Virus record (IMG/VR): IMGVR_UViG_3300030106_001611
Span: 1-53,319 of that record
Length of the DNA: 53,319 nt
Reading direction: 5' to 3' (one strand)
From: a virus
Part shown: positions 1-53,319 of the stretch, in pieces
Position numbering within the stretch: position 1 is the stretch's first letter
Layout of the letters: every line of letters begins with the position of its first letter
Translations under genes and position numbers: made by a program
The notes under the pieces: model-generated
What the model was told of the DNA's origin: nothing
The model's input: only the letters and a program-made list of their open reading frames with translations
Databases searched by the model: none

Positions 1-36
1 GTGCTAAAACTGGGGATACCTTACGAGGTGTCGTGA
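1..36 (+). CDS. C-terminal fragment of the gene that ends the window
   Basis: The first 12 codons (ending in TGA at 34-36) repeat the 3' end of the gene at 53021-53275. They read VLKLGIPYEVS and a stop. This is not a separate gene. It is the redundant copy of that gene's tail created by the 80-bp end repeat. Confidence 0.9.
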   Translation: MLKLGIPYEVS

Positions 37-80
37 GGTTGTTTCGTTCGTTGGTTGAGAAGCGGGGTTGGATTCATTTC
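1..80. repeat. Left copy of 80-bp terminal direct repeat
   Basis: These 80 bases recur as the last 80 bases of the window, with one difference (A at position 60 here, G at the matching position 53299). The repeat contains the last codons of a rightward gene and the 5' arm of a terminator hairpin. The gene and the terminator are only complete when the two ends are joined, so the contig represents a circular map or a genome with redundant ends. Whether this is a physical terminal repeat or an assembly overlap cannot be told from the sequence. Confidence 0.93.
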
Positions 81-99
81 CAGCCCCGTTTCTTTTTTT
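63..99 (+). terminator. Rho-independent terminator across the contig junction
   Basis: A 9-bp stem (CGGGGTTGG at 63-71 with CCAGCCCCG at 80-88, one G-T pair) closes an 8-nt loop and is followed by a T-rich run to position 99. It ends the rightward operon that begins at 52.7 kb, once the circular ends are joined. Only its 5' arm exists in the right-hand repeat copy. Confidence 0.8.
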
Positions 100-100
100 G

Positions 101-129
101 TTGACAAGGTATTTGGTTATCGATATTGA
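101..129 (+). promoter_or_regulatory. Candidate early promoter
   Basis: TTGACA at 101-106 is a perfect -35 box. The possible -10 boxes are TATTGA at 124-129 (17-bp spacer) or GATATT at 122-127 (15-bp spacer), both imperfect. It lies directly after the terminator and 8 bases before the first early gene, a sensible place to start early rightward transcription by host RNA polymerase. Confidence 0.5.
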
Positions 130-136
130 TAAAGTT

Positions 137-358
137 ATGAAGATATCCCGACCCAAAGAAGCAACGTGGGACAACGCCAAACTATATCGCGTTGATTTCT
201 ACGACTTGCGACTACCAGTATCCGGCACACGGCTCGTGTGGGCTGTTGTCGGACACAAATGGGTTCGCATATGTACCCCTGTACAAAACAAAAAGTTTCG
301 TGTAAGACGGGGTGAATGGGACAAAATGTCAACACAGGAGATACCCGACGATGAATAA
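137..358 (+). CDS. Early small protein, unknown function
   Basis: The gene encodes 73 residues. The ATG at 137 is chosen because it follows the promoter; an upstream in-frame start at 68 would lie inside the terminator. The product is basic and aromatic-rich (WDNAKLYRVDFYDLRL near the N-terminus) with an acidic tail, and has no membrane segment or recognised motif. The next gene overlaps its last 8 bases, so the two are probably translated together. The position right after the early promoter fits a host-takeover factor, but that is inference from place only. Confidence 0.7.
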   Translation: MKISRPKEATWDNAKLYRVDFYDLRLPVSGTRLVWAVVGHKWVRICTPVQNKKFRVRRGEWDKMSTQEIPDDE

Positions 359-545
359 TATTCGCAAACAACTTAAAAATGACACGAGTGAGGAAATTGA
401 CTTTCACTTATTGATTGCTGTTGTTAATGAAATCCTAGAAGATGTTAAACACGGGGACTACACCGCTATTGAGTGTTTGTTTCAATACTTGGACGACCCA
501 GAATATAGACTAAAACAATTTTTAAGAAACCCTAGTACAGATTAA
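351..545 (+). CDS. Early small acidic protein, unknown function
   Basis: The gene encodes 64 residues. The ATG at 351 is supported by AGGAG about 11 bases upstream and by overlap with the stop of the preceding gene (ATGAATAA). The sequence is predicted mostly helical and acidic, with a run EEIDFHLLIAVVNEILEDV followed by YLDDPEYRLKQFLRN. I do not recognise the family. It sits in a chain of small early genes where inhibitors of host functions are common in phages, but nothing in the sequence shows such a role. Confidence 0.7.
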   Translation: MNNIRKQLKNDTSEEIDFHLLIAVVNEILEDVKHGDYTAIECLFQYLDDPEYRLKQFLRNPSTD

Positions 546-557
546 GGAGGGAGATTG

Positions 558-746
558 ATGATGCCAAAGTATGAAGTAATGCGAAGCTACACTGTATGTA
601 GCGTCGCCATTGTTGAAGCAGAGAACAGTGATGAGGCTATAGAAAAGGCCATAGTTGGAGACTGTATTACAGTCAAAGAATACGATTCTGATTATGATGA
701 GGACATTACTGTAGAGGAGATAAGCAGTGAACGTACCGACGTTTGA
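558..746 (+). CDS. Small DpnD/PcfM-like acidic protein
   Basis: The gene encodes 62 residues. A strong AAGGAGG at 544-550 precedes adjacent ATG codons at 558 and 561. The layout is a short beta strand (YEVMRSYTVCSVAIVEAE) followed by NSDEAIEKA and an acidic tail. It resembles the small DpnD/PcfM-type proteins with an 'xxVxAxxxxEAxxxA' pattern. The gene at 875 has the same layout and may be a distant paralogue. Function is unknown. The ribosome site AGGGAGA could pair over 7 nt with the candidate small RNA at 5.2 kb. Confidence 0.7.
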   Translation: MMPKYEVMRSYTVCSVAIVEAENSDEAIEKAIVGDCITVKEYDSDYDEDITVEEISSERTDV

Positions 747-894
747 AGAATTAAAGCGGGATTTACAAATCCTAGAAATTGAACCAGAGTATGACCGCAT
801 AGGACGAATTAAATTGACAGGCAATCGTCCCGCCTCTATTAAAGTTACAAAGTTAATGTTAAAAAGAGCGAACGATGGAAAACAAAAAACGTAA
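727..894 (+). CDS. Small protein with GTG start, unknown function
   Basis: The gene encodes 55 residues from GTG at 727 (VNVPTFEELKRDLQILEIEP...) to TAA at 892-894. GAGGAGA lies 6-10 bases before the GTG. It overlaps the preceding gene by 20 bases and the next gene by 20 bases, exactly filling what would otherwise be a gap in a tightly packed operon. The short length and GTG start make it easy to miss. The product is basic at its C-terminus (KVTKLMLKRANDGKQKT). No family is recognised. Confidence 0.65.
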   Translation: MNVPTFEELKRDLQILEIEPEYDRIGRIKLTGNRPASIKVTKLMLKRANDGKQKT

Positions 895-1063
895 ATTTGT
901 AGTCGAGGTGGTTGCATCTGTATGCCAAGAAATAATTGTTAGGGCTGATTCGGAAGAAGAAGCAAAAGAACAGGCACATGAAATATTTGCAGATGATTGG
1001 AGACAACTTGAAGGTGTGCCAGAAATATTTGAACAATACACATACGACATAGGCGAGGTGTAA
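875..1063 (+). CDS. Small DpnD/PcfM-like protein
   Basis: The gene encodes 62 residues from ATG at 875. It has a basic start (MENKKRKFVVEVVASV), a beta-strand stretch (CQEIIVRADS) and then EEEAKEQAHEIFADDW. This beta-strand plus 'A-S/D-EEA' helix order matches small DpnD/PcfM-type proteins and resembles the gene at 558. The role is unknown. It lies between two other small early genes, 3 bases from the next start. Confidence 0.7.
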   Translation: MENKKRKFVVEVVASVCQEIIVRADSEEEAKEQAHEIFADDWRQLEGVPEIFEQYTYDIGEV

Positions 1064-1065
1064 CA

Positions 1066-1275
1066 ATGGGAAAAGTTAAAGCATGGGCAATGGACAACGA
1101 AGACAAATGGTTCGACATTGCTAATTCAATAATTGGCGGTTGCGAAACTATAGCTGAATTTATCATAGCAATGGAACCACACAGTGACTTGATGGCGCAT
1201 TTCACAAGTGAGGAACTTAACGAACTGCAATGTGAAGCATGGGATGAATACTGGAGCGAGTACAATGTACGTTGA
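1066..1275 (+). CDS. Early acidic protein, unknown function
   Basis: The gene encodes 69 residues, acidic and tryptophan-rich (WAMDNEDKWFDIAN near the start; WDEYWSEY near the end). The start lies 3 bases after the previous stop, with GGCGAGGTG just upstream as a possible ribosome site. The sequence is likely all-helical with a central SDLMAHFTSEELNEL segment. No family is recognised. It overlaps the next gene by 11 bases. Confidence 0.7.
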   Translation: MGKVKAWAMDNEDKWFDIANSIIGGCETIAEFIIAMEPHSDLMAHFTSEELNELQCEAWDEYWSEYNVR

Positions 1276-1462
1276 ACCAGCGTACCCCAACTTGGCAAGC
1301 GACCCACGCTTAACAAATGTTACTGACAAATGGCGAACGTTAAACAGACAAATCAGTGACGCTGACTGGCATGGCAAGCCCGTGACAAAAGTAGAACATG
1401 ACAAATTATCCACGCTAAGACAAATGGTGCACGATGGCAAATTATACACACCAAAATTTTGA
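1265..1462 (+). CDS. Early small protein, unknown function
   Basis: The gene encodes 65 residues. ATG at 1265 is preferred to an upstream in-frame start at 1208, because it needs only an 11-base overlap with the preceding gene. The N-terminus is rich in proline and asparagine (MYVEPAYPNLASDPRLTN). The C-terminus is charged and helical (KVEHDKLSTLRQMVHDGKL). No motif is recognised. Its 3' end overlaps the zinc-ribbon gene by 29 bases. Confidence 0.65.
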   Translation: MYVEPAYPNLASDPRLTNVTDKWRTLNRQISDADWHGKPVTKVEHDKLSTLRQMVHDGKLYTPKF

Positions 1463-1616
1463 CAAACGAACCACATTAAACCCTAATTTCAAATGTATTA
1501 AGTGCGGCGAACCAGCAATGGTTTATGTAGATAAATGGCTTTACTGTCCAAAATGCTATCTAAAAGAACAGGGCGCGAAAATAAAACCGCTTGACCATCG
1601 CGGGTTTTATCCATAA
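1434..1616 (+). CDS. Small zinc-ribbon protein
   Basis: The gene encodes 60 residues. Two CxxC knuckles, CIKC at residues 21-24 and CPKC at 38-41, are separated by a short beta hairpin (GEPAMVYVDKWLY). This is a classic zinc ribbon that should bind one zinc and often contacts nucleic acid or a partner protein. The rest is short and basic. The start overlaps the previous gene by 29 bases in another frame. The partner is unknown. Confidence 0.65.
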   Translation: MANYTHQNFDKRTTLNPNFKCIKCGEPAMVYVDKWLYCPKCYLKEQGAKIKPLDHRGFYP

Positions 1617-1650
1617 GGTTCCAGAACAATCAACAAAAGGAACCAACCAG

Positions 1651-1884
1651 ATGAAAAAACGAATACATATAAACCAGCACGTGATTCGTGCAAATAAAAA
1701 GAACGGGGAAGCGAACCCGCCTATCACTGTCAAAACCAGTAAAAGCAATCATTATACCTATGCGGCAGAAATTGACGGGTTGTCGCGGGTTGTCTACTCA
1801 CCAGATAAACCGTTATCTTGTGGTGCTAAAGTTTGGATAGAAACCGACGCGCCAGTCTGGATTCACACGGGCGAGGTAATATGA
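1651..1884 (+). CDS. Conserved mobile-element protein of unknown function
   Basis: The gene encodes 77 residues starting MKKRIHINQHVIRANKK, followed by PPITVKTSKSN and later VVYSPDKPLSCGAKVWIETD. I recall this small beta-rich protein as widespread in phages, plasmids and integrated elements, without a known function. The ATG at 1651 is fixed by AAGGAAC ending 7 bases upstream. That leader and its spacing recur before three other genes of this cassette. It overlaps the next start in ATGA and therefore forms a translational pair with the cysteine-rich GP88-like gene. Confidence 0.75.
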   Translation: MKKRIHINQHVIRANKKNGEANPPITVKTSKSNHYTYAAEIDGLSRVVYSPDKPLSCGAKVWIETDAPVWIHTGEVI

Positions 1885-2567
1885 TGAAAAAAGCAGATAT
1901 AAACAAGCCAGCCGTGACCATGTATCCAAAGAGCCGTCGCGCTGTTGCCGATTGCAAATCCGTTTTGAAACAATCCAAAAACAAAAAACTGTCAAAAGAT
2001 GACTTGCCCATAATTAAAAAAGGCAAGTTTAAAGGTTATATAATCTATACTCTGACGTTAGAAGAACGGGCAACTTGTCCTCGTTATTGTTATCACTGGG
2101 ATGACTGCTACGGTAACAATATGCACAGAGGGCACCGTATAGAGCACGGGCCGGAACTTGAAGCCGCATTACAAAAAGAAGTTGCGGAACTTTGCGGATT
2201 GTATCGCGGGGTTATTATCCGGTTACACGTGCTGGGTGATTTCTATTCGGTGGATTATGTCGAACTATGGCAATTTCTATTAGACAGGTTTGATAACTTG
2301 GCTATTTGGGGATTTACTGGGCACAAGCCATCTAGTGATATCGGGCTTGCTATCCGTGCCGTGCGGGGTGGATTCGGTGACCGATTCGCTGTCCGTTTTA
2401 GCAACGCGCCGGACTGGCAATTCAGCGCGAACAGTGCCGACCTATTCGAACCAGTCAAAAACAAATCGGTAATCTGTCCAGAACAAACAGGCGCGACCGA
2501 ATCGTGCGCGACGTGCACAATATGCTGGGCGGCAAAAGATATGCAGGTTTTGTTTCAAACCCATTGA
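1881..2567 (+). CDS. GP88-like cysteine-cluster protein
   Basis: The gene encodes 228 residues. ATG at 1881 overlaps the preceding stop (ATGATG). An N-terminal basic part leads to CPRYCYHWDDCYGN, a Cx3Cx5CY cluster. Then come a conserved-looking RLHVLGDFYSVDYVELW and a GFTGHKP stretch, ending with CATCTICW. This resembles the phage GP88 / Gp37-Gp68 families, whose cysteine clusters suggest metal or iron-sulfur binding, perhaps related to radical-SAM-like proteins. The biochemical role is not known. Codon use is clearly more G+C-rich than in the flanking early genes, suggesting acquisition from another replicon. Confidence 0.65.
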   Translation: MMKKADINKPAVTMYPKSRRAVADCKSVLKQSKNKKLSKDDLPIIKKGKFKGYIIYTLTLEERATCPRYCYHWDDCYGNNMHRGHRIEHGPELEAALQKEVAELCGLYRGVIIRLHVLGDFYSVDYVELWQFLLDRFDNLAIWGFTGHKPSSDIGLAIRAVRGGFGDRFAVRFSNAPDWQFSANSADLFEPVKNKSVICPEQTGATESCATCTICWAAKDMQVLFQTH

Positions 2568-2780
2568 TGACAAATTGCCCACGCTAAACTATTATTGGGG
2601 CTTGTGTGTGCTTTCGGTTTCCGTTGTTGGTTCGGGGGGCTGGGCACGGCACGGGCGGCGGGGTGTCGCGAGTCGCGGGGCGGCATCCCATTATTTTTTT
2701 TTCGGGAATCGGGTTCCCATCTGGTCAATTCCGTGTATAGTTGTGTTATTGTTAATCAAACAACGAAAGGAACGAAACGA
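2568..2780. other. Intergenic leader with candidate promoter before the DUF932 gene
   Basis: No gene is convincing in these 213 bases. They hold a G+C-rich stretch (about 2630-2690), a T9 run, a small hairpin (GGGAA / TTCCC, about 2704-2718) and a possible promoter: TTCCCA at 2714-2719, a 16-bp spacer and TATAGT at 2736-2741. The leader ends with the shared AAGGAAC ribosome site. A promoter here would let the downstream accessory genes be expressed apart from the early operon. Confidence 0.4.
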
Positions 2781-3794
2781 ATGTTTGATTTAATCCAGCC
2801 CGAATATCAGCGCGAGGGCGGCGCGACCTACTACCATCACAACGAAGTATCAGATACCCAGCTTTTCAAAGATATGGGTTCGGTGCGGCGGGTGCCAATC
2901 GAAGCCATCACAAGCCAAGATTATTCCGACATTGAATTGTGCGAATCAACACCAATGCCGAATTACTCAGCTTTGCAAAATACGGCAACGGGTGAGTTAC
3001 TGGATACGCGGCCAATCGGTAAAACCTACAAGCTTGTTCCGCATGATGAACTGTTCGCGAACCATGCCGATATCTTGGCGGGTTCAGATTTACCCGTCGG
3101 CAATGTAAAAGTGCTAGACCGAATATATGATGATGGATTGCGTGCCCATCGAACCGTCCATTTCATGGACTTACAACACAGCGTTGGTGAAAAGCAGGAC
3201 AACGTTGTCTGTCGCATGGACATATTCAACAGCATAGATATGTCTTGGGCTTTCCAGATATTCAGCGGGGCATATCGTGACTTGTGCCGCAATACGTTGG
3301 TGTTCGGTGGTGAGAAGGCGTATCACCAGAAATCAAAACACACTAAGAACCTCGAACCAGCGGCATTGATTAGCAAGGCGGCAATGGGTTTGAATATGTG
3401 GGAAACCCAGCTTGAGTTGATGAACCGTTGGCGGGGTGCCCGTTTATCAGATGAACAATTCGGGCAGATACTTGCCGAAACGGTCTGCCATAAATCCGGC
3501 GCGGCGGCTGAACAAGGCCATGCCAAGCCAGTGAATGAGCGGCTATTCAATTATCTGATGCACCAATTCAATGCCGAAAAGCAGGAATTGGGCGCGACTA
3601 TGTGGGCGGCCTATAATGCCCTGACGCATTGGTCAACGCACACAAACGTGACATGGCAGGATGCAAACGGGACCGAGCGGCAGACTGGCAAAAGCACAGC
3701 CAGCCAGCACTTGGTTCAGCGAACCCGTAACGATAAGGTACGCGACGTTATCACAAGCCCGTCATGGCAATATCTTGAATCACTGGCGGCGTGA
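2781..3794 (+). CDS. DUF932 family protein
   Basis: The gene encodes 337 residues. ATG at 2781 is chosen because AAAGG ends 10 bases upstream; an open frame extends back to 2595 but runs through low-complexity G+C-rich sequence. Features of the DUF932 / phage-plasmid-like family are visible: RPIGKTYKLVPHDELF near residue 75, a middle part with YRDLCRNTLVFGG and QKSKHTKN, and a C-terminal YLMHQFNAEKQELGATMWAAYNALTHW. Members are common on plasmids and phages; some lie near replication or recombination genes, but no activity is established. The G+C-rich codon use matches the preceding gene. Confidence 0.75.
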   Translation: MFDLIQPEYQREGGATYYHHNEVSDTQLFKDMGSVRRVPIEAITSQDYSDIELCESTPMPNYSALQNTATGELLDTRPIGKTYKLVPHDELFANHADILAGSDLPVGNVKVLDRIYDDGLRAHRTVHFMDLQHSVGEKQDNVVCRMDIFNSIDMSWAFQIFSGAYRDLCRNTLVFGGEKAYHQKSKHTKNLEPAALISKAAMGLNMWETQLELMNRWRGARLSDEQFGQILAETVCHKSGAAAEQGHAKPVNERLFNYLMHQFNAEKQELGATMWAAYNALTHWSTHTNVTWQDANGTERQTGKSTASQHLVQRTRNDKVRDVITSPSWQYLESLAA

Positions 3795-3874
3795 TGGAAG
3801 CACTATACGTCATTTATCGCAGTCTGACGGTGCTGTTGATAATTGTATTCATTTACGCCGTTTTCATTCAATAA
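3794..3874 (+). CDS. Micro membrane protein (26 residues)
   Basis: ATG at 3794 overlaps the TGA of the DUF932 gene (TGATG), giving termination-reinitiation coupling. The 26-residue product is a single hydrophobic helix: MEALYVIYRSLTVLL then a run of I, V and F residues, ending FIQ. Such a peptide could sit in the inner membrane. No function is known. The coupling and clean membrane segment are the reasons to believe it is made. Confidence 0.5.
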   Translation: MEALYVIYRSLTVLLIIVFIYAVFIQ

Positions 3875-3895
3875 CTGGAAAAAGGAACCAGAACG

Positions 3896-4291
3896 ATGAC
3901 AACCAACAACGAACATATTAATGAGCTTTGCAACCAGCTTGTGGCGGCGGTGCGGCAGGATATCCGGCAGGAATTAACCGAAAAATTGCGCGAGGAATTC
4001 GCCACGGGTGTCGCAACTGGTATGCACGGCGAACCATTGGAACCAGTCGCACGGCGGCGCGGCGAACGGGGTGCCGATAAACGACCGTTTCGCCCTAATT
4101 CATCCCTTGCCAAGCTTTATCGGGTTTTGGCTAGTCGTAAGACTGGGGTGAATATCCAGACATTGGCGCGTGAAACCGGACTGACTAAAAAGGCGATTCA
4201 TATGGCAGTTTATAAGCTTCGCAAACATGGCTATAGCATTGTGGTAAAGCGCGAGGGATTCCAGCGGCCAAAATATAAGCTTGCCAGCTAA
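3896..4291 (+). CDS. Winged-helix DNA-binding protein
   Basis: The gene encodes 131 residues. The N-terminal half is helical and charged (QLVAAVRQDIRQELTEKLREEF, possible coiled coil), followed by an Arg-rich linker (ARRRGERGADKR). The C-terminal 55 residues look like a winged helix: KLYRVLASRKTGVNIQTLARETGLTKKAIHMAVYKLRKHGY then a short wing. It is therefore a likely dimeric transcription regulator of the phage. The AAGGAAC leader ends 7 bases before the ATG. It is followed by a terminator at 4312-4343. It is a candidate to bind the palindrome in the divergent promoter region 1 kb downstream, but this is inference. Confidence 0.7.
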   Translation: MTTNNEHINELCNQLVAAVRQDIRQELTEKLREEFATGVATGMHGEPLEPVARRRGERGADKRPFRPNSSLAKLYRVLASRKTGVNIQTLARETGLTKKAIHMAVYKLRKHGYSIVVKREGFQRPKYKLAS

Positions 4292-4311
4292 ACCAAAACC
4301 AACTATTAATA

Positions 4312-4343
4312 ATGGGGACGGGGCACAGCTTGTCCTCATTTTT
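4312..4343 (+). terminator. Rho-independent terminator or attenuator
   Basis: ATGGGGAC (4312-4319) pairs with GTCCTCAT (4332-4339, one G-T pair) across a 12-nt loop and runs into TTTT. It follows the winged-helix gene. Because the next gene starts only 20 bases later without a clear promoter, it may attenuate rather than stop transcription. Confidence 0.65.
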
Positions 4344-4362
4344 AACAGAAGGAACCAACGAT

Positions 4363-4608
4363 ATGAAAAGCACAATATCACTCAATAAGGATAATTTCGA
4401 TAGCGACGCTAAGCGGATGATAGTTTTAACCACAGTTGAAGCGGCGTTAATCTTGCAATCTATCGAAGCATTAGAAACACAGGCGGCGGCGTCAAAGGCG
4501 TTGCTCCGGTCTTTGGGTTTCGACCATTATACCCATGCAACCGACAACCCGCGAACCGTTGCCCGTCTAAATTTAGCGGTGAAAGAGGCCAGCGATGACC
4601 GCAACTAA
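4363..4608 (+). CDS. Small protein, unknown function
   Basis: The gene encodes 81 residues. ATG at 4363 lies exactly 10 bases after the GG of AAGGAAC, as in the three other cassette genes. The sequence is helical and alanine-rich (VEAALILQSIEALETQAAASKALLRS) with a basic C-terminus. No motif is recognised. An upstream in-frame ATG at 4312 is rejected because it lies within the terminator stem. The gene overlaps a micro membrane protein gene at its 3' end by 14 bases. Confidence 0.65.
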   Translation: MKSTISLNKDNFDSDAKRMIVLTTVEAALILQSIEALETQAAASKALLRSLGFDHYTHATDNPRTVARLNLAVKEASDDRN

Positions 4609-4705
4609 TATCATTATGCTTGTATTGCTGGCATGGATTGTTATTGCTTGCTGGTGTTTGTGTGCCGCACTATACGACTTAGCGCGGGATGATTTGAACC
4701 GCTAG
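4595..4705 (+). CDS. Micro membrane protein (36 residues)
   Basis: The gene encodes 36 residues starting MTATNIIMLVLLAWIVIACW, then CLCAAL, ending in a charged YDLARDDLNR. It is a single clear transmembrane helix with a charged tail. It overlaps the preceding gene by 14 bases, and AAGAGG about 6 bases upstream could serve as the ribosome site. It is the second coupled micro membrane protein in this cassette. Role unknown. Confidence 0.5.
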   Translation: MTATNIIMLVLLAWIVIACWCLCAALYDLARDDLNR

Positions 4706-4753
4706 TTTATCCTCCACAGGGGCGGGCTTGCCTCCCTTTCCCGCTCCCACTTG

Positions 4754-4786
4754 ACCTCGCTAGCTAGTCTGGCGGGGTTCTTTTTT
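4754..4786 (+). terminator. Rho-independent terminator ending the accessory cassette
   Basis: ACCTCGC (4754-4760) pairs with GCGGGGT (4772-4778, one T-G pair) across an 11-nt loop and is followed by TCTTTTTT. It cleanly closes the rightward early/accessory transcription unit before the non-coding region. Confidence 0.8.
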
Positions 4787-5165
4787 GTCTGGACTTGTTT
4801 ATCGCCAGCACGGGATTGTAAAGCTTGTAGATATTTGGTGCGGGGATTGTGTGGGAAGGCATATATATTTTACCGTGAAGGCCATGCCACGGGATACCAG
4901 CATGACAAAACAATCATGGGCGCATACGTGCGTGCGGGATATTGCGGGGTTTAGTGTGTGTTCGCGGGGTTGCAACGACCAGCCATAAAGCCAGCGCGGG
5001 AACTATCACCGATGGTTTGTAAAAATATTTGGCTGTGCGCGGGTGCGCGAGGGACACCCCACCCCCCTGCCAATTGCTATGCAATCCCGACATATTTTTT
5101 GTATATTTAGGTTATCGACATGGGTTATTTGCAACCCGTTAGGGGACCCCAAGGTATTACCCAAC

Positions 5166-5255
5166 AAAAAAACCCCCCGGCTTGAACCGAAGGGTATCAT
5201 TTTGCGAACCTTTAGGGAGACGGGGGGTAGATATGGGGTTTATCCCCGGCAGACC
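5166..5255 (-). ncRNA. Candidate leftward small RNA, about 90 nt
   Basis: A near-consensus leftward promoter (5262-5290) should start RNA near 5255. The RNA would fold a small GGGG/CCCC hairpin (5235-5238 with 5244-5247). It would then form a perfect 8-bp stem, ACCCCCCG with CGGGGGGT (5221-5228 with 5172-5179), containing an inner 6-bp stem (5190-5195 with 5208-5213). It ends in seven U (A run 5166-5172 on the + strand). Promoter and terminator are only about 90 nt apart and no leftward gene lies beyond for kilobases, so the product can only be a short untranslated RNA. The loop carries UCUCCCU, which could pair with a Shine-Dalgarno sequence. Confidence 0.6.
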
Positions 5256-5261
5256 TAGTTC

Positions 5262-5290
5262 ATTGTATAGGTAAAATTCGCATTTGTCAA
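5262..5290 (-). promoter_or_regulatory. Leftward sigma-70-type promoter
   Basis: Read on the minus strand, TTGACA (5290-5285), a 17-bp spacer and TACAAT (5267-5262) match the host consensus at 11 of 12 positions. It drives RNA leftward into the stem-plus-U-tract at 5166-5228, not into any gene. Confidence 0.75.
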
Positions 5291-5305
5291 CAAAAATCGA
5301 CCCTA

Positions 5306-5321
5306 AGTCAAATTTTTGACT
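5306..5321. promoter_or_regulatory. Candidate operator palindrome between divergent promoters
   Basis: AGTCAAATTTTTGACT is a near-perfect 16-bp inverted repeat (7 of 8 positions symmetric). It lies 15 bp from the leftward -35 box and 19 bp from the rightward -35 box, where a bound dimer could control both. The phage's winged-helix (3896-4291) or ribbon-helix-helix (52816-53049) protein is a possible ligand. This is inference from position. Confidence 0.45.
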
Positions 5322-5340
5322 CAATAACCCTCATAACGTG

Positions 5341-5369
5341 TTGACAACGGTTCCAAAACTCGCCATAAT
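5341..5369 (+). promoter_or_regulatory. Late-operon sigma-70-type promoter
   Basis: TTGACA (5341-5346), a 17-bp spacer and CATAAT (5364-5369) match consensus at 11 of 12 positions. It lies 35 bases upstream of the first late gene and should drive the terminase, portal and capsid genes as far as the terminator at 17.7 kb. Confidence 0.8.
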
Positions 5370-5404
5370 AGAGGAATATTGCTTCTGGTTCGTGGAGAAA
5401 AGGA

Positions 5405-5605
5405 ATGTTCGAAGCTTGGATATTGATTTGTTTGGTTTCTAACCCATCAGAATGCACTGAAGCACAGGATATGTTGGGTCCCTACGCTACTGTAGAGCGA
5501 TGCGAAGCTCGTGCAGACGAAATGGTGACAAATTCTCTTAAAATAGTACCCTTCGAAACTACCGTTAAATGGAAATGTGTTGACGTAAGCGACAACTATA
5601 CCTGA
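5405..5605 (+). CDS. Small cysteine protein with hydrophobic N-terminus
   Basis: The gene encodes 66 residues. A GGAGAAAAGGA ribosome site precedes ATG at 5405. Residues 1-12 (MFEAWILICLVS) form a short hydrophobic segment that could be an export signal or membrane anchor. The rest carries C17, C33 and C58 in the pattern ERC...VKWKC. The proteins at 20801-20995 and 23390-23596 share this layout (hydrophobic start, then ExC, 23-25 residues, then a W or Y and a residue before C), suggesting a small paralogous family. A disulfide in the periplasm is possible. It is the first gene after the late promoter, 4 bases before the small terminase. Confidence 0.7.
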   Translation: MFEAWILICLVSNPSECTEAQDMLGPYATVERCEARADEMVTNSLKIVPFETTVKWKCVDVSDNYT

Positions 5606-5608
5606 TAT

Positions 5609-6016
5609 ATGAATTTACTTCCCCAAACTCAAGCCAAGAAACCTGCTTTGACCGAAAAACAGGAACAGTTCTTGGATGCGCTGTTCGAAAACGGCGGTAA
5701 TATGCGTCAGGCAGCAGAAGTTGTCGGCTATGCGTCCGGTTCTGTCAAATGGTTGAAGGACAGACTGGCTGACGAGATAGTAGAACGCACACGAACCATG
5801 TTAGCGGGACAATCCTTACAAGCCGCGAACAAAATAGCTAACCTCGTAACCGCCCCAGACATAGAACGGGGTGATGACCTGCGCCTACGAGCAGCGGAAG
5901 CCATCCTCAACCGTGTTGGGCTTGGTAAGCAGGAAACCATGAACCATAATGTGCAGGCAATCCACGGCGTAGTCCTGTTGCCGCCCAAAAAAGAAACTAT
6001 CATAGAAGGAAACTAA
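5609..6016 (+). CDS. terS: Terminase small subunit
   Basis: The gene encodes 135 residues. The N-terminus has the typical small-terminase helix-turn-helix: LTEKQEQFLDALF, then GGNMRQAAEVVGYASGSVKWL. A helical middle part (residues 50-90) should form the ring, and EAILNRVGLGKQE precedes a flexible C-terminus. This protein recognises phage DNA and loads it onto the large terminase at the portal. The gene lies just after the late promoter and three small genes before terL, with two unrecognised genes between. The call rests on fold pattern, length and place, as small terminases diverge fast. Confidence 0.8.
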   Translation: MNLLPQTQAKKPALTEKQEQFLDALFENGGNMRQAAEVVGYASGSVKWLKDRLADEIVERTRTMLAGQSLQAANKIANLVTAPDIERGDDLRLRAAEAILNRVGLGKQETMNHNVQAIHGVVLLPPKKETIIEGN

Positions 6017-6019
6017 CCG

Positions 6020-6343
6020 ATGGAAATGGCCCGGAACGCAATAGCTTCACGATACGCAGGTATGAGTGAGGCTGAGTTTAATAAAGAAGTTAGTGATGTG
6101 GCTCGAACCGCGAGGAATGATTCCGAAGCTGCACAAGCTAGGGACCGGATGATTCGTCTAAGAGAAATGGGTATGGGAACCAAGCCCCCATCCGAAGTTG
6201 TGCAGGATGAAAAAAGGGGCGGTAAAAATCCACCCAGCGTCATGGCTCGTGGTGGCAAAGCCAAAGGCTATCGCTACGGCACACCCAAGGGTGGCGTAAG
6301 AAAGAAAGTTAAAGCTTGTCGCGGACGCAAAGCGAATTATTAA
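6020..6343 (+). CDS. Basic protein between terminase genes, unknown
   Basis: The gene encodes 107 residues. GAAGGA precedes ATG at 6020. The N-terminal half is helical and charged (SEAEFNKEVSDVARTARNDSEAAQARDRMIRLREMG). The C-terminal half is glycine-, lysine- and arginine-rich and likely disordered (MARGGKAKGYRYGTPKGG). The basic tail suggests contact with nucleic acid. It lies 3 bases after terS. No known family is recognised; a packaging accessory role is possible from context only. Confidence 0.65.
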   Translation: MEMARNAIASRYAGMSEAEFNKEVSDVARTARNDSEAAQARDRMIRLREMGMGTKPPSEVVQDEKRGGKNPPSVMARGGKAKGYRYGTPKGGVRKKVKACRGRKANY

Positions 6344-6354
6344 GGAGTAGGGAT

Positions 6355-6609
6355 ATGTCAGAAATAAGACAGCCTAGACATGGTGGGGATGATTATGACC
6401 CGGCTATGGAGGCGTTTAAAAAAAAGGTCCGTGATTGGATGGCGGGTGGCAGAAAAGGACCCGCACCGGAGTACGATTCTTCCGAAATGTATATGGGAGA
6501 AGGAGAAATAACTACTGCACGACAGATAAAAAATAGAGCCAATTTGATGAAGCTGAGAAGCAAAATAGCAAAGGGCCGTCAAGCTGCAAGCAGCACAGAA
6601 AAAGATTAA
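6355..6609 (+). CDS. Small protein before the large terminase, unknown
   Basis: The gene encodes 84 residues. ATG at 6355 has AAGGAG 8 bases upstream and is preferred to an in-frame start at 6316 inside the preceding gene. The sequence is hydrophilic with PAMEAFKKKVRDWMAGGRK and a helical TTARQIKNRANLMKLRSK segment. Its stop overlaps the terL start (TAATG), so the two are translationally coupled. No family is recognised. Confidence 0.65.
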   Translation: MSEIRQPRHGGDDYDPAMEAFKKKVRDWMAGGRKGPAPEYDSSEMYMGEGEITTARQIKNRANLMKLRSKIAKGRQAASSTEKD

Positions 6610-8330
6610 TGGCTCCTCGCAAACGTGTCCTAGTCCCCCCGAACCCAGAGGACTTAGGTAAAGTCGGCAGACCGAAGAAGCGTCCCGGCGAATCTAAGAC
6701 AGAGTACAAGCTTTCGCCCCGCGAACGGGCAAGGCGTTCCGTACAGATGCGGTTGCAAAATGCCAAGAAGCAACAGAAGAAACAAGAGACACGAGTTGCT
6801 CGTAAACGAAAGAAGGTCAAAGACCTCACTGTTGCTGCCAGCAACATACAGAATGCTTTGAACGGTGAAAAGACCCGTGTTGTTGACCAAGCCGATTTAG
6901 ACATTCTACCCCCTGCTGTTACAGAACTGATAGATGATGCACCTATTATATTCAAACCCAATGAGGGTCCTCAAGAAGAGTTTTTGTCGGCACCTGAACA
7001 AGATGTATTATATGGGGGAGCGGCTGGTGGCGGCAAATCATTTGCTTTACTTGCAGACCCCTTACGCTATTGCCATAATGCCAACCATCGTGGCCTGCTT
7101 CTTCGGCGAACGTTAGACGAACTAACCGAACTTATTGACAAGTCAAAACAGCTTTACCCCAAAGCGTTTCCCGGTGCACACTTTCGTGAATCCAAATCTA
7201 CTTGGGTCTTTCCATCAGGTGCAACCATGTGGTTCACCTATCTCGACAGAGATAAAGATGTAACCCGTTTCCAAGGTCAGGCGTTTAACTGGATTGGGAT
7301 AGATGAAATAACACAGTACCCCAACAGCTACGTTTGGGACTACCTTCGTTCCCGTCTTCGTTCTACGGATGAGGAACTACAACAAAACCTAACCATGCGT
7401 TGTACAGCTAACCCCGGTGGTGTTGGCGGCTGGTGGGTAAAGAAGATGTACATAGATGCCAACGAACCAAACAAGGCATTTGGTGCAAAAGATTTAGAGA
7501 CGGGTCGTACCTTTGTATGGCCCGAAGGTCATCCGAAAGCAGGTCAACCTCTATTCTACCGCAAGTTCATTCCAGCGAGGTTGACTGATAACCCCTTCCT
7601 GATGGCAGACGGTCAATACGAGGCCATGCTTCGGTCGCTCCCAGAAGTCGAGCGTAGACGGCTTTTAGAAGGGGATTGGGATGTAGCGGAGGGAGCCGCC
7701 TTCCCAGAGTTTTCAAGGACACGCCATGTGGTCGAACATTTTGAGCTTCCCACGAACTGGCCCCGCATACGTGCCGCCGACTACGGCTACTCCAGCCCGT
7801 CGTGTGTTCTATGGGGTGCTATTGATTGGGATAATAATATTTGGGTTTATCGTGAATTATACGTAAAACACTTGACAGCAGAACAACTAGCTGATAAAAT
7901 ATTAGAATGTGAAGAACTAGACCCAACTCCTCATTACACGGTCTTAGATTCTTCCTGTTGGAACAAAACCGGATTCGGGCCATCTATAGCAGAGACTATG
8001 ATGCGCTGCGGTGTTAGGTGGATTCCCTCAGACCGCAACCGTCTTCAAGGAAAAATGGAACTTCACAGGCGGCTTGCTGATGACCCCTACTCTAACGAAC
8101 CACGGATGCGGATTTTTTCCACTTGTAAGCATGTTATTGCACAGCTATCAGGCATTCCACTCTCCAAAACAAACAGTGAAGATGTAGACACACGAGCAGA
8201 GGACCATGCCTACGATGCGTTGCGATACATGGTTATGACGCGAACCTCTGGTTACCACTCTATTCACAAGACCCTTCAAGGGATAAAAGACCAAACCTTT
8301 AAACCCTTCGATAATACCTTCGGATACTAA
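6609..8330 (+). CDS. terL: Terminase large subunit
   Basis: The gene encodes 573 residues. After a 110-residue basic N-terminal extension, the ATPase domain shows Walker A GGAAGGGKS (136-144), Walker B WIGIDE (228-233) and a likely coupling motif, TANPGG. The C-terminal nuclease domain shows RAADYGYSSP (first acidic ligand), VLDSSCW (middle ligand) and EDHAYDALRY (last ligand), the RNase H-type metal site that cuts concatemers. It pumps DNA into the prohead through the portal. The long basic N-terminus is unusual for a terminase and may bind DNA or the small subunit. The start overlaps the preceding stop (TAATG). Confidence 0.95.
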   Translation: MAPRKRVLVPPNPEDLGKVGRPKKRPGESKTEYKLSPRERARRSVQMRLQNAKKQQKKQETRVARKRKKVKDLTVAASNIQNALNGEKTRVVDQADLDILPPAVTELIDDAPIIFKPNEGPQEEFLSAPEQDVLYGGAAGGGKSFALLADPLRYCHNANHRGLLLRRTLDELTELIDKSKQLYPKAFPGAHFRESKSTWVFPSGATMWFTYLDRDKDVTRFQGQAFNWIGIDEITQYPNSYVWDYLRSRLRSTDEELQQNLTMRCTANPGGVGGWWVKKMYIDANEPNKAFGAKDLETGRTFVWPEGHPKAGQPLFYRKFIPARLTDNPFLMADGQYEAMLRSLPEVERRRLLEGDWDVAEGAAFPEFSRTRHVVEHFELPTNWPRIRAADYGYSSPSCVLWGAIDWDNNIWVYRELYVKHLTAEQLADKILECEELDPTPHYTVLDSSCWNKTGFGPSIAETMMRCGVRWIPSDRNRLQGKMELHRRLADDPYSNEPRMRIFSTCKHVIAQLSGIPLSKTNSEDVDTRAEDHAYDALRYMVMTRTSGYHSIHKTLQGIKDQTFKPFDNTFGY

Positions 8331-8332
8331 AG

Positions 8333-10888
8333 ATGGCAGAATATAAAACAACCATAGTAAAAACAGATACGGGCACTCGTATTACTTCAGGTAATATGAC
8401 AGACGAAGAGGCCGCTCGTCTAGCTGCGGAAAGAGAACGCACTGAAGGTATGAATGTCCATGACAAAGCAGCCGCTGCACAAGATTCTTTAGACCAAGAA
8501 ATAGCAGCTAAAAATAGATTTATTGAAATACGAAATATGATTGCCGCAGGTGAACATAAAGATATGACGTTTGAAGAAAAAAAGGCGTTAGTAGAAGAAT
8601 ACAAGAAATTAAAAGCTGACTACAGTTTCAGTACGGGCGGCCCAGTTGATATAGGTAAAAATCTAACCACTGCTGAAAAAATGGTTAGAGACGCTACTTC
8701 AGTTTTCAGACAATATATGGAAATACCATTTATCCCTGAAGAAGAAGAATTTCTTTTTAAGGCTTTTGGTGGTAAGCCCGGTCAAGGAAGAGTAAAAACA
8801 CCTAAAAAACTAACTCCCGAACAGGCCATGGCATTTTTAGATTACTCTGGTTTTCCTCTGGCTGATGAAAATGCAAAATTTTCCATTGCGTCTTCTATTA
8901 AATTAGGGGCACCGGAACTGTTCGACGATGCCAGCTTTAAAGCTTACGAAAACAAATTCGGTAAAGTTATGGAGATGCAAGAAAAAGGTGCATCTGCATC
9001 CAAGAAGATAACCACAGCAAAAACCCCAGAGGCAGCAAACAAACCCGTGGCAGACGTAGATTATAACGCTAAAATACGAGATGGTAATATCACGGTTCGT
9101 GAAGCGTTCGAAGCTGTCTTAAATAAAAAACTTAAAGAAGATAACAAAAGAAATATTGAAGCCTTATTTAAACGACTTCCAGACGAAGGTATAGATTTAG
9201 ACGCTAACTATTTTGATGTGTACGATTCAAAAGAGTTTTACGAAGCTTTTGATTACACAACTAACAAAACAGGTGTCCACAGATATAAAGAATTTGGTGC
9301 TTTTGAAACGCAGTTTGAAGGTCTTATTCGTACCAGCAAACGTAACGAACCATACGCCCGTCTAACCGATTCTGGCGGCAAGCCCGGTATCGCTACAGAT
9401 AATGGACTTACTGGTAAGCAGCTTCGTGCAGCAGACCCTATGAGGGCAACTGTTTCGTCAGAAGCACTAGATAAAATATATCACGATGCACTTATTGCAC
9501 CGGGTGTTACAGAGACAGATACTAAACGCGGTATAGATAAGACAGTTATTATTGACCCTGAAGCACGAGACTACTTACTTTACGAAAAGTACACGGGACA
9601 GCGGGTTGAAAGTAACATAGGCCCTGACGGTTTAAAAATATCAGATTTCAACTTTTTCACAGACGAAAATGGACAGACTGTAGTTGAGGTAGCTTCTAAA
9701 AAGGTAGGAACCAAAACCCGTCCCGAAGCAACTTACACAGGAGAGTTTGCAGAGTTTCTTAGAAACAAGGTTGAACGTGCAAAAGCTACTCTTCCACCAG
9801 ACGCAGACCTTACAAAGGTCAATCTCTTCCAAACAAATTCTACTGCCGTTACTAAACTTTGGAATGACCGCATTCGTCCAGAGTTAGAAAAAAATCACAG
9901 GCAAGCACTCCCGGCACAAAAGGGGGGTTCTCACTCTTCTTTACGTAAAATTTTGGCCCGTCAACTTCAGGTTGAATTTAAATTTCCAAGAGATGCTGTC
10001 AAGGCGTGGATGGGTCATGCGGGTGCTGGGGTGGACGCAGCAGGAGACATCCTATCTGAAAGTTACGTTGGCACTGCTCCAGACGAACGTATTGGGGAAA
10101 TGACGAATACATTGATTCGTAACGATGCTCGTAACTCTGGTGCAAACAATGTAAACACGATGTTTGTAAATCGTGGTGCCGGATTCTCCCAAGAGATAAT
10201 ATTTGAAACTCCTAGTAACAAGGTTATGGGCACCGTAGACCTGCTGCAGTCCAACGTTGCCAGTCGCCCACCTACTGCTGGAGAACTAGAAGAATTGTCT
10301 GCAGCAGCATCTTCTCGCGCTGTAGAAACAGAGATTGTCACAGAAGGTCGTAGAAAATATCTCTCCAGAATACAGAGTGAAAGAGCGACTGCAAAAACTG
10401 TACCTACTGACGCTCCTCTTGAACCGGGGGAGGGCTTATCGTCATCTTTAGATGAAGCTTTACGAAGTGTAGGGTTTGATAATCCATCACAGACTATAGA
10501 TGATTTGTTTGAATCAATCAAGTCTGGAGTTGACAAAACACTTAAAGTAGGGGGGACTGCTTTAATTGGAGCAGGTCTTTATGAAGCTGTTCGCGACCCC
10601 ACAGGGGCTGGCGCAGCAATGGCGCGGGACTTGGCTATAGAAGGAGTAGGATTGGCTGCAAAGATAGGTACAGCCCCTGCAGCAGCCTTGCCGATGGTAC
10701 TGGAAGCTTCGCCAGCAGGAGAAGGGTCTACACGTGAAGAATTTGATTATCAAGATTATCAGTCAGTCGAAGAAACAGACGAAGACCGTATGGCACGTAT
10801 CGCCACAGAAGATGCGGGATTTATTCCCGAAGCTAGTAGGGTTCCTGAAGCCGCCCCTGCTACCGACCAAGGCTTCCTTTCTCGTTAA
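8333..10888 (+). CDS. Large late protein with tyrosine-recombinase-like domain
   Basis: The gene encodes 851 residues. Residues 1-370 are charged and mostly helical, with no recognised domain. Residues 375-590 look like a tyrosine recombinase catalytic domain: an Arg in EKYTGQR (R424), Lys 456/457 in a beta hairpin, HSSLR (H534, R538), WMGHAG (H562) and SESYVG (Y578). The box-II His is one residue further from its Arg than the usual HxxR, and the H-to-Y gap of 16 is longer than usual. Residues 680-760 are hydrophobic and glycine/alanine-rich, as in ejection proteins. It lies between terL and portal, a virion-protein position rather than a lysogeny module. It may be an injected recombinase, or the fold may be reused structurally. 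Confidence 0.6.
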   Translation: MAEYKTTIVKTDTGTRITSGNMTDEEAARLAAERERTEGMNVHDKAAAAQDSLDQEIAAKNRFIEIRNMIAAGEHKDMTFEEKKALVEEYKKLKADYSFSTGGPVDIGKNLTTAEKMVRDATSVFRQYMEIPFIPEEEEFLFKAFGGKPGQGRVKTPKKLTPEQAMAFLDYSGFPLADENAKFSIASSIKLGAPELFDDASFKAYENKFGKVMEMQEKGASASKKITTAKTPEAANKPVADVDYNAKIRDGNITVREAFEAVLNKKLKEDNKRNIEALFKRLPDEGIDLDANYFDVYDSKEFYEAFDYTTNKTGVHRYKEFGAFETQFEGLIRTSKRNEPYARLTDSGGKPGIATDNGLTGKQLRAADPMRATVSSEALDKIYHDALIAPGVTETDTKRGIDKTVIIDPEARDYLLYEKYTGQRVESNIGPDGLKISDFNFFTDENGQTVVEVASKKVGTKTRPEATYTGEFAEFLRNKVERAKATLPPDADLTKVNLFQTNSTAVTKLWNDRIRPELEKNHRQALPAQKGGSHSSLRKILARQLQVEFKFPRDAVKAWMGHAGAGVDAAGDILSESYVGTAPDERIGEMTNTLIRNDARNSGANNVNTMFVNRGAGFSQEIIFETPSNKVMGTVDLLQSNVASRPPTAGELEELSAAASSRAVETEIVTEGRRKYLSRIQSERATAKTVPTDAPLEPGEGLSSSLDEALRSVGFDNPSQTIDDLFESIKSGVDKTLKVGGTALIGAGLYEAVRDPTGAGAAMARDLAIEGVGLAAKIGTAPAAALPMVLEASPAGEGSTREEFDYQDYQSVEETDEDRMARIATEDAGFIPEASRVPEAAPATDQGFLSR

Positions 10889-10902
10889 TTAAGGAGACGA
10901 AT

Positions 10903-11115
10903 ATGCGTAACGAAACTATGGGTATGGGTGCTATTCTTAATAGCGACAAAACACCCGTTACTGACCAAGGCGGTGCAGCAAAGCTGTATCGTGAAGGTCT
11001 GGAGTTCGACACTCGCGTTAAGACTGGGCCTATTACAGAAGATATGCCAAAGAAACAGTCTAAGCCAACTGTCGAAGCTTCGTTGTTTAAGATGGCTGAC
11101 GAACGCGATTACTAA
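10903..11115 (+). CDS. Small protein before portal, unknown
   Basis: The gene encodes 70 residues. AAGGAG lies 8 bases before ATG at 10903. The protein is hydrophilic and likely unstructured (GMGAILNSDKTPVTDQGGAA; later PKKQSKPTVEASLFKMADE). No motif is recognised. It lies 14 bases after the recombinase-like gene and 6 bases before the portal gene, so a small virion or assembly factor is plausible. Confidence 0.65.
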   Translation: MRNETMGMGAILNSDKTPVTDQGGAAKLYREGLEFDTRVKTGPITEDMPKKQSKPTVEASLFKMADERDY

Positions 11116-11121
11116 AATCAT

Positions 11122-13242
11122 ATGTCAGAAGATAACTTTTTACAACCGGAAGACGACACGGTACTTCCTGTTCGCACCCCAGAAGAACAGATGCCGGGGC
11201 TTGCAGGGTATGTGACTTCTAAATTTAGAGATGCTGAAACAGGACGGTTCGCTCACGAACAACGATGGCTTCAGGCATACAAAAACTTTAGGGGCATATA
11301 TGACTCTACTACTCAATACAGGGATTCCGAACGGTCACAGGTGTTTGTTCGAATCACCAAGACTAAGGTTCTTGCAGCGTTTGGTCAAATTATTGACATA
11401 CTGTTCGCAAACAAGAAGTTTCCCCTCGTAGTAGAAGCCACTCCTGTACCTGAAGGTATAGCTGAATTTGCACATATGGAAACGCCTCTCGACCAGATGG
11501 AAGACCCTTTCGGGTTTAAAGGTGACGGAAGAGAGTTGTTACCGGGTGCTTTACGTGCAGAATCTAAAGGCGACTTCTTAGGTGGTTTGAAGAATGAAAT
11601 GGGCGGTCTGCCGCTGGCAGAGGGTCCTGCTCGTATGGGTGAACCGCAGATAAAGCCAGCCCAAAAAGCTGCTTTACGTATGGAAAAAGTTATTCACGAC
11701 CAACTTACTGACACAAACGCAGTTAATGTTATGCGTAATTCTGTGTTTGAATCTGCCCTTTTAGGGACTGGTATCGTAAAAGGACCATTCAACTTCTATA
11801 AACGTGTTCACAAATGGGAGCGTGATGAAGATGGTCAAAGGGTTTACAACCCAGAAGAAAAAATAGTGCCGCGCATTGAGATGGTATCTATATGGGACTT
11901 TCATCCCGACCCTTCTGCTACTAACATAAACGACTGTGAATACGTCATAGAACGTCACCGTATGAACAGGCAGCAATTACGTGCCTTAATCAAACGTCCA
12001 CATTTTATATCAGAAGCAATCGAAGAGTGTCTAGCCAAAGGTCCCAACTACGAAGACAAGTATTATGAAGATACTATTCGTGAAGATGAAACAGAACCAT
12101 TCTATCAAGGCAACCGTTATGAGGTTCTGGAGTATTGGGGTGTTTTAGACGCTAAACTAGCCGACGAAGTTGGTTTATTAGAAGCCGAAAACATGTCGGA
12201 GTTTGACGAACTACAAGTCAATGTATGGGTTTGCGGCAACATGGTTATCCGATGTGTGCTAAATCCGTTTACTCCGGCTCGTATCCCTTATCAAGTATTC
12301 CCCTACGAAGTCAACCCGTATCAGTTGTGGGGTGTTGGCGTAGCGGAAAACATGGAAGATGCACAGAAGCTGATGAACGGTCACGTTCGTATGGCAATCG
12401 ACAATCTTGCTTTAGCTGGTAACTTAGTCTTTGACGTTGATGAGGCTAGCTTAGTTCCGGGTCAGAACATGGACATCTTCCCCGGCAAGATATTCCGTCG
12501 TCAATCTGGTGTTACTGGGACAGCTATCAACGGCTTAAAGTTTCCAAACACAGCAGGTGAAAACTTGCAGATGTATCAGATTAGCCGTCAACTTGCAGAT
12601 GAAGAGACAGGCATACCTTCCATTGTTCATGGGCAAACAGGTGTTAGCGGGACGGGACGAACTGCTGCTGGTTTGTCGATGCTCATGGGTTCTGCTGGCT
12701 TGTCGATGAAAACAGTTGTCAAGAACATTGACGACATGTTGTTGAAGCCTTTGGGAGAGGCATACTTCCAGTGGAATATGCAGTTTAACGACGAAGCAGA
12801 GGACATCCAAGGGGACTTGGAAATCAAACCTCGCGGTGTTGCAGCCGTTATGCAAAAAGAAGTGCGGACACAGCGTCTGACTTCACTCTTACAGACTGTA
12901 GCCAACCCAATGCTTGCGCCATTCATCAAGATACCTAACCTGATGCGTGAACTGGCTATATCGCAAGACATAGACCCTGACAGCCTAGTAAATGATGCGA
13001 ACGAAGCTCAACTATATGCACAGATGCTAAAAGGAATGATGGCTAATGTACAGCAAGGAACAGGCGACGCTGGTGGGGCCGCTGCTGGCCCAGCCCAAGA
13101 TATGGCAGGGGTTGGAGGAGTACCTCCTAGTCCTGAAGGAACAGACGTACAGGGGTCTGGTAACGGCACAATCGGAGTCGGAACTGCGCCAACTGCAGGG
13201 GAAAGCGGCTTTACTGGAAACGCTCCTCAAACTGAAGGATAA
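11122..13242 (+). CDS. Portal protein
   Basis: The gene encodes 706 residues, near the length of P22-type portals. The protein should form the 12-fold ring at one vertex through which DNA passes. Visible features include an N-terminal crown/wing part (FAHEQRWLQAYKNFRGIY, then VRITKTKVLAAFGQIIDILF), a central IEMVSIWDFHPDPSA beta part and a stem/clip region near PYQLWGVGVAENMEDAQKLMNG. The last 70 residues are a Gly/Ala/Pro-rich tail ending in GFTGNAPQTEG. That tail is read a second time in another frame by the gene at 13046. It follows the terminase module and precedes scaffold and capsid genes, as usual. Confidence 0.88.
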   Translation: MSEDNFLQPEDDTVLPVRTPEEQMPGLAGYVTSKFRDAETGRFAHEQRWLQAYKNFRGIYDSTTQYRDSERSQVFVRITKTKVLAAFGQIIDILFANKKFPLVVEATPVPEGIAEFAHMETPLDQMEDPFGFKGDGRELLPGALRAESKGDFLGGLKNEMGGLPLAEGPARMGEPQIKPAQKAALRMEKVIHDQLTDTNAVNVMRNSVFESALLGTGIVKGPFNFYKRVHKWERDEDGQRVYNPEEKIVPRIEMVSIWDFHPDPSATNINDCEYVIERHRMNRQQLRALIKRPHFISEAIEECLAKGPNYEDKYYEDTIREDETEPFYQGNRYEVLEYWGVLDAKLADEVGLLEAENMSEFDELQVNVWVCGNMVIRCVLNPFTPARIPYQVFPYEVNPYQLWGVGVAENMEDAQKLMNGHVRMAIDNLALAGNLVFDVDEASLVPGQNMDIFPGKIFRRQSGVTGTAINGLKFPNTAGENLQMYQISRQLADEETGIPSIVHGQTGVSGTGRTAAGLSMLMGSAGLSMKTVVKNIDDMLLKPLGEAYFQWNMQFNDEAEDIQGDLEIKPRGVAAVMQKEVRTQRLTSLLQTVANPMLAPFIKIPNLMRELAISQDIDPDSLVNDANEAQLYAQMLKGMMANVQQGTGDAGGAAAGPAQDMAGVGGVPPSPEGTDVQGSGNGTIGVGTAPTAGESGFTGNAPQTEG

Positions 13243-13276
13243 TCACGAAGCTGTGATAAAGGAATCTAATGGCTGA
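13046..13276 (+). CDS. Small helical protein overprinted on the portal 3' end
   Basis: The gene encodes 76 residues, of which the first 66 codons overlap the portal gene in another frame (197 bases). The product looks like a real folded protein: LLAQPKIWQGLEEYLLVLKE, then AQSESELRQLQGKAALLETL and LKLKDNH. This matches the small all-helical proteins with an 'LQG..ALL..LL.L' pattern that I recall downstream of portal genes in many phages. A GCAAGGAACAG-type ribosome site lies nearby at 13052 only after the first ATG, so the exact start is uncertain. Its stop overlaps the next gene start by 8 bases. Confidence 0.65.
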   Translation: MYSKEQATLVGPLLAQPKIWQGLEEYLLVLKEQTYRGLVTAQSESELRQLQGKAALLETLLKLKDNHEAVIKESNG

Positions 13277-15227
13277 CCGCGTATTACTTCAACTATTTGA
13301 ACAACCTGATGACTTTATAGGTGTTTCTCAAACGGCTCTGGACCGTGCAGAGTATTCCAGTAGGAATGTCAACTTCTTTAATTCGTTTTTTGGTTTAGGA
13401 GGTCTGGGAGAAACGGGTGTAGGCGTAGATAGAAAAGAGTATAAAGCTGCAACGGGTCCTGACATTACGACAGTTGGGATTCAAGATGACAAAGACGTAG
13501 ATGGGGTAGACTTAACTGAAGGAAGTTTCGAATCGGCTTTTCCCGGACAAACTATGGACGACATATCCTATGATTACTCCGGCGGCACTACTACATATAA
13601 CAGTTACTCCGATGCTCTAAAAGGAATAAATGTAGCAACAGACCGTGTTCCTATGGTGGAAAATCTGTTTGAACCCATGCTAACAAAAGATAGATTTGGT
13701 GCTCGTAATTTTAAGGATGTAGATATTGGTGCTGCTTTGTTCGGAGAATACGAACGGGCTGAAACCTTTGTAGAAGAAGCCCCCGGTAAAATTGGCGACA
13801 TATTTAAAAAGGGCCTTACAGACCCCCAGAAAAGGTCAGCAATAAGTGCTGCTGCACAGAATCTTACTAAAGGTGCCCCGATGATGGGTTTAATGATGGG
13901 GGCTGCTATTGACGGAAAAACCGTACAGAACGCATTTGGTAATGCTAGCTGGCGACCTAATGGTATTCTTGGGGTAGCAGCAGACTTAAATCACACAGTC
14001 CAGTTTAATGATATGGCTAACATTAGAGCGGCTCATGCTTCTAATGCGGCGCTTCAAAAATCTTTTGACACAGGCACTCTTTCTGATGAATTAACGACTG
14101 GCAGGATGATGGGTTTACAATCTTTTGCTCCCACCGGATTTGCTATGGAATTTAATACCGGATTTGGAGTTACTCGTAGTCCCGGTTCAGTGCACTACAA
14201 CGGTAACACTATGGGTATGTCCCGTAGCCAGCTTGAAGCATTTGACGCTCTTTCAAAGGGCATGGTTCCAAAAGGATATGACCCAGTATCAGAAAAAGGA
14301 ACCACAATTAACCAAGCAGGATGGTTAGCTACAGGAAATACAGGTCAAGATGGCAAGCCGGGTAAAGGTACAGGGTTCTACACCGACAAAGGAATGTTTT
14401 ATAGCCCTACCACAAATACCTATTCAAGATATGGTCTGGCGGAAAGCATCACTGCCGCAGCAGCTAAAGCAGGCATTACTGTTGATGAATATAGAAGTGC
14501 ACTAACGGATGCTCGTAAGGGAAAAGGTAAGCTGTCTAATCTTGTTAATGATATAAGGCAGACTAACCTTAACGCTGCAGAAGCTGCTAGAAAAGATGAA
14601 GCCGCAAAAGCAGCGGCGTATGCAGCAGAAATTGCAAAAATGGAAGCAGCGATTGCAGCAGGCGGTGGAAAAGACACCAGTCCCGGTGATGATGACTTTG
14701 ACACTAGAACAGGTGCAGAAGCTGTTGCTGCTGGAGGCGGTCCTGATAGAACAAGTGGTGGTATAGATTCACCTTACAGAAAGGGAGGGCGTGTTGGCTA
14801 CGCACTGGGAACTCCCCCACCGGGTGTTCAGGCACAGCAGAGCGGTTTTATTGATGCCCCACCCTCCCAAGTCTCCGAAGCTGGCAAAGTTGCTGATGAC
14901 CGCCCCTTGGATGTACCAGAAGGTACTTACATACTTAATGCGGCTGCTGTCGAGTTCGCAGGGGAGACAGACATTCGTAATATGATACTGGAGGCTCAGA
15001 AAGAAGCGGTTCGCAGAGGTATAGCACAGGGAGACGTTGCCCGTAGTTCTGAAATGGTGGACATAGCTGTATCCCGTGGTGAAGTAAAAATTGCTCCTTA
15101 TTTAGTGCCTATTATTGGCGAAGACCGCCTAGAGAAGATTAATAAAAGAGGATTACGTAAAACCGAACAGCGAATTGCAGCGACGCAACAGGAACCTGTA
15201 GCTGCACGACGCGGCGGTTTTATATAG
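13269..15227 (+). CDS. Large structural protein, unknown function
   Basis: The gene encodes 652 residues. AAAGGAATCTA precedes ATG at 13269. The N-terminal 190 residues are acidic. The middle is glycine/alanine-rich with MMGLMMGAAIDG. Residues 430-480 form an alanine-rich helix (AARKDEAAKAAAYAAEIAKMEA). A KGGRVGYALG motif leads into a C-terminal domain with DDRPLDVPEGTYILNAAAVEFAG and VRRGIAQGDVAR. I recall this C-terminal domain from other marine podoviruses without assigned function. It lies between portal and scaffold, so a virion or head-completion role is likely. Confidence 0.65.
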   Translation: MADRVLLQLFEQPDDFIGVSQTALDRAEYSSRNVNFFNSFFGLGGLGETGVGVDRKEYKAATGPDITTVGIQDDKDVDGVDLTEGSFESAFPGQTMDDISYDYSGGTTTYNSYSDALKGINVATDRVPMVENLFEPMLTKDRFGARNFKDVDIGAALFGEYERAETFVEEAPGKIGDIFKKGLTDPQKRSAISAAAQNLTKGAPMMGLMMGAAIDGKTVQNAFGNASWRPNGILGVAADLNHTVQFNDMANIRAAHASNAALQKSFDTGTLSDELTTGRMMGLQSFAPTGFAMEFNTGFGVTRSPGSVHYNGNTMGMSRSQLEAFDALSKGMVPKGYDPVSEKGTTINQAGWLATGNTGQDGKPGKGTGFYTDKGMFYSPTTNTYSRYGLAESITAAAAKAGITVDEYRSALTDARKGKGKLSNLVNDIRQTNLNAAEAARKDEAAKAAAYAAEIAKMEAAIAAGGGKDTSPGDDDFDTRTGAEAVAAGGGPDRTSGGIDSPYRKGGRVGYALGTPPPGVQAQQSGFIDAPPSQVSEAGKVADDRPLDVPEGTYILNAAAVEFAGETDIRNMILEAQKEAVRRGIAQGDVARSSEMVDIAVSRGEVKIAPYLVPIIGEDRLEKINKRGLRKTEQRIAATQQEPVAARRGGFI

Positions 15228-15231
15228 AATC

Positions 15232-15298
15232 GCTGGCTACCCACGAACCCGTGGCCCCAGCACAACCGACGCGGCTACCCACAGCCATGTGGCACCGC
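15232..15298 (+). ncRNA. Tandem structured RNA leader before the scaffold gene
   Basis: The 88-base gap before the scaffold gene holds two hairpins of the same design. The first has outer stem GCTGG/CCAGC (15232-15236 with 15257-15261), internal loop CTAC opposite CC, inner stem CCACG/CGTGG (15241-15245 with 15250-15254) and loop AACC. The second has outer GCGG/CCGC (15271-15274 with 15295-15298), internal loop CTAC opposite CA, inner CCAC/GTGG (15279-15282 with 15289-15292) and loop AGCCAT. GGCTACCCAC is shared exactly, while the outer stems differ yet still pair. This compensating change indicates selection for RNA structure. It could set expression of the scaffold and capsid genes. Confidence 0.6.
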
Positions 15299-15315
15299 AA
15301 GTGAGGTAAATACCA

Positions 15316-16218
15316 ATGGCAAAAGCAAGAGGCCACCGTGCCAACAAAGTAAATGACTCTTTCGGAACAATCAATAATCACGCTCTCTACAAGGGAAAAT
15401 ACAGAGACGAAGTTTACAAAGATGAGGATGAAGAGTCAAACGTGGAAGCCCAAGACGCTGACCCCGTAGAAGAAACGGCTACTCAGCAAGAAGAACAGGG
15501 AAGTAGTTTCGTAGAGGCCAAGAAGGAATCTAACGAAGACCACGACTATAAGAAACGGTATGACGACTTGAAACGTCATTACGATTCTAAGGTAGACGAG
15601 TTCAAATCTGAAATCGAAAGCCTACGTAAAACAATGACAGACCGTGCAGTGGAGATGCCGCGAGGCGTAACCCCGCCACGAACACAAGAGGAACTAGATG
15701 AGTTCAAAGAACGTTATCCAGATGTCTTCGAAGTTGTTCAGACGGTTTCAAGTATGCAGACTGAATCTCAGGTTGCAAAACTACGTGAAGAACTTGGTAC
15801 TATTCAAGAACGGGAAAAGGAACTAGAAAAGCAGAAAGCATACGAACAACTGCTTCGCGCCCACCCTGACTTCTCTGAATTAAAGACCGATGAAAAGTTC
15901 CTATCATGGCTAGAAGAACAACCATCGTCCATTGCGGATGGTATTTATAAAAACAATACCGATGCAAAATGGGCGGCACGGGTCATAGACCTCTACAAAG
16001 CCGACACAGGCTTAACCAAAAAGAAGAAAACCAAAGACTCTTCAGCAGCAGATGCAGTTACTAAAAGTCCTGCAAGGGATGTAAAAACAGACGCTACTGA
16101 TGGAAAAAGGATTTGGAAATCTTCTGAAATTGCCCGGCTCAAGCCGTGGGAGTTCGAAAAGCTAGAAGCTGAACTCGACCAAGCACGGACTGAAGGGCGA
16201 ATCGACTTACAATCCTAA
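15316..16218 (+). CDS. Capsid scaffolding protein
   Basis: The gene encodes 300 residues, highly charged and helical. An acidic N-terminal third (EDEESNVEAQDADPVEE) precedes a long coiled coil from residue 75 to 185 (YKKRYDDLKRHYDSKVDEFK; VAKLREELGTIQEREKELEK). A lysine-rich C-terminus ends with SEIARLKPWEFEKLEAELDQ, similar to C-terminal capsid-binding helices of scaffold proteins. It directs assembly of the prohead and is absent from the mature virion. It lies 27 bases before the major capsid gene and directly after the tandem hairpin leader. Confidence 0.85.
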   Translation: MAKARGHRANKVNDSFGTINNHALYKGKYRDEVYKDEDEESNVEAQDADPVEETATQQEEQGSSFVEAKKESNEDHDYKKRYDDLKRHYDSKVDEFKSEIESLRKTMTDRAVEMPRGVTPPRTQEELDEFKERYPDVFEVVQTVSSMQTESQVAKLREELGTIQEREKELEKQKAYEQLLRAHPDFSELKTDEKFLSWLEEQPSSIADGIYKNNTDAKWAARVIDLYKADTGLTKKKKTKDSSAADAVTKSPARDVKTDATDGKRIWKSSEIARLKPWEFEKLEAELDQARTEGRIDLQS

Positions 16219-16245
16219 AACCTCAAACAGAGAAGGAATCGAACA

Positions 16246-17235
16246 ATGGCTTTCGGTACTGCTGCGGGTTATGGTAACCTGCCTTCCGGTAATTTTGCAC
16301 CGGAAATCTTTAGCCAAAAAGTTCTCAAATTCTTTCGTCGCGCTTCGGTTGTTGAAGACATTACGAACACTGACTATGCTGGCGAGATTGAGAACTTTGG
16401 CGATACGGTTCGTATCATAAAAGAACCTACCGTAACAGTTGCCTCGTACACACGAGGTTCTGTAGTGAACCCACAAGACTTGGCTGACGACCAAATTACA
16501 ATGACCGTTGACCAAGCTAATGCGTTCGCGTTCAAAATCGACGACATTGAAGAGCGTCATTCGCACGTAAACTTCGAGGCACTTGCCACCTCTTCGGGTG
16601 CATTTGCTCTGAAGCGTAAGTACGATAAGACTGTTCTTCAGGCTATGTCTGATGGTGCTGGTATTGCAGCTTCTGCTGTAACTGGCACAACTCTGACCAC
16701 GACTGCTGCTGCTGGTACTCTTGGTACTGCAAACGCACCTATCAACATTGAGACAGATGATAACGGCATCAACCTGATGCTTGCAATGGCCCGTCTCCTT
16801 GATGATGAGTCTGTGCCAGAAGAGAACCGCTGGTTTGTTGCACCTCCAATTTTCTACGAGAAGTGTTTCCAAGCCGGAAATAAAATTGCTGAAGTACAGG
16901 TTACTGGTGACGGTACATCTCCACTTCGCAATGGTCTTGCAACTGTTGGCACACTTGCTGGCTTCCGTTGCTACAAGTCAACTGCGCTTAACAGCACAGG
17001 CGGCACAGACCAAGTGACTTTGACTGACGCATCTGCAACTCTCGCAACCGACGGTTCTGAGAACATTGTTCTTGCTGGTCACATGTCATCCACCTCTACT
17101 GCTTCGCACATTGCGAAAACAGAAGTGGTTCGTTCAACTGAATCGTTCTCCGACGTTATTCGTGGACTGCATGTTTTTGGGCAAAAAGTATTACGCCAAG
17201 AAGCAATCGTTCGCGGCGTTGTAGACTTTGCGTAA
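16246..17235 (+). CDS. Major capsid protein
   Basis: The gene encodes 329 residues. AAGGAA ends 7 bases before ATG at 16246. The sequence fits HK97-fold capsid proteins of this phage group: an N-terminal arm with APEIFSQKVLKFFRRASVVEDI, then IENFGDTVRIIKEPTVTVASY, a spine helix near LMLAMARLLDDESVPEENR, and a C-terminal stretch with SFSDVIRGLHVFGQKVLR. There is no separate protease gene nearby, so no maturation cleavage is evident. Codon use is strongly biased and regular, as expected for the most abundant virion protein. Confidence 0.88.
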   Translation: MAFGTAAGYGNLPSGNFAPEIFSQKVLKFFRRASVVEDITNTDYAGEIENFGDTVRIIKEPTVTVASYTRGSVVNPQDLADDQITMTVDQANAFAFKIDDIEERHSHVNFEALATSSGAFALKRKYDKTVLQAMSDGAGIAASAVTGTTLTTTAAAGTLGTANAPINIETDDNGINLMLAMARLLDDESVPEENRWFVAPPIFYEKCFQAGNKIAEVQVTGDGTSPLRNGLATVGTLAGFRCYKSTALNSTGGTDQVTLTDASATLATDGSENIVLAGHMSSTSTASHIAKTEVVRSTESFSDVIRGLHVFGQKVLRQEAIVRGVVDFA

Positions 17236-17248
17236 GGGAGGCTGACTA

Positions 17249-17722
17249 ATGGCTACTATTGATAGAACTCCTAACGGTGGAACTGTTGGACATCCAGCAA
17301 ACGTTGCTGTTCCTTACGTGATGACTTCCCAAGTCCATGACACCGCTGATGGTGGTACAGGGGGCGACGTTGTTCAGTTGATTGACGTTCCTGCTGATAC
17401 CATGATTGTTGCTGGTGCTCTGGAAGTTTTGGAAGCACGTGGTAATGGACAGATTACTCTGGACGTTGGTTTCACTGGCGGTGATGTGGACTGTTTTGTT
17501 GACGGTTCTGCTTGCGCTGCTGGTTTCACACCATTTTTAGAGGCTGCAGTAGGTGCGTCTGGCTCCAACGCCCGTATCCTGACTTCTGCAGACACTATTG
17601 ACGCTCTCATTCTTGATGGCGGCTCTAGCGGTGAATCTGCATTGCGTTTCCGCATTCACGTGGTTCTTGCTGATATTTCCAAGAACCCTGTAGAATCTGC
17701 TACAGTTTCTACTGGAACATAA
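17249..17722 (+). CDS. Capsid-associated (possible decoration) protein
   Basis: The gene encodes 157 residues, rich in glycine, valine and threonine with predicted beta strands (DVVQLIDVPADTMIVAGALEVLE; NGQITLDVGFTGGDVDCF; ALRFRIHVVLADI), as in small beta-sandwich virion proteins. It lies 13 bases after the major capsid gene, is followed by a terminator, and shares the codon bias of the capsid gene. These facts suggest an abundant head protein, perhaps a decoration protein. There is no specific family match. Confidence 0.65.
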   Translation: MATIDRTPNGGTVGHPANVAVPYVMTSQVHDTADGGTGGDVVQLIDVPADTMIVAGALEVLEARGNGQITLDVGFTGGDVDCFVDGSACAAGFTPFLEAAVGASGSNARILTSADTIDALILDGGSSGESALRFRIHVVLADISKNPVESATVSTGT

Positions 17723-17729
17723 TACTATT

Positions 17730-17762
17730 GGGGGCAGGGCAGAATTTTGTTTTGCCCCCTTT
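17730..17762 (+). terminator. Terminator after the capsid genes
   Basis: GGGGGCA (17730-17736) pairs with TGCCCCC (17753-17759) over a 16-nt loop that contains a second possible register (GGGCA / TGCCC). Only three T residues follow, so it may act partly as a barrier. It separates the capsid operon from the next promoter. Confidence 0.6.
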
Positions 17763-17788
17763 ACAACCCGGCGAAAATATGATATAAG
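17760..17788 (+). promoter_or_regulatory. Promoter for the oxygenase / lysis region
   Basis: TTTACA (17760-17765), a 17-bp spacer and TATAAG (17783-17788) match consensus at 10 of 12 positions. It starts directly after the terminator stem and lies 26 bases before the 2OG oxygenase gene, giving this region its own transcription start. Confidence 0.65.
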
Positions 17789-17814
17789 CGTGTAAACCTG
17801 CCGGGAGATATACC

Positions 17815-18450
17815 ATGTTATTACAACTACTATCCGAACAAGAAGTACAATATTGCGTAGAAAACTGGGGCACTAAAGAGGATGGTGCGAAGACACAGCC
17901 TCTGTCAGACAGTGAAGATTTAAAAAAGAACACAGAGTCGCCTGACATGACACCCGAAGTAAGGCAACTCGTATCAACAAGAATATACAGCAACCCTTAC
18001 ATAGACTCAGTAGTTTGTCCAAACAAAGTATCGGTAAACTTTTACAATGAGTATGAAGAGGGGGGCTTCTACAAAAAGCATATAGATACGTTTCGTGCCG
18101 CACCTAGAAGCAACAACGTCTACTTTGATTACGGGTTTTCATTAGGTCTTAGTGACGATTACGAGGGTGGGGAGTTTGTTCTAAATAACGATGTGGGTGA
18201 AATAAACTACACAATTGGAAAGGGACAACTACTTATATTCCCGATTATATACCCTCACGGGGTAAAGCCGATAACAAAAGGTTCGCGTAAAGCAATCATA
18301 GGTTGGATGTCAAGCAACGTTTCTTACGAACAAAGCTACATACTAAAGAACTTGTTTGAAATAAACGCAAGCTTTTTAAAAGAAGAAAACCCGATGGCTC
18401 TCAAGTCAACATTGGTACAAAATTATTTAGCTAAACATTGGGGTAAATAA
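17815..18450 (+). CDS. 2-oxoglutarate/Fe(II)-dependent oxygenase
   Basis: The gene encodes 211 residues with the prolyl-4-hydroxylase/PiuC-type layout. The iron ligands are HID (H89 and D91 in FYKKHIDTF) and H148 in YPHGV, with R158 in TKGSRKAIIGW binding the 2-oxoglutarate carboxylate. GLSDDYEGGEFVL is the usual strand before the distal site. The enzyme should couple 2-oxoglutarate decarboxylation to hydroxylation of a protein or small molecule; the substrate is unknown. Such genes are frequent in marine phages. A GGGAG ribosome site and its own promoter precede it. TAATG links it to the next small gene. Confidence 0.85.
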   Translation: MLLQLLSEQEVQYCVENWGTKEDGAKTQPLSDSEDLKKNTESPDMTPEVRQLVSTRIYSNPYIDSVVCPNKVSVNFYNEYEEGGFYKKHIDTFRAAPRSNNVYFDYGFSLGLSDDYEGGEFVLNNDVGEINYTIGKGQLLIFPIIYPHGVKPITKGSRKAIIGWMSSNVSYEQSYILKNLFEINASFLKEENPMALKSTLVQNYLAKHWGK

Positions 18451-18629
18451 TGGCACCTAGAAAAAAAGCTACACCAAAAAAGAAATCAAAAAGCCCTACG
18501 CCAAAAAACAAGGCACTTTACGCACGAGTAAAGGCAGAGGCTAAACGTAAGTTTGACGTGTACCCAAGCGCATATGCAAATGCTTGGCTAGTTAAAACCT
18601 ACAAGAAACGTGGCGGGACGTATGCCTAA
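18450..18629 (+). CDS. Small basic protein, DUF5872-like
   Basis: The gene encodes 59 residues, so it is easily missed. ATG at 18450 overlaps the oxygenase stop (TAATG) and its own stop overlaps the next ATG in the same way. The N-terminus is lysine-rich (MAPRKKATPKKKSKSP). The C-terminal half, ARVKAEAKRKFDVYPSAYAN followed by KTYKKRGGTY, matches the small 'VYPSAYA...YKKRGG' proteins I recall from marine phages and link to DUF5872-type sequences. The strong positive charge suggests DNA or RNA binding. No function is known. Confidence 0.7.
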   Translation: MAPRKKATPKKKSKSPTPKNKALYARVKAEAKRKFDVYPSAYANAWLVKTYKKRGGTYA

Positions 18630-18883
18630 TGGCTAAACCAAAAGGTGGCTTAACTAAATGGTTCAAGGAAGATTGGCGGGATGTAAAGACTGGCAAGAAA
18701 TGCGGTCGCTCTGGTTCAGAGAAAAAGAAACGTCCTTATCCGGCCTGTAGACCCGCTAAAGTTGCTGGACGTATAAGTAAGAAAGAAGCGGCTAAAAAAA
18801 CAGGACCGCGCAAAGTAAAATGGTCTGTCACTGCTTCAGGAAGAAAAAGAAGTAGTGGACGAAAGTCAAAATCCAAGGCATAA
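18629..18883 (+). CDS. Small basic protein, DUF5872-like
   Basis: The gene encodes 84 residues starting MAKPKGGLTKWFKEDWRDV, then CGRSGSEKKKRPYPACRP and a lysine/serine-rich tail. The GGLTKWFKE start with the YPxC motif is typical of DUF5872-type proteins of marine phages and their hosts. The charge suggests nucleic-acid binding. It is translationally coupled to the preceding gene (TAATG). Together with the genes at 18450, 19572 and 19931 it forms a group of very basic small proteins. Confidence 0.7.
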   Translation: MAKPKGGLTKWFKEDWRDVKTGKKCGRSGSEKKKRPYPACRPAKVAGRISKKEAAKKTGPRKVKWSVTASGRKRSSGRKSKSKA

Positions 18884-18904
18884 TGGCATCAAAGGAGATG
18901 CCTT

Positions 18905-19570
18905 ATGAATTATATTACAAGTAACATACCTTATTTTAAAGCTTGGGTACGTAGAGAATATACCACGAATTTTGACCGTTATCAAGGTGAATTTCTTCAC
19001 GCAATGGTGATAGCCGTCACCACACTACCCATGAAAACTCTGTCTTTTCAGGTTATGTTTACCGGATGTGAGGACGAAGAGAATAATGTACATGGTGGGG
19101 CTATGTGGGCACGGATGCCTCTAACGGCTCTTGTAGGTGACACACCCTTTGAAGAGTGGCCTACACCAATGCCAACCTACTTGGCTCAACCGTGGGATTG
19201 TCAATCACACCATCATTCGGTGTTTGTTTTGAATAGAGCTACTCCCTGCCCGTGGTTGGCTAAGATAGACGGGGAGTTCTACCCAGCAAAATACTACTTC
19301 ACAATCGACTATACAGATACAGAAGTAGCAGATGACCCAGCCCAACACAAACAAAGCCACGTGTTAGAATTGATGGATGCTGGTGAGTGGACAGGCAACA
19401 TAGTTGCACTGCCAAACAACAGAGTAAGGGTCACGAACCCTGCTTGGTTTGTAACGGGCGATGGCCCACCGGACTTCACTCCTAGTCAGTGGGTTCACCA
19501 TTCTAAACAAGACCCGAACTATGTAGAGGATACAGCGCGGGTATTTGATAATCTATACGCGGAGAAGTAA
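18905..19570 (+). CDS. Conserved late protein, unknown function
   Basis: The gene encodes 221 residues. AAAGGAGATG precedes ATG at 18905. The protein is rich in aromatic residues, histidine and proline: TTNFDRYQGEFLHAM, VHGGAMWARMPLTALVGD, PWDCQSHHHSVFVLNR and GDGPPDFTPSQWVHHSKQDP. It has the feel of a compact beta-rich enzyme or virion protein. I recall relatives in marine podoviruses but no function. It lies among the basic proteins and before the lysis genes. Confidence 0.65.
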   Translation: MNYITSNIPYFKAWVRREYTTNFDRYQGEFLHAMVIAVTTLPMKTLSFQVMFTGCEDEENNVHGGAMWARMPLTALVGDTPFEEWPTPMPTYLAQPWDCQSHHHSVFVLNRATPCPWLAKIDGEFYPAKYYFTIDYTDTEVADDPAQHKQSHVLELMDAGEWTGNIVALPNNRVRVTNPAWFVTGDGPPDFTPSQWVHHSKQDPNYVEDTARVFDNLYAEK

Positions 19571-19571
19571 A

Positions 19572-19931
19572 ATGGCAGAAGGTAAAGAAAAAGCTCTGAT
19601 GGGTATGAACGATGCAGCCCGAAATAGGATTGCTCGTGCTATGAAGAAAGCAGCAAAAGACGCTGCCCCTAGCGGAACAAGACTTAGTGACCAAGACATA
19701 ATGAATGCGCTAAAAGCTTTAGGACAAAATAAAGCTACAGGCGGCAAAATCAAAAAGGCTAAAGGCATGAAGCGTGGCGGCAAAATGAAAGCCAAAGGCA
19801 TGGCTAGAGGCGGCGCGGCTAAAAAAATGGCTAACGGTGGAAAGGCCATGATGAGAAAATCAAAGGGCATGAAGCGTGGCGGCAAAATGAAAGCTAAAGG
19901 CATGGCGCGTGGTGGTAAGGCAAAACGCTAA
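19572..19931 (+). CDS. Repetitive Lys/Gly/Met-rich basic protein
   Basis: The gene encodes 119 residues. ATG at 19572 is chosen over an in-frame start at 19545 inside the preceding gene. The N-terminal 55 residues are helical (NDAARNRIARAMKKAAKDAA; SDQDIMNALKALGQNKAT). The C-terminal half is a low-complexity repeat of KGMKRGGKMKAKGMARGG, present twice and encoded by a 40-bp DNA repeat. The charge and repeats recall histone-like tails, so binding to nucleic acid is likely. TAATG couples it to the next basic protein. Confidence 0.7.
   Translation: MAEGKEKALMGMNDAARNRIARAMKKAAKDAAPSGTRLSDQDIMNALKALGQNKATGGKIKKAKGMKRGGKMKAKGMARGGAAKKMANGGKAMMRKSKGMKRGGKMKAKGMARGGKAKR
19764..19905 (+). repeat. 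Two 40-bp direct repeats inside the basic protein gene
   Basis: The 40 bases at 19764-19803 recur at 19866-19905 with one silent change (GCC to GCT). The two copies are 102 bp apart, in frame, and duplicate the peptide GMKRGGKMKAKGM. The near-identity at DNA level suggests a recent duplication or homogenisation, and the repeat could expand or contract by recombination. Confidence 0.85.
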
Positions 19932-20215
19932 TGGCTCGTAAAGCCGATAAGATGCCAGCCCGTAACAAAAAGAACTTTCGTCCAACGAAAGCAGGGGCTG
20001 GTATGACTAAAGCTGGGGTTGCTGCGTATCGTCGCAAAAACCCCGGTTCTAAACTCAAGACTGCCGTAACAGGCAAAGTAAAGCCGGGAAGCAAAGATGC
20101 CAAGCGTCGTAAGTCTTTCTGTGCTCGTTCTGCTGGGCAGATGAAAAAGTTTCCTAAAGCAGCAAAGAATCCTAATAGTCGTTTGCGCCAAGCACGAAAG
20201 AGGTGGAAATGCTAA
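19931..20215 (+). CDS. Small basic protein, DUF6321-like
   Basis: The gene encodes 94 residues. Its pattern AGAGMTKAGVAAYRRKNPGS, KLKTAVTGKVKPGSKDAKRR, KSFCARSAGQM and RQARKRWKC matches small proteins I recall as DUF6321 from marine phages. It has one or two cysteines and many basic residues, suggesting nucleic-acid or metal binding. The role is unknown. It overlaps the holin gene start by 7 bases. Confidence 0.7.
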   Translation: MARKADKMPARNKKNFRPTKAGAGMTKAGVAAYRRKNPGSKLKTAVTGKVKPGSKDAKRRKSFCARSAGQMKKFPKAAKNPNSRLRQARKRWKC

Positions 20216-20592
20216 ACCTACTTGTTGGCCCAATAGCAGACCTAGCTGGGACTTGGTTAAACGGTAAGGTCGAAGAGAAGAAAGCCCAAGCAAAGACACG
20301 GGTAGCCAAAGCAGAAGCAGAGGCTGTCGTTATGCAGAAAAAAGCTACGGGCGAAATAGACTGGGATTTGAAGATGGCTGATGCTTCAGCGTCCAGTTGG
20401 AAAGACGAGTGGCTTGTAATTTTATTCAGCATACCTCTAATTTTAGCCTTCATTCCGGGGATGGAAGATATTGTATCGCGTGGATTTCAACAATTGGAAC
20501 AAATGCCTGAGTGGTACCAGTACAGCTTGGGCGTTATTGTTGCTGCAAGTTTTGGGGTCCGGTCAGCTACAAAGCTCTTCAGTAAGAAATGA
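20209..20592 (+). CDS. Holin, 3-TM gene-transfer-agent type
   Basis: The gene encodes 127 residues. ATG at 20209 has AGAGG 7 bases upstream. The layout matches the GTA_holin_3TM family: a short hydrophobic start (MLNLLVGPIADLAG), a charged alanine/lysine helix (residues 18-50), WKDEWLVILFSIPLILAFIPG (first strong membrane span, about 66-84), PEWYQYSLGVIVAASFGVRS (second span, about 100-119) and a basic end. Holins make inner-membrane holes that release the lysozyme at lysis. ATGA overlaps chain it to three following genes, ending with the lysozyme. Confidence 0.8.
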   Translation: MLNLLVGPIADLAGTWLNGKVEEKKAQAKTRVAKAEAEAVVMQKKATGEIDWDLKMADASASSWKDEWLVILFSIPLILAFIPGMEDIVSRGFQQLEQMPEWYQYSLGVIVAASFGVRSATKLFSKK

Positions 20593-20804
20593 GACAGTGG
20601 TTAAAAGCCATAATTGAGTACAATGCTATTGCTCGTCTCACTATGATTGCGAGTATAGCAATGTCTTGGCGATGTGCCGAATGGTTTATGAACCTTGAGG
20701 ACCCTACCATGCAACAGAGTGCGTTCGTCTCAGTTATCATGGGCGTGATGACTGGTATATTTGGTATCTGGATGGGGCAAGAAAACAGAGCAAAGAAACA
20801 ATGA
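20589..20804 (+). CDS. Two-helix membrane protein of the lysis cluster
   Basis: The gene encodes 71 residues with two likely membrane helices: ARLTMIASIAMSWRCAEWFM and SAFVSVIMGVMTGIFGIWMG, separated by NLEDPTMQQ and followed by a basic tail (NRAKKQ). It overlaps both neighbours by four bases (ATGA). A second holin or an antiholin is the most likely role from size, topology and place, but no catalytic or family signature proves it. Confidence 0.65.
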   Translation: MRQWLKAIIEYNAIARLTMIASIAMSWRCAEWFMNLEDPTMQQSAFVSVIMGVMTGIFGIWMGQENRAKKQ

Positions 20805-20995
20805 ACGTAATCATCTGGTCATTAGTGTTGACTATATGCACCGCTGATGGTAAATGTTTTAATCAAACGGTACAGTGGTTCGATAAAGAAAACGAATGTC
20901 TACGATACAAACAAATATATGAGGACATTCCAAAAGATGGCTCTTGGGCATCTGTCGAATACAAGTGCGGAATTATAGGGGCTATGGAAATATGA
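20801..20995 (+). CDS. Small cysteine protein with hydrophobic N-terminus
   Basis: The gene encodes 64 residues. It has a hydrophobic start (MNVIIWSLVLTICTA), then C19, C33 in NEC and C56 in VEYKC. The layout matches the proteins at 5405-5605 and 23390-23596: signal-like start, ExC, 23-25 residues, then an aromatic residue, any residue and C. It sits between two lysis genes and overlaps both in ATGA. It may be an exported spanin-like or envelope factor, but there is no lipobox or clear spanin signature. Confidence 0.65.
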   Translation: MNVIIWSLVLTICTADGKCFNQTVQWFDKENECLRYKQIYEDIPKDGSWASVEYKCGIIGAMEI

Positions 20996-21477
20996 AGTAC
21001 AATACCTCGCATTTTTTAGATAAACTTATTGAACATGAAGGCATGGTTCTAACGGTATACCAAGATACCCTTGGCATAGACACTATAGGTATAGGTCGTA
21101 ACTTAAAAGACAGAGGTATTAGTAAAGAAGAATTAGACTATATGGATATACCCAGTATAGATGTGATATATGAGCATGGTATAACAGAGGCTGATGCAAG
21201 ATACCTCGCCATGAATGACATTAAAATTGTAGAAAACGAACTTTGTAAAGTCCACCCGTGCGTAGAAGAATTAGATGCGGTTCGTCAACTTATAGTTATG
21301 GACATGGCCTTCAACATGGGAGTTCCCCGCCTCTGTAAATTTAAGAAAATGTGGGCTGCAATAAAAGAACAAAAGTTTGAATCTGCAAGTCTTGAGATGA
21401 TGGATTCGCGTTGGGCACGTCAGGTGGGCCGACGAGCGAGTATACTTTCAGATGCTATGAAAGCAGGGGAATTTTAA
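20992..21477 (+). CDS. Lysozyme (endolysin), T4 lysozyme family GH24
   Basis: The gene encodes 161 residues. ATG at 20992 overlaps the preceding stop in ATGA, and a longer frame from 20944 is rejected for that reason. The catalytic triad spacing is that of T4 lysozyme: E16 (IEHEG), D25 (VYQDTLG) and T31 (DTIGIGRN), i.e. E-x8-D-x5-T. The C-terminal part shows LIVMDMAFNMGVPRLCKFKK and DSRWARQVGRRA, the family core helices. It cleaves the N-acetylmuramic acid to N-acetylglucosamine bond of peptidoglycan. No signal peptide is present, so release depends on the holin. Confidence 0.9.
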   Translation: MKYNTSHFLDKLIEHEGMVLTVYQDTLGIDTIGIGRNLKDRGISKEELDYMDIPSIDVIYEHGITEADARYLAMNDIKIVENELCKVHPCVEELDAVRQLIVMDMAFNMGVPRLCKFKKMWAAIKEQKFESASLEMMDSRWARQVGRRASILSDAMKAGEF

Positions 21478-21723
21478 ATGTCAAAGGAAATGGTTTGTGG
21501 TGGTAAGAGGTATCGAGTTAGTGATGATGCTAGATGCGTAGATGGTAAAGTAACAGGTTCAGCAAAAACATATTTGGGAAAAGCTGAGAGTCTGGCATCA
21601 CAAATAAATTTTGGGGGTTCTAAGGGTCGTAAAGCTTCCCCTAGCAGTGAAAAAAGTATAGCGGAGTATGCGTCTGACTTTGCCAAAGCAGGCATGAAAT
21701 TAATTACAGGCAAATCAGATTAG
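21478..21723 (+). CDS. Small protein after lysozyme, unknown
   Basis: The gene encodes 81 residues starting one base after the lysozyme stop. The N-terminus has two cysteines (MSKEMVCGGKRYRVSDDARCVDG), compatible with a small zinc or disulfide loop. The rest is serine/lysine-rich (SKGRKASPSSEKSIAEYASD). There is no membrane span and no recognised family. The next ATG follows directly after its stop. Confidence 0.6.
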   Translation: MSKEMVCGGKRYRVSDDARCVDGKVTGSAKTYLGKAESLASQINFGGSKGRKASPSSEKSIAEYASDFAKAGMKLITGKSD

Positions 21724-21915
21724 ATGGCTTTATCATCAAAAATACTACTGTTTTGCATAGTGCTTGGTGATTCGCCTGATAGGTGGGACATGGAAGCAGA
21801 GGTTGTTCAAGAACACGAGTGGATGTCAAGTTGCCATGTAGCAATAACTGAGAACGGGTTCAAAAACCCTAATGATGTTTGTTTTTGTGTTGAAACAGAA
21901 AGTATTAGACGCTAA
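21724..21915 (+). CDS. Small cysteine protein, possibly exported
   Basis: The gene encodes 63 residues. It has a hydrophobic start (SSKILLFCIVLG), then an acidic middle with C37 and a C-terminal VCFCVETE. It is similar in layout, though less exactly, to the small cysteine proteins at 5405, 20801 and 23390. Its stop overlaps the oxygenase start (TAATG), so the two are co-translated. Function unknown. Confidence 0.6.
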   Translation: MALSSKILLFCIVLGDSPDRWDMEAEVVQEHEWMSSCHVAITENGFKNPNDVCFCVETESIRR

Positions 21916-22997
21916 TGCCACCACGCAATCATAAAGACTGGATTAAGAAACCTAAAGTTGAACATGTTAACTCTTTAATTTATTCTGATTACGGTCTGTA
22001 CGTGCAAGAGTTAGAGAATATCTTTTCTAAAGTTTGGGTGCCTATGTGTCACATCAGTGAGATGCGAAACAAGGGAGACTTTAGAACAACACGCATTGCA
22101 GACAAAAGAGTTATTGCAATCAACATTGATGGTGAACATGTTCAAGCTTATTATAATACTAACGATATTGACCATCGTAAACCTGCTGGAACTATTACCT
22201 ATGATTTTGCTACCGTAGAAAAACCCTTACATTGTGAAGTAAAACATGGCGGTATGGTCTGGGTAACACTAGACCCTAATCCAACGCAGAGTGTAGAAGA
22301 GTGGACGTGCGGCGCATTTGATTGCATTGCAGATGCCATTGACGCAGAAGAACTGGAAGTATTTCACTATCACAAAGCTGTCATAGACACAAACTACAAA
22401 TTATGGCACGATACTAATTCAGAGTTCTATCACGACTTTATGCACTACTTTAATCGTGTTTCAGGATTTAATGATGAGTATTTCGCTAGAAAGAATATTC
22501 CTTTTGATAATGGTCATGTTAACGTCAGCAGCTTCACTGTTAACTATGAAGAGTATGACGGATTTGAAGATAGGGGGGAGTTATCTTTTCCCAATCTGCC
22601 GCCCAACCAGTGGTACATGGTTGACTTATTCCCCGGTTACAACTTTAACCTACGTGGCAGTGCCTATCGCAGTGACAGTGTAACACCACTAGGACCAAAC
22701 AAAGTATTGATTGAGTTCCGTGGTTACGGTTTGCGTAGGGACACAGAAGAAGAAAGACAGACTCGTATCAAGCATCATAACTCCATATGGGGTCCGTTCG
22801 GTCGCAACCTGCACGAAGACCTGATTGGTGTCACAGGCCAAGGTACAACAATGCGAGAGGGTACCGAACCGCGAAACATTTTACACGGACGACACGAAAA
22901 CAGTACAATCCACGATGAAGTAGGTATGCGTCACTACTACAACGAGTGGTCTGAGTGGATGCAGGTAGATGCAAGCAATCCAAAAATAGCGGCTTAA
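21915..22997 (+). CDS. Ring-hydroxylating-oxygenase-like protein lacking the Rieske cluster
   Basis: The gene encodes 360 residues. The N-terminal region aligns in order with the alpha subunit of Rieske oxygenases (IFSKVWVPMCHISEMRNKGDF; then VIAINIDGEHVQAYYNT). However, the CxH...CxxH motif is absent: after YYNTNDIDHRKP the chain passes straight to the last Rieske strand (GGMVWVTLDPNP). The catalytic domain keeps NYKLWHDTNSEFYHDFMH, with E170 at the usual bridging-acid place, H173 and H177. The His spacing is Hx3H rather than the usual Hx4H. D302 follows in HEDLIGVTGQG. It belongs with the gene called methanesulfonate monooxygenase in HMO-2011-type phages, but without the cluster it cannot receive electrons normally. 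It lies amid lysis and membrane genes. Confidence 0.8.
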   Translation: MPPRNHKDWIKKPKVEHVNSLIYSDYGLYVQELENIFSKVWVPMCHISEMRNKGDFRTTRIADKRVIAINIDGEHVQAYYNTNDIDHRKPAGTITYDFATVEKPLHCEVKHGGMVWVTLDPNPTQSVEEWTCGAFDCIADAIDAEELEVFHYHKAVIDTNYKLWHDTNSEFYHDFMHYFNRVSGFNDEYFARKNIPFDNGHVNVSSFTVNYEEYDGFEDRGELSFPNLPPNQWYMVDLFPGYNFNLRGSAYRSDSVTPLGPNKVLIEFRGYGLRRDTEEERQTRIKHHNSIWGPFGRNLHEDLIGVTGQGTTMREGTEPRNILHGRHENSTIHDEVGMRHYYNEWSEWMQVDASNPKIAA

Positions 22998-22998
22998 A

Positions 22999-23397
22999 AT
23001 GCCAACGAGAGTTAATGAAAATACGGAAGTTGCGTTACCACTACGTAACATAATAGGCATGGTTGCTGCTGCTTCTATAGCAACTTGGGCATACTTCGGT
23101 ATTATAGAAAGACTAAATCAGATAGAAACTAACATCACCATGATGGAATCTGATTTAGCACAGAATACAGAGTTTCGTATAAAGTGGCCTCGTGGCGAGA
23201 TGGGCAGTTTACCAGCGGACAGTGAGCAATTTATGCTTATTGAACATTTGGCTAGTGAACTAGAAAAACTGCAGACAGACATAGAAGGTGGTAAAGCTCC
23301 ATACGACCAGCAGCAGAAACTAACGCTGGAGTTTTATGAAAAGCGCATTACGAGCCTAGAAGAAAATATAGAGAAGCTGCGGAACGGCGATGATTGA
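22999..23397 (+). CDS. Membrane-anchored coiled-coil protein
   Basis: The gene encodes 132 residues. A polar N-terminus is followed by one membrane helix (residues 17-36, NIIGMVAAASIATWAYFGII). The remainder is helical and charged, with a likely coiled coil (SEQFMLIEHLASELEKLQTD; YEKRITSLEENIEKLR). I recall similar proteins (LPLRN-helix-WAYFGIIERLN) in marine podoviruses. The topology, an inner-membrane anchor with a periplasmic coil, resembles an i-spanin, but this is not proven. It lies 1 base after the oxygenase gene. Confidence 0.65.
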   Translation: MPTRVNENTEVALPLRNIIGMVAAASIATWAYFGIIERLNQIETNITMMESDLAQNTEFRIKWPRGEMGSLPADSEQFMLIEHLASELEKLQTDIEGGKAPYDQQQKLTLEFYEKRITSLEENIEKLRNGDD

Positions 23398-23596
23398 AGC
23401 TACCTTTGTATTATTACTGGTTATGGCTGGAGAACGGGTAGAATACACGCCTTATCAATCTCTGTCTGAGTGTTTGTCTGTACGCCGTAAAATAAAACGT
23501 AACGTGGGTCCAACCAATAACTTTGACCAAAAGTGGTCGTGTAAAGAGTTAAAGGTAAAAATAAAGGATGGAGAAATAATAGAATTTGTCAATTAA
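23390..23596 (+). CDS. Small cysteine protein with hydrophobic N-terminus
   Basis: The gene encodes 68 residues. It has a hydrophobic start (MIEATFVLLLVMAG), C28 in SLSECLS and C51 in KWSCKEL, then a charged beta tail (LKVKIKDGEIIEF). It shares its layout with the genes at 5405 and 20801. It overlaps the preceding membrane protein gene by 8 bases. An exported or membrane-associated role with one disulfide is plausible; the function is unknown. Confidence 0.65.
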   Translation: MIEATFVLLLVMAGERVEYTPYQSLSECLSVRRKIKRNVGPTNNFDQKWSCKELKVKIKDGEIIEFVN

Positions 23597-23614
23597 ACAA
23601 ATAAGGATAAAATA

Positions 23615-23875
23615 ATGCCTATAACGGTAGAACCAAACGGAAAAAATTATTCTGATACGCCACGTAAAGCTGCTCCTAGTGAAGAACTAAAAGGGGATGA
23701 TGGTGCTAATTCCATGAACACCCGTATTCAAAAACAAAGAATGGACAATCGTGGAAGAATTGCTAAAGGCAGAGTAATAAGAATGACGCCGGGGTTTCCC
23801 TCTACAAGAGATGCTAGAAGTATGTTGAGGAAAAAAAGATTAGCTGAAAAACGTAATGACCCTGTTTCAACCTAA
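23615..23875 (+). CDS. Basic protein, unknown function
   Basis: The gene encodes 86 hydrophilic residues. ATAAGGAT lies upstream of ATG at 23615. It is basic in its second half (MNTRIQKQRMDNRGRIAKGR; ARSMLRKKRLAEKRN), likely disordered at the N-terminus and helical at the C-terminus. No family is recognised. It lies between small membrane protein genes. Confidence 0.6.
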   Translation: MPITVEPNGKNYSDTPRKAAPSEELKGDDGANSMNTRIQKQRMDNRGRIAKGRVIRMTPGFPSTRDARSMLRKKRLAEKRNDPVST

Positions 23876-23895
23876 CCAACAAACGAGGACAACGA

Positions 23896-24375
23896 ATGAT
23901 TGCAGAAACCCTTGCGGGTATTGCTTTAGTAAAGAGTGCCGTAGACGGGATAAAATCTGCAATAGGAACAGCAAAAGATGTTGGTGAAATTGCAGGGCAC
24001 ATTGACAATCTCTTAACTGGTGAAAAACAAGTACAACAACAGAGGGCCAAGAAGTCTGGTGTCGGTGTAGGTGACCAGTTTGGTATCAAATCTGTTGCAC
24101 AAGAAATCATAGATGCACGACTTGCACAAGAACAAGTTCAAGAAATGCGAACCATGATTGACATGAGATTCGGTCCCGGCACGTGGCAATCCATAGTTGA
24201 CGAACGTGCACGTCGCATAAAAGAAGCAAAAGAAGCAGAGAGAGCGGCAAGGATTCAAGCAAGACGCGAACATGAAGAGTTCATGGAAGGTTTGAAACAG
24301 TCTGCTTTGGTTAGCTTAGTTATAGCAATAGCAATAGGTTTATTCTTTGCATTCCTTGTGTTTCTCCCAAAATAA
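23896..24375 (+). CDS. C-tail-anchored helical protein
   Basis: The gene encodes 159 residues. An N-terminal amphipathic region (IAGIALVKSAVDGIKSAI-like) precedes a long charged helix (SVAQEIIDARLAQEQVQEMR; RARRIKEAKEAERAARIQAR) and a single C-terminal membrane span (SLVIAIAIGLFFAFLVFLP). I recall similar proteins in marine podoviruses near tail genes. This topology could anchor a phage protein at the inner membrane or in the virion; the function is not known. A strong promoter begins 1 base after its stop. Confidence 0.65.
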   Translation: MIAETLAGIALVKSAVDGIKSAIGTAKDVGEIAGHIDNLLTGEKQVQQQRAKKSGVGVGDQFGIKSVAQEIIDARLAQEQVQEMRTMIDMRFGPGTWQSIVDERARRIKEAKEAERAARIQARREHEEFMEGLKQSALVSLVIAIAIGLFFAFLVFLPK

Positions 24376-24376
24376 C

Positions 24377-24405
24377 TTGACTAAACAAAGTTTTTAGATT
24401 ATAAT
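24377..24405 (+). promoter_or_regulatory. Strong promoter for the tail operon
   Basis: TTGACT (24377-24382), a 17-bp spacer and a perfect TATAAT (24400-24405) match consensus at 11 of 12 positions. It lies 19 bases before the next ATG and should drive the tail and internal-protein genes to 42.5 kb. Confidence 0.85.
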
Positions 24406-24424
24406 ACTTTCAGGGGGAGAAACT

Positions 24425-24649
24425 ATGAAACAACTTGCAGTAGACGCTCTAAAACATAGATACGAAGGGCAAAAGAAAAGTGCGGAATATGTTATTAAAA
24501 ATTACTTCTTTCATCCGGCGGCAATTGGAGAGCATCCTGACTTGCTTGCAGAAATTGACAAGGCTCTTAAAGATTGGGACGAAGCAAATGGTAAATTGGA
24601 AGCCTTGGAAAACTTTGAAGATGACAGGTATGAAACGTTGTTTGATTAA
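24425..24649 (+). CDS. Small helical protein, unknown
   Basis: The gene encodes 74 residues. AGGGGGAG lies 7 bases before ATG at 24425. The product is an acidic two- or three-helix protein (LAVDALKHRYEGQKKSAEYV; LLAEIDKALKDWDEANGKLE). This kind of small protein occurs in many marine phages just upstream of tail genes, without known function. It overlaps the next micro gene by 20 bases. Confidence 0.65.
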   Translation: MKQLAVDALKHRYEGQKKSAEYVIKNYFFHPAAIGEHPDLLAEIDKALKDWDEANGKLEALENFEDDRYETLFD

Positions 24650-24749
24650 GTACATTGGCTGGGGTTTGCTGTATTGCGGCAAGCCCTTTAGTGCTATTGG
24701 AAATTGGTTTTGGAAAAAACACAGAGCAGTATTAGATTTAAACAAATAA
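24630..24749 (+). CDS. Micro protein (39 residues), hydrophobic and basic
   Basis: ATG at 24630 lies within the end of the preceding gene, with ACAGGT just upstream. The product MKRCLIKYIGWGLLYCGKPF followed by SAIGNWFWKKHRAVLDLNK has a short hydrophobic stretch, two cysteines and a basic aromatic C-terminus. A membrane-associated peptide is likely. About 105 non-coding bases follow before the connector gene. Confidence 0.5.
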   Translation: MKRCLIKYIGWGLLYCGKPFSAIGNWFWKKHRAVLDLNK

Positions 24750-24854
24750 TACGGCATCAACCAAAAAATACATTATATAAAAAAGACGACTTGGTTAAGG
24801 TTGCAAACTTACCCGGCGGCATGAAACGATATAAACTAAAAGGCAGTAAAGTAA

Positions 24855-25919
24855 ATGGCTAGTACATATCTGCAACTTGTAAATGAAGTCCTTCGTGACA
24901 TGAACGAAGTTGAGTTGACTTCTGCTACGTTCGCTTCTTCTCGTGGCGTTCAAACTACCGTAAAAGATTACATCAATCGCGCGATAGCAGATATTATAAA
25001 CTCTGATTTGAACTGGCCTTTTACTCATACAAAGGGTTCTGTAGACGTGATTGCGGGTAAAGCCCTTTACAGTCACGCTTCAATATCAACTACGTTAAAG
25101 TATGTAGATTACGACAATATGTTCTTACAGCCAAAGGACTATATTACTAATGGCATATATGAAGTAGACGGAACTTCAAGTATAGCAGGGTGGACAACAG
25201 TCGGTGGCACACCCGCTGCAAGCACAAAATTTGGTAACACACTTTTGCTTACGAGTGCTGAAGCTACTCAAGAAATATCAGACTTAATAGTAGGTCGTTC
25301 CTATACAGTTTTAACACAAACAAGCGGGGCTACTCTTACACTTGAAATTGGAACGAGTGCGGGTGGGGCACAAACAAAATCTAGTACCCTCACTGTAACC
25401 AATGCTAACGAAGTTTTACTTACAGAAACAACTTTTACAGCAACGGCAACGACACATTTTGTTAGTTTTACAGAGGCTGCAGGAAGTGCTGCATTTGTAA
25501 AGCTTGTAACCCTTAGTGAAAACCTTAATCCTGTGCCCTTAAAATATCTTTCTTACGAAGAATACACAGAAAGATTTAGAGAACGAGATTCCAAAGCTGA
25601 TGTTGATAAGTTTGGCGACCCTCAATATGTGTACACGACATACAATGATGAGATTGGACTCACCCCTATACCAGACACAAGCAACAGAACTCTTGAGTTT
25701 GACTACTATGTAACAAACACCGCTTTGTCTGCATCTACAGACACAAGCATTATACCCACACGGTTCGAACCTGTGATAGTATCACGAGCAAAATACTACA
25801 CGTACATGTTTCGTTCCGATACGCAGACAGCACAGTTTGCACTAAAAGAATACGAGGATAGCTTGAAGCGTATGCGGGTCGAGCTACTAAACAGAAAAGA
25901 TTATATGAGAGCAGTATAG
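24855..25919 (+). CDS. Tail tubular / head-tail connector protein with inserted beta domain
   Basis: The gene encodes 354 residues. The N-terminal 95 residues (STYLQLVNEVLRDMNEVELT; DYINRAIADIINSDLNWPF) and C-terminal 130 residues (VPLKYLSYEEYTERFRERDS; FEPVIVSRAKYYTYMF) look like the gp4/gp11-type connector below the portal of T7- and P22-like phages. Between them, residues 99-224 form a separate beta-rich insertion (GNTLLLTSAEATQEI, IVGRSYTVL, SGATLTLEIGTSAGG, TTFTATATTHFVSF). It has the strand order of carbohydrate-binding (CBM4/9-like) modules. The insertion probably projects outward from the tail ring. Confidence 0.78.
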   Translation: MASTYLQLVNEVLRDMNEVELTSATFASSRGVQTTVKDYINRAIADIINSDLNWPFTHTKGSVDVIAGKALYSHASISTTLKYVDYDNMFLQPKDYITNGIYEVDGTSSIAGWTTVGGTPAASTKFGNTLLLTSAEATQEISDLIVGRSYTVLTQTSGATLTLEIGTSAGGAQTKSSTLTVTNANEVLLTETTFTATATTHFVSFTEAAGSAAFVKLVTLSENLNPVPLKYLSYEEYTERFRERDSKADVDKFGDPQYVYTTYNDEIGLTPIPDTSNRTLEFDYYVTNTALSASTDTSIIPTRFEPVIVSRAKYYTYMFRSDTQTAQFALKEYEDSLKRMRVELLNRKDYMRAV

Positions 25920-25920
25920 T

Positions 25921-27651
25921 ATGCCCGATTTAGAACTTCAGGGTGTATCCCCACTATCATTCAACTGTGAGGGGGGTCTTGTATTAAACAGGTCCACCTT
26001 TATCATGCAACCCGGTCAGGCACTTGAGTTGGAAAACTTTGAGCCAGATGTTGGTGGTGGATATAAACGCCTACTGGGGTTTAGACCTCTTGTAAATCAA
26101 ATTGTGCCTGAAACAAACGTTTCATCAGAAGCCGTGCTTCTATCAACCAAGTTTAGTAATTTTGTGTTGGCTGCTAGGGGGGATAAAATATTTAGCTCTG
26201 CATCGACAGAGTTATCAATAAAAATAGTTTCTACTACAGCCATGACGGGAGCAGGAACTATCACAGTTGACAGCACAGCAGGGTTTAGTGCTAGTGGCAC
26301 AATCCAAATAAATTCAGAAATATTCACATACACTGGTAAATCTGCAGGTGCATTTACAGGAGTTACACGAGCAACCGGGGGTACAACAGCAGCCAATCAT
26401 GCAGTTACAGATGTGGTTTCAGAAACATGGACAACTAGAGATACAGGAAGAACCAACGCTGCACGATACAACTTTGAGAAATACAACTTTGATGGTAACG
26501 ATAAAATAATTGTTGTTGACCAAACTAACGCCCCCACAATATTTAACGCCTCATTGACGGCCAGCGATGTAAGTGAGAGTTCTGTATCAGGGGCAAAACA
26601 TGTAGTTGCCTTTAAGAATCACATGTTTTATTCCGGCATGTCAGGCACACCACAAGAAGTTGTGTTTAGTGAGCCGTTCGACGAGGATGGTTTTAATGCT
26701 AGTGATGGTGCTGGAAGCATTAAAGTAGATGATACCATTGTCGGCTTGAAAGTCTTCCGTGACAACTTGTTTATCTTCTGTGAAAACAGGATATTTAAGT
26801 TAGGTGGTAGTAGCCTGAGTGACTTTGCTATTGTACCTGTTACTAGAAACATTGGTTGCATAAATGGGTTTAGTATTCTTGAATTTGCAGGTGACTTGGT
26901 ATTTTTAGGTCCAGACGGACTTCGTACTGTTGCTGGTACGGCTCGTATTGGTGACGTTGAGTTGGGAACAATAAGCACCAACGTGCAGCAGTTGTTTAGG
27001 GAAAACCTTGACGATGCTGATGCGTTTGTTTCTTTGGTTATACCGGACAAGACGCAATACAGAATATTCTTTTCAAAAGCTACAGGCATAGCTAGTGCGA
27101 CTATAGGCGTGATTGCAGTGATGAAAGGACAGGCGTTCGAGTTTTCTACGATGAAAGGCATACGCCCCTCCTGTGCAGACACTGTGATTGAAGATGGTGA
27201 CGTTGTTGTTTTACACGGCGGTTTTGACGGGTTTGTTTATAGGCAAGAAAAGGGCAACACGTTTGATGGCACCCTTATAAACGCAAAGTACAGAAGTCCC
27301 GACTTAAATATGGGGGACCCCGGCGTTCGCAAACATATGCAAAGAGTTAATATTAACTACGCACCGGAATCAACCATCGACGCTGATTTATTTGTACGAT
27401 ATGATTATGAATCAAACACATCAACAAGACCTGCTGCATATCCTTTAGATAGTACGAATGTTGCAGGTATTTATGGCACATCAGTTTACGGGAGTGCTGT
27501 GTACGGGGGGCCTTCGCAACCCATTGTTAGAAAAGCAGTGGAGGGTTCAGGGTTTGCAGTTGCTTTGCGGGTAGAAGACGGGGCAACCGCCACAGCCCCA
27601 TATACCCTAAAAGGGTTTCAATTAGAATTTCAAGTGGGAGCGAGAAGGTAA
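25921..27651 (+). CDS. Tail tubular protein B (nozzle)
   Basis: The gene encodes 576 residues. It resembles T7 gp12-like nozzle proteins with a beta-propeller body: FEPDVGGGYKRLLGF near the N-terminus, then KHVVAFKNHMFYSG, LKVFRDNLFIFCENRIFKLGG, ILEFAGDLVFLGPDGLRTVAG and ADTVIEDGDVVVLHGGFDGF as repeated blades. Residues 98-165 carry a small inserted module (INSEIFTYTGKSAGAFTGVT) that I recall as a recurrent tail-protein insert. It forms the tail tip and closes the DNA channel. The start lies 1 base after the connector stop. Confidence 0.82.
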   Translation: MPDLELQGVSPLSFNCEGGLVLNRSTFIMQPGQALELENFEPDVGGGYKRLLGFRPLVNQIVPETNVSSEAVLLSTKFSNFVLAARGDKIFSSASTELSIKIVSTTAMTGAGTITVDSTAGFSASGTIQINSEIFTYTGKSAGAFTGVTRATGGTTAANHAVTDVVSETWTTRDTGRTNAARYNFEKYNFDGNDKIIVVDQTNAPTIFNASLTASDVSESSVSGAKHVVAFKNHMFYSGMSGTPQEVVFSEPFDEDGFNASDGAGSIKVDDTIVGLKVFRDNLFIFCENRIFKLGGSSLSDFAIVPVTRNIGCINGFSILEFAGDLVFLGPDGLRTVAGTARIGDVELGTISTNVQQLFRENLDDADAFVSLVIPDKTQYRIFFSKATGIASATIGVIAVMKGQAFEFSTMKGIRPSCADTVIEDGDVVVLHGGFDGFVYRQEKGNTFDGTLINAKYRSPDLNMGDPGVRKHMQRVNINYAPESTIDADLFVRYDYESNTSTRPAAYPLDSTNVAGIYGTSVYGSAVYGGPSQPIVRKAVEGSGFAVALRVEDGATATAPYTLKGFQLEFQVGARR

Positions 27652-29685
27652 ATGGGCGCAAATTATACACGGCAGTCCACATACACTGACGGTGATACAA
27701 TCAGTGCTGCCGATACCAACGATGAATTTGACCAACTGCTTGCGGCGTTTGCAGCAAACACAGGACATACCCACGATGGTACGACAGGTGAGGGTGGACC
27801 AATTACAACGTTGGCTACAAACACGGTTACATTTGGAACTGGAGCAGACACTGATATATCTGTAACATTCGATGCAAATAGCAACGATGGTGTTATCACG
27901 TGGATGGAAGATGAAGATTACTTCCAGTTCTCAGATGAAATACTGATGACCACTACAGAAAAGATTTTGTTTCGTGACACGGCATTGTCCATAAGTTCGT
28001 CCACCGATGGACAGCTTGATATTGATGCCGATACAGAAGTTGAGATTACTGCACCTCTTGTTGAGATGTCTGCAGATGCAACAGTGGGGGATGACTTTAC
28101 GTTAAAGTCTGATGCCGCTGTTCTTGGTTTTGGGGCAGATACAGATACCACACTCACACATGTAGCCGATACAGGTTTGTTACTTAACTCTACCCGACAG
28201 TTACAGTTTGGTGATAGTGGAACATATATTCATCAATCAGCCGATGGTGTGCTTGACCTTGTATCTGATACAGAGATAGAGATTAATGCTACCACCATAG
28301 ATGTAAATGGTGCTATTGATGTTTCGGGTGCATCTACCCTTACGGGTAACGTAACTCTTGGCGGTCAGTTACGTATGCCAGACAACACAGCCAGCAAGTT
28401 GCTGATTGCAGATGGCACCAGCTTTGAAGAAAAGGCTGTTGGTGATTTATCAGAGATATCAACTGTAGCAAATGATGATGTATTTCTTGCCGTAGACACA
28501 TCCGGCGGTGGTCTTAAAAAGATTCAACGAAGTGCTATAGTTGCAGGGCTTGCAACATCAGGAGCGATATCCAACGTGGCTGAAGATTCGACTCCGCAGC
28601 TTGGTGGCAATCTCGATATGAATGGTAACGACATTGTTACCACATCCAATGCAGATATTGACCTTGCCCCTAATGGCACGGGTAAAGTTGTAGTTAAGGG
28701 TAACACTAATCCGGGCACAGTTGTTTTTAATTGTGAAAGCAACAGTCATGGTCAGACAGTTAAATCTCAACCCCACTCTGCATCAGTTACAAACGTACTA
28801 ACTCTTCCACCGGGTGGGGACCAAGAAATTGTCGGTACAACAGCCACTCAAACTCTAACCAATAAAACTATTGATGCCAGTCAGCTTTCTGGTACGGTCG
28901 CCAATGCACGTCTTGATGCACAACTGCAAGATGTAGCTGGTCTTGCTGTTACAGACGGTGGTTTTATTGTTGGCAACGGCTCAAACTTTGTGCTTGAAAC
29001 GGGTGCTACTGTACGTTCGTCTCTTGGATTAGCTGCCTCTGCAACGACGGATACAACTAATGCGAGTAACATTGGTTCAGGAACATTAGCCGCTGCTAGA
29101 ATGGCTGCTGCACAAACAGCTATCACATCTATCCTTGCAACAGATGTTAAAATTGGTGAAGACAATGAAACCAAGATTGACTTTGAGACTGCAGACGAAA
29201 TACATTTCTATGCAGCCAACGCTGAACAGGTATTTGTATCGGACGGTGTATTTGGACCCCAGACAGATAGCGATGTAGACTTAGGTACAACAGGTGCAAG
29301 ATTTAAAGATGCTTATATTGACAGCGCAACAATCACAGGTGATGTAGCTGTAGGTGATGACATCACAGTGGCAGGTAGAGCAGTTGGCACCATGACTACA
29401 GACAATGACGGTAGTTTTGATTTATCTGTAAGTAACGATTTTAAATGTACTCCTAGTGGTAACTTTACATTAACATTTACAAATGGTGATGAAGGACAGT
29501 CAGGAAATATAATACTCATAAATAGTGGTGGTCACACGGTTTCTGCTCATGCTGATATAGCAATCAATGCCACAACTTTAACCGCTTTGTCTACGGCTGG
29601 AACTTACCATCTCGCTTACTTCTGTAGCGCAGACAGCGGCACAGCTAATACAATAGCCGTATCCGCATCAGGGGCTTTGACTTAA
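27652..29685 (+). CDS. Tail fibre protein
   Basis: The gene encodes 677 residues, starting directly after the nozzle stop. The N-terminal part (YTDGDTISAADTNDEFDQLL, then HTHDGTTGEGGPI) is the typical virion-attachment segment of marine podovirus fibres. A long repetitive beta shaft follows, with DLAPNGTGKVVVKGNT and ATQTLTNKTIDASQLSG, the latter a known fibre motif. The C-terminal 90 residues (CTPSGNFTLTFTNGDEGQSG to the end) form a compact beta domain often found at fibre tips. It probably binds the host surface or carries the next fibre protein, whose start overlaps it. Confidence 0.82.
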   Translation: MGANYTRQSTYTDGDTISAADTNDEFDQLLAAFAANTGHTHDGTTGEGGPITTLATNTVTFGTGADTDISVTFDANSNDGVITWMEDEDYFQFSDEILMTTTEKILFRDTALSISSSTDGQLDIDADTEVEITAPLVEMSADATVGDDFTLKSDAAVLGFGADTDTTLTHVADTGLLLNSTRQLQFGDSGTYIHQSADGVLDLVSDTEIEINATTIDVNGAIDVSGASTLTGNVTLGGQLRMPDNTASKLLIADGTSFEEKAVGDLSEISTVANDDVFLAVDTSGGGLKKIQRSAIVAGLATSGAISNVAEDSTPQLGGNLDMNGNDIVTTSNADIDLAPNGTGKVVVKGNTNPGTVVFNCESNSHGQTVKSQPHSASVTNVLTLPPGGDQEIVGTTATQTLTNKTIDASQLSGTVANARLDAQLQDVAGLAVTDGGFIVGNGSNFVLETGATVRSSLGLAASATTDTTNASNIGSGTLAAARMAAAQTAITSILATDVKIGEDNETKIDFETADEIHFYAANAEQVFVSDGVFGPQTDSDVDLGTTGARFKDAYIDSATITGDVAVGDDITVAGRAVGTMTTDNDGSFDLSVSNDFKCTPSGNFTLTFTNGDEGQSGNIILINSGGHTVSAHADIAINATTLTALSTAGTYHLAYFCSADSGTANTIAVSASGALT

Positions 29686-32225
29686 TGAGTGTAATTAAAG
29701 GTAATCATGGCGGGTTAGGTGGCTCTGGTGCGCCCGGCGGTGCGTTAGGTTCGTTTTATAGTCACACTATTGACCAGTCTTTGCGTTTTAATCGTGGTGA
29801 TAGTGCAAAGTTAACTCGCACACCTTCTTCTGCTGGTAATAGAGCAACTTGGACTTGGAGTGCGTGGGTAAAAAGGTCTGGCTTAGGCACCATTCAACAA
29901 TTATTCTGCTCTACTGCCGGAGATTATAATTTAAGATTTAACACTGACGATACAATAATATTTGAGGGTGCTTTTGGGACAAACACTAGTGCTGCCGTTT
30001 TCAGAGATGTTTCAGCTTGGCTTAATATTGTGGCAGCCCATGATACTACAGAAAGCACTTCTTCTGACAGATATAAACTTTATGTGAATGGTACACAACA
30101 AACTGTATCTGGAGCGTATCCTTCTGGTGACGGCATTATTAACAATACTGTTGAACACGGAATAGGCGGTCAAAGCGCACACTATTTTGACGGTTATATG
30201 GCACAGGTCAATTTTATTGACGGCACTGCTTTAACTCCTACAAGTTTTGGCGAGACAAAAGACGGAGTGTGGATACCGAAATCATACAGTGGTAGTCATG
30301 GGACTAATGGGTTTTTCCTGCCGTTTGATGACTCTAGCGCAATAGGTGATGATGAAAGCGCAAACACAAATGACTGGACTGCCAGCAACCTAGCCGCAAC
30401 CGATGTCGTGCCAGATAGCCCGACTAATAACTTTTCTACGATGAATTCAATATATCACTCTTCATCACAGGCTACTTTGTCGGAAGGTAACTTAAAAGTA
30501 GATGGTGCTGGTTTTGTAAATGCGGCAGACGGGTATGGTGCAGTATCAACATTTTCCATACCGAAGGACAAAAAGATTTACATTGAAGTCGAGTGTACCG
30601 ATGGAACTAGTGACAACTGGTTTGCTGGGTTTGCTTCACAATCTGGCTTAGAAAGTGGCCCATCAAGTACAAGTGTTGGCGGCTCTAACGCTATCACAGT
30701 TTACAATCGTTCAGTTTATGTAAACGGTTCGGAAACTGATTATGGTTCAAGTGCTGGACTTGGTGGGCTGGGCGTTGCTAAGTTATCGGCTGGTGACATT
30801 CTTGGCTGTATGTGTGATGGGGCAACAGGCAAGGTTTGGTTTAGTCGTAATGGCACATATTTTAAGTCACCTAGTACAAATAACAGCGGAACCACTGGCG
30901 ACCCTGCTGGTGGAAATCACGAAATAGGCACGATTACCAACGGAACAACCGAAGATGTATTTTTTGTTATTGGTTCAAACACAAGCGTATCGTCTATATT
31001 CGTAAATTTTGGGCAAGACAGCGTAAACGTAGCCAGTGCAAGTGCGGATGGCGAAGGTATTGGCACCTTTGAGTATGCGCCGCCGACAGATTATCTTGCT
31101 CTCTGTGCCAGCAATTTAAGCGACCCAACAATCGGCCCCGGACAAAGCACTCAAGCCGATGACCATTTTAATACTGTGTTATACACTGGTGATGCTGACA
31201 ACGATGTAACGGCTACAAATACTTTTGCTGCGGATTGGGTTTGGTTAAAAAATAGGACTGATAGTTCTACTAATCATTACTTGCAAGACTCAGTGCGTGG
31301 GTTTGGTGCGTCAAAATCTCTAAGTAGTAACACTACCGGAACTGAAGGTTATAACGGTGGTGCGCCATCTAGTCATAATATTGTTACAAGTAGTAGTTCT
31401 TTAAGGCTTGTGTCATCAGATTTGGCAACAAATACCAAGAACTTTGTGGCTTGGACTTGGAAAGGTGGTGGTAATTCCAACACTTTTAATGTTGATGGAA
31501 CGGGGTACGGTTCTGCATCCGATGCAAGTCTTAGTGGCGGCAATGTCACTCCAACAGGAGCATCTATAAACACAACTTCTGGAATATCTATAATCAGTTA
31601 CACTGGAAATGGGTCTGCAAGTCAAACAATAAAGCATGGTTTATCCAGTGCGCCAGAATTTATAATTATTAAAGACAGAGACTCAAACAGTAGCAACAAT
31701 CAGTGGCAAATTTCTCATACGCCTCTTGGCGATGACTATGGGTATTTTACAACGGATGCGTTTGCTGGCGTAGCCCAAATGGTTCCTACAAGTGGAGATG
31801 CCACAACAAATACTATTGGTATTGATGGAACTGTTTTAACAAATGAAAGCGGTGATGATTTTATCATGTATAGTTTTCATTCAGTGGAGGGCTACTCAAA
31901 GGTTGGAACATATATAGGGAATGGTAATGCAGATGGTACGTTTGTCTACACAGGATTTAGGCCAGCTTGGCTTATAGTAAAGCGTTCAAGTGGCAGTGGG
32001 GGTTGGCATATGTTTGACAACAAACGGTCTACCTTCAACGAAATAGATGTTCGACTAGAGGTCGATAATAGTGATGCTGAAAATACAAGCGGCCCACCTC
32101 ATATGGATTTTGTTAGCAACGGATTTAAGATGAAGACTAGTTTTGATAATATGAACGCTAATGGTAGCACTTACATATACCTCGCCTTTGCCGAAGCCCC
32201 ATTTAAGTTCAGCAATGCCCGATAG
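29685..32225 (+). CDS. Large receptor-binding tail protein with LamG and SPRY-like domains
   Basis: The gene encodes 846 residues; the start overlaps the preceding stop (TAATG). After a glycine-rich start come a concanavalin/LamG-like domain (about 40-190: TWTWSAWVKRSGLGTIQQLF, YKLYVNGTQQTVSG, FDGYMAQVNFIDG) and a SPRY-like domain (about 260-450: KIYIEVECTDG, WFAGFA, KVWFSRNGTYF, VFFVIGSN). Later repeated segments carry CASNLSDPTIG and WKGGGNSNTFNVDG, and the end carries FVYTGFRPAWLIVKRS. Lectin-type domains suggest glycan binding on the host. This is the best candidate for the host-range determinant. Confidence 0.8.
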   Translation: MSVIKGNHGGLGGSGAPGGALGSFYSHTIDQSLRFNRGDSAKLTRTPSSAGNRATWTWSAWVKRSGLGTIQQLFCSTAGDYNLRFNTDDTIIFEGAFGTNTSAAVFRDVSAWLNIVAAHDTTESTSSDRYKLYVNGTQQTVSGAYPSGDGIINNTVEHGIGGQSAHYFDGYMAQVNFIDGTALTPTSFGETKDGVWIPKSYSGSHGTNGFFLPFDDSSAIGDDESANTNDWTASNLAATDVVPDSPTNNFSTMNSIYHSSSQATLSEGNLKVDGAGFVNAADGYGAVSTFSIPKDKKIYIEVECTDGTSDNWFAGFASQSGLESGPSSTSVGGSNAITVYNRSVYVNGSETDYGSSAGLGGLGVAKLSAGDILGCMCDGATGKVWFSRNGTYFKSPSTNNSGTTGDPAGGNHEIGTITNGTTEDVFFVIGSNTSVSSIFVNFGQDSVNVASASADGEGIGTFEYAPPTDYLALCASNLSDPTIGPGQSTQADDHFNTVLYTGDADNDVTATNTFAADWVWLKNRTDSSTNHYLQDSVRGFGASKSLSSNTTGTEGYNGGAPSSHNIVTSSSSLRLVSSDLATNTKNFVAWTWKGGGNSNTFNVDGTGYGSASDASLSGGNVTPTGASINTTSGISIISYTGNGSASQTIKHGLSSAPEFIIIKDRDSNSSNNQWQISHTPLGDDYGYFTTDAFAGVAQMVPTSGDATTNTIGIDGTVLTNESGDDFIMYSFHSVEGYSKVGTYIGNGNADGTFVYTGFRPAWLIVKRSSGSGGWHMFDNKRSTFNEIDVRLEVDNSDAENTSGPPHMDFVSNGFKMKTSFDNMNANGSTYIYLAFAEAPFKFSNAR

Positions 32226-32236
32226 GAGAATATAAA

Positions 32237-32806
32237 ATGCCGTGGAAATATAACGGAGCAACACTTAAAGAAGGCCGTGAGTTTACTGGCACAGACGGTA
32301 CACAGTATCCAAAAGTTTGGATGCGGTATAGTGCTGACGAAAAGAAAGCTATTGGTATAACTTGGGAAAACCCAGCCGCAAGCGAAGCAGCTTTTGACAA
32401 TAGGTTTTACAGTGGCAGGCAAAGCGATGGTACATTAATTCCCAAAAGTTTAACTGACGTAAACGAAGTAGATTCAGACGGTAATCCTATAAATGGACTA
32501 GACGGTAATCAAATTGTAACACCCGGACTTAAGACTGTTTGGGTTGCACATACAAAGCGCACGGCAAACGAAAAACTTGCAGTGCATGATTGGTATGTTA
32601 CTCGCAAAGCTGAAAAGTCTACAGCCGTACCTAGTTCAGTGACCACATATAGGGATGCTGTTCGCACTAAATGCGGCGAGATAGAAACAGCCTTGAATGG
32701 TGCGGCAAACTTGACAGCGTTTATGGCTTTGTTTGATGACGAACGTAATTCAGACGGTACATTAAAGACGATTGCTAAAATTAATGACTGGCCTGATGAG
32801 ATATAA
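32237..32806 (+). CDS. Tail-fibre-associated protein or chaperone
   Basis: The gene encodes 189 residues. TAGGAGA precedes ATG at 32237. The N-terminal half has KYNGATLKEGREFTGTDGTQ and YPKVWMRYSADEKKAIGITW. The C-terminal half is helical (VTTYRDAVRTKCGEIETALN; LTAFMALFDDE), the layout of phage tail-fibre assembly proteins with a C-terminal helical pair. It lies directly after the receptor-binding protein. The role as fibre chaperone or fibre component is inferred from layout and place. Confidence 0.65.
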   Translation: MPWKYNGATLKEGREFTGTDGTQYPKVWMRYSADEKKAIGITWENPAASEAAFDNRFYSGRQSDGTLIPKSLTDVNEVDSDGNPINGLDGNQIVTPGLKTVWVAHTKRTANEKLAVHDWYVTRKAEKSTAVPSSVTTYRDAVRTKCGEIETALNGAANLTAFMALFDDERNSDGTLKTIAKINDWPDEI

Positions 32807-32846
32807 TTATGAAATTTTCTAAAGGGCTTTACAAAAGGACTAGGCG

Positions 32847-34196
32847 ATGGCATTAAACATTCAAGCAGAAATGGAGAATATAGCGCAGGGACAGCCGACA
32901 ACGCAGCCTCCGCAGGTTACGCCTACGTTAGTTACAGAACAGCCGACTGAAATTCTGGGAACTGGTCTTGGGCAAGTAGGCACCGCCCCCACAATAACTA
33001 CCGCGCAGGCTCCCACAGCAGGCATAACAACAACAGCACCCACCGCACCGACTACACCCGTTGGTCAAGTTGCAGCCGTAGAGGACGTAACCACAGATTT
33101 ACAACAGCTAGGTGGAGCACAGGCTGCACAGCTAACCCCAGCCGCGAACTATGTAGACATGACAGGTGTTCAAGCAGGGCCATCAGCAGGTGCCCTAGCC
33201 ACTGCCGCTACACAACAGTTAGACCCCCAAGCTACCACACAGTATCAGCTTGGACAGATAATGTCTTCCCTGCAGGCTGGTGGACCTATGCCTGCCTTTG
33301 CTGCCCCAGCGGTTCGCAAAGTAAACGCCATCATGCAGGCTCGTGGTTTGGGAGCCAGTTCGATGGCATCCGCTGCTATAACACAGGCTCTTATGGAGTC
33401 TGGGGTTCAGATTGCACAACAGGATGCGAACAAGTATGCAGCTATTCAGTTGCAAAACTTGAACAACCAGCAGCAGACAGCTTTGGCTAACGCAACAACG
33501 TTCGCAGCGATGGACAAGGCAAACCTCAACGCACGGATGCAGGCTGCTGTTACAAATGCACAATCATTTTTATCTGTGGACTTAAAAAACCTTGACAATA
33601 AGCAGAAAAGTGATACACTTACATATCAGAGTCTTGTTCAAGGACTGTTCAAAGACGCTTCTGAAGAAAATGCGCGGCAACAGTTTAATGCAAAGAATGA
33701 CCTGCAGGTTGAAGAGTTCTTTGCGGAACTAGGTGCACAAGTAGACACAGCAAACGCGAACCGTCTTTCAGCTATGGAACAGTTTAATGTTTCTGAACAA
33801 AACGCAATGACGCAGTTTGATGTAAACGTAAGAGATAGTCGCGATAAATTCAATGCAAATATGAAGTTTGCGGTTGACCAGTCAAATGCGGTATGGCGTA
33901 GAGAGATTAATACTGCGAACACAGCCCTTCAGAACGAAACAAATCGTATTAATGTGCAGAATGCCTACGGTATGACCACGAATGCTCTAAACAGTCTTTG
34001 GCAATCATATCGCGACAACGCATCTTGGAACTTCCAGAAAAGTGAGAACGCCCTACAGCGTCAACACGATATTGGAACCATTGCAATGCAATACGCGAAC
34101 AGCAAGGACATGTATGACCAAGAGCAGAAGGACGAGATAGTCACAGGGGTTGGTAATTGGGTTATGACGTGGGCCGCTAATAAATTAAAATTTTAA
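32847..34196 (+). CDS. Internal virion protein, alanine/glutamine-rich
   Basis: The gene encodes 449 residues. AAAGGACTAGG lies upstream of ATG at 32847. The first 130 residues are a Thr/Pro/Ala/Gln-rich disordered part (QGQPTTQPPQVTPTL; TTTAPTAPTTPVGQ). From about 145 on the protein is a long series of similar helices rich in Asn, Gln and Ala (LQNLNNQQQTALANATTFAA; RMQAAVTNAQSFLSVDLKNL), likely coiled coils. This fits an ejected core protein that helps form the trans-envelope channel in podoviruses. It lies at the start of the internal-protein block. Confidence 0.7.
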   Translation: MALNIQAEMENIAQGQPTTQPPQVTPTLVTEQPTEILGTGLGQVGTAPTITTAQAPTAGITTTAPTAPTTPVGQVAAVEDVTTDLQQLGGAQAAQLTPAANYVDMTGVQAGPSAGALATAATQQLDPQATTQYQLGQIMSSLQAGGPMPAFAAPAVRKVNAIMQARGLGASSMASAAITQALMESGVQIAQQDANKYAAIQLQNLNNQQQTALANATTFAAMDKANLNARMQAAVTNAQSFLSVDLKNLDNKQKSDTLTYQSLVQGLFKDASEENARQQFNAKNDLQVEEFFAELGAQVDTANANRLSAMEQFNVSEQNAMTQFDVNVRDSRDKFNANMKFAVDQSNAVWRREINTANTALQNETNRINVQNAYGMTTNALNSLWQSYRDNASWNFQKSENALQRQHDIGTIAMQYANSKDMYDQEQKDEIVTGVGNWVMTWAANKLKF

Positions 34197-34207
34197 GGAA
34201 TGGGTAA

Positions 34208-34750
34208 ATGAGTTTTTGGAGTACAGTTACAGATTATGCGAAAACGGCAACCGAATTTGTTTTGGGTACAGCACAGTACACAGAAGAAGGTGGAGAAGAC
34301 ATATTTACAGGAGAGTATGTCGGAGGTTTGGGATTAGGAAATGTTTATGAATTTGGAAAAAATATTCTAGGTAGCGATTTTGTAAAAGATGCGGCAGGCT
34401 CTTTTTTAACAATGGGTGATAGACAAGATATACCTCAGATACAAAAAGCTGCATTCAGAACTCCTGAAATTTCACGAACAGCATCAACTGTTAGTGTAGC
34501 GGCTTTAGCTAGCATGGCTAATTCCACAGGTGTAAATAACGCACGACTGCAGCAAGCATTATCCAGTGCTCGTGCACGACCCACTGGCAGCACTCCCCTT
34601 CAAAGAATGGTGGGTGGTAGTGCAGTCAATCCAACCTTACGTCAGGGTCGCCGTACACAAGGTTTGGGAACAACTAATGTTGCTCGTGTCGCCGCAGCAC
34701 CTGCAGCAACGGTTCGCAAAGAAGTAACTACAGCAACAACAACAACATAG
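34208..34750 (+). CDS. Small virion protein, unknown
   Basis: The gene encodes 180 residues. AAGGAATGGG lies upstream of ATG at 34208. The N-terminus (MSFWSTVTDYAKTATEFVLG) is amphipathic. The middle is glycine-rich (EYVGGLGLGNVYEFGKNILG). The C-terminus is Arg/Ala/Thr-rich and probably unstructured (RQGRRTQGLGTTNVAR, then a threonine run). It sits among the internal virion proteins and is probably one of them. No family is recognised. Confidence 0.6.
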   Translation: MSFWSTVTDYAKTATEFVLGTAQYTEEGGEDIFTGEYVGGLGLGNVYEFGKNILGSDFVKDAAGSFLTMGDRQDIPQIQKAAFRTPEISRTASTVSVAALASMANSTGVNNARLQQALSSARARPTGSTPLQRMVGGSAVNPTLRQGRRTQGLGTTNVARVAAAPAATVRKEVTTATTTT

Positions 34751-34758
34751 GATAGGAA

Positions 34759-35289
34759 ATGGCGCAGCCCCCACAGAATGTAGGCGACAGGTTCGCAGTA
34801 GCTCCTCCGGGATTCTCCTTAACACAGGACAATTCGCAATGGCCTTGGGGAAGACCCCCACGGGATGCAGACCCTGAGATTGCCTTAGAAAACGCTGTTA
34901 AAAGCATTGAACAGCCAAAAACCCAGCAGGAAATGATAAAGCTGCTAATGGTTGGTGTATCCGTTGAGGTGCTTGTTGAGGGCATAATATTTGCCGGATT
35001 TCAAGAGGGTTTGTTCACCCCAGATGTAGGTATGCTTATAAAGCCAGCCTTAGCAATCATCATTGGCGATATGGCAGAAGAAGAAAATATTCCGTATCGG
35101 ATGTTTGAAAATGACGATGCCGAAACCGAAGGTGAGATGGATGATGAGACATTCTTCCGTATGATGAAAGCAAATAATCCTCGCATGTTCGAATTTGTTC
35201 AAGAAAATCTAAATGCTGCGTACAGAGCGGGAACGCAGCCACCAGAACCAGAACAGGAGCGCGGGTTTCTAACAGCGCGGGAGTCTTAA
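34759..35289 (+). CDS. Conserved structural protein of marine podoviruses
   Basis: The gene encodes 176 residues. AGGATAGG precedes ATG at 34759. A proline-rich N-terminus with PPGFSLTQDNSQWPWGRPPR is followed by helices and a hydrophobic stretch (IKLLMVGVSVEVLVEGIIFA; LIKPALAIIIGDMAEEEN), with an acidic C-terminus. The 'PGFSLTQDNSxWPWGxPP' signature is one I recall from structural regions of marine podoviruses. The hydrophobic part could enter the membrane during ejection. Exact function unknown. Confidence 0.68.
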   Translation: MAQPPQNVGDRFAVAPPGFSLTQDNSQWPWGRPPRDADPEIALENAVKSIEQPKTQQEMIKLLMVGVSVEVLVEGIIFAGFQEGLFTPDVGMLIKPALAIIIGDMAEEENIPYRMFENDDAETEGEMDDETFFRMMKANNPRMFEFVQENLNAAYRAGTQPPEPEQERGFLTARES

Positions 35290-35290
35290 A

Positions 35291-37366
35291 ATGGGAATAG
35301 GATTTGCATTCGTTAAAGGTTTAGTTCAAGGTGCGAACGATTTTCAAGCGGCTAAAGCAGAGGAAAGGGCACAAAAAGCAGCAGATGAAAAAGAACGTCT
35401 GGACTCGTTAGGTAAACGTGTGTTTGAGGCAATTGAAGCGGGAACATTAGACCCCGCTAAAGCTGCCACTTTTTTTGATTTGGATAAAGACCAACAGACC
35501 TACGCATCTCTGGCTGGTATGATGGTACAGGCTCAAGACATAGCCAGTACAACTCAAGTAGGTAGTTTAGCTATGCCTTGGAACCATTCCGATATTACTT
35601 TTGACAAAGGCAGACCAGACTTAGAAATAACGTCTCTGGAAAGGCATCTGTCAGAGCCTAAAAATATGTTGGCTATGATTAATGAAGCTAAAGTAAACCC
35701 TGACGCTGTGTATAACTACTTTAATAGAACAAACCTTGGTTACCACGATTTTGTTGCTGCAACTAGAAGTGTTAGAGCAGAAGGGCCGGGTACTGAAATC
35801 AAACAACTGGCTGTCCCTAGCATGGAGAACTTTCCTAACTTTATGAAGGTATTTGATACTCTAAATGCCGCCAAAAATAACTCTAGTGCAATTGCTGCTG
35901 ATTCTGATAAGGTGATATCTGACGTTACAGAAGGTAAGGGAGTTCCTACTGATTCCGTTGTTGTAAAAATAGGCACTAGGGAATCTATTAATAATGATTT
36001 AGAGACTATTATTGTAGCTGACGCAGTTGTAATGCCTTTAAACACTGACGACAGTAACATAAAAGTAACGAGTGACGATTTTAACCTTTTTGCTACAACG
36101 GTAGGGCAGGGTAGGTATGAGTCCGGTAGTCACATGATGTTAGATACTGATTTTATAACGAGCATAACTTTATCTTCCGACCCTAAAGTTCAGTTTAAAA
36201 GCCTGAGAGACGCTGCATCTTTGACAAGATACTCCCCTCAGGATTTAGATACACCGAATGCAGTACCAACTAATAATAAAACAGAAATGGGTGTAAGACT
36301 AGAAGCAATATCAGGGTCCAACAGAAATAACTTCTATTCAGGGGACATTGGTGCCTCTGTACGTGCTATGGTCCCTCACGTGTATATACCACCCGAACCT
36401 GTATCTGGATTATTAGCACAATCTATGACTGGTGCACAGTTATTAGAATCTAAAGATATAGATTCAAAATCTATCACAGAAGGCTACACTGCAGCTAGTG
36501 ATGCTGAATTGATGATAATAGAACTTAATAAATTAGAAGCTAGTCTACTGACAACTCCCGGTTTTGTAAGAGGTTTGCAAAAAACTTTAAGCGGTATTGT
36601 CAGTGAAGGGGGCACACTTGACCAGATATTTGGTGTTACAGCAGGTTTTGAGGATGAGAATAGTCAATTTACAACAAACCTCAAAGAAGGAATTTCTATG
36701 GGGGAGAAAACAACCCCAGATTCTTTAAAAAGAATTGCTCTTTCTAACGGAATAGGGGAAGGAAGTTTTGAATCAACAGTAGGTAGAATTGACACTCTTA
36801 GAATAAACCTTGCAATGAAAATTGCTCGTGCTGCTGACCCTGCGGGACGTTTATCTAACCAAGATTTTGATAATGCTTTGAAAACTCTGGGCGATAGTGG
36901 GTTTTTCCAAACAAAAGACAGACAAATGGCAGGGTTAAATCAAACTTTAAGACATATGACAAGAAAGAGAGAAAGCTTAGAACCTTACTATAAGTTACTT
37001 TCAAAAGAGACTGTAACGATAGAAGACAGAAAGCAGCTAATTGCGTTCTCACGAGTTCGAAACCTCCAAGACCACATGAGTAGACTAAGAGGCCAATCTG
37101 CTGATGGCACAGTACCAGAAGCACCGGGAGACAAAGACCCACTTGTAAAACCAAATGCAATTGTCCCGCCTGATAATTGGAAGGGCATTAACCCTATAGT
37201 GTTACCTGATGAAGAGGGCGGTCCTGATAAAGATTATGTGTTTAGCATAGGAGGCGAGGGTGTTCCTATGGGCTGGTATCAGGAACAAGAAGATGGTACA
37301 TTAATTCCTGCTACACCTGAACAGTCAGCAGCTATAGCAAATATTCAAGCCGAAGAGGAAGACTAA
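35291..37366 (+). CDS. Internal virion protein
   Basis: The gene encodes 691 residues. A helical, lysine-rich N-terminus (FQAAKAEERAQKAADEKERL) is followed by a long mixed region without recognised catalytic motifs (ITSLERHLSEPKNMLAMINE; LLAQSMTGAQLLESKDIDSK) and an acidic proline-containing tail (GVPMGWYQEQEDGTLIPATP). Size, lack of domains and place between two other internal proteins suggest a part of the ejection apparatus. It starts 1 base after the previous stop. Confidence 0.65.
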   Translation: MGIGFAFVKGLVQGANDFQAAKAEERAQKAADEKERLDSLGKRVFEAIEAGTLDPAKAATFFDLDKDQQTYASLAGMMVQAQDIASTTQVGSLAMPWNHSDITFDKGRPDLEITSLERHLSEPKNMLAMINEAKVNPDAVYNYFNRTNLGYHDFVAATRSVRAEGPGTEIKQLAVPSMENFPNFMKVFDTLNAAKNNSSAIAADSDKVISDVTEGKGVPTDSVVVKIGTRESINNDLETIIVADAVVMPLNTDDSNIKVTSDDFNLFATTVGQGRYESGSHMMLDTDFITSITLSSDPKVQFKSLRDAASLTRYSPQDLDTPNAVPTNNKTEMGVRLEAISGSNRNNFYSGDIGASVRAMVPHVYIPPEPVSGLLAQSMTGAQLLESKDIDSKSITEGYTAASDAELMIIELNKLEASLLTTPGFVRGLQKTLSGIVSEGGTLDQIFGVTAGFEDENSQFTTNLKEGISMGEKTTPDSLKRIALSNGIGEGSFESTVGRIDTLRINLAMKIARAADPAGRLSNQDFDNALKTLGDSGFFQTKDRQMAGLNQTLRHMTRKRESLEPYYKLLSKETVTIEDRKQLIAFSRVRNLQDHMSRLRGQSADGTVPEAPGDKDPLVKPNAIVPPDNWKGINPIVLPDEEGGPDKDYVFSIGGEGVPMGWYQEQEDGTLIPATPEQSAAIANIQAEEED

Positions 37367-37369
37367 TTT

Positions 37370-40300
37370 ATGGTAGACCCGTTAATTGATAATAATAACT
37401 CCTCAGAAGAAGATAACGAACAGCCCAAAGCAGATTCGCCTGTAATTGTTGAAGAGCCTCCTGTGAAGGACTTCGACCCAACTCCTACACAGCTAACTGC
37501 AACAGAAATAGCTACTCAAGCAGGCGGGTTGACAACGACTGATGAAGGCACTCCGCGTTTAGAAATTGCTCCTGTAAGCCCTGATAAACTTCCTGAAGCT
37601 ACAAAGGATGACGCGGTGGTGACGCCGCCTGCCTCAAACCAAGATATGTCACAGGCTAGCATGTCGATGGGACTTGAATCTGTTTTACCCCCAGCATTTC
37701 AAAGTGTTCGAAAAACGGAGCAAAAAGACCTAGAAGCTAGAAAAGCTGCTGCTGAATCAAAGCCAGACTTTACATCTTTTATTCGAAATATACAAACTAC
37801 AGGCAAGACTCAAACGTTGAAAGTGGGCAACAGAAGTTTGCCTATTACGAAAGGTATTGCTGATACCATAAAAATTGACGAACAGACTGGGGAACTTACA
37901 GGGGACCCCACCTTTATTCTTAATTTAAAAACTTTCTACAATCTGTCAGGTAAGGCTGCTGCTGATGGTAGAGGCCCCATAATAGCTTATGAAACAGCCG
38001 CTGGTCAATTTGATTTAGAGGCTGCAAACAAAACTGAAGAGCTAGTGCCTCCGTTGTTCAGGCAGTATAATGCAAGAAAAGAGATGCTAAAAAACTTGCA
38101 GGGCTTGCCTAAAGAAATTCAGGAAACAGTTGTTAACAACATAGACTTTAGTTTAAAATACAATGTGTCACAAAGATTAGCAGAAGCAGGCAGGTTCTTG
38201 GGCATAGAGGCACCTGACTTTTTGATTATGTTGAGAGGTGTAGACCCACAAACTGCGTTTAATCCTGAAATGAACCCTGTGATTGCTGCTATAAAAGAAT
38301 CAGGTTCGCTTCCCGGAACAGCGGAGTTTAAAGCAGAGTATGCTGTACAATCTCAAAAGTTTCGTGAGAAGTATTTAGATTTTAAAGGGTGGGTTAGAGA
38401 TAACATACCTGCCGCAACTTTAGGTCGATACTATGATGAGCACATTCATCGTATTTTAGAAAAACAATTGCCTCCTGAAGAGTACGAAAAGTACGCATAT
38501 GAAAGAGATGCAAACGGCGAAATCATTACCGCTCAAAATGGTGATAAAATAAAAGCATCATTTATAAGTGAAGATGTGGCTTATAACATTAACGATGCAA
38601 CTTTTGATGCAATGCACCCTGCTAAAAAGGCAGTAGCTCTTATCCTTGAAGAAGTAGCTTTTACAGCACCTTTTGGTTTTATACGAACGGCTGAAGGTCT
38701 TAGAAAAGTTGACGACATCTTGGCACTGGCGAAGACCGATAAGTACAAACACTTATTACAAGGTATTACTGAACCCCGCCAGATACAGGAGATTTTAGCA
38801 AAATACGAAAGCAGAGCCAAGGCTGACACCTTTTGGAGAGCAGGTATAGAACAGTACGAAACCAACCAAACATTAGCAAATATTGATGATAGGCTTCGTC
38901 AGATTAGAAATACTATAGATAACCTAAACACAAAATATCCAAACGACTCAGATATTGCCTCTGTCCCATCTTTGATAGGGGAGGGAACAGTTGACCTGCC
39001 TAAAGCAGACCACCTTAGACGTTTGAATGCAGAAGCAAAGCAACTAAAGGCAACTAAAACAAAGTTATTTATTACGGGGCAGACTCTTCCATACGTGCAG
39101 GATGTTACCGAAGCCAGTGTTGCCATAGGTCTTATGACGGCTGGGTTTCGCGAATATGGTCCTTTTGATGACCCTAACACAAACGAAGCTTTTGGAAATT
39201 TGTTTGCAAGTTTGGGCGGGTATCGACCTATTGTATACGGAACAAGGAACATAGCTGCCAAAGGTGCTGTAGCGGGAGCAAGCCGTATGTCTAATAAGGT
39301 TGCCATGCCTTTTACTATGATTCGTGATTTTATAGGCAGCATACCTGTAGCGGGTCCAATCTTGGTAGACAAAACGATAGAGAATGTTGAGCAGGTATTA
39401 GGAAAAACTTTAAGTCAAGATGAACGCCGTCATTTACGAACCGTTATAGAATTTTATAAAAAATTAAAACCGGAGGACCGTGCGGAAGCTCTTGCAAGTC
39501 AGCAAGAATCCTTCGAACTCATAGATAGGTACGCATCAAAGTTTTCGAACCCAGACCGTATGAGGGAGCTAATACTCGACACGTATGAACACACCAGCGG
39601 TATCATCAGTTTGGTTGCAGCAGGACAACTAAATAACATATCTCGACAGTTAGATTTAGATATGTTGAGCAAATATGATATTAAAGACATGGAATCAAAC
39701 TTCAAGTCTCAACAAAGTCATATCATACTAGCAGAGGAAGCCATAAGACAACTTAAAGAGGGGCTATCAGGTATAGAAAATCCTTTAGACAGAGCAGTTA
39801 TAGAAGAGTTTGTTGAAAGCAAGGCTAGAGGTTTAGAGGTTTTAAAAAATAAAGTTAATGAAGACAATCTTCAGAGACTACAGAATTTAGAAAATTTAGA
39901 ATCTTATGTACTCACTTTTGGTAAAAACGGTGCTGATATTGAGACTATAGAAAGCTTGTCTAAATATAGAGCAACATTGGAATCTACTGTTGAAGGAGCG
40001 GGGGAACTAGGAATAGTTTTAAATAAGGCTGAAAATGTAAAAGCCATGAAGCGTTCTTTAGATGCTCGTAGAGACAGAGCACTTAGAAAGGCGGCTGCTC
40101 TACGAGGTAAGCCCGGATATGAAGCTGCTTTGAATGAAGCTATTGAAGAACTTGTAAATTCAACACGAGCCGACAAGTATCTCATAGGCGATGAAATATA
40201 TAATGGAGTTCGCGAAATAGCAAAAGCAACAGGCCCTATTGATATAAAAGATGTTGTAATGGAACTTGCAGACGGCAGAGGCACTGATGGTCTTAAAGCT

Positions 40301-42274
40301 TTTTTCGGACCTGATTCAGCTTTATGGGATAGCGCGGACGCAGTAGACGCGGAACAGGCATTTACTAGAATATTGAACGATAATATAAGTGCGACAGACA
40401 TGGCTGATATACGTAGTCAGTTACTTAAAAAAGCAGAAGATGCTCCCGGTGCAGGCAAGATTAAAGATAAAATTAGAAACATGTCCGAATTGGATATTGC
40501 TATAGAGTTAATGGAAAAGAATCCTGACTTTAATCCTTTTCTAGTAGCTGACGCTTATGATTTGGAGTTGCTTAGAAGACACTTTAAACGTATGAAAACT
40601 ATGAAATCAAAAGCCGGAGAGGATACTACAGCCTATAGTAAGTTTATAAGAACATTAGATAACACCATAGCTAATCAAAGTGAAGATTTATCAAAGGCAT
40701 TTATTAATGCCCGTAAAGAGTACGAGATAAGAGTTGGGGTACCTACAACACGAGGTATGTATATAGACGAATTGATTTCTAAAAAAGATAGAGTGCTAGC
40801 TAAAGAAATCGACATAGACAAAGGCAGCTTAAAATCAATATACAAAGACGGCTTTGAACCTCGTCAAATGTTTAATAAATTGGGAGACGGTATATCTAGT
40901 ATATTGTCTCCTGTAAGGGACGCTGGAAAAGTATCTATAAAGAATGAAATAGATAAACTGGTGTATTCGTTTGGGGAGTTTCATAGCAAAAGTGGCAAGT
41001 TTGTATTCGATACCAGCACAGAAGCAGGAGCAGCTAGACTTGAAGACGTTAGAGCAGTAGTCAGAGAAGTTTTAATTAACAAAATGGGGCCTGACTTTTT
41101 AAAGAAGTACAAAAAAGTTAAGTCTAAAACAGTGCCTGAAGCTTTAGTTGGCGAACAATCTAAAGAACTGATGAATGATATAGATGCTATTATTAATGAG
41201 ATTAATATACCTGTTCTACAAGCAGATGGCACAATACTCAAAGAAGCTCTCATAGACCCTATGGAAATTCTGGAAGTTTCTAAGCCACTTCAACAAGTTA
41301 TGAAGGAACAGCCTAGAGTTGCACAAGCTTTTAGTCTACTAAAAGAAAGGTTTAAGAAGTTCAAACAAAAAGAAAAAGCAGCAATTGCCGCAAAAAAAGA
41401 CAGAGACGAATCCAGCATAAAACTAATGGAAAATGTTTTAGGCAACACAGACCCAAAGTCTTTCTTTGATAAGTATATATTGTCAGGCGAAGGCGGCAGA
41501 TTGCAGGCTGTAAAAGACGCTGTTGTTCGAATAGCAGAGGCTGAAGGTAGGGACCCTAAAGAAGCCTTAAAAGACCTTAATGATATAATGGCTATGTACA
41601 CTATACAAGGCTTGTTTAATCTTGCAGGTGTACAGGGTAAAAAGGGCAAAGTGATAAGACCGCCGGGAAAATCCCCGGAACTTGTTGCTATGGAAATAGA
41701 GGCCCCTCAAAGTGCCTTGGAAGTTTTGTCTGACCCCAACACAAGCAAAGTGGTAAGGGACCTCCTTGGAAATGAAACTTACGAGTTCCTAGAAGATACC
41801 CTTCGAATTATGAATGAAAGCACTCATGTTGTTAGGGCAGCGACTCAAACAAACGACTACAAAGGGATTAAAACGGCAGGTATTGTTAGTAGAATCTGGA
41901 ATGGTGTTAAAGGTTTTGTTAGTCCTGTATATATTGCCACAGAGTACCTTTTAACTACGGCAAAAGCTGGTAAAATTAATATTATGAAACTTGCAGTTCA
42001 AGATAGAGAGGCTGCGATAATACTTCACAAAATGTTAAAAAATCAAGTTACTAAAAAAGATATCGAAAAATTTGATATCATAGCAACTAACTATTTGTTC
42101 ACGGAGTTAGGTGTTCAAGGAATGGAAATGTCTTTAACAGGCGAAGAAATGCCAATAACGTCGGCAATGAAAGAAACTGTGCCTCAAGCTGTAGAAGCAG
42201 CCGTAGAAGGTGCTGAAACTATAATAGATGCAGGGCAATCTGCACTCGACTCAGCAGCGGAGATTATTAAATGA
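37370..42274 (+). CDS. Giant internal (ejection) virion protein
   Basis: The gene encodes 1634 residues, the largest in the window. GAGGAAGA precedes ATG at 37370. An acidic, proline-containing N-terminus leads to long helical regions (LSKYDIKDMESNFKSQQSHI; LRRLNAEAKQLKATKTKLF). Hydrophobic stretches include AKKAVALILEEVAFTAPFGF, DFIGSIPVAGPILVD and VSPVYIATEYLL. I see no lysozyme or transglycosylase motif. In T7-like phages a single giant protein of this place (gp16-like) is ejected and spans the cell envelope, and that role is inferred here. Its stop overlaps the last gene of the operon in ATGA. Confidence 0.72.
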   Translation: MVDPLIDNNNSSEEDNEQPKADSPVIVEEPPVKDFDPTPTQLTATEIATQAGGLTTTDEGTPRLEIAPVSPDKLPEATKDDAVVTPPASNQDMSQASMSMGLESVLPPAFQSVRKTEQKDLEARKAAAESKPDFTSFIRNIQTTGKTQTLKVGNRSLPITKGIADTIKIDEQTGELTGDPTFILNLKTFYNLSGKAAADGRGPIIAYETAAGQFDLEAANKTEELVPPLFRQYNARKEMLKNLQGLPKEIQETVVNNIDFSLKYNVSQRLAEAGRFLGIEAPDFLIMLRGVDPQTAFNPEMNPVIAAIKESGSLPGTAEFKAEYAVQSQKFREKYLDFKGWVRDNIPAATLGRYYDEHIHRILEKQLPPEEYEKYAYERDANGEIITAQNGDKIKASFISEDVAYNINDATFDAMHPAKKAVALILEEVAFTAPFGFIRTAEGLRKVDDILALAKTDKYKHLLQGITEPRQIQEILAKYESRAKADTFWRAGIEQYETNQTLANIDDRLRQIRNTIDNLNTKYPNDSDIASVPSLIGEGTVDLPKADHLRRLNAEAKQLKATKTKLFITGQTLPYVQDVTEASVAIGLMTAGFREYGPFDDPNTNEAFGNLFASLGGYRPIVYGTRNIAAKGAVAGASRMSNKVAMPFTMIRDFIGSIPVAGPILVDKTIENVEQVLGKTLSQDERRHLRTVIEFYKKLKPEDRAEALASQQESFELIDRYASKFSNPDRMRELILDTYEHTSGIISLVAAGQLNNISRQLDLDMLSKYDIKDMESNFKSQQSHIILAEEAIRQLKEGLSGIENPLDRAVIEEFVESKARGLEVLKNKVNEDNLQRLQNLENLESYVLTFGKNGADIETIESLSKYRATLESTVEGAGELGIVLNKAENVKAMKRSLDARRDRALRKAAALRGKPGYEAALNEAIEELVNSTRADKYLIGDEIYNGVREIAKATGPIDIKDVVMELADGRGTDGLKAFFGPDSALWDSADAVDAEQAFTRILNDNISATDMADIRSQLLKKAEDAPGAGKIKDKIRNMSELDIAIELMEKNPDFNPFLVADAYDLELLRRHFKRMKTMKSKAGEDTTAYSKFIRTLDNTIANQSEDLSKAFINARKEYEIRVGVPTTRGMYIDELISKKDRVLAKEIDIDKGSLKSIYKDGFEPRQMFNKLGDGISSILSPVRDAGKVSIKNEIDKLVYSFGEFHSKSGKFVFDTSTEAGAARLEDVRAVVREVLINKMGPDFLKKYKKVKSKTVPEALVGEQSKELMNDIDAIINEINIPVLQADGTILKEALIDPMEILEVSKPLQQVMKEQPRVAQAFSLLKERFKKFKQKEKAAIAAKKDRDESSIKLMENVLGNTDPKSFFDKYILSGEGGRLQAVKDAVVRIAEAEGRDPKEALKDLNDIMAMYTIQGLFNLAGVQGKKGKVIRPPGKSPELVAMEIEAPQSALEVLSDPNTSKVVRDLLGNETYEFLEDTLRIMNESTHVVRAATQTNDYKGIKTAGIVSRIWNGVKGFVSPVYIATEYLLTTAKAGKINIMKLAVQDREAAIILHKMLKNQVTKKDIEKFDIIATNYLFTELGVQGMEMSLTGEEMPITSAMKETVPQAVEAAVEGAETIIDAGQSALDSAAEIIK

Positions 42275-42525
42275 ACAAGAAGCTGAAGCCAATACCGAAG
42301 GACAATAAAGGACTTCCTAATTTACCCAAGTCCGTTCGTAACAATATGGGCTTCATGTCCTATGGTGGCAAAACTAAACGAAAGAGCTACGCGTATGGCT
42401 CTATGGTTCGAACACCAATGAATCCAGATACAAGCATGAAGTCCACTATGAACCCAATGATGCCCCGCGAACAAAGAGGCATGATGTCAGCACCAACTCC
42501 CATGTCAGATAAGATGAACAAATAG
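42271..42525 (+). CDS. Met/Pro-rich small protein, last rightward gene
   Basis: The gene encodes 84 residues starting with ATGA overlap of the giant virion protein gene. The N-terminus is lysine-rich (MNKKLKPIPKDNKGLPNLPK). The C-terminal half is rich in methionine and proline (TPMNPDTSMKSTMNPMMPRE; later MMSAPTPMSDKMNK). It is probably disordered. The role is unknown, perhaps a minor virion component. It ends 2 bases before the stop of the converging leftward operon. Confidence 0.65.
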   Translation: MNKKLKPIPKDNKGLPNLPKSVRNNMGFMSYGGKTKRKSYAYGSMVRTPMNPDTSMKSTMNPMMPREQRGMMSAPTPMSDKMNK

Positions 42526-42527
42526 GT

Positions 42528-42752
42528 TCAAATATATCTGCTAGACTTTTCTAGCATCTCGTTTCCGACAGACTTTAAATATCTAAGAAGACTTGCTACC
42601 TTGAAGGTTCCTTCATAGGATGGCAGGTCTTTTTCCATTACGCGAACAAATTGGTCAGGCTCTACGTAATCCATGTCCAGTTCTACACTACCTTTATCAT
42701 TTAATTTAGCTGTTATTTTGAACAGGTCCATTTTAAGATGCTTGTTGCTCAT
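42528..42752 (-). CDS. Small protein at the end of the replication operon
   Basis: The gene encodes 74 residues (MSNKHLKMDLFKITAKLNDK, SVELDMDYVEPDQFVRVMEK, FKVASLLRYLKSVGNEMLE), an alpha/beta layout without recognised family. Its start overlaps the preceding nuclease-like gene by 20 bases. It is the last gene transcribed in the leftward operon. A perfect 6-bp hairpin (GCTAGA/TCTAGC, 42540-42555) lies near its 3' end, but without a U-run it is only a weak terminator candidate. Confidence 0.65.
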   Translation of the reverse strand: MSNKHLKMDLFKITAKLNDKGSVELDMDYVEPDQFVRVMEKDLPSYEGTFKVASLLRYLKSVGNEMLEKSSRYI

Positions 42753-43158
42753 CCTTGTACGCCTTAATTACATCAGAAGAAAACAACTTCTGCAGGTTCA
42801 ATAGGTACATCCGGGAAGCGTTGTTGTCACCACCGCTAACAGATTTCTTGTAGTCTAGGTTTTCGATTATACGTTTCAGAGAAGGCACATCGAACACAAG
42901 GGTTGCAAAAGTCTCATCCCCGATACAAAGATTGTGGAACCAGTAGTCTGCTTCCGTAGCAGCGATGCCACTAGGCTTGCCATAGGACTCGTATTCAATG
43001 GCTATGTTGCCTGTTCGAACCCACATGTCCCGCTCTGACTTCACCTCTACCTTCTTATCTGTCAGCATGTCGGCAACTCGCTGTTCGCGAACTTTGCCGT
43101 ATGCTAAATCTAAATCAAACTTTTTGCGGTCACAAACCGCTGGCTCCATATTACTCAT
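42733..43158 (-). CDS. Putative PD-(D/E)XK nuclease-like protein
   Basis: The gene encodes 141 residues. The N-terminal half has FDLDLAYGKVREQRVADML, then KKVEVKSERDMWVRTGNIAI and EYESYGKPSGIAATEADYW. The E-x-K in VEVKSE (E38, K40), followed by a strand with IEYE and the SGI...ADYW motif, matches small restriction-endonuclease-fold proteins found in phages. It probably binds metal and cuts or processes DNA, perhaps branched or host DNA. It overlaps the next gene and follows the zinc-finger gene by 5 bases. The catalytic call needs structure comparison. Confidence 0.6.
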   Translation of the reverse strand: MSNMEPAVCDRKKFDLDLAYGKVREQRVADMLTDKKVEVKSERDMWVRTGNIAIEYESYGKPSGIAATEADYWFHNLCIGDETFATLVFDVPSLKRIIENLDYKKSVSGGDNNASRMYLLNLQKLFSSDVIKAYKDEQQAS

Positions 43159-43163
43159 ATTTT

Positions 43164-43331
43164 TTACTCTCTATGGTCTTCATGTTCATGGTTGGGATAA
43201 TAAACCTCAACCCACGACTTACATTTTGGACACTCCAAACAACTAAGTATAGTGTATCGGTTATCCGTAAGTTCGTCTGCATCATGGTCTGCAGACCACC
43301 TTAACTCTGTATTACAGTGCCAACAATTCAT
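43164..43331 (-). CDS. Small zinc-finger protein (55 residues)
   Basis: ATG at 43331 overlaps the RNR stop in ATGA. The product begins MNCWHCNTELRWSADHD and later has LSCLECPKCKSWVEVYYPNH. The cysteines C3, C6 and a later C-x2-C-x2-C cluster should hold one zinc. The ending is histidine- and acid-rich. Small proteins of this type are frequent in phage nucleotide-metabolism operons, with unknown function. Its short length makes it easy to miss. Confidence 0.7.
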   Translation of the reverse strand: MNCWHCNTELRWSADHDADELTDNRYTILSCLECPKCKSWVEVYYPNHEHEDHRE

Positions 43332-45277
43332 GCCGCATTCAAATCCACTACTTCACAAACACCTGCCGTGCAAGCCAGTTCCCTTGAACCCGTAGTATTA
43401 TCTTCTTTTTCGAAATCTGTCAACTTATTCCATTCGATGTTGACGTGTTTGTACATCTGTTCCCACTCAAGGTAGTCATCAGGTTCTATATCCTGATAGG
43501 GTGCTTGCTGATATGTATGGTCACTATGAGGCAGGAATGATACACCAGAAGCTACATCAAAGTTCTTATATACCCATGCACCAACTTCCATCCACTCGTG
43601 CTCCTTCACAGTCACCGTAATAGATGGCTTGTGTTCACACCAGTGTATAGCGTAGGTCTTCCATAACTCTAACTGCTCAATAGCCGTCATCTTAGTTCGT
43701 GTAACGGCACCTTTAGGTGACTTCATAGGAAAGCTGAACACAGTAACACTGTCAGGCTTCCCCATGTCACGTTCATTGTAAACACCCTCTTCAATCAAGA
43801 ATTGTGTCAGCGGGTCTTTGTTATCTCCGCGAACGGTTCTGATAAAGTAATCGTTGTGCCGTGCATGTATCCCGCTTGCTGCGTCCACCAGTTGAGACAC
43901 AGTACCCGACGGCTTTACACAAGTGATTGCAGTGCTCTGCGGGATTCCAAGCATGTTCGCAAACTTCAGATTTGTGTCCACTGCTGTTTGCCGCATCTCT
44001 TCTAGCCAACGCTTGCTGTCTATATTTTTGGATAAAACGGGATGGTCCATGATACCAGTTAAGGATACGCCTAACAAACGCTCTTCCTCTGTGTTGTCTT
44101 TCCATATCTTCCTCAAATACTTGAAGTCAGTCAAAGTAGATTGAAGGGTTCCAAGAATTGTAGCCACACGAACTTTACGATTCAAGTCATCCAAACTGTC
44201 TGATTCACGAACCACTACCTCTGACAAGTTACAGAATTGGTAACCCCGCAGGATAATTTCTGAACACGGGTTGGTTCCCCACATATATCCTGTCTCACGT
44301 CGCCCGTTACGAGCTACCTGCTTATCTGCAGCCTCACGATTAAAGATGCCACGCTCACCAGACTTACTGTCGTAGAGAGCAAGCCATTCACGCATGAACG
44401 TACCCATCTCTGGCTTATTCTTGTAGGCAACAGAGTTGTTCGCCAAAGCACGTTGACCATTACGGTATATCTGTTTGTCGGGTTCATCCCACCACTCGCC
44501 AGCTTTAGCGTGACGCATCTGGTCATCATTAAGATTAGACAGACTAATGAGTGCGCTGCGACGAACGCCCCCTACGACCACTACCTCGCCCACCTTACAC
44601 ATAAGGTCGTGACATTCAATGGGAAATAGTCTACGTCCGGCGGCTTTCTTAAAAATCTGAACTGTAAAGTTAAACAAATCTATCAAAGGTTGTGGACCGC
44701 TAGCTCTTCCACCCATGACTTTCAAACGAGAGCCAGAAGGTCTAATTGCAGACATATCCCACTTAGGAACCTGTCCAGCGTACAGTAATGCTATCAGTTC
44801 GCGAAATGATTTTGCCCATCCCGGCTTACTATCAGCTACCGTTATAACTATGTCAGAATCCCCAAAATTGTCAGAAATAACAGGAAGTCTATCAACATTC
44901 TCTCTCTCCACACTAAACCCTACACCCGTGCCGCACATCAAAATATACATGCACTCATCAAACGCACGAGGACTATCTACAGGTATATAACTACAGTTGT
45001 AACCACAGATGTTATCACGAGCAAGAGCCGGACCAGAAGTCATCATTGCTCTCATACTAGGCATAACTTGCAAACTCAAAATAGAATCTTGAATCTCCTT
45101 AACTGTACCGTCTTGCAACTTTACGTTGTGCTTCATAAGCACGTGGTCCTGCATAAACCGAATGTAACGGTCCACCGTCTCATCCCAGTTTTCTCTGCGA
45201 CCTTCTTCGTCTATCCAACGAGCGTATCTTGATTTGTGAATGAACTGTTGATACACGGTAGGTAGTAGGTTGTTCAT
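43328..45277 (-). CDS. nrdJ: Class II ribonucleotide reductase (adenosylcobalamin-dependent)
   Basis: The gene encodes 649 residues, of the monomeric RTPR type. It reduces ribonucleotides to deoxyribonucleotides using a cobalamin-generated thiyl radical. The active-site loop is TNPCSEIILRGYQFCNLSEV: C338 is the radical cysteine, E340 the catalytic acid and C349 one redox cysteine; its partner is C95 in CGYNCSYIP. VKPSGTVSQLVDAASGIHAR is the conserved phosphate-binding loop. ACTAGVCEVV at the C-terminus supplies the swinging cysteine pair. No small subunit is needed. Its place beside a nucleotide-kinase homologue shows a dNTP supply module that depends on host B12. Confidence 0.93.
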   Translation of the reverse strand: MNNLLPTVYQQFIHKSRYARWIDEEGRRENWDETVDRYIRFMQDHVLMKHNVKLQDGTVKEIQDSILSLQVMPSMRAMMTSGPALARDNICGYNCSYIPVDSPRAFDECMYILMCGTGVGFSVERENVDRLPVISDNFGDSDIVITVADSKPGWAKSFRELIALLYAGQVPKWDMSAIRPSGSRLKVMGGRASGPQPLIDLFNFTVQIFKKAAGRRLFPIECHDLMCKVGEVVVVGGVRRSALISLSNLNDDQMRHAKAGEWWDEPDKQIYRNGQRALANNSVAYKNKPEMGTFMREWLALYDSKSGERGIFNREAADKQVARNGRRETGYMWGTNPCSEIILRGYQFCNLSEVVVRESDSLDDLNRKVRVATILGTLQSTLTDFKYLRKIWKDNTEEERLLGVSLTGIMDHPVLSKNIDSKRWLEEMRQTAVDTNLKFANMLGIPQSTAITCVKPSGTVSQLVDAASGIHARHNDYFIRTVRGDNKDPLTQFLIEEGVYNERDMGKPDSVTVFSFPMKSPKGAVTRTKMTAIEQLELWKTYAIHWCEHKPSITVTVKEHEWMEVGAWVYKNFDVASGVSFLPHSDHTYQQAPYQDIEPDDYLEWEQMYKHVNIEWNKLTDFEKEDNTTGSRELACTAGVCEVVDLNAA

Positions 45278-45570
45278 TGATTGTCTCCTTTAATCTTAAT
45301 CATCTTCTCTAAGTACCACTTAGCTTTTTCTAAATCTTCTACACCATTTTTGTAACGGTATCTCCACAAGTATTTTATTATGTTTCCCTGTAGGTAATAT
45401 TCGAATCCCTCTTCTGTAGCGGCTTGTATAGCGTCAACACACTCTATTCCCGCTTTGTTATAGTGGGGTGGAGAATTTACCATGTCTACGTTACCATACG
45501 TTTCTTTTCCAATACGCTCCAACTCTTCTTCTTTCATCCTACGCACCATGTACTGTTCGTATCTACTCAT
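45274..45570 (-). CDS. DUF3310 / T7 gp1.7-like nucleotide kinase homologue
   Basis: The gene encodes 98 residues. The DUF3310 signature is clear: VNSPPHYNKAGIECVDAI, GFEYYLQGNIIKYLWRYRYK and NGVEDLEKAKWYLEKMI. T7 gp1.7 of this family has nucleotide kinase activity without a usual P-loop. A role making dNDPs beside the reductase fits, but activity here is inferred. ATGA overlaps tie it to the reductase downstream and to the gene upstream. Confidence 0.8.
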   Translation of the reverse strand: MSRYEQYMVRRMKEEELERIGKETYGNVDMVNSPPHYNKAGIECVDAIQAATEEGFEYYLQGNIIKYLWRYRYKNGVEDLEKAKWYLEKMIKIKGDNQ

Positions 45571-45923
45571 TGCTTTGGTCCAAAATCCACTTTAATTACA
45601 TTGTTTTGTTTTTCTATTTTAGGAAACTGAGTTACGTTATCTATTTCTGATTCCAACTCTTCTAATAAAGATTCAGCTACTTCTTCAAAGGATATACGAG
45701 CTAATCCAGCTTGCATAACACGGTCTAAATCATTTTGCAACAATTCAATTAAACCTTGTTGTGCAACAAACCCTGCGTCTATATAATCCTCATCTTCTGT
45801 GTCTGTGCGTAAAGTAGTATCATATGCAGTCATACTAAAATTTTCATCATCTACCTTTTGCATAATTATATACCATCTGTCTTTCAATAGACTACCCTTT
45901 TCAAGTTCTTTCTCAGTCGTCAT
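45567..45923 (-). CDS. Acidic protein of the replication operon, unknown
   Basis: The gene encodes 118 residues. ATG at 45923 gives an 11-base overlap with the preceding endonuclease gene and is preferred to a start at 45947. The protein is acidic and alpha/beta (SLLKDRWYIIMQKVDDENFS; FEEVAESLLEELESEIDNVT) with a short basic-hydrophobic end (NNVIKVDFGPKQ). No family is recognised. The acidic character and place next to DNA-processing enzymes suggest a partner or mimic, which is speculation. Confidence 0.6.
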   Translation of the reverse strand: MTTEKELEKGSLLKDRWYIIMQKVDDENFSMTAYDTTLRTDTEDEDYIDAGFVAQQGLIELLQNDLDRVMQAGLARISFEEVAESLLEELESEIDNVTQFPKIEKQNNVIKVDFGPKQ

Positions 45924-46287
45924 TTTTAAACCACTCCTCTGGCACACCCCCCTCTGACCAAGGAAACCCGTGTCGATTTGCCCAATCTGCGTAGCTGGTT
46001 TTACTGCCTCTGTATATCTTGTTTTGTGCCCTTACAAATACAAATCGTATATCTAAATCAGGGTACTGCTCTTTTATAAGCTGCATCTTTACCCTGTCTC
46101 CTTTATCAAGATGGCCCTTGGCTTCAATGTATATATCTTGTTCAGGAAGATAAAAGTCCGGCACGTAAGTTCGCGGCTTTGGTATGTAAGTTAATTTCTT
46201 TTTTTCATACTCAAAAGCAACTTTCTTATTAGCCAAAGACCTAGCCAAGCCTATTTCAAACTGCGACCTGTATTTTGTTCCTCTCAT
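45913..46287 (-). CDS. T7 endonuclease I family Holliday-junction resolvase
   Basis: The gene encodes 124 residues from ATG at 46287, chosen because it overlaps the preceding stop in ATGA and has AAGGA 3-7 bases upstream; the open frame extends to 46410. It aligns along its length with T7 gp3: YRSQFE (E11), FEYEKKKLTYI, YVPDFYLP (D44), YIEAKGHL (E55, K57), IKEQYPDLDIRFVF, KIYRGSKTSYADWANRHG and VPEEWFK. The four catalytic residues E, D, E and K are all present. It cuts branched DNA, resolving junctions before packaging and helping degrade host DNA. Confidence 0.9.
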   Translation of the reverse strand: MRGTKYRSQFEIGLARSLANKKVAFEYEKKKLTYIPKPRTYVPDFYLPEQDIYIEAKGHLDKGDRVKMQLIKEQYPDLDIRFVFVRAQNKIYRGSKTSYADWANRHGFPWSEGGVPEEWFKNDD

Positions 46288-46679
46288 AATCCTTGCAACG
46301 GAAACCCCGCCTTCACCCCTTCTAGCCTTTTTAATAGATACTGTTCTACTTTTGGTGATAATCTTTTTAAGTTGTCTAACTGCTGTGATATTTTTAGTGT
46401 CGGCAGACAAACGGTAACCCCCTGACGCAAGTTGTGAACAATATTTTGAAATTGAAGTTCTATAAGTTGTATATCTCTATACTCTGTTTCAGATTTAAGA
46501 GAGCCTTCCGTCGAAAAATTATCTACTAATGTTAGCGGCAGGGCTATTTCTAAATTTCTCAATCTAACAGTAGAGCGACCACCCCCACGGCACTCATGTG
46601 ATTCGACGAACACGCATCGTAATTCTGGATTTAATTCAAACAGTTCGTGAGGGTAGTCTCTCGTGTATATAATAGGCAT
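46284..46679 (-). CDS. Replication-operon protein, unknown function
   Basis: The gene encodes 131 residues. ATG at 46679 (MPIIYTRDYPHELFELNPEL) is chosen because it overlaps the stop of the exonuclease gene in ATGA. The N-terminal part is beta-rich with CVFVESHECRGGGRSTVRLR, and the C-terminal part is helical (LKISQQLDNLKRLSPKVEQY). No family is recognised. It is coupled on both sides to nucleases, suggesting that it assists DNA processing. Confidence 0.65.
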   Translation of the reverse strand: MPIIYTRDYPHELFELNPELRCVFVESHECRGGGRSTVRLRNLEIALPLTLVDNFSTEGSLKSETEYRDIQLIELQFQNIVHNLRQGVTVCLPTLKISQQLDNLKRLSPKVEQYLLKRLEGVKAGFPLQGL

Positions 46680-47575
46680 CAGGCCACATCCCGTTTCACA
46701 AGCTTTGTGTACCACACATGAGGCTTAAAACGTGCCTTTGATGTAACCTTGGGTGCATATACGGCATTCTTCCAACACATGCTTTTGAAAGAACAGAACG
46801 AACAAGTTTTAGGCATGAGACGATTGCCCGTTTCTACCTTCTGCTTATCTATGGTAGTATACTCAGGCTCAGATTGAAATGGCACCTTGAAGGGGACATC
46901 TTCTGTGAGAGCCTTCACTCGTTTGTTTGCATCTGCAAGATATGCCTTGCGGTCTTCACTCTGTTCCTCTGGAGCTTCAACAAAATCCCATTCTCCATTA
47001 GATTTGTTAATTACAATCCAACCGCCGAATCGTTTGTTTTCCGATTCACCATACAGGTGTCCTTGCATAATATAACCAAAGGGGTCGTCCTCTTTAATTA
47101 CATCGTAACCGCCCCTGCCGGAGAACTTATTTTCAAATGACCACGGGCTTGCTGTTTTAATATCCCATACCTCTTCCTTACCATCCGTTTCCAGAATCAA
47201 ATCCAAGGTTCCCCTGACAGTCTCCCCGCCAAGTTCTAAGGTGCATTCTTTTTGTTCGTCAACAACATTTAGTCCAGCCGCTTTCATAACAAGAATAGCG
47301 AATGCTTCTAACAAGTCCCCCGTTGCGAACCTGACTATATCGTTGTATGCGACATCCTGTTTGTGTCCTTGCTTCTCTAGTTGCTGTTGGCACAAGGGAC
47401 GACCCACACCCGACATACGAATACGGTAGTCACCACGATTAGAAAATTGCTTACGCATAGCAGCTTTGCAATCTTCCCCAAACTGCTCTATCAAAGGTTC
47501 AAGGCGGGAAGAGTCTATCTCCCCCCGCCCTGCTCTCTGTAAGAAGTTTTGAACTTCAATGAGAGGTAGCATCAT
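46679..47575 (-). CDS. PD-(D/E)XK exonuclease with Cas4/AddB-like cysteine set
   Basis: The gene encodes 298 residues. The nuclease core has RGTLDLILE (D125) and VWDIKTASPW (D138, K140), the PD-(D/E)XK signature, with a QGHLYGESE helix after it. C62 (GRPLCQQQL) plus C258, C261 and C267 (CSFCSFKSMC) form the one-plus-three cysteine pattern that holds a 4Fe-4S cluster in Cas4 and AddB/RecB-type nucleases. It probably acts as a 5'-3' exonuclease in host-DNA degradation or recombination with the SSB-like neighbour. TAATG couples it to that neighbour. Confidence 0.82.
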   Translation of the reverse strand: MMLPLIEVQNFLQRAGRGEIDSSRLEPLIEQFGEDCKAAMRKQFSNRGDYRIRMSGVGRPLCQQQLEKQGHKQDVAYNDIVRFATGDLLEAFAILVMKAAGLNVVDEQKECTLELGGETVRGTLDLILETDGKEEVWDIKTASPWSFENKFSGRGGYDVIKEDDPFGYIMQGHLYGESENKRFGGWIVINKSNGEWDFVEAPEEQSEDRKAYLADANKRVKALTEDVPFKVPFQSEPEYTTIDKQKVETGNRLMPKTCSFCSFKSMCWKNAVYAPKVTSKARFKPHVWYTKLVKRDVA

Positions 47576-48453
47576 TAACCAGCCAATGGCACATCACTTA
47601 GACGAGCCGATAGGTTAATGTCCTCTGCAGTCGCCGTAGCTTTTTGTGCAGCCTTATACTCTGCAAAGACTGCTTCGTTTGACCCCTTCACTGTTTCGTG
47701 AAACTTCTTGGACAGGGCTTTCTCATCATCACCATAGGATGCTTCTTTTACAAACGCAAGATTCGGCACCCAATATATCACACCACCATTCTTTTTCTTT
47801 TCGGTGGTTAGCTCAATAACGCTCTTGTGCATCAAAACCTTTTTAACAGTCAAATCATGCTGGATAAAATTTGACACGGGAATGAAACCAGAACCTTTGA
47901 AGTATGCCACGAACGGCATGTTCTCTACAGGTGCCGCATCACCCCCAGCATAAGTAGCTGTGGCAGCATTAAGAATCCCGTAAATAACCTGATTACACTT
48001 TACTGATTTACTAAGTAGTGCTCGTGGGTCGTCTTGACTCATTGCATCAACTTCCTCTTTGGAGAGGCGACCACACTTGTTCCCCCCAGTGCTATCGGGA
48101 AATTCACCAGCAAGTTTTGGTTTTTGAATTGACTTAGACGAAAACTTACCTTCCTCTTGGTCCCACACAGACCATTCATACATGCGAAGAAGAGGTTGCA
48201 TCTGGACAGCATCTGCATAAACCATAGCCTTGCCATTCCAAACACTCCATGTGCCCCGCTTTAAAGGAACGCCATCGTCCGTTTCTTCTTTGTAATTAAT
48301 GTTCAAACGAGGAAGCCCCATTTGAGGTTTGCTGTTACTATCTGCCTGCCCAGTTATCTGCATAATGGCTTGGTCATCATCACCATCCATAGCAATCATC
48401 ATAGCATCTAGCTCATCACTAATAGTTTGTATTTCAGTACCCATAATTTTCAT
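47575..48453 (-). CDS. Possible single-stranded DNA-binding protein
   Basis: The gene encodes 292 residues. ATG at 48453 has AAAAGGA just upstream; ATG at 48444 has better spacing and may be the real start. The central part is beta-rich (GTWSVWNGKAMVYADAVQMQ; FVAYFKGSGFIPVSNFIQHD) with aromatic residues suited to stacking on bases. The N-terminal part is acidic and the C-terminus is an alanine-rich helix. Similar genes lie between polymerase and exonuclease in T7-like phages, where the SSB is found. No definite fold signature is visible, so the role is inferred from place. Confidence 0.55.
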   Translation of the reverse strand: MKIMGTEIQTISDELDAMMIAMDGDDDQAIMQITGQADSNSKPQMGLPRLNINYKEETDDGVPLKRGTWSVWNGKAMVYADAVQMQPLLRMYEWSVWDQEEGKFSSKSIQKPKLAGEFPDSTGGNKCGRLSKEEVDAMSQDDPRALLSKSVKCNQVIYGILNAATATYAGGDAAPVENMPFVAYFKGSGFIPVSNFIQHDLTVKKVLMHKSVIELTTEKKKNGGVIYWVPNLAFVKEASYGDDEKALSKKFHETVKGSNEAVFAEYKAAQKATATAEDINLSARLSDVPLAG

Positions 48454-48485
48454 ATTCCTTTTTAATAAGGGTTAACGTAAATGGA

Positions 48486-50030
48486 TTATACAGTAAGCAC
48501 TTCTTCCAAGTCAAGCCAATTTTTACCTATTTTTAATTCTATTCCAATTGGCATGTCATATTCCACACCATAACGGTTTTGAGTCTCTGTGGGTAGAGAC
48601 AGCATAGCATCTGATAAAAGATTGATACAAGCGTCTTTTTCATCAGGGTGAACATCTAGTACAATCGAATCATGCACAGTGTTGCAGATTACGGAATTTA
48701 ATTTTCTCCGACGCATCATCTTCTCTAAACGAACCAGAGCCATTGGCAGTAGGTCTGCGGTTGCAAACCCCTGAACTGGGTAGTTACATATAGCCGTCCT
48801 GTCAGTAGCAGTACCCCACTCTGTCCATCTAGCTTTAGGAAAAGCATACTGTCTGCCAGAAGGCAGTTGTATATACTTCTTAATCACTGCATCTTTTTGC
48901 AACCGCTCGTGCCACTTTGTAACCTGATTATACTTTTCTTTGAAAGCATTGTAATAACGCTTCTGGTCTTCCGTGCCAGACACGCCGCCATAGAGTGGTT
49001 TGAACGTATGCGCTTTGGCATCTTGCCGCGAACATCCGATAATACTGGCAGTATAGTTGTGAACATCTGTACCCTCTTCTACATCTTTACGTATAGCATC
49101 GTCACCTGCAAGAAACCCAGCAACCCGAAACTCTAGTTGTGAGTAGTCCCCTTCAAGTATGAAACCCCCCTCGAACCTACTTTCAACAGCCTTTCGTATA
49201 ATGAAGGTAGAGCCTCGTGGCATATTCTGAAAGTTAGGATTGCGAGACGAAAGACGACCCGTCGCCGTAACACACTGCATAAATTCTGTGTGGATGAAGC
49301 CCTCTGCGTCCATGTTGTTTTCCATACCCTCAACAAACGAACGAAGATAAGTTCGAACCGCACTATATCTGATGTAGGCTTCCGCAAACTCACGAGCTTC
49401 TCCTCTCAATGACGTGAACATACTTTCTAGCGTTTCTTTATCTGTCTTAAATCCTGCAGCCGCCACGTCATAAGGGTCGCGGGGAATTAGTTTGAAGCCT
49501 GCAACTTGATTGCTAGGTATATAGAGCACACCAGCCCCCTGACAGGTCTTACAGATTCGAATAGCCTTACCTAGTGTCCCGTCCTTCTTACGCGCTGTGT
49601 AGCGTCCTACGCCGCCGCAATTAGTGCACTGACTACCTTTGGTCTTATAAAGAACTTCAGTCTCATTGACAACGGTTCGTCGAAAGTCCGCACGACTCAT
49701 GCGGGTTCGTCTCTTGGGTTTCTTTCCTGCACCACGAATCTCATGCCCTAAATTAAATATGCCAGCCCACCTGTTTTTGCTGTGCACTTTGCAAGAATAG
49801 AATAGTTTGGAGCGGTCATCCGGGCTATCTAGGTTGATAGGGGTGTCTCCCATAGCTTCAGCAGCCAACCCATTTAGTCGTCGTTCCAAAGTAAATAGTT
49901 CATCTTCATACTCTCGCCGTATATCAGCAAGGGTCTGCTTATTTATCTTGATACCATCCCGTTCAATACGGGACAGGACATCAACCATTTCAAGTGATAG
50001 TCTTAATGTCGGTAGCAAAGTCCGCTGCAT
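48486..50030 (-). CDS. Family-A DNA polymerase, polymerase domain with DnaJ-type zinc finger
   Basis: The gene encodes 514 residues from ATG at 50030 (MQRTLLPTLRLSLEMVDVLS). Motif A is DYSQLEFR (295-302), motif B RQDAK...FKPLYGG (335-349) with Phe at the E. coli 762 position, and motif C VHDS (452-455). Between residues 130 and 170, in the thumb region after INLDSPDDRSKLFY, lie CTNCGGVG and CKTCQGAG (C135, C138, C160, C163), a half DnaJ central domain that should bind zinc. A finger of this kind is the hallmark I recall for HMO-2011. The 3'-5' exonuclease domain is encoded by a separate overlapping gene in another frame. It replicates the phage genome with the helicase and primase. Confidence 0.92.
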   Translation of the reverse strand: MQRTLLPTLRLSLEMVDVLSRIERDGIKINKQTLADIRREYEDELFTLERRLNGLAAEAMGDTPINLDSPDDRSKLFYSCKVHSKNRWAGIFNLGHEIRGAGKKPKRRTRMSRADFRRTVVNETEVLYKTKGSQCTNCGGVGRYTARKKDGTLGKAIRICKTCQGAGVLYIPSNQVAGFKLIPRDPYDVAAAGFKTDKETLESMFTSLRGEAREFAEAYIRYSAVRTYLRSFVEGMENNMDAEGFIHTEFMQCVTATGRLSSRNPNFQNMPRGSTFIIRKAVESRFEGGFILEGDYSQLEFRVAGFLAGDDAIRKDVEEGTDVHNYTASIIGCSRQDAKAHTFKPLYGGVSGTEDQKRYYNAFKEKYNQVTKWHERLQKDAVIKKYIQLPSGRQYAFPKARWTEWGTATDRTAICNYPVQGFATADLLPMALVRLEKMMRRRKLNSVICNTVHDSIVLDVHPDEKDACINLLSDAMLSLPTETQNRYGVEYDMPIGIELKIGKNWLDLEEVLTV

Positions 50031-50574
50031 TGTGTAATTCCTCAAATGTAGTGCCAAAGGCGTGAAGCTGCTTACATGCAATTTGTTCAGTAGCAAGCAC
50101 GTCAGCCCGTCCATACTCGTCTACTATTCCCCACGGTATGTCGTAGAATGTCTTCCCCTCTTTAAGATACGGCGCAACGAGGTCCTTCTCCTTTTTGGTA
50201 ACGTCATACTTTTCTGCAAGAGCAGCAAGTCCAAGAGGCCAACGCTGCGCTTTGGATAAAACATATTCAGCCACCATCGTATCGTAGACATCACCATCAT
50301 AAACAAATCCACACTCCCGTATCCAAGATAAATCAAACTTTATGTTTTGTCCCACGACCATATCAGCTTCGTCAAGTGCAGATTGAAATAGCTCAAAAGC
50401 AAAGTCGTGAGGCTGTTTCTCAGAATGATAATAGCAATGGTACATAATCGTATTCATGTGCAACCACTTGTAACCTATTGAAACTAAAGAGTTTCCAAAG
50501 TATGGCAAAGCGGTTGTCGAACCATTAGGCTTATGTTTGTGGGTAGTTTCCACATCAAAGGTAAGTACGTTCAT
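49990..50574 (-). CDS. 3'-5' exonuclease (DnaQ-like) part of split DNA polymerase
   Basis: The gene encodes 194 residues. ATG at 50574 overlaps the helicase stop in ATGA. All DEDDy residues are visible: LTFDVETTHK (D and E of ExoI), VVGQNIKFDLSWI (ExoII) and EYGRADVL (YxxxD, ExoIII). The sequence stops at EELHNAADFATDIKTIT, exactly where family-A enzymes pass into the polymerase thumb. The polymerase gene begins 41 bases upstream of this stop in the +1 frame. It therefore supplies proofreading either as a separate subunit or through a frameshifted fusion. Confidence 0.85.
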   Translation of the reverse strand: MNVLTFDVETTHKHKPNGSTTALPYFGNSLVSIGYKWLHMNTIMYHCYYHSEKQPHDFAFELFQSALDEADMVVGQNIKFDLSWIRECGFVYDGDVYDTMVAEYVLSKAQRWPLGLAALAEKYDVTKKEKDLVAPYLKEGKTFYDIPWGIVDEYGRADVLATEQIACKQLHAFGTTFEELHNAADFATDIKTIT

Positions 50575-51815
50575 CAGTAGTACACCCCCCTCTGTATATC
50601 TATGTGACTGTTGAACATACCGTGCCACCCATTTAGTTTGTTTTTAGAAATACAAATGTGCCGCGTGGTGTTCTCTTCTTCTGATGTGCCTGTCTTGCCT
50701 ATACCTATGATAACGTCTGCTTCACCCGCCTTTCCTGTTCGCGAACCATCCAACATAGCATAGTCAATAAATTGACGGTCGTGAGCTTCAAAACTGGCTT
50801 GGCTGACAGACCACACTAACAACTTATTACGCTTGGCAATCTCTCGTGCAACAACATAAGTTTCTTTTAGGCGTTCATCACCACGGTTGAACTCCCCCGC
50901 AACTTTGAATTTGTCCAACTGGTCACAGAACATAACATCTGGTTCGTTTAACTGAGCATACTCGTTTAGTTCATCCATAGATGTGCCAACCGAATCCATG
51001 ACAACTAAGTAAGGTTCTATTTCTTGCTGGTAACGAAGAGACAAGGCATCTGCACCAGAGTCCATCTCTTCACGAGTGAACCCGAAAAAACTCTGTATTA
51101 TCCGTATCTTAATCTTCTCTGCTGGCTCCTCGTTAGCCCAGTATACAACCTTCTTCTTTTGCTTCACATAGCTAGCAGCAATAAAGGCGCAGAAAGTTGT
51201 CTTACCGACCTCTGGACGTGCAAAGATTATACCTAAGTTACCTCTATCCATACCCGCTAGATGTTCGCTTAGTAAGTCCCAAGTAAATGGGAAATCGGGT
51301 TCTCCAGTCTCATCTTCCATGAGTTGAGCAAAGTCTTTAGTTACTTCTGTGTAAGTAGTTTTGTCGGACATCCGACCGTCTTCTACCATATCAATTAAAG
51401 TCTTTAACTCCCCGAAGTGTTCTGATTCGCCAGTAAATATCGCGATGGCTTTCTCACCAATTTGTCTGGCACGGTCACGAACCCAAAAGTTGCGTACAAC
51501 ATCCGACTCCAACTCTTGTGTATCGGACATATGTGTGGATAGTTTATCTACAATATCGTATAGTTCCTGCATTGTTGACGCAGGTGTTGCAGGATTACGG
51601 TCAGCCATCACTGCCGCCAGTTGTCTGGGGTGCATCGTAACAGCGTATTTCCTATGCCCATACGTAATCGCATCGAAGATAGTGGTGTACCTACCCTCGA
51701 ACATATCCCGTGTTATGATGTTCTTTACGCTATTGTAGAAATCGTGGTTTAGTAGGAAACCAAGAACCTGTATCTCAATCGAGATACTTTTCGAATGTTC
51801 GTTTTCGTTCATCAT
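50574..51815 (-). CDS. DnaB-like replicative helicase
   Basis: The gene encodes 413 residues. The N-terminal helical domain has SIEIQVLGFLLNHDFYNSV, as in DnaB. The RecA-like motor has Walker A ARPEVGKTT (199-207, with Ala where the first Gly is usual), WANEEP after strand 2, Walker B VMFCDQLDKF (295-303), SVSQASFEA (337-345) and the arginine-finger region SRTGKAGEADVIIGI. It is a hexameric 5'-3' helicase that loads with the primase. It overlaps the primase gene by 41 bases upstream and the exonuclease gene in ATGA downstream. Confidence 0.9.
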   Translation of the reverse strand: MMNENEHSKSISIEIQVLGFLLNHDFYNSVKNIITRDMFEGRYTTIFDAITYGHRKYAVTMHPRQLAAVMADRNPATPASTMQELYDIVDKLSTHMSDTQELESDVVRNFWVRDRARQIGEKAIAIFTGESEHFGELKTLIDMVEDGRMSDKTTYTEVTKDFAQLMEDETGEPDFPFTWDLLSEHLAGMDRGNLGIIFARPEVGKTTFCAFIAASYVKQKKKVVYWANEEPAEKIKIRIIQSFFGFTREEMDSGADALSLRYQQEIEPYLVVMDSVGTSMDELNEYAQLNEPDVMFCDQLDKFKVAGEFNRGDERLKETYVVAREIAKRNKLLVWSVSQASFEAHDRQFIDYAMLDGSRTGKAGEADVIIGIGKTGTSEEENTTRHICISKNKLNGWHGMFNSHIDIQRGVYY

Positions 51816-52569
51816 CTGACATATCTTTCACATCTTTGTTCAAAACAACTAAGCTTGTTGGCCTATGGGCCTGCAGTTGCCTGACAAGTTGCAACGCTTT
51901 CTTGGTTGCATCTTTATCCAAGGCAACAACTAATCTATCATATCTCCGTAAAAACGGCAAGTGACTGTCCTGTAAGTTTGTTCCCAGCAGGGCTATGCCC
52001 GACAAATAATCAGAAATACAACAAGCACTAGCACAATCTTCCAAAATAACTCCCACGGCTCCGTCACCGCAGGTAAAAGGACTACCTGAGTTAGCATATC
52101 TCCACCACTTTGGTTTGGTGTTAGTTAAACTACGACCCGCCGCATCAACAGTGTTACGCCCGTCCTTAATTAGATAGACAACACGATTCATGCGAAAGTC
52201 ATACCGAATATCAACACGCCCTGCAAGGTACGCATCGTAAGCATTAACCCGCTTGACATAAGATTCAGCAACGGGTTCACGAGAGAGAGCCACAAAAGTT
52301 TCTGGTAATTCAAAGGTTTGGTCTACATCAGGTTCGCGAACTGGTTGCATCTTTCTTAGTAAAGGATGATAGGGAGCATCTTTACGAACCCTAAATCCTG
52401 TTCTCCCGCGAACATTACAGTCCGCATGAAAACAAAACCACAGACGTTCCCCGCCCGTGTCGCTTACACTGAATGTGTTTTTCTTACCACACGCAGGGCA
52501 GTTCATCCGTAGACGACCTTCTGGTGCAATAGACAAACCTTCTACATATTCTTTCAACCACGCTGTCAT
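51775..52569 (-). CDS. DNA primase (zinc ribbon plus TOPRIM)
   Basis: The gene encodes 264 residues. ATG at 52569 is chosen because AGGAGAA lies 6-12 bases upstream; an in-frame start at 52602 lies beyond that ribosome site. The zinc ribbon is CPAC (C24, C27) and CFHADC (C46, C51). The TOPRIM core is GVILEDCASACCISDYLS (E177) and LVVALDKDATKKA (D218, D220). It makes primers for lagging-strand synthesis. Unlike T7 gp4 it is not fused to the helicase, although the two genes overlap by 41 bases. It is the first gene after the leftward promoter. Confidence 0.9.
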   Translation of the reverse strand: MTAWLKEYVEGLSIAPEGRLRMNCPACGKKNTFSVSDTGGERLWFCFHADCNVRGRTGFRVRKDAPYHPLLRKMQPVREPDVDQTFELPETFVALSREPVAESYVKRVNAYDAYLAGRVDIRYDFRMNRVVYLIKDGRNTVDAAGRSLTNTKPKWWRYANSGSPFTCGDGAVGVILEDCASACCISDYLSGIALLGTNLQDSHLPFLRRYDRLVVALDKDATKKALQLVRQLQAHRPTSLVVLNKDVKDMSDDERKRTFEKYLD

Positions 52570-52590
52570 TGGCGTTCTCCTGTGTGACGA

Positions 52591-52619
52591 CAAATACGCC
52601 ACGACAAAATCAGTGTCAA
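52591..52619 (-). promoter_or_regulatory. Promoter of the leftward replication operon
   Basis: On the minus strand TTGACA (52619-52614), a 17-bp spacer and TATTTG (52596-52591) give a good sigma-70-type promoter 22 bases from the primase ATG. It should drive all 14 leftward genes to 42.5 kb. TTGACG (52633-52638) and TTGACA (52644-52649) on the + strand could form -35 boxes for rightward genes, but no good -10 is seen. Confidence 0.75.
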
Positions 52620-52694
52620 CTAAAATTTTTACTTGACGAACTGTTGACAGGCATGATACCCAATACGAACAGTAACCCTTTAGGTAGCTATAAA

Positions 52695-52841
52695 ATGAAG
52701 ATAACTCCTATAAATCAATATGCTAAGTTACTTAGAGATAGACAGTACAAAAACAGAATTGTACCTGACAAGAGAAAAAGTAAATTAAATAAACTTGCAA
52801 AGAAGGAAATGAAGGATGGCAAGACCCGCCAAGATACCTGA
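52695..52841 (+). CDS. Small basic early protein
   Basis: The gene encodes 48 residues from ATG at 52695 (MKITPINQYAKLLRDRQYKN); the open frame reaches back to 52569 but that part overlaps the divergent promoter region. The protein is strongly basic (RIVPDKRKSKLNKLAKKEMK), with no recognised motif. It overlaps the ribbon-helix-helix gene by 26 bases. It is the first rightward gene and may bind nucleic acid. Confidence 0.55.
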   Translation: MKITPINQYAKLLRDRQYKNRIVPDKRKSKLNKLAKKEMKDGKTRQDT

Positions 52842-53049
52842 ACCAACTAAGACATACAGTCTGCTGTTATCTGTCGAACAATATGACAGATTAGCAGAAC
52901 ACGCCAAGAAACTTGACAAAAAGAGTTACGAACAGGTCAGTGTTGGTGACCTAATCCGTGACGGGATTGAGCTATATCTTGAGGCATTAGATGACAATGA
53001 ATATTATCCAGAGGGACAAGATGAACTCTTTGAAAACGAAAAAGCTTGA
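52816..53049 (+). CDS. Ribbon-helix-helix type DNA-binding protein
   Basis: The gene encodes 77 residues. GAAGGAAATGAAGG lies upstream of ATG at 52816. The layout is one short strand (TKTYSLLLS), helix 1 (VEQYDRLAEHAKKLDKK), a turn and helix 2 (VSVGDLIRDGIELYLEAL), as in CopG/Arc-type repressors, followed by an acidic tail. Such proteins bind DNA as dimers through the strand. It may regulate the divergent early/replication promoters just upstream. The role is inferred. Confidence 0.6.
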   Translation: MARPAKIPEPTKTYSLLLSVEQYDRLAEHAKKLDKKSYEQVSVGDLIRDGIELYLEALDDNEYYPEGQDELFENEKA

Positions 53050-53275
53050 AATAGAAATTGTGGAACGGCCTGACTATAAGTGGGCATTGGTTGTTCCAGC
53101 ATCATCTGTTCGAATCGGGGAAACAGACCGCGAATTGGTGAAGAAGAAAGATTGCGTAGATTATCTACGGCACGTCACCCTGTTCGTTGCAAAAAGTCGA
53201 TGGGATTGTAAAATGTGGCTTGACAGGAACAAACAGGCGGTGCTAAAACTGGGGATACCTTACGAGGTGTCGTGA
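53021..53275 (+). CDS. Early protein, unknown function
   Basis: The gene encodes 84 residues from ATG at 53021 (MNSLKTKKLEIEIVERPDYK), with AGAGG 6-10 bases upstream, overlapping the preceding gene by 29 bases. The product is alpha/beta with YKWALVVPASSVRIGETDRE, a basic WDCKMWLDRNKQ segment and the end VLKLGIPYEVS. No family is recognised. Its last 12 codons including stop lie in the terminal repeat and appear again at positions 1-36. The terminator at 63-99 follows after joining the ends. Confidence 0.7.
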   Translation: MNSLKTKKLEIEIVERPDYKWALVVPASSVRIGETDRELVKKKDCVDYLRHVTLFVAKSRWDCKMWLDRNKQAVLKLGIPYEVS

Positions 53276-53319
53276 GGTTGTTTCGTTCGTTGGTTGAGGA
53301 GCGGGGTTGGATTCATTTC
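53240..53319. repeat. Right copy of 80-bp terminal direct repeat
   Basis: This stretch is identical to positions 1-80 except for G at 53299 in place of A at 60. It ends inside the loop of the terminator that is complete only at the left end. See the left copy for interpretation. Confidence 0.93.

Follow-up and report, generated by a model that had tools for sequence, protein, structure and literature searches.

In CntA, the metal sites lie 44 Å apart within a monomer and 12 Å apart across the subunit interface, which is crossed via the bridging residue E205 (PMC7948474). Given these inter-subunit distances, a chain that holds only the iron can work beside a chain that holds only the cluster. 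In the caffeine N7-demethylase NdmCDE, NdmC is devoid of a Rieske cluster and uses the cluster on the reductase NdmD, the Rieske domain having been separated from the oxygenase and joined to the reductase (PMC4408171). True MsmA proteins carry both the catalytic domain PF00848 and the Rieske domain PF00355 in Pfam searches, and their cluster motif CPHRG...TCMFH has a 26-residue spacer (CxH-X26-CxxH in 62 of 63 loci, L100-L162). The absence of the Rieske motif from the HMO-2011 protein, from many GOS and virome 'MsmA' sequences and from one of the two IMCC1322 proteins was noted in 2015 (PMC4433239). New compared with that observation are the complementary partner encoded by SAR116 and the pairing of the two; no earlier report of the complementary fusion, of strict pairing or of a split-enzyme idea for MsmA was found in the open-licence literature.

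Here, we analyse a viral stretch of 53,319 nucleotides (IMG/VR record IMGVR_UViG_3300030106_001611, hereafter the window) that contains a gene whose product is an MsmA-type alpha subunit without CxH/CxxH ligands. The protein is a direct orthologue of HMO-2011 gp61, the 'methanesulfonate monooxygenase hydroxylase alpha subunit'. It resembles MsmA in its iron-site motifs, and the SAR116 version of the protein also in its operon context (sulfonate ABC transporter, MsmB-like protein, Rieske ferredoxin); unlike in MsmA, the Rieske hairpins are deleted and the cluster resides on a separate, reductase-fused protein. NdmCDE is a match in the way it works, but the lineage here is that of MsmA and not of an N-demethylase, and the catalytic half is carried by a phage. 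Moreover, the SAR116 Rieske half retains a decayed alpha-subunit catalytic domain together with an FAD reductase, and SAR116 has a beta subunit and a separate Rieske ferredoxin, while no GST-like NdmE was identified there. Likenesses to CntA are the alpha3 fold and a bridging glutamate in place of aspartate for inter-subunit transfer (PMC7948474), although CntA has its own Rieske cluster and shares only about 15% identity in a fold alignment.

A Rieske-less oxygenase subunit in an HMO-2011-type phage

The sole Pfam domain in the window oxygenase is PF00848 (E 4.9e-8), and a Pfam search returned no match to the Rieske domain PF00355. Among cellular proteins that have a Rieske site, true MsmA comes closest (55-65% identity); relative to it, about 50-60 residues, including all four cluster ligands, are deleted. 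This agrees with the initial annotation, which had described an oxygenase homologue without Rieske ligands and a relative of the HMO-2011 'methanesulfonate monooxygenase'; identity to HMO-2011 gp61 (ADW08429), which is likewise without Rieske ligands, amounts to 74%. PDB sequence searches match the protein to RHO alpha subunits via the N-terminal scaffold, and an AlphaFold model (pLDDT 83.5, pTM 0.87, with 41 homologues as input) has the RHO alpha fold, with a TM-score of about 0.7 to TPADO, NagG and CntA. The PF00848 fold and the 2-His-1-carboxylate site expected of an RHO are both present.

The catalytic motifs of the MsmA type, TNSEFYHDxxHY and NLHEDL, are found in the window oxygenase, and the long-spacer Rieske motif CxH-X26-CxxH that marks MsmA is missing; the protein therefore derives from MsmA but, strictly speaking, is no MsmA. 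Aligned true MsmA sequences share the iron-site motifs TNSE-x2-H-x3-H and NLHED, so the spacing of the histidines is inherited. Hx3H, which had been considered unusual, is the normal arrangement throughout the MsmA family.

Table 1. The oxygenase gene, its parts and its lysis-type neighbours (positions are those of the window)
Feature	Position	Strand	Basis
Phage lysozyme, HMO-2011 gp56 homologue (65%)	20992..21477	+	homology
Rieske-less MsmA-type oxygenase catalytic subunit, 360 aa, ATG start	21915..22997	+	ORF, PF00848 only
N-terminal remnant (former Rieske) domain, aa 1-132	21915..22310	+	alignment with RHO alpha Rieske scaffold flanking the deletion; beta strands in the model
Lost cluster-binding hairpin site, aa 82-105, variable in sequence and length	22158..22229	+	MsmA CxH/CxxH segment deleted
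Catalytic domain, aa 133-345	22311..22949	+	dN/dS, entropy
E170, putative bridging acid (electron entry from the Rieske cluster of the neighbouring subunit)	22422..22424	+	invariant in viral copies and aligned MsmA; position of CntA E205 by family homology (PMC7948474)
H173, putative iron ligand	22431..22433	+	invariant in viral copies and aligned MsmA
H177, putative iron ligand (Hx3H)	22443..22445	+	invariant in viral copies and aligned MsmA
D302, putative iron ligand	22818..22820	+	invariant in viral copies and aligned MsmA; aligned to the H-D-D-L motif of IadD 7yls
Small membrane/holin-like protein directly downstream of the oxygenase	22999..23397	+	phrog_20984, weak phrog_1296 holin

The phage in the window is of the HMO-2011 type, with 54% identity to HMO-2011 in the terminase, 48% in the portal, 39% in the coat protein and 65% in the lysozyme. 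A protein of the 2OG-Fe(II) oxygenase superfamily (PF13640; 17815-18450), the second iron oxygenase in this phage, is encoded near the structural genes. Several short basic proteins look DNA-binding or packaged: the product of 19545-19931 is very rich in Lys, Met and Gly and built of KxMARGGxxKKM repeat units, and others are encoded at 18450-18883 and 19931-20215. Further along the window are a ribonucleotide reductase similar to B12-dependent class II enzymes (43328-45277; phrog_367, PF21995) and a family A DNA polymerase (48486-50114) with an apparent zinc-ribbon/primase-like segment (weak PF08273) before the polymerase domain.

Homologues of the SAR116 gene products described below (the fusion reductase, MsmB, the ferredoxin and a 281-aa protein) are found neither in the window nor in 1.48 Mb surrounding viral oxygenase copies, and elsewhere in the window the Rieske motif occurs only as two chance CxH/CxxH strings. 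A dedicated scan of viral contigs recovered no complete fusion, its two matches being to the reductase domain only. Together, the scan and the 1.48 Mb argue against a phage-encoded partner.

Selection and descent of the viral copies

The viral set that was read comprises 154 copies, corresponding to 114 distinct sequences plus that of the window (115 distinct). The initial annotation had framed the loss of the ligands as peculiar to a single gene, had asked whether all phage copies lack them, and had named an intact motif in close relatives, with evidence of an assembly error here, as a refutation. A CxH-Xn-CxxH motif, the set of ligands that an RHO holds within one chain, occurs in none of the 154 copies; the loss of Rieske ligands is a trait of the whole viral family and not of one gene. 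The non-haem iron site that had been proposed is intact throughout, since E170, H173, D174, H177 and D302 are invariant across the 115 distinct viral sequences. Median dN/dS among viral copies is 0.026 in residues 133-345 versus 0.42 in residues 63-108, where the hairpins used to be, and sequence entropy reaches 1.95 bits at positions 83-108 versus 0.15-0.31 in the catalytic domain. The invariant iron site and the low dN/dS of the catalytic part relative to the former hairpins indicate that the active site is under selection rather than in decay.

At least 597 stretches in IMG/VR match the oxygenase gene. Two types of phage carry it: judged by their flanks, 72 loci belong to HMO-2011-type podoviruses and 26 to large phages that encode nrdAB, with contigs in the set of up to 222 kb. 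HMO-2011-type isolates listed by their terminase comprise 11 roseobacter phages, several SAR11 phages and HMO-2011 itself (for their hosts, see also PMC9038755). Among the isolates listed, the oxygenase is present only in the SAR116 phage HMO-2011; with a single positive isolate, the link between the gene and SAR116 hosts is suggestive only.

Rieske-less forms, viral and cellular, form one clade against MsmA (support 100/100), so that one loss of the hairpins is sufficient. In a quick tree the cellular short forms fall within the viral diversity, and an arrangement with all viral copies in a single clade is equally likely (AU p 0.53). A Cys-Pro left over from the first pair of cluster ligands is found in 15/15 cellular copies examined and in 0/112 viral copies; a 'Rickettsiales' copy (L098) and a 'Hellea' copy (L096) were left out of the cellular set. 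The latter clusters with viral copies in the tree. The former lies on a contig of the MAG 'Rickettsiales bacterium SAT45' that carries nrdA/nrdB-like and tail-like genes and is identical to L203 from IMG/VR; the contig is that of a phage and contaminates the MAG.

The mirror-image fusion of SAR116

SAR116 genomes encode a Rieske-less short form of their own, 362-364 aa in length and 73-80% identical to the phage protein. The usual order of its gene cluster is sulfonate ABC transporter genes, a fusion protein of ~796 aa, an MsmB-like beta subunit that resembles ring-hydroxylating beta subunits, a Rieske ferredoxin, a 281-aa protein and the short subunit, beyond which lie lysR, a TauE-type exporter and one-carbon genes. 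Operon neighbours include an SsuA-type sulfonate ABC transporter, a TauE sulfite exporter and formate-THF ligase/FolD-type genes, the last two of which were named by eye from sequence. The 281-aa protein (6951-7793 in L089 and 12555-13385 in L195), which in SAR116 is encoded with the fusion, beta and ferredoxin genes, has no family match in Pfam or NCBIfam; by analogy it might be an assembly factor with a role comparable to that of NdmE.

The fusion contains PF00355 (E 7e-17) together with Pyr_redox_2 and Reductase_C, an FAD/NAD reductase part, and Pfam finds no recognisable PF00848 in it, whereas the short form has PF00848 only. The cluster motif CPHR[GA]...CMFH is intact in 14/14 fusions, and the iron ligands are gone in all 14. 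In most fusions the segment with these ligands has been deleted; two early-branching fusions (L195 and L097) keep the helix, with E170 replaced by Lys, H173 by Gln and the second His missing. Glu170 is always kept in the short form and, where alignable, is a Lys in these two fusions. Between genomes, identity within the fusion is 97% for the Rieske hairpins versus 40% for the dead catalytic part; within the SAR116 short form it is 95% for the catalytic part versus 79% for the former hairpins. As judged from these patterns of sequence conservation, selection in each of the two proteins guards the part that its partner has lost. In the tree, the fusions form a clade that falls within alphaproteobacterial MsmA. 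The predicted structure of the fusion is poor (pLDDT 64), too low for use.

Co-occurrence was assessed in 61 genomes of the family that holds the split form. The short form is encoded in 12 of them, 11 of which also encode the fusion, and the twelfth has fusion fragments at contig ends; neither gene is present in the remaining 49. The association is strong (Fisher p ~6e-13, phylogeny not corrected). A Rieske-bearing reductase is encoded near the cellular orthologue, in the same cluster and in co-occurrence with it. The arrangement varies in some genomes. In G004 and G005 the short gene lies ~12 kb from the fusion and not in the same operon, and the G005 fusion consists of two adjacent ORFs. 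G004 has two short copies and two fusions; the split system is found twice, on C16 and C45 (L197 and L198), each time with tauA/tauC and with the short gene ~12 kb off on the opposite side. Both the short form and the fusion are encoded on the single 2,753,527-bp contig of G029, which we take to be IMCC1322, the host of HMO-2011. Between them lie molybdopterin-oxidoreductase (dmsABC-like) genes, located at 7912-12502 of L195 between the Rieske ferredoxin and the 281-aa gene, an arrangement that links DMSO and methanesulfonate metabolism.

A proposed split enzyme and its alternatives

The geometry of CntA, the pattern of Glu170 and the precedent of NdmCDE lead us to propose a split MSA-type monooxygenase. 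SAR116 encodes the mirror image of the viral protein, a reductase fusion that retains the cluster but not the iron site, so virus and host probably contribute one half of the enzyme each. In our assessment the phage protein is likely to serve a split Rieske oxygenase as its catalytic subunit and to obtain electrons from the host Rieske-reductase fusion across the subunit interface. Of the three options in the initial annotation, oligomerisation with the host enzyme is favoured by the strict co-occurrence of this fusion with the short form in SAR116, the complex itself being one that we infer. In functional terms, the statement that the protein cannot accept electrons from a reductase is not supported, as another chain probably provides the Rieske relay.

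We infer the formation of the complex, the electron path, the substrate and the benefit to the phage as follows. The ancestral MsmA function in SAR116 would have been divided between a short iron subunit and a long fusion of Rieske domain, dead iron domain and FAD reductase. Electrons would flow from NADH to the FAD reductase domain, perhaps through the Rieske ferredoxin, and on to the Rieske cluster of the fusion, from which they would cross the subunit interface via the bridging Glu170 to the mononuclear iron of the short subunit; against this route, the retained Rieske ferredoxin could also be a direct electron donor. The short subunit would then oxygenate a small sulfonate, probably to formaldehyde and sulfite, with methanesulfonate as the substrate that we assume from homology and operon neighbours. 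In a SAR116 cell, the phage short subunit may join or replace the host short subunit on the host fusion, and would thereby complete, top up or replace the host activity. Phages encode single subunits of host complexes, and by analogy the benefit may consist in one-carbon units for nucleotide synthesis, in sulfur, or in sustained activity during infection; more speculatively, a fast-wearing catalytic part would be kept in supply, and formaldehyde-derived one-carbon units and sulfite would be gained. A further-reaching version, which we regard as doubtful, holds that the virus supplies the catalytic half of a two-polypeptide metalloenzyme, the electron-transfer half of which only the host has, and that in SAR116 a free catalytic subunit, possibly phage-borne, made the iron site of host MsmA dispensable, followed by its decay into the Rieske-reductase fusion.

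It is unlikely that, at least in some hosts, the phage subunit instead pairs with a complete host MsmA in mixed trimers, with the electrons coming from a full-length neighbour. Interface residues such as E170 are common to true MsmA, SAR116 MED-G04 (L122) encodes a complete MsmA along with an MsmB and a ferredoxin of its own, and HMO-2011 is the sole gene-carrying phage with a known host; however, none of the 61 genomes of the split-form family yielded a full-length MsmA at E<=1e-80, and the inferred host genome of HMO-2011, G029, has the fusion. We give little credence to a stand-alone mononuclear iron enzyme, in which the Rieske site would be unreplaced and electrons would come from a plain ferredoxin, a co-substrate or a small reductant. 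Although the phage genome encodes no Rieske partner and the region of the former hairpins varies freely, both of which fit such an enzyme, the bridging acid for inter-subunit transfer from a Rieske cluster, E170, is invariant, and wherever the assembly permits checking the cellular form is accompanied by a Rieske-bearing, iron-dead partner.

The position of the gene next to lysis genes, and the general knowledge that many phage homologues of host enzymes have been repurposed, are compatible with a non-catalytic protein, be it one that acts as a decoy or regulator and poisons the oxygenase of the host through unproductive complexes, or a structural or virion protein. This is very improbable in view of the (nearly) invariant iron ligands and catalytic domain, with a dN/dS of 0.026, and of the same architecture in the host's own operon. 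Finally, degeneration or misassembly of an ordinary Rieske oxygenase gene has next to no chance of being the explanation. It would fit the missing cluster ligands, which define such enzymes, and the internal stop in two viral copies (L033 and L045), but the ligands are lacking in every one of the 154 contigs, purifying selection is extreme and cellular orthologues have the same deletion. Assembly error or a pseudogene is thus ruled out by the concordance of the viral copies and by purifying selection.

Overall, the split-enzyme reading would explain an abundant marine phage gene that is annotated as methanesulfonate monooxygenase though incapable of being a complete one. It would represent a second, apparently independent case after NdmCDE in which a Rieske oxygenase is split, one half holding the cluster and the other the iron, with losses that match. 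Because one of the two sites is naturally dead in each half, inter-subunit electron transfer can be tested without mutants. The split enzyme predicts that the phage gene is of no use unless the host encodes the Rieske half, and would link the gene to SAR116 hosts and to the cycling of sulfonates and one-carbon compounds in the ocean.
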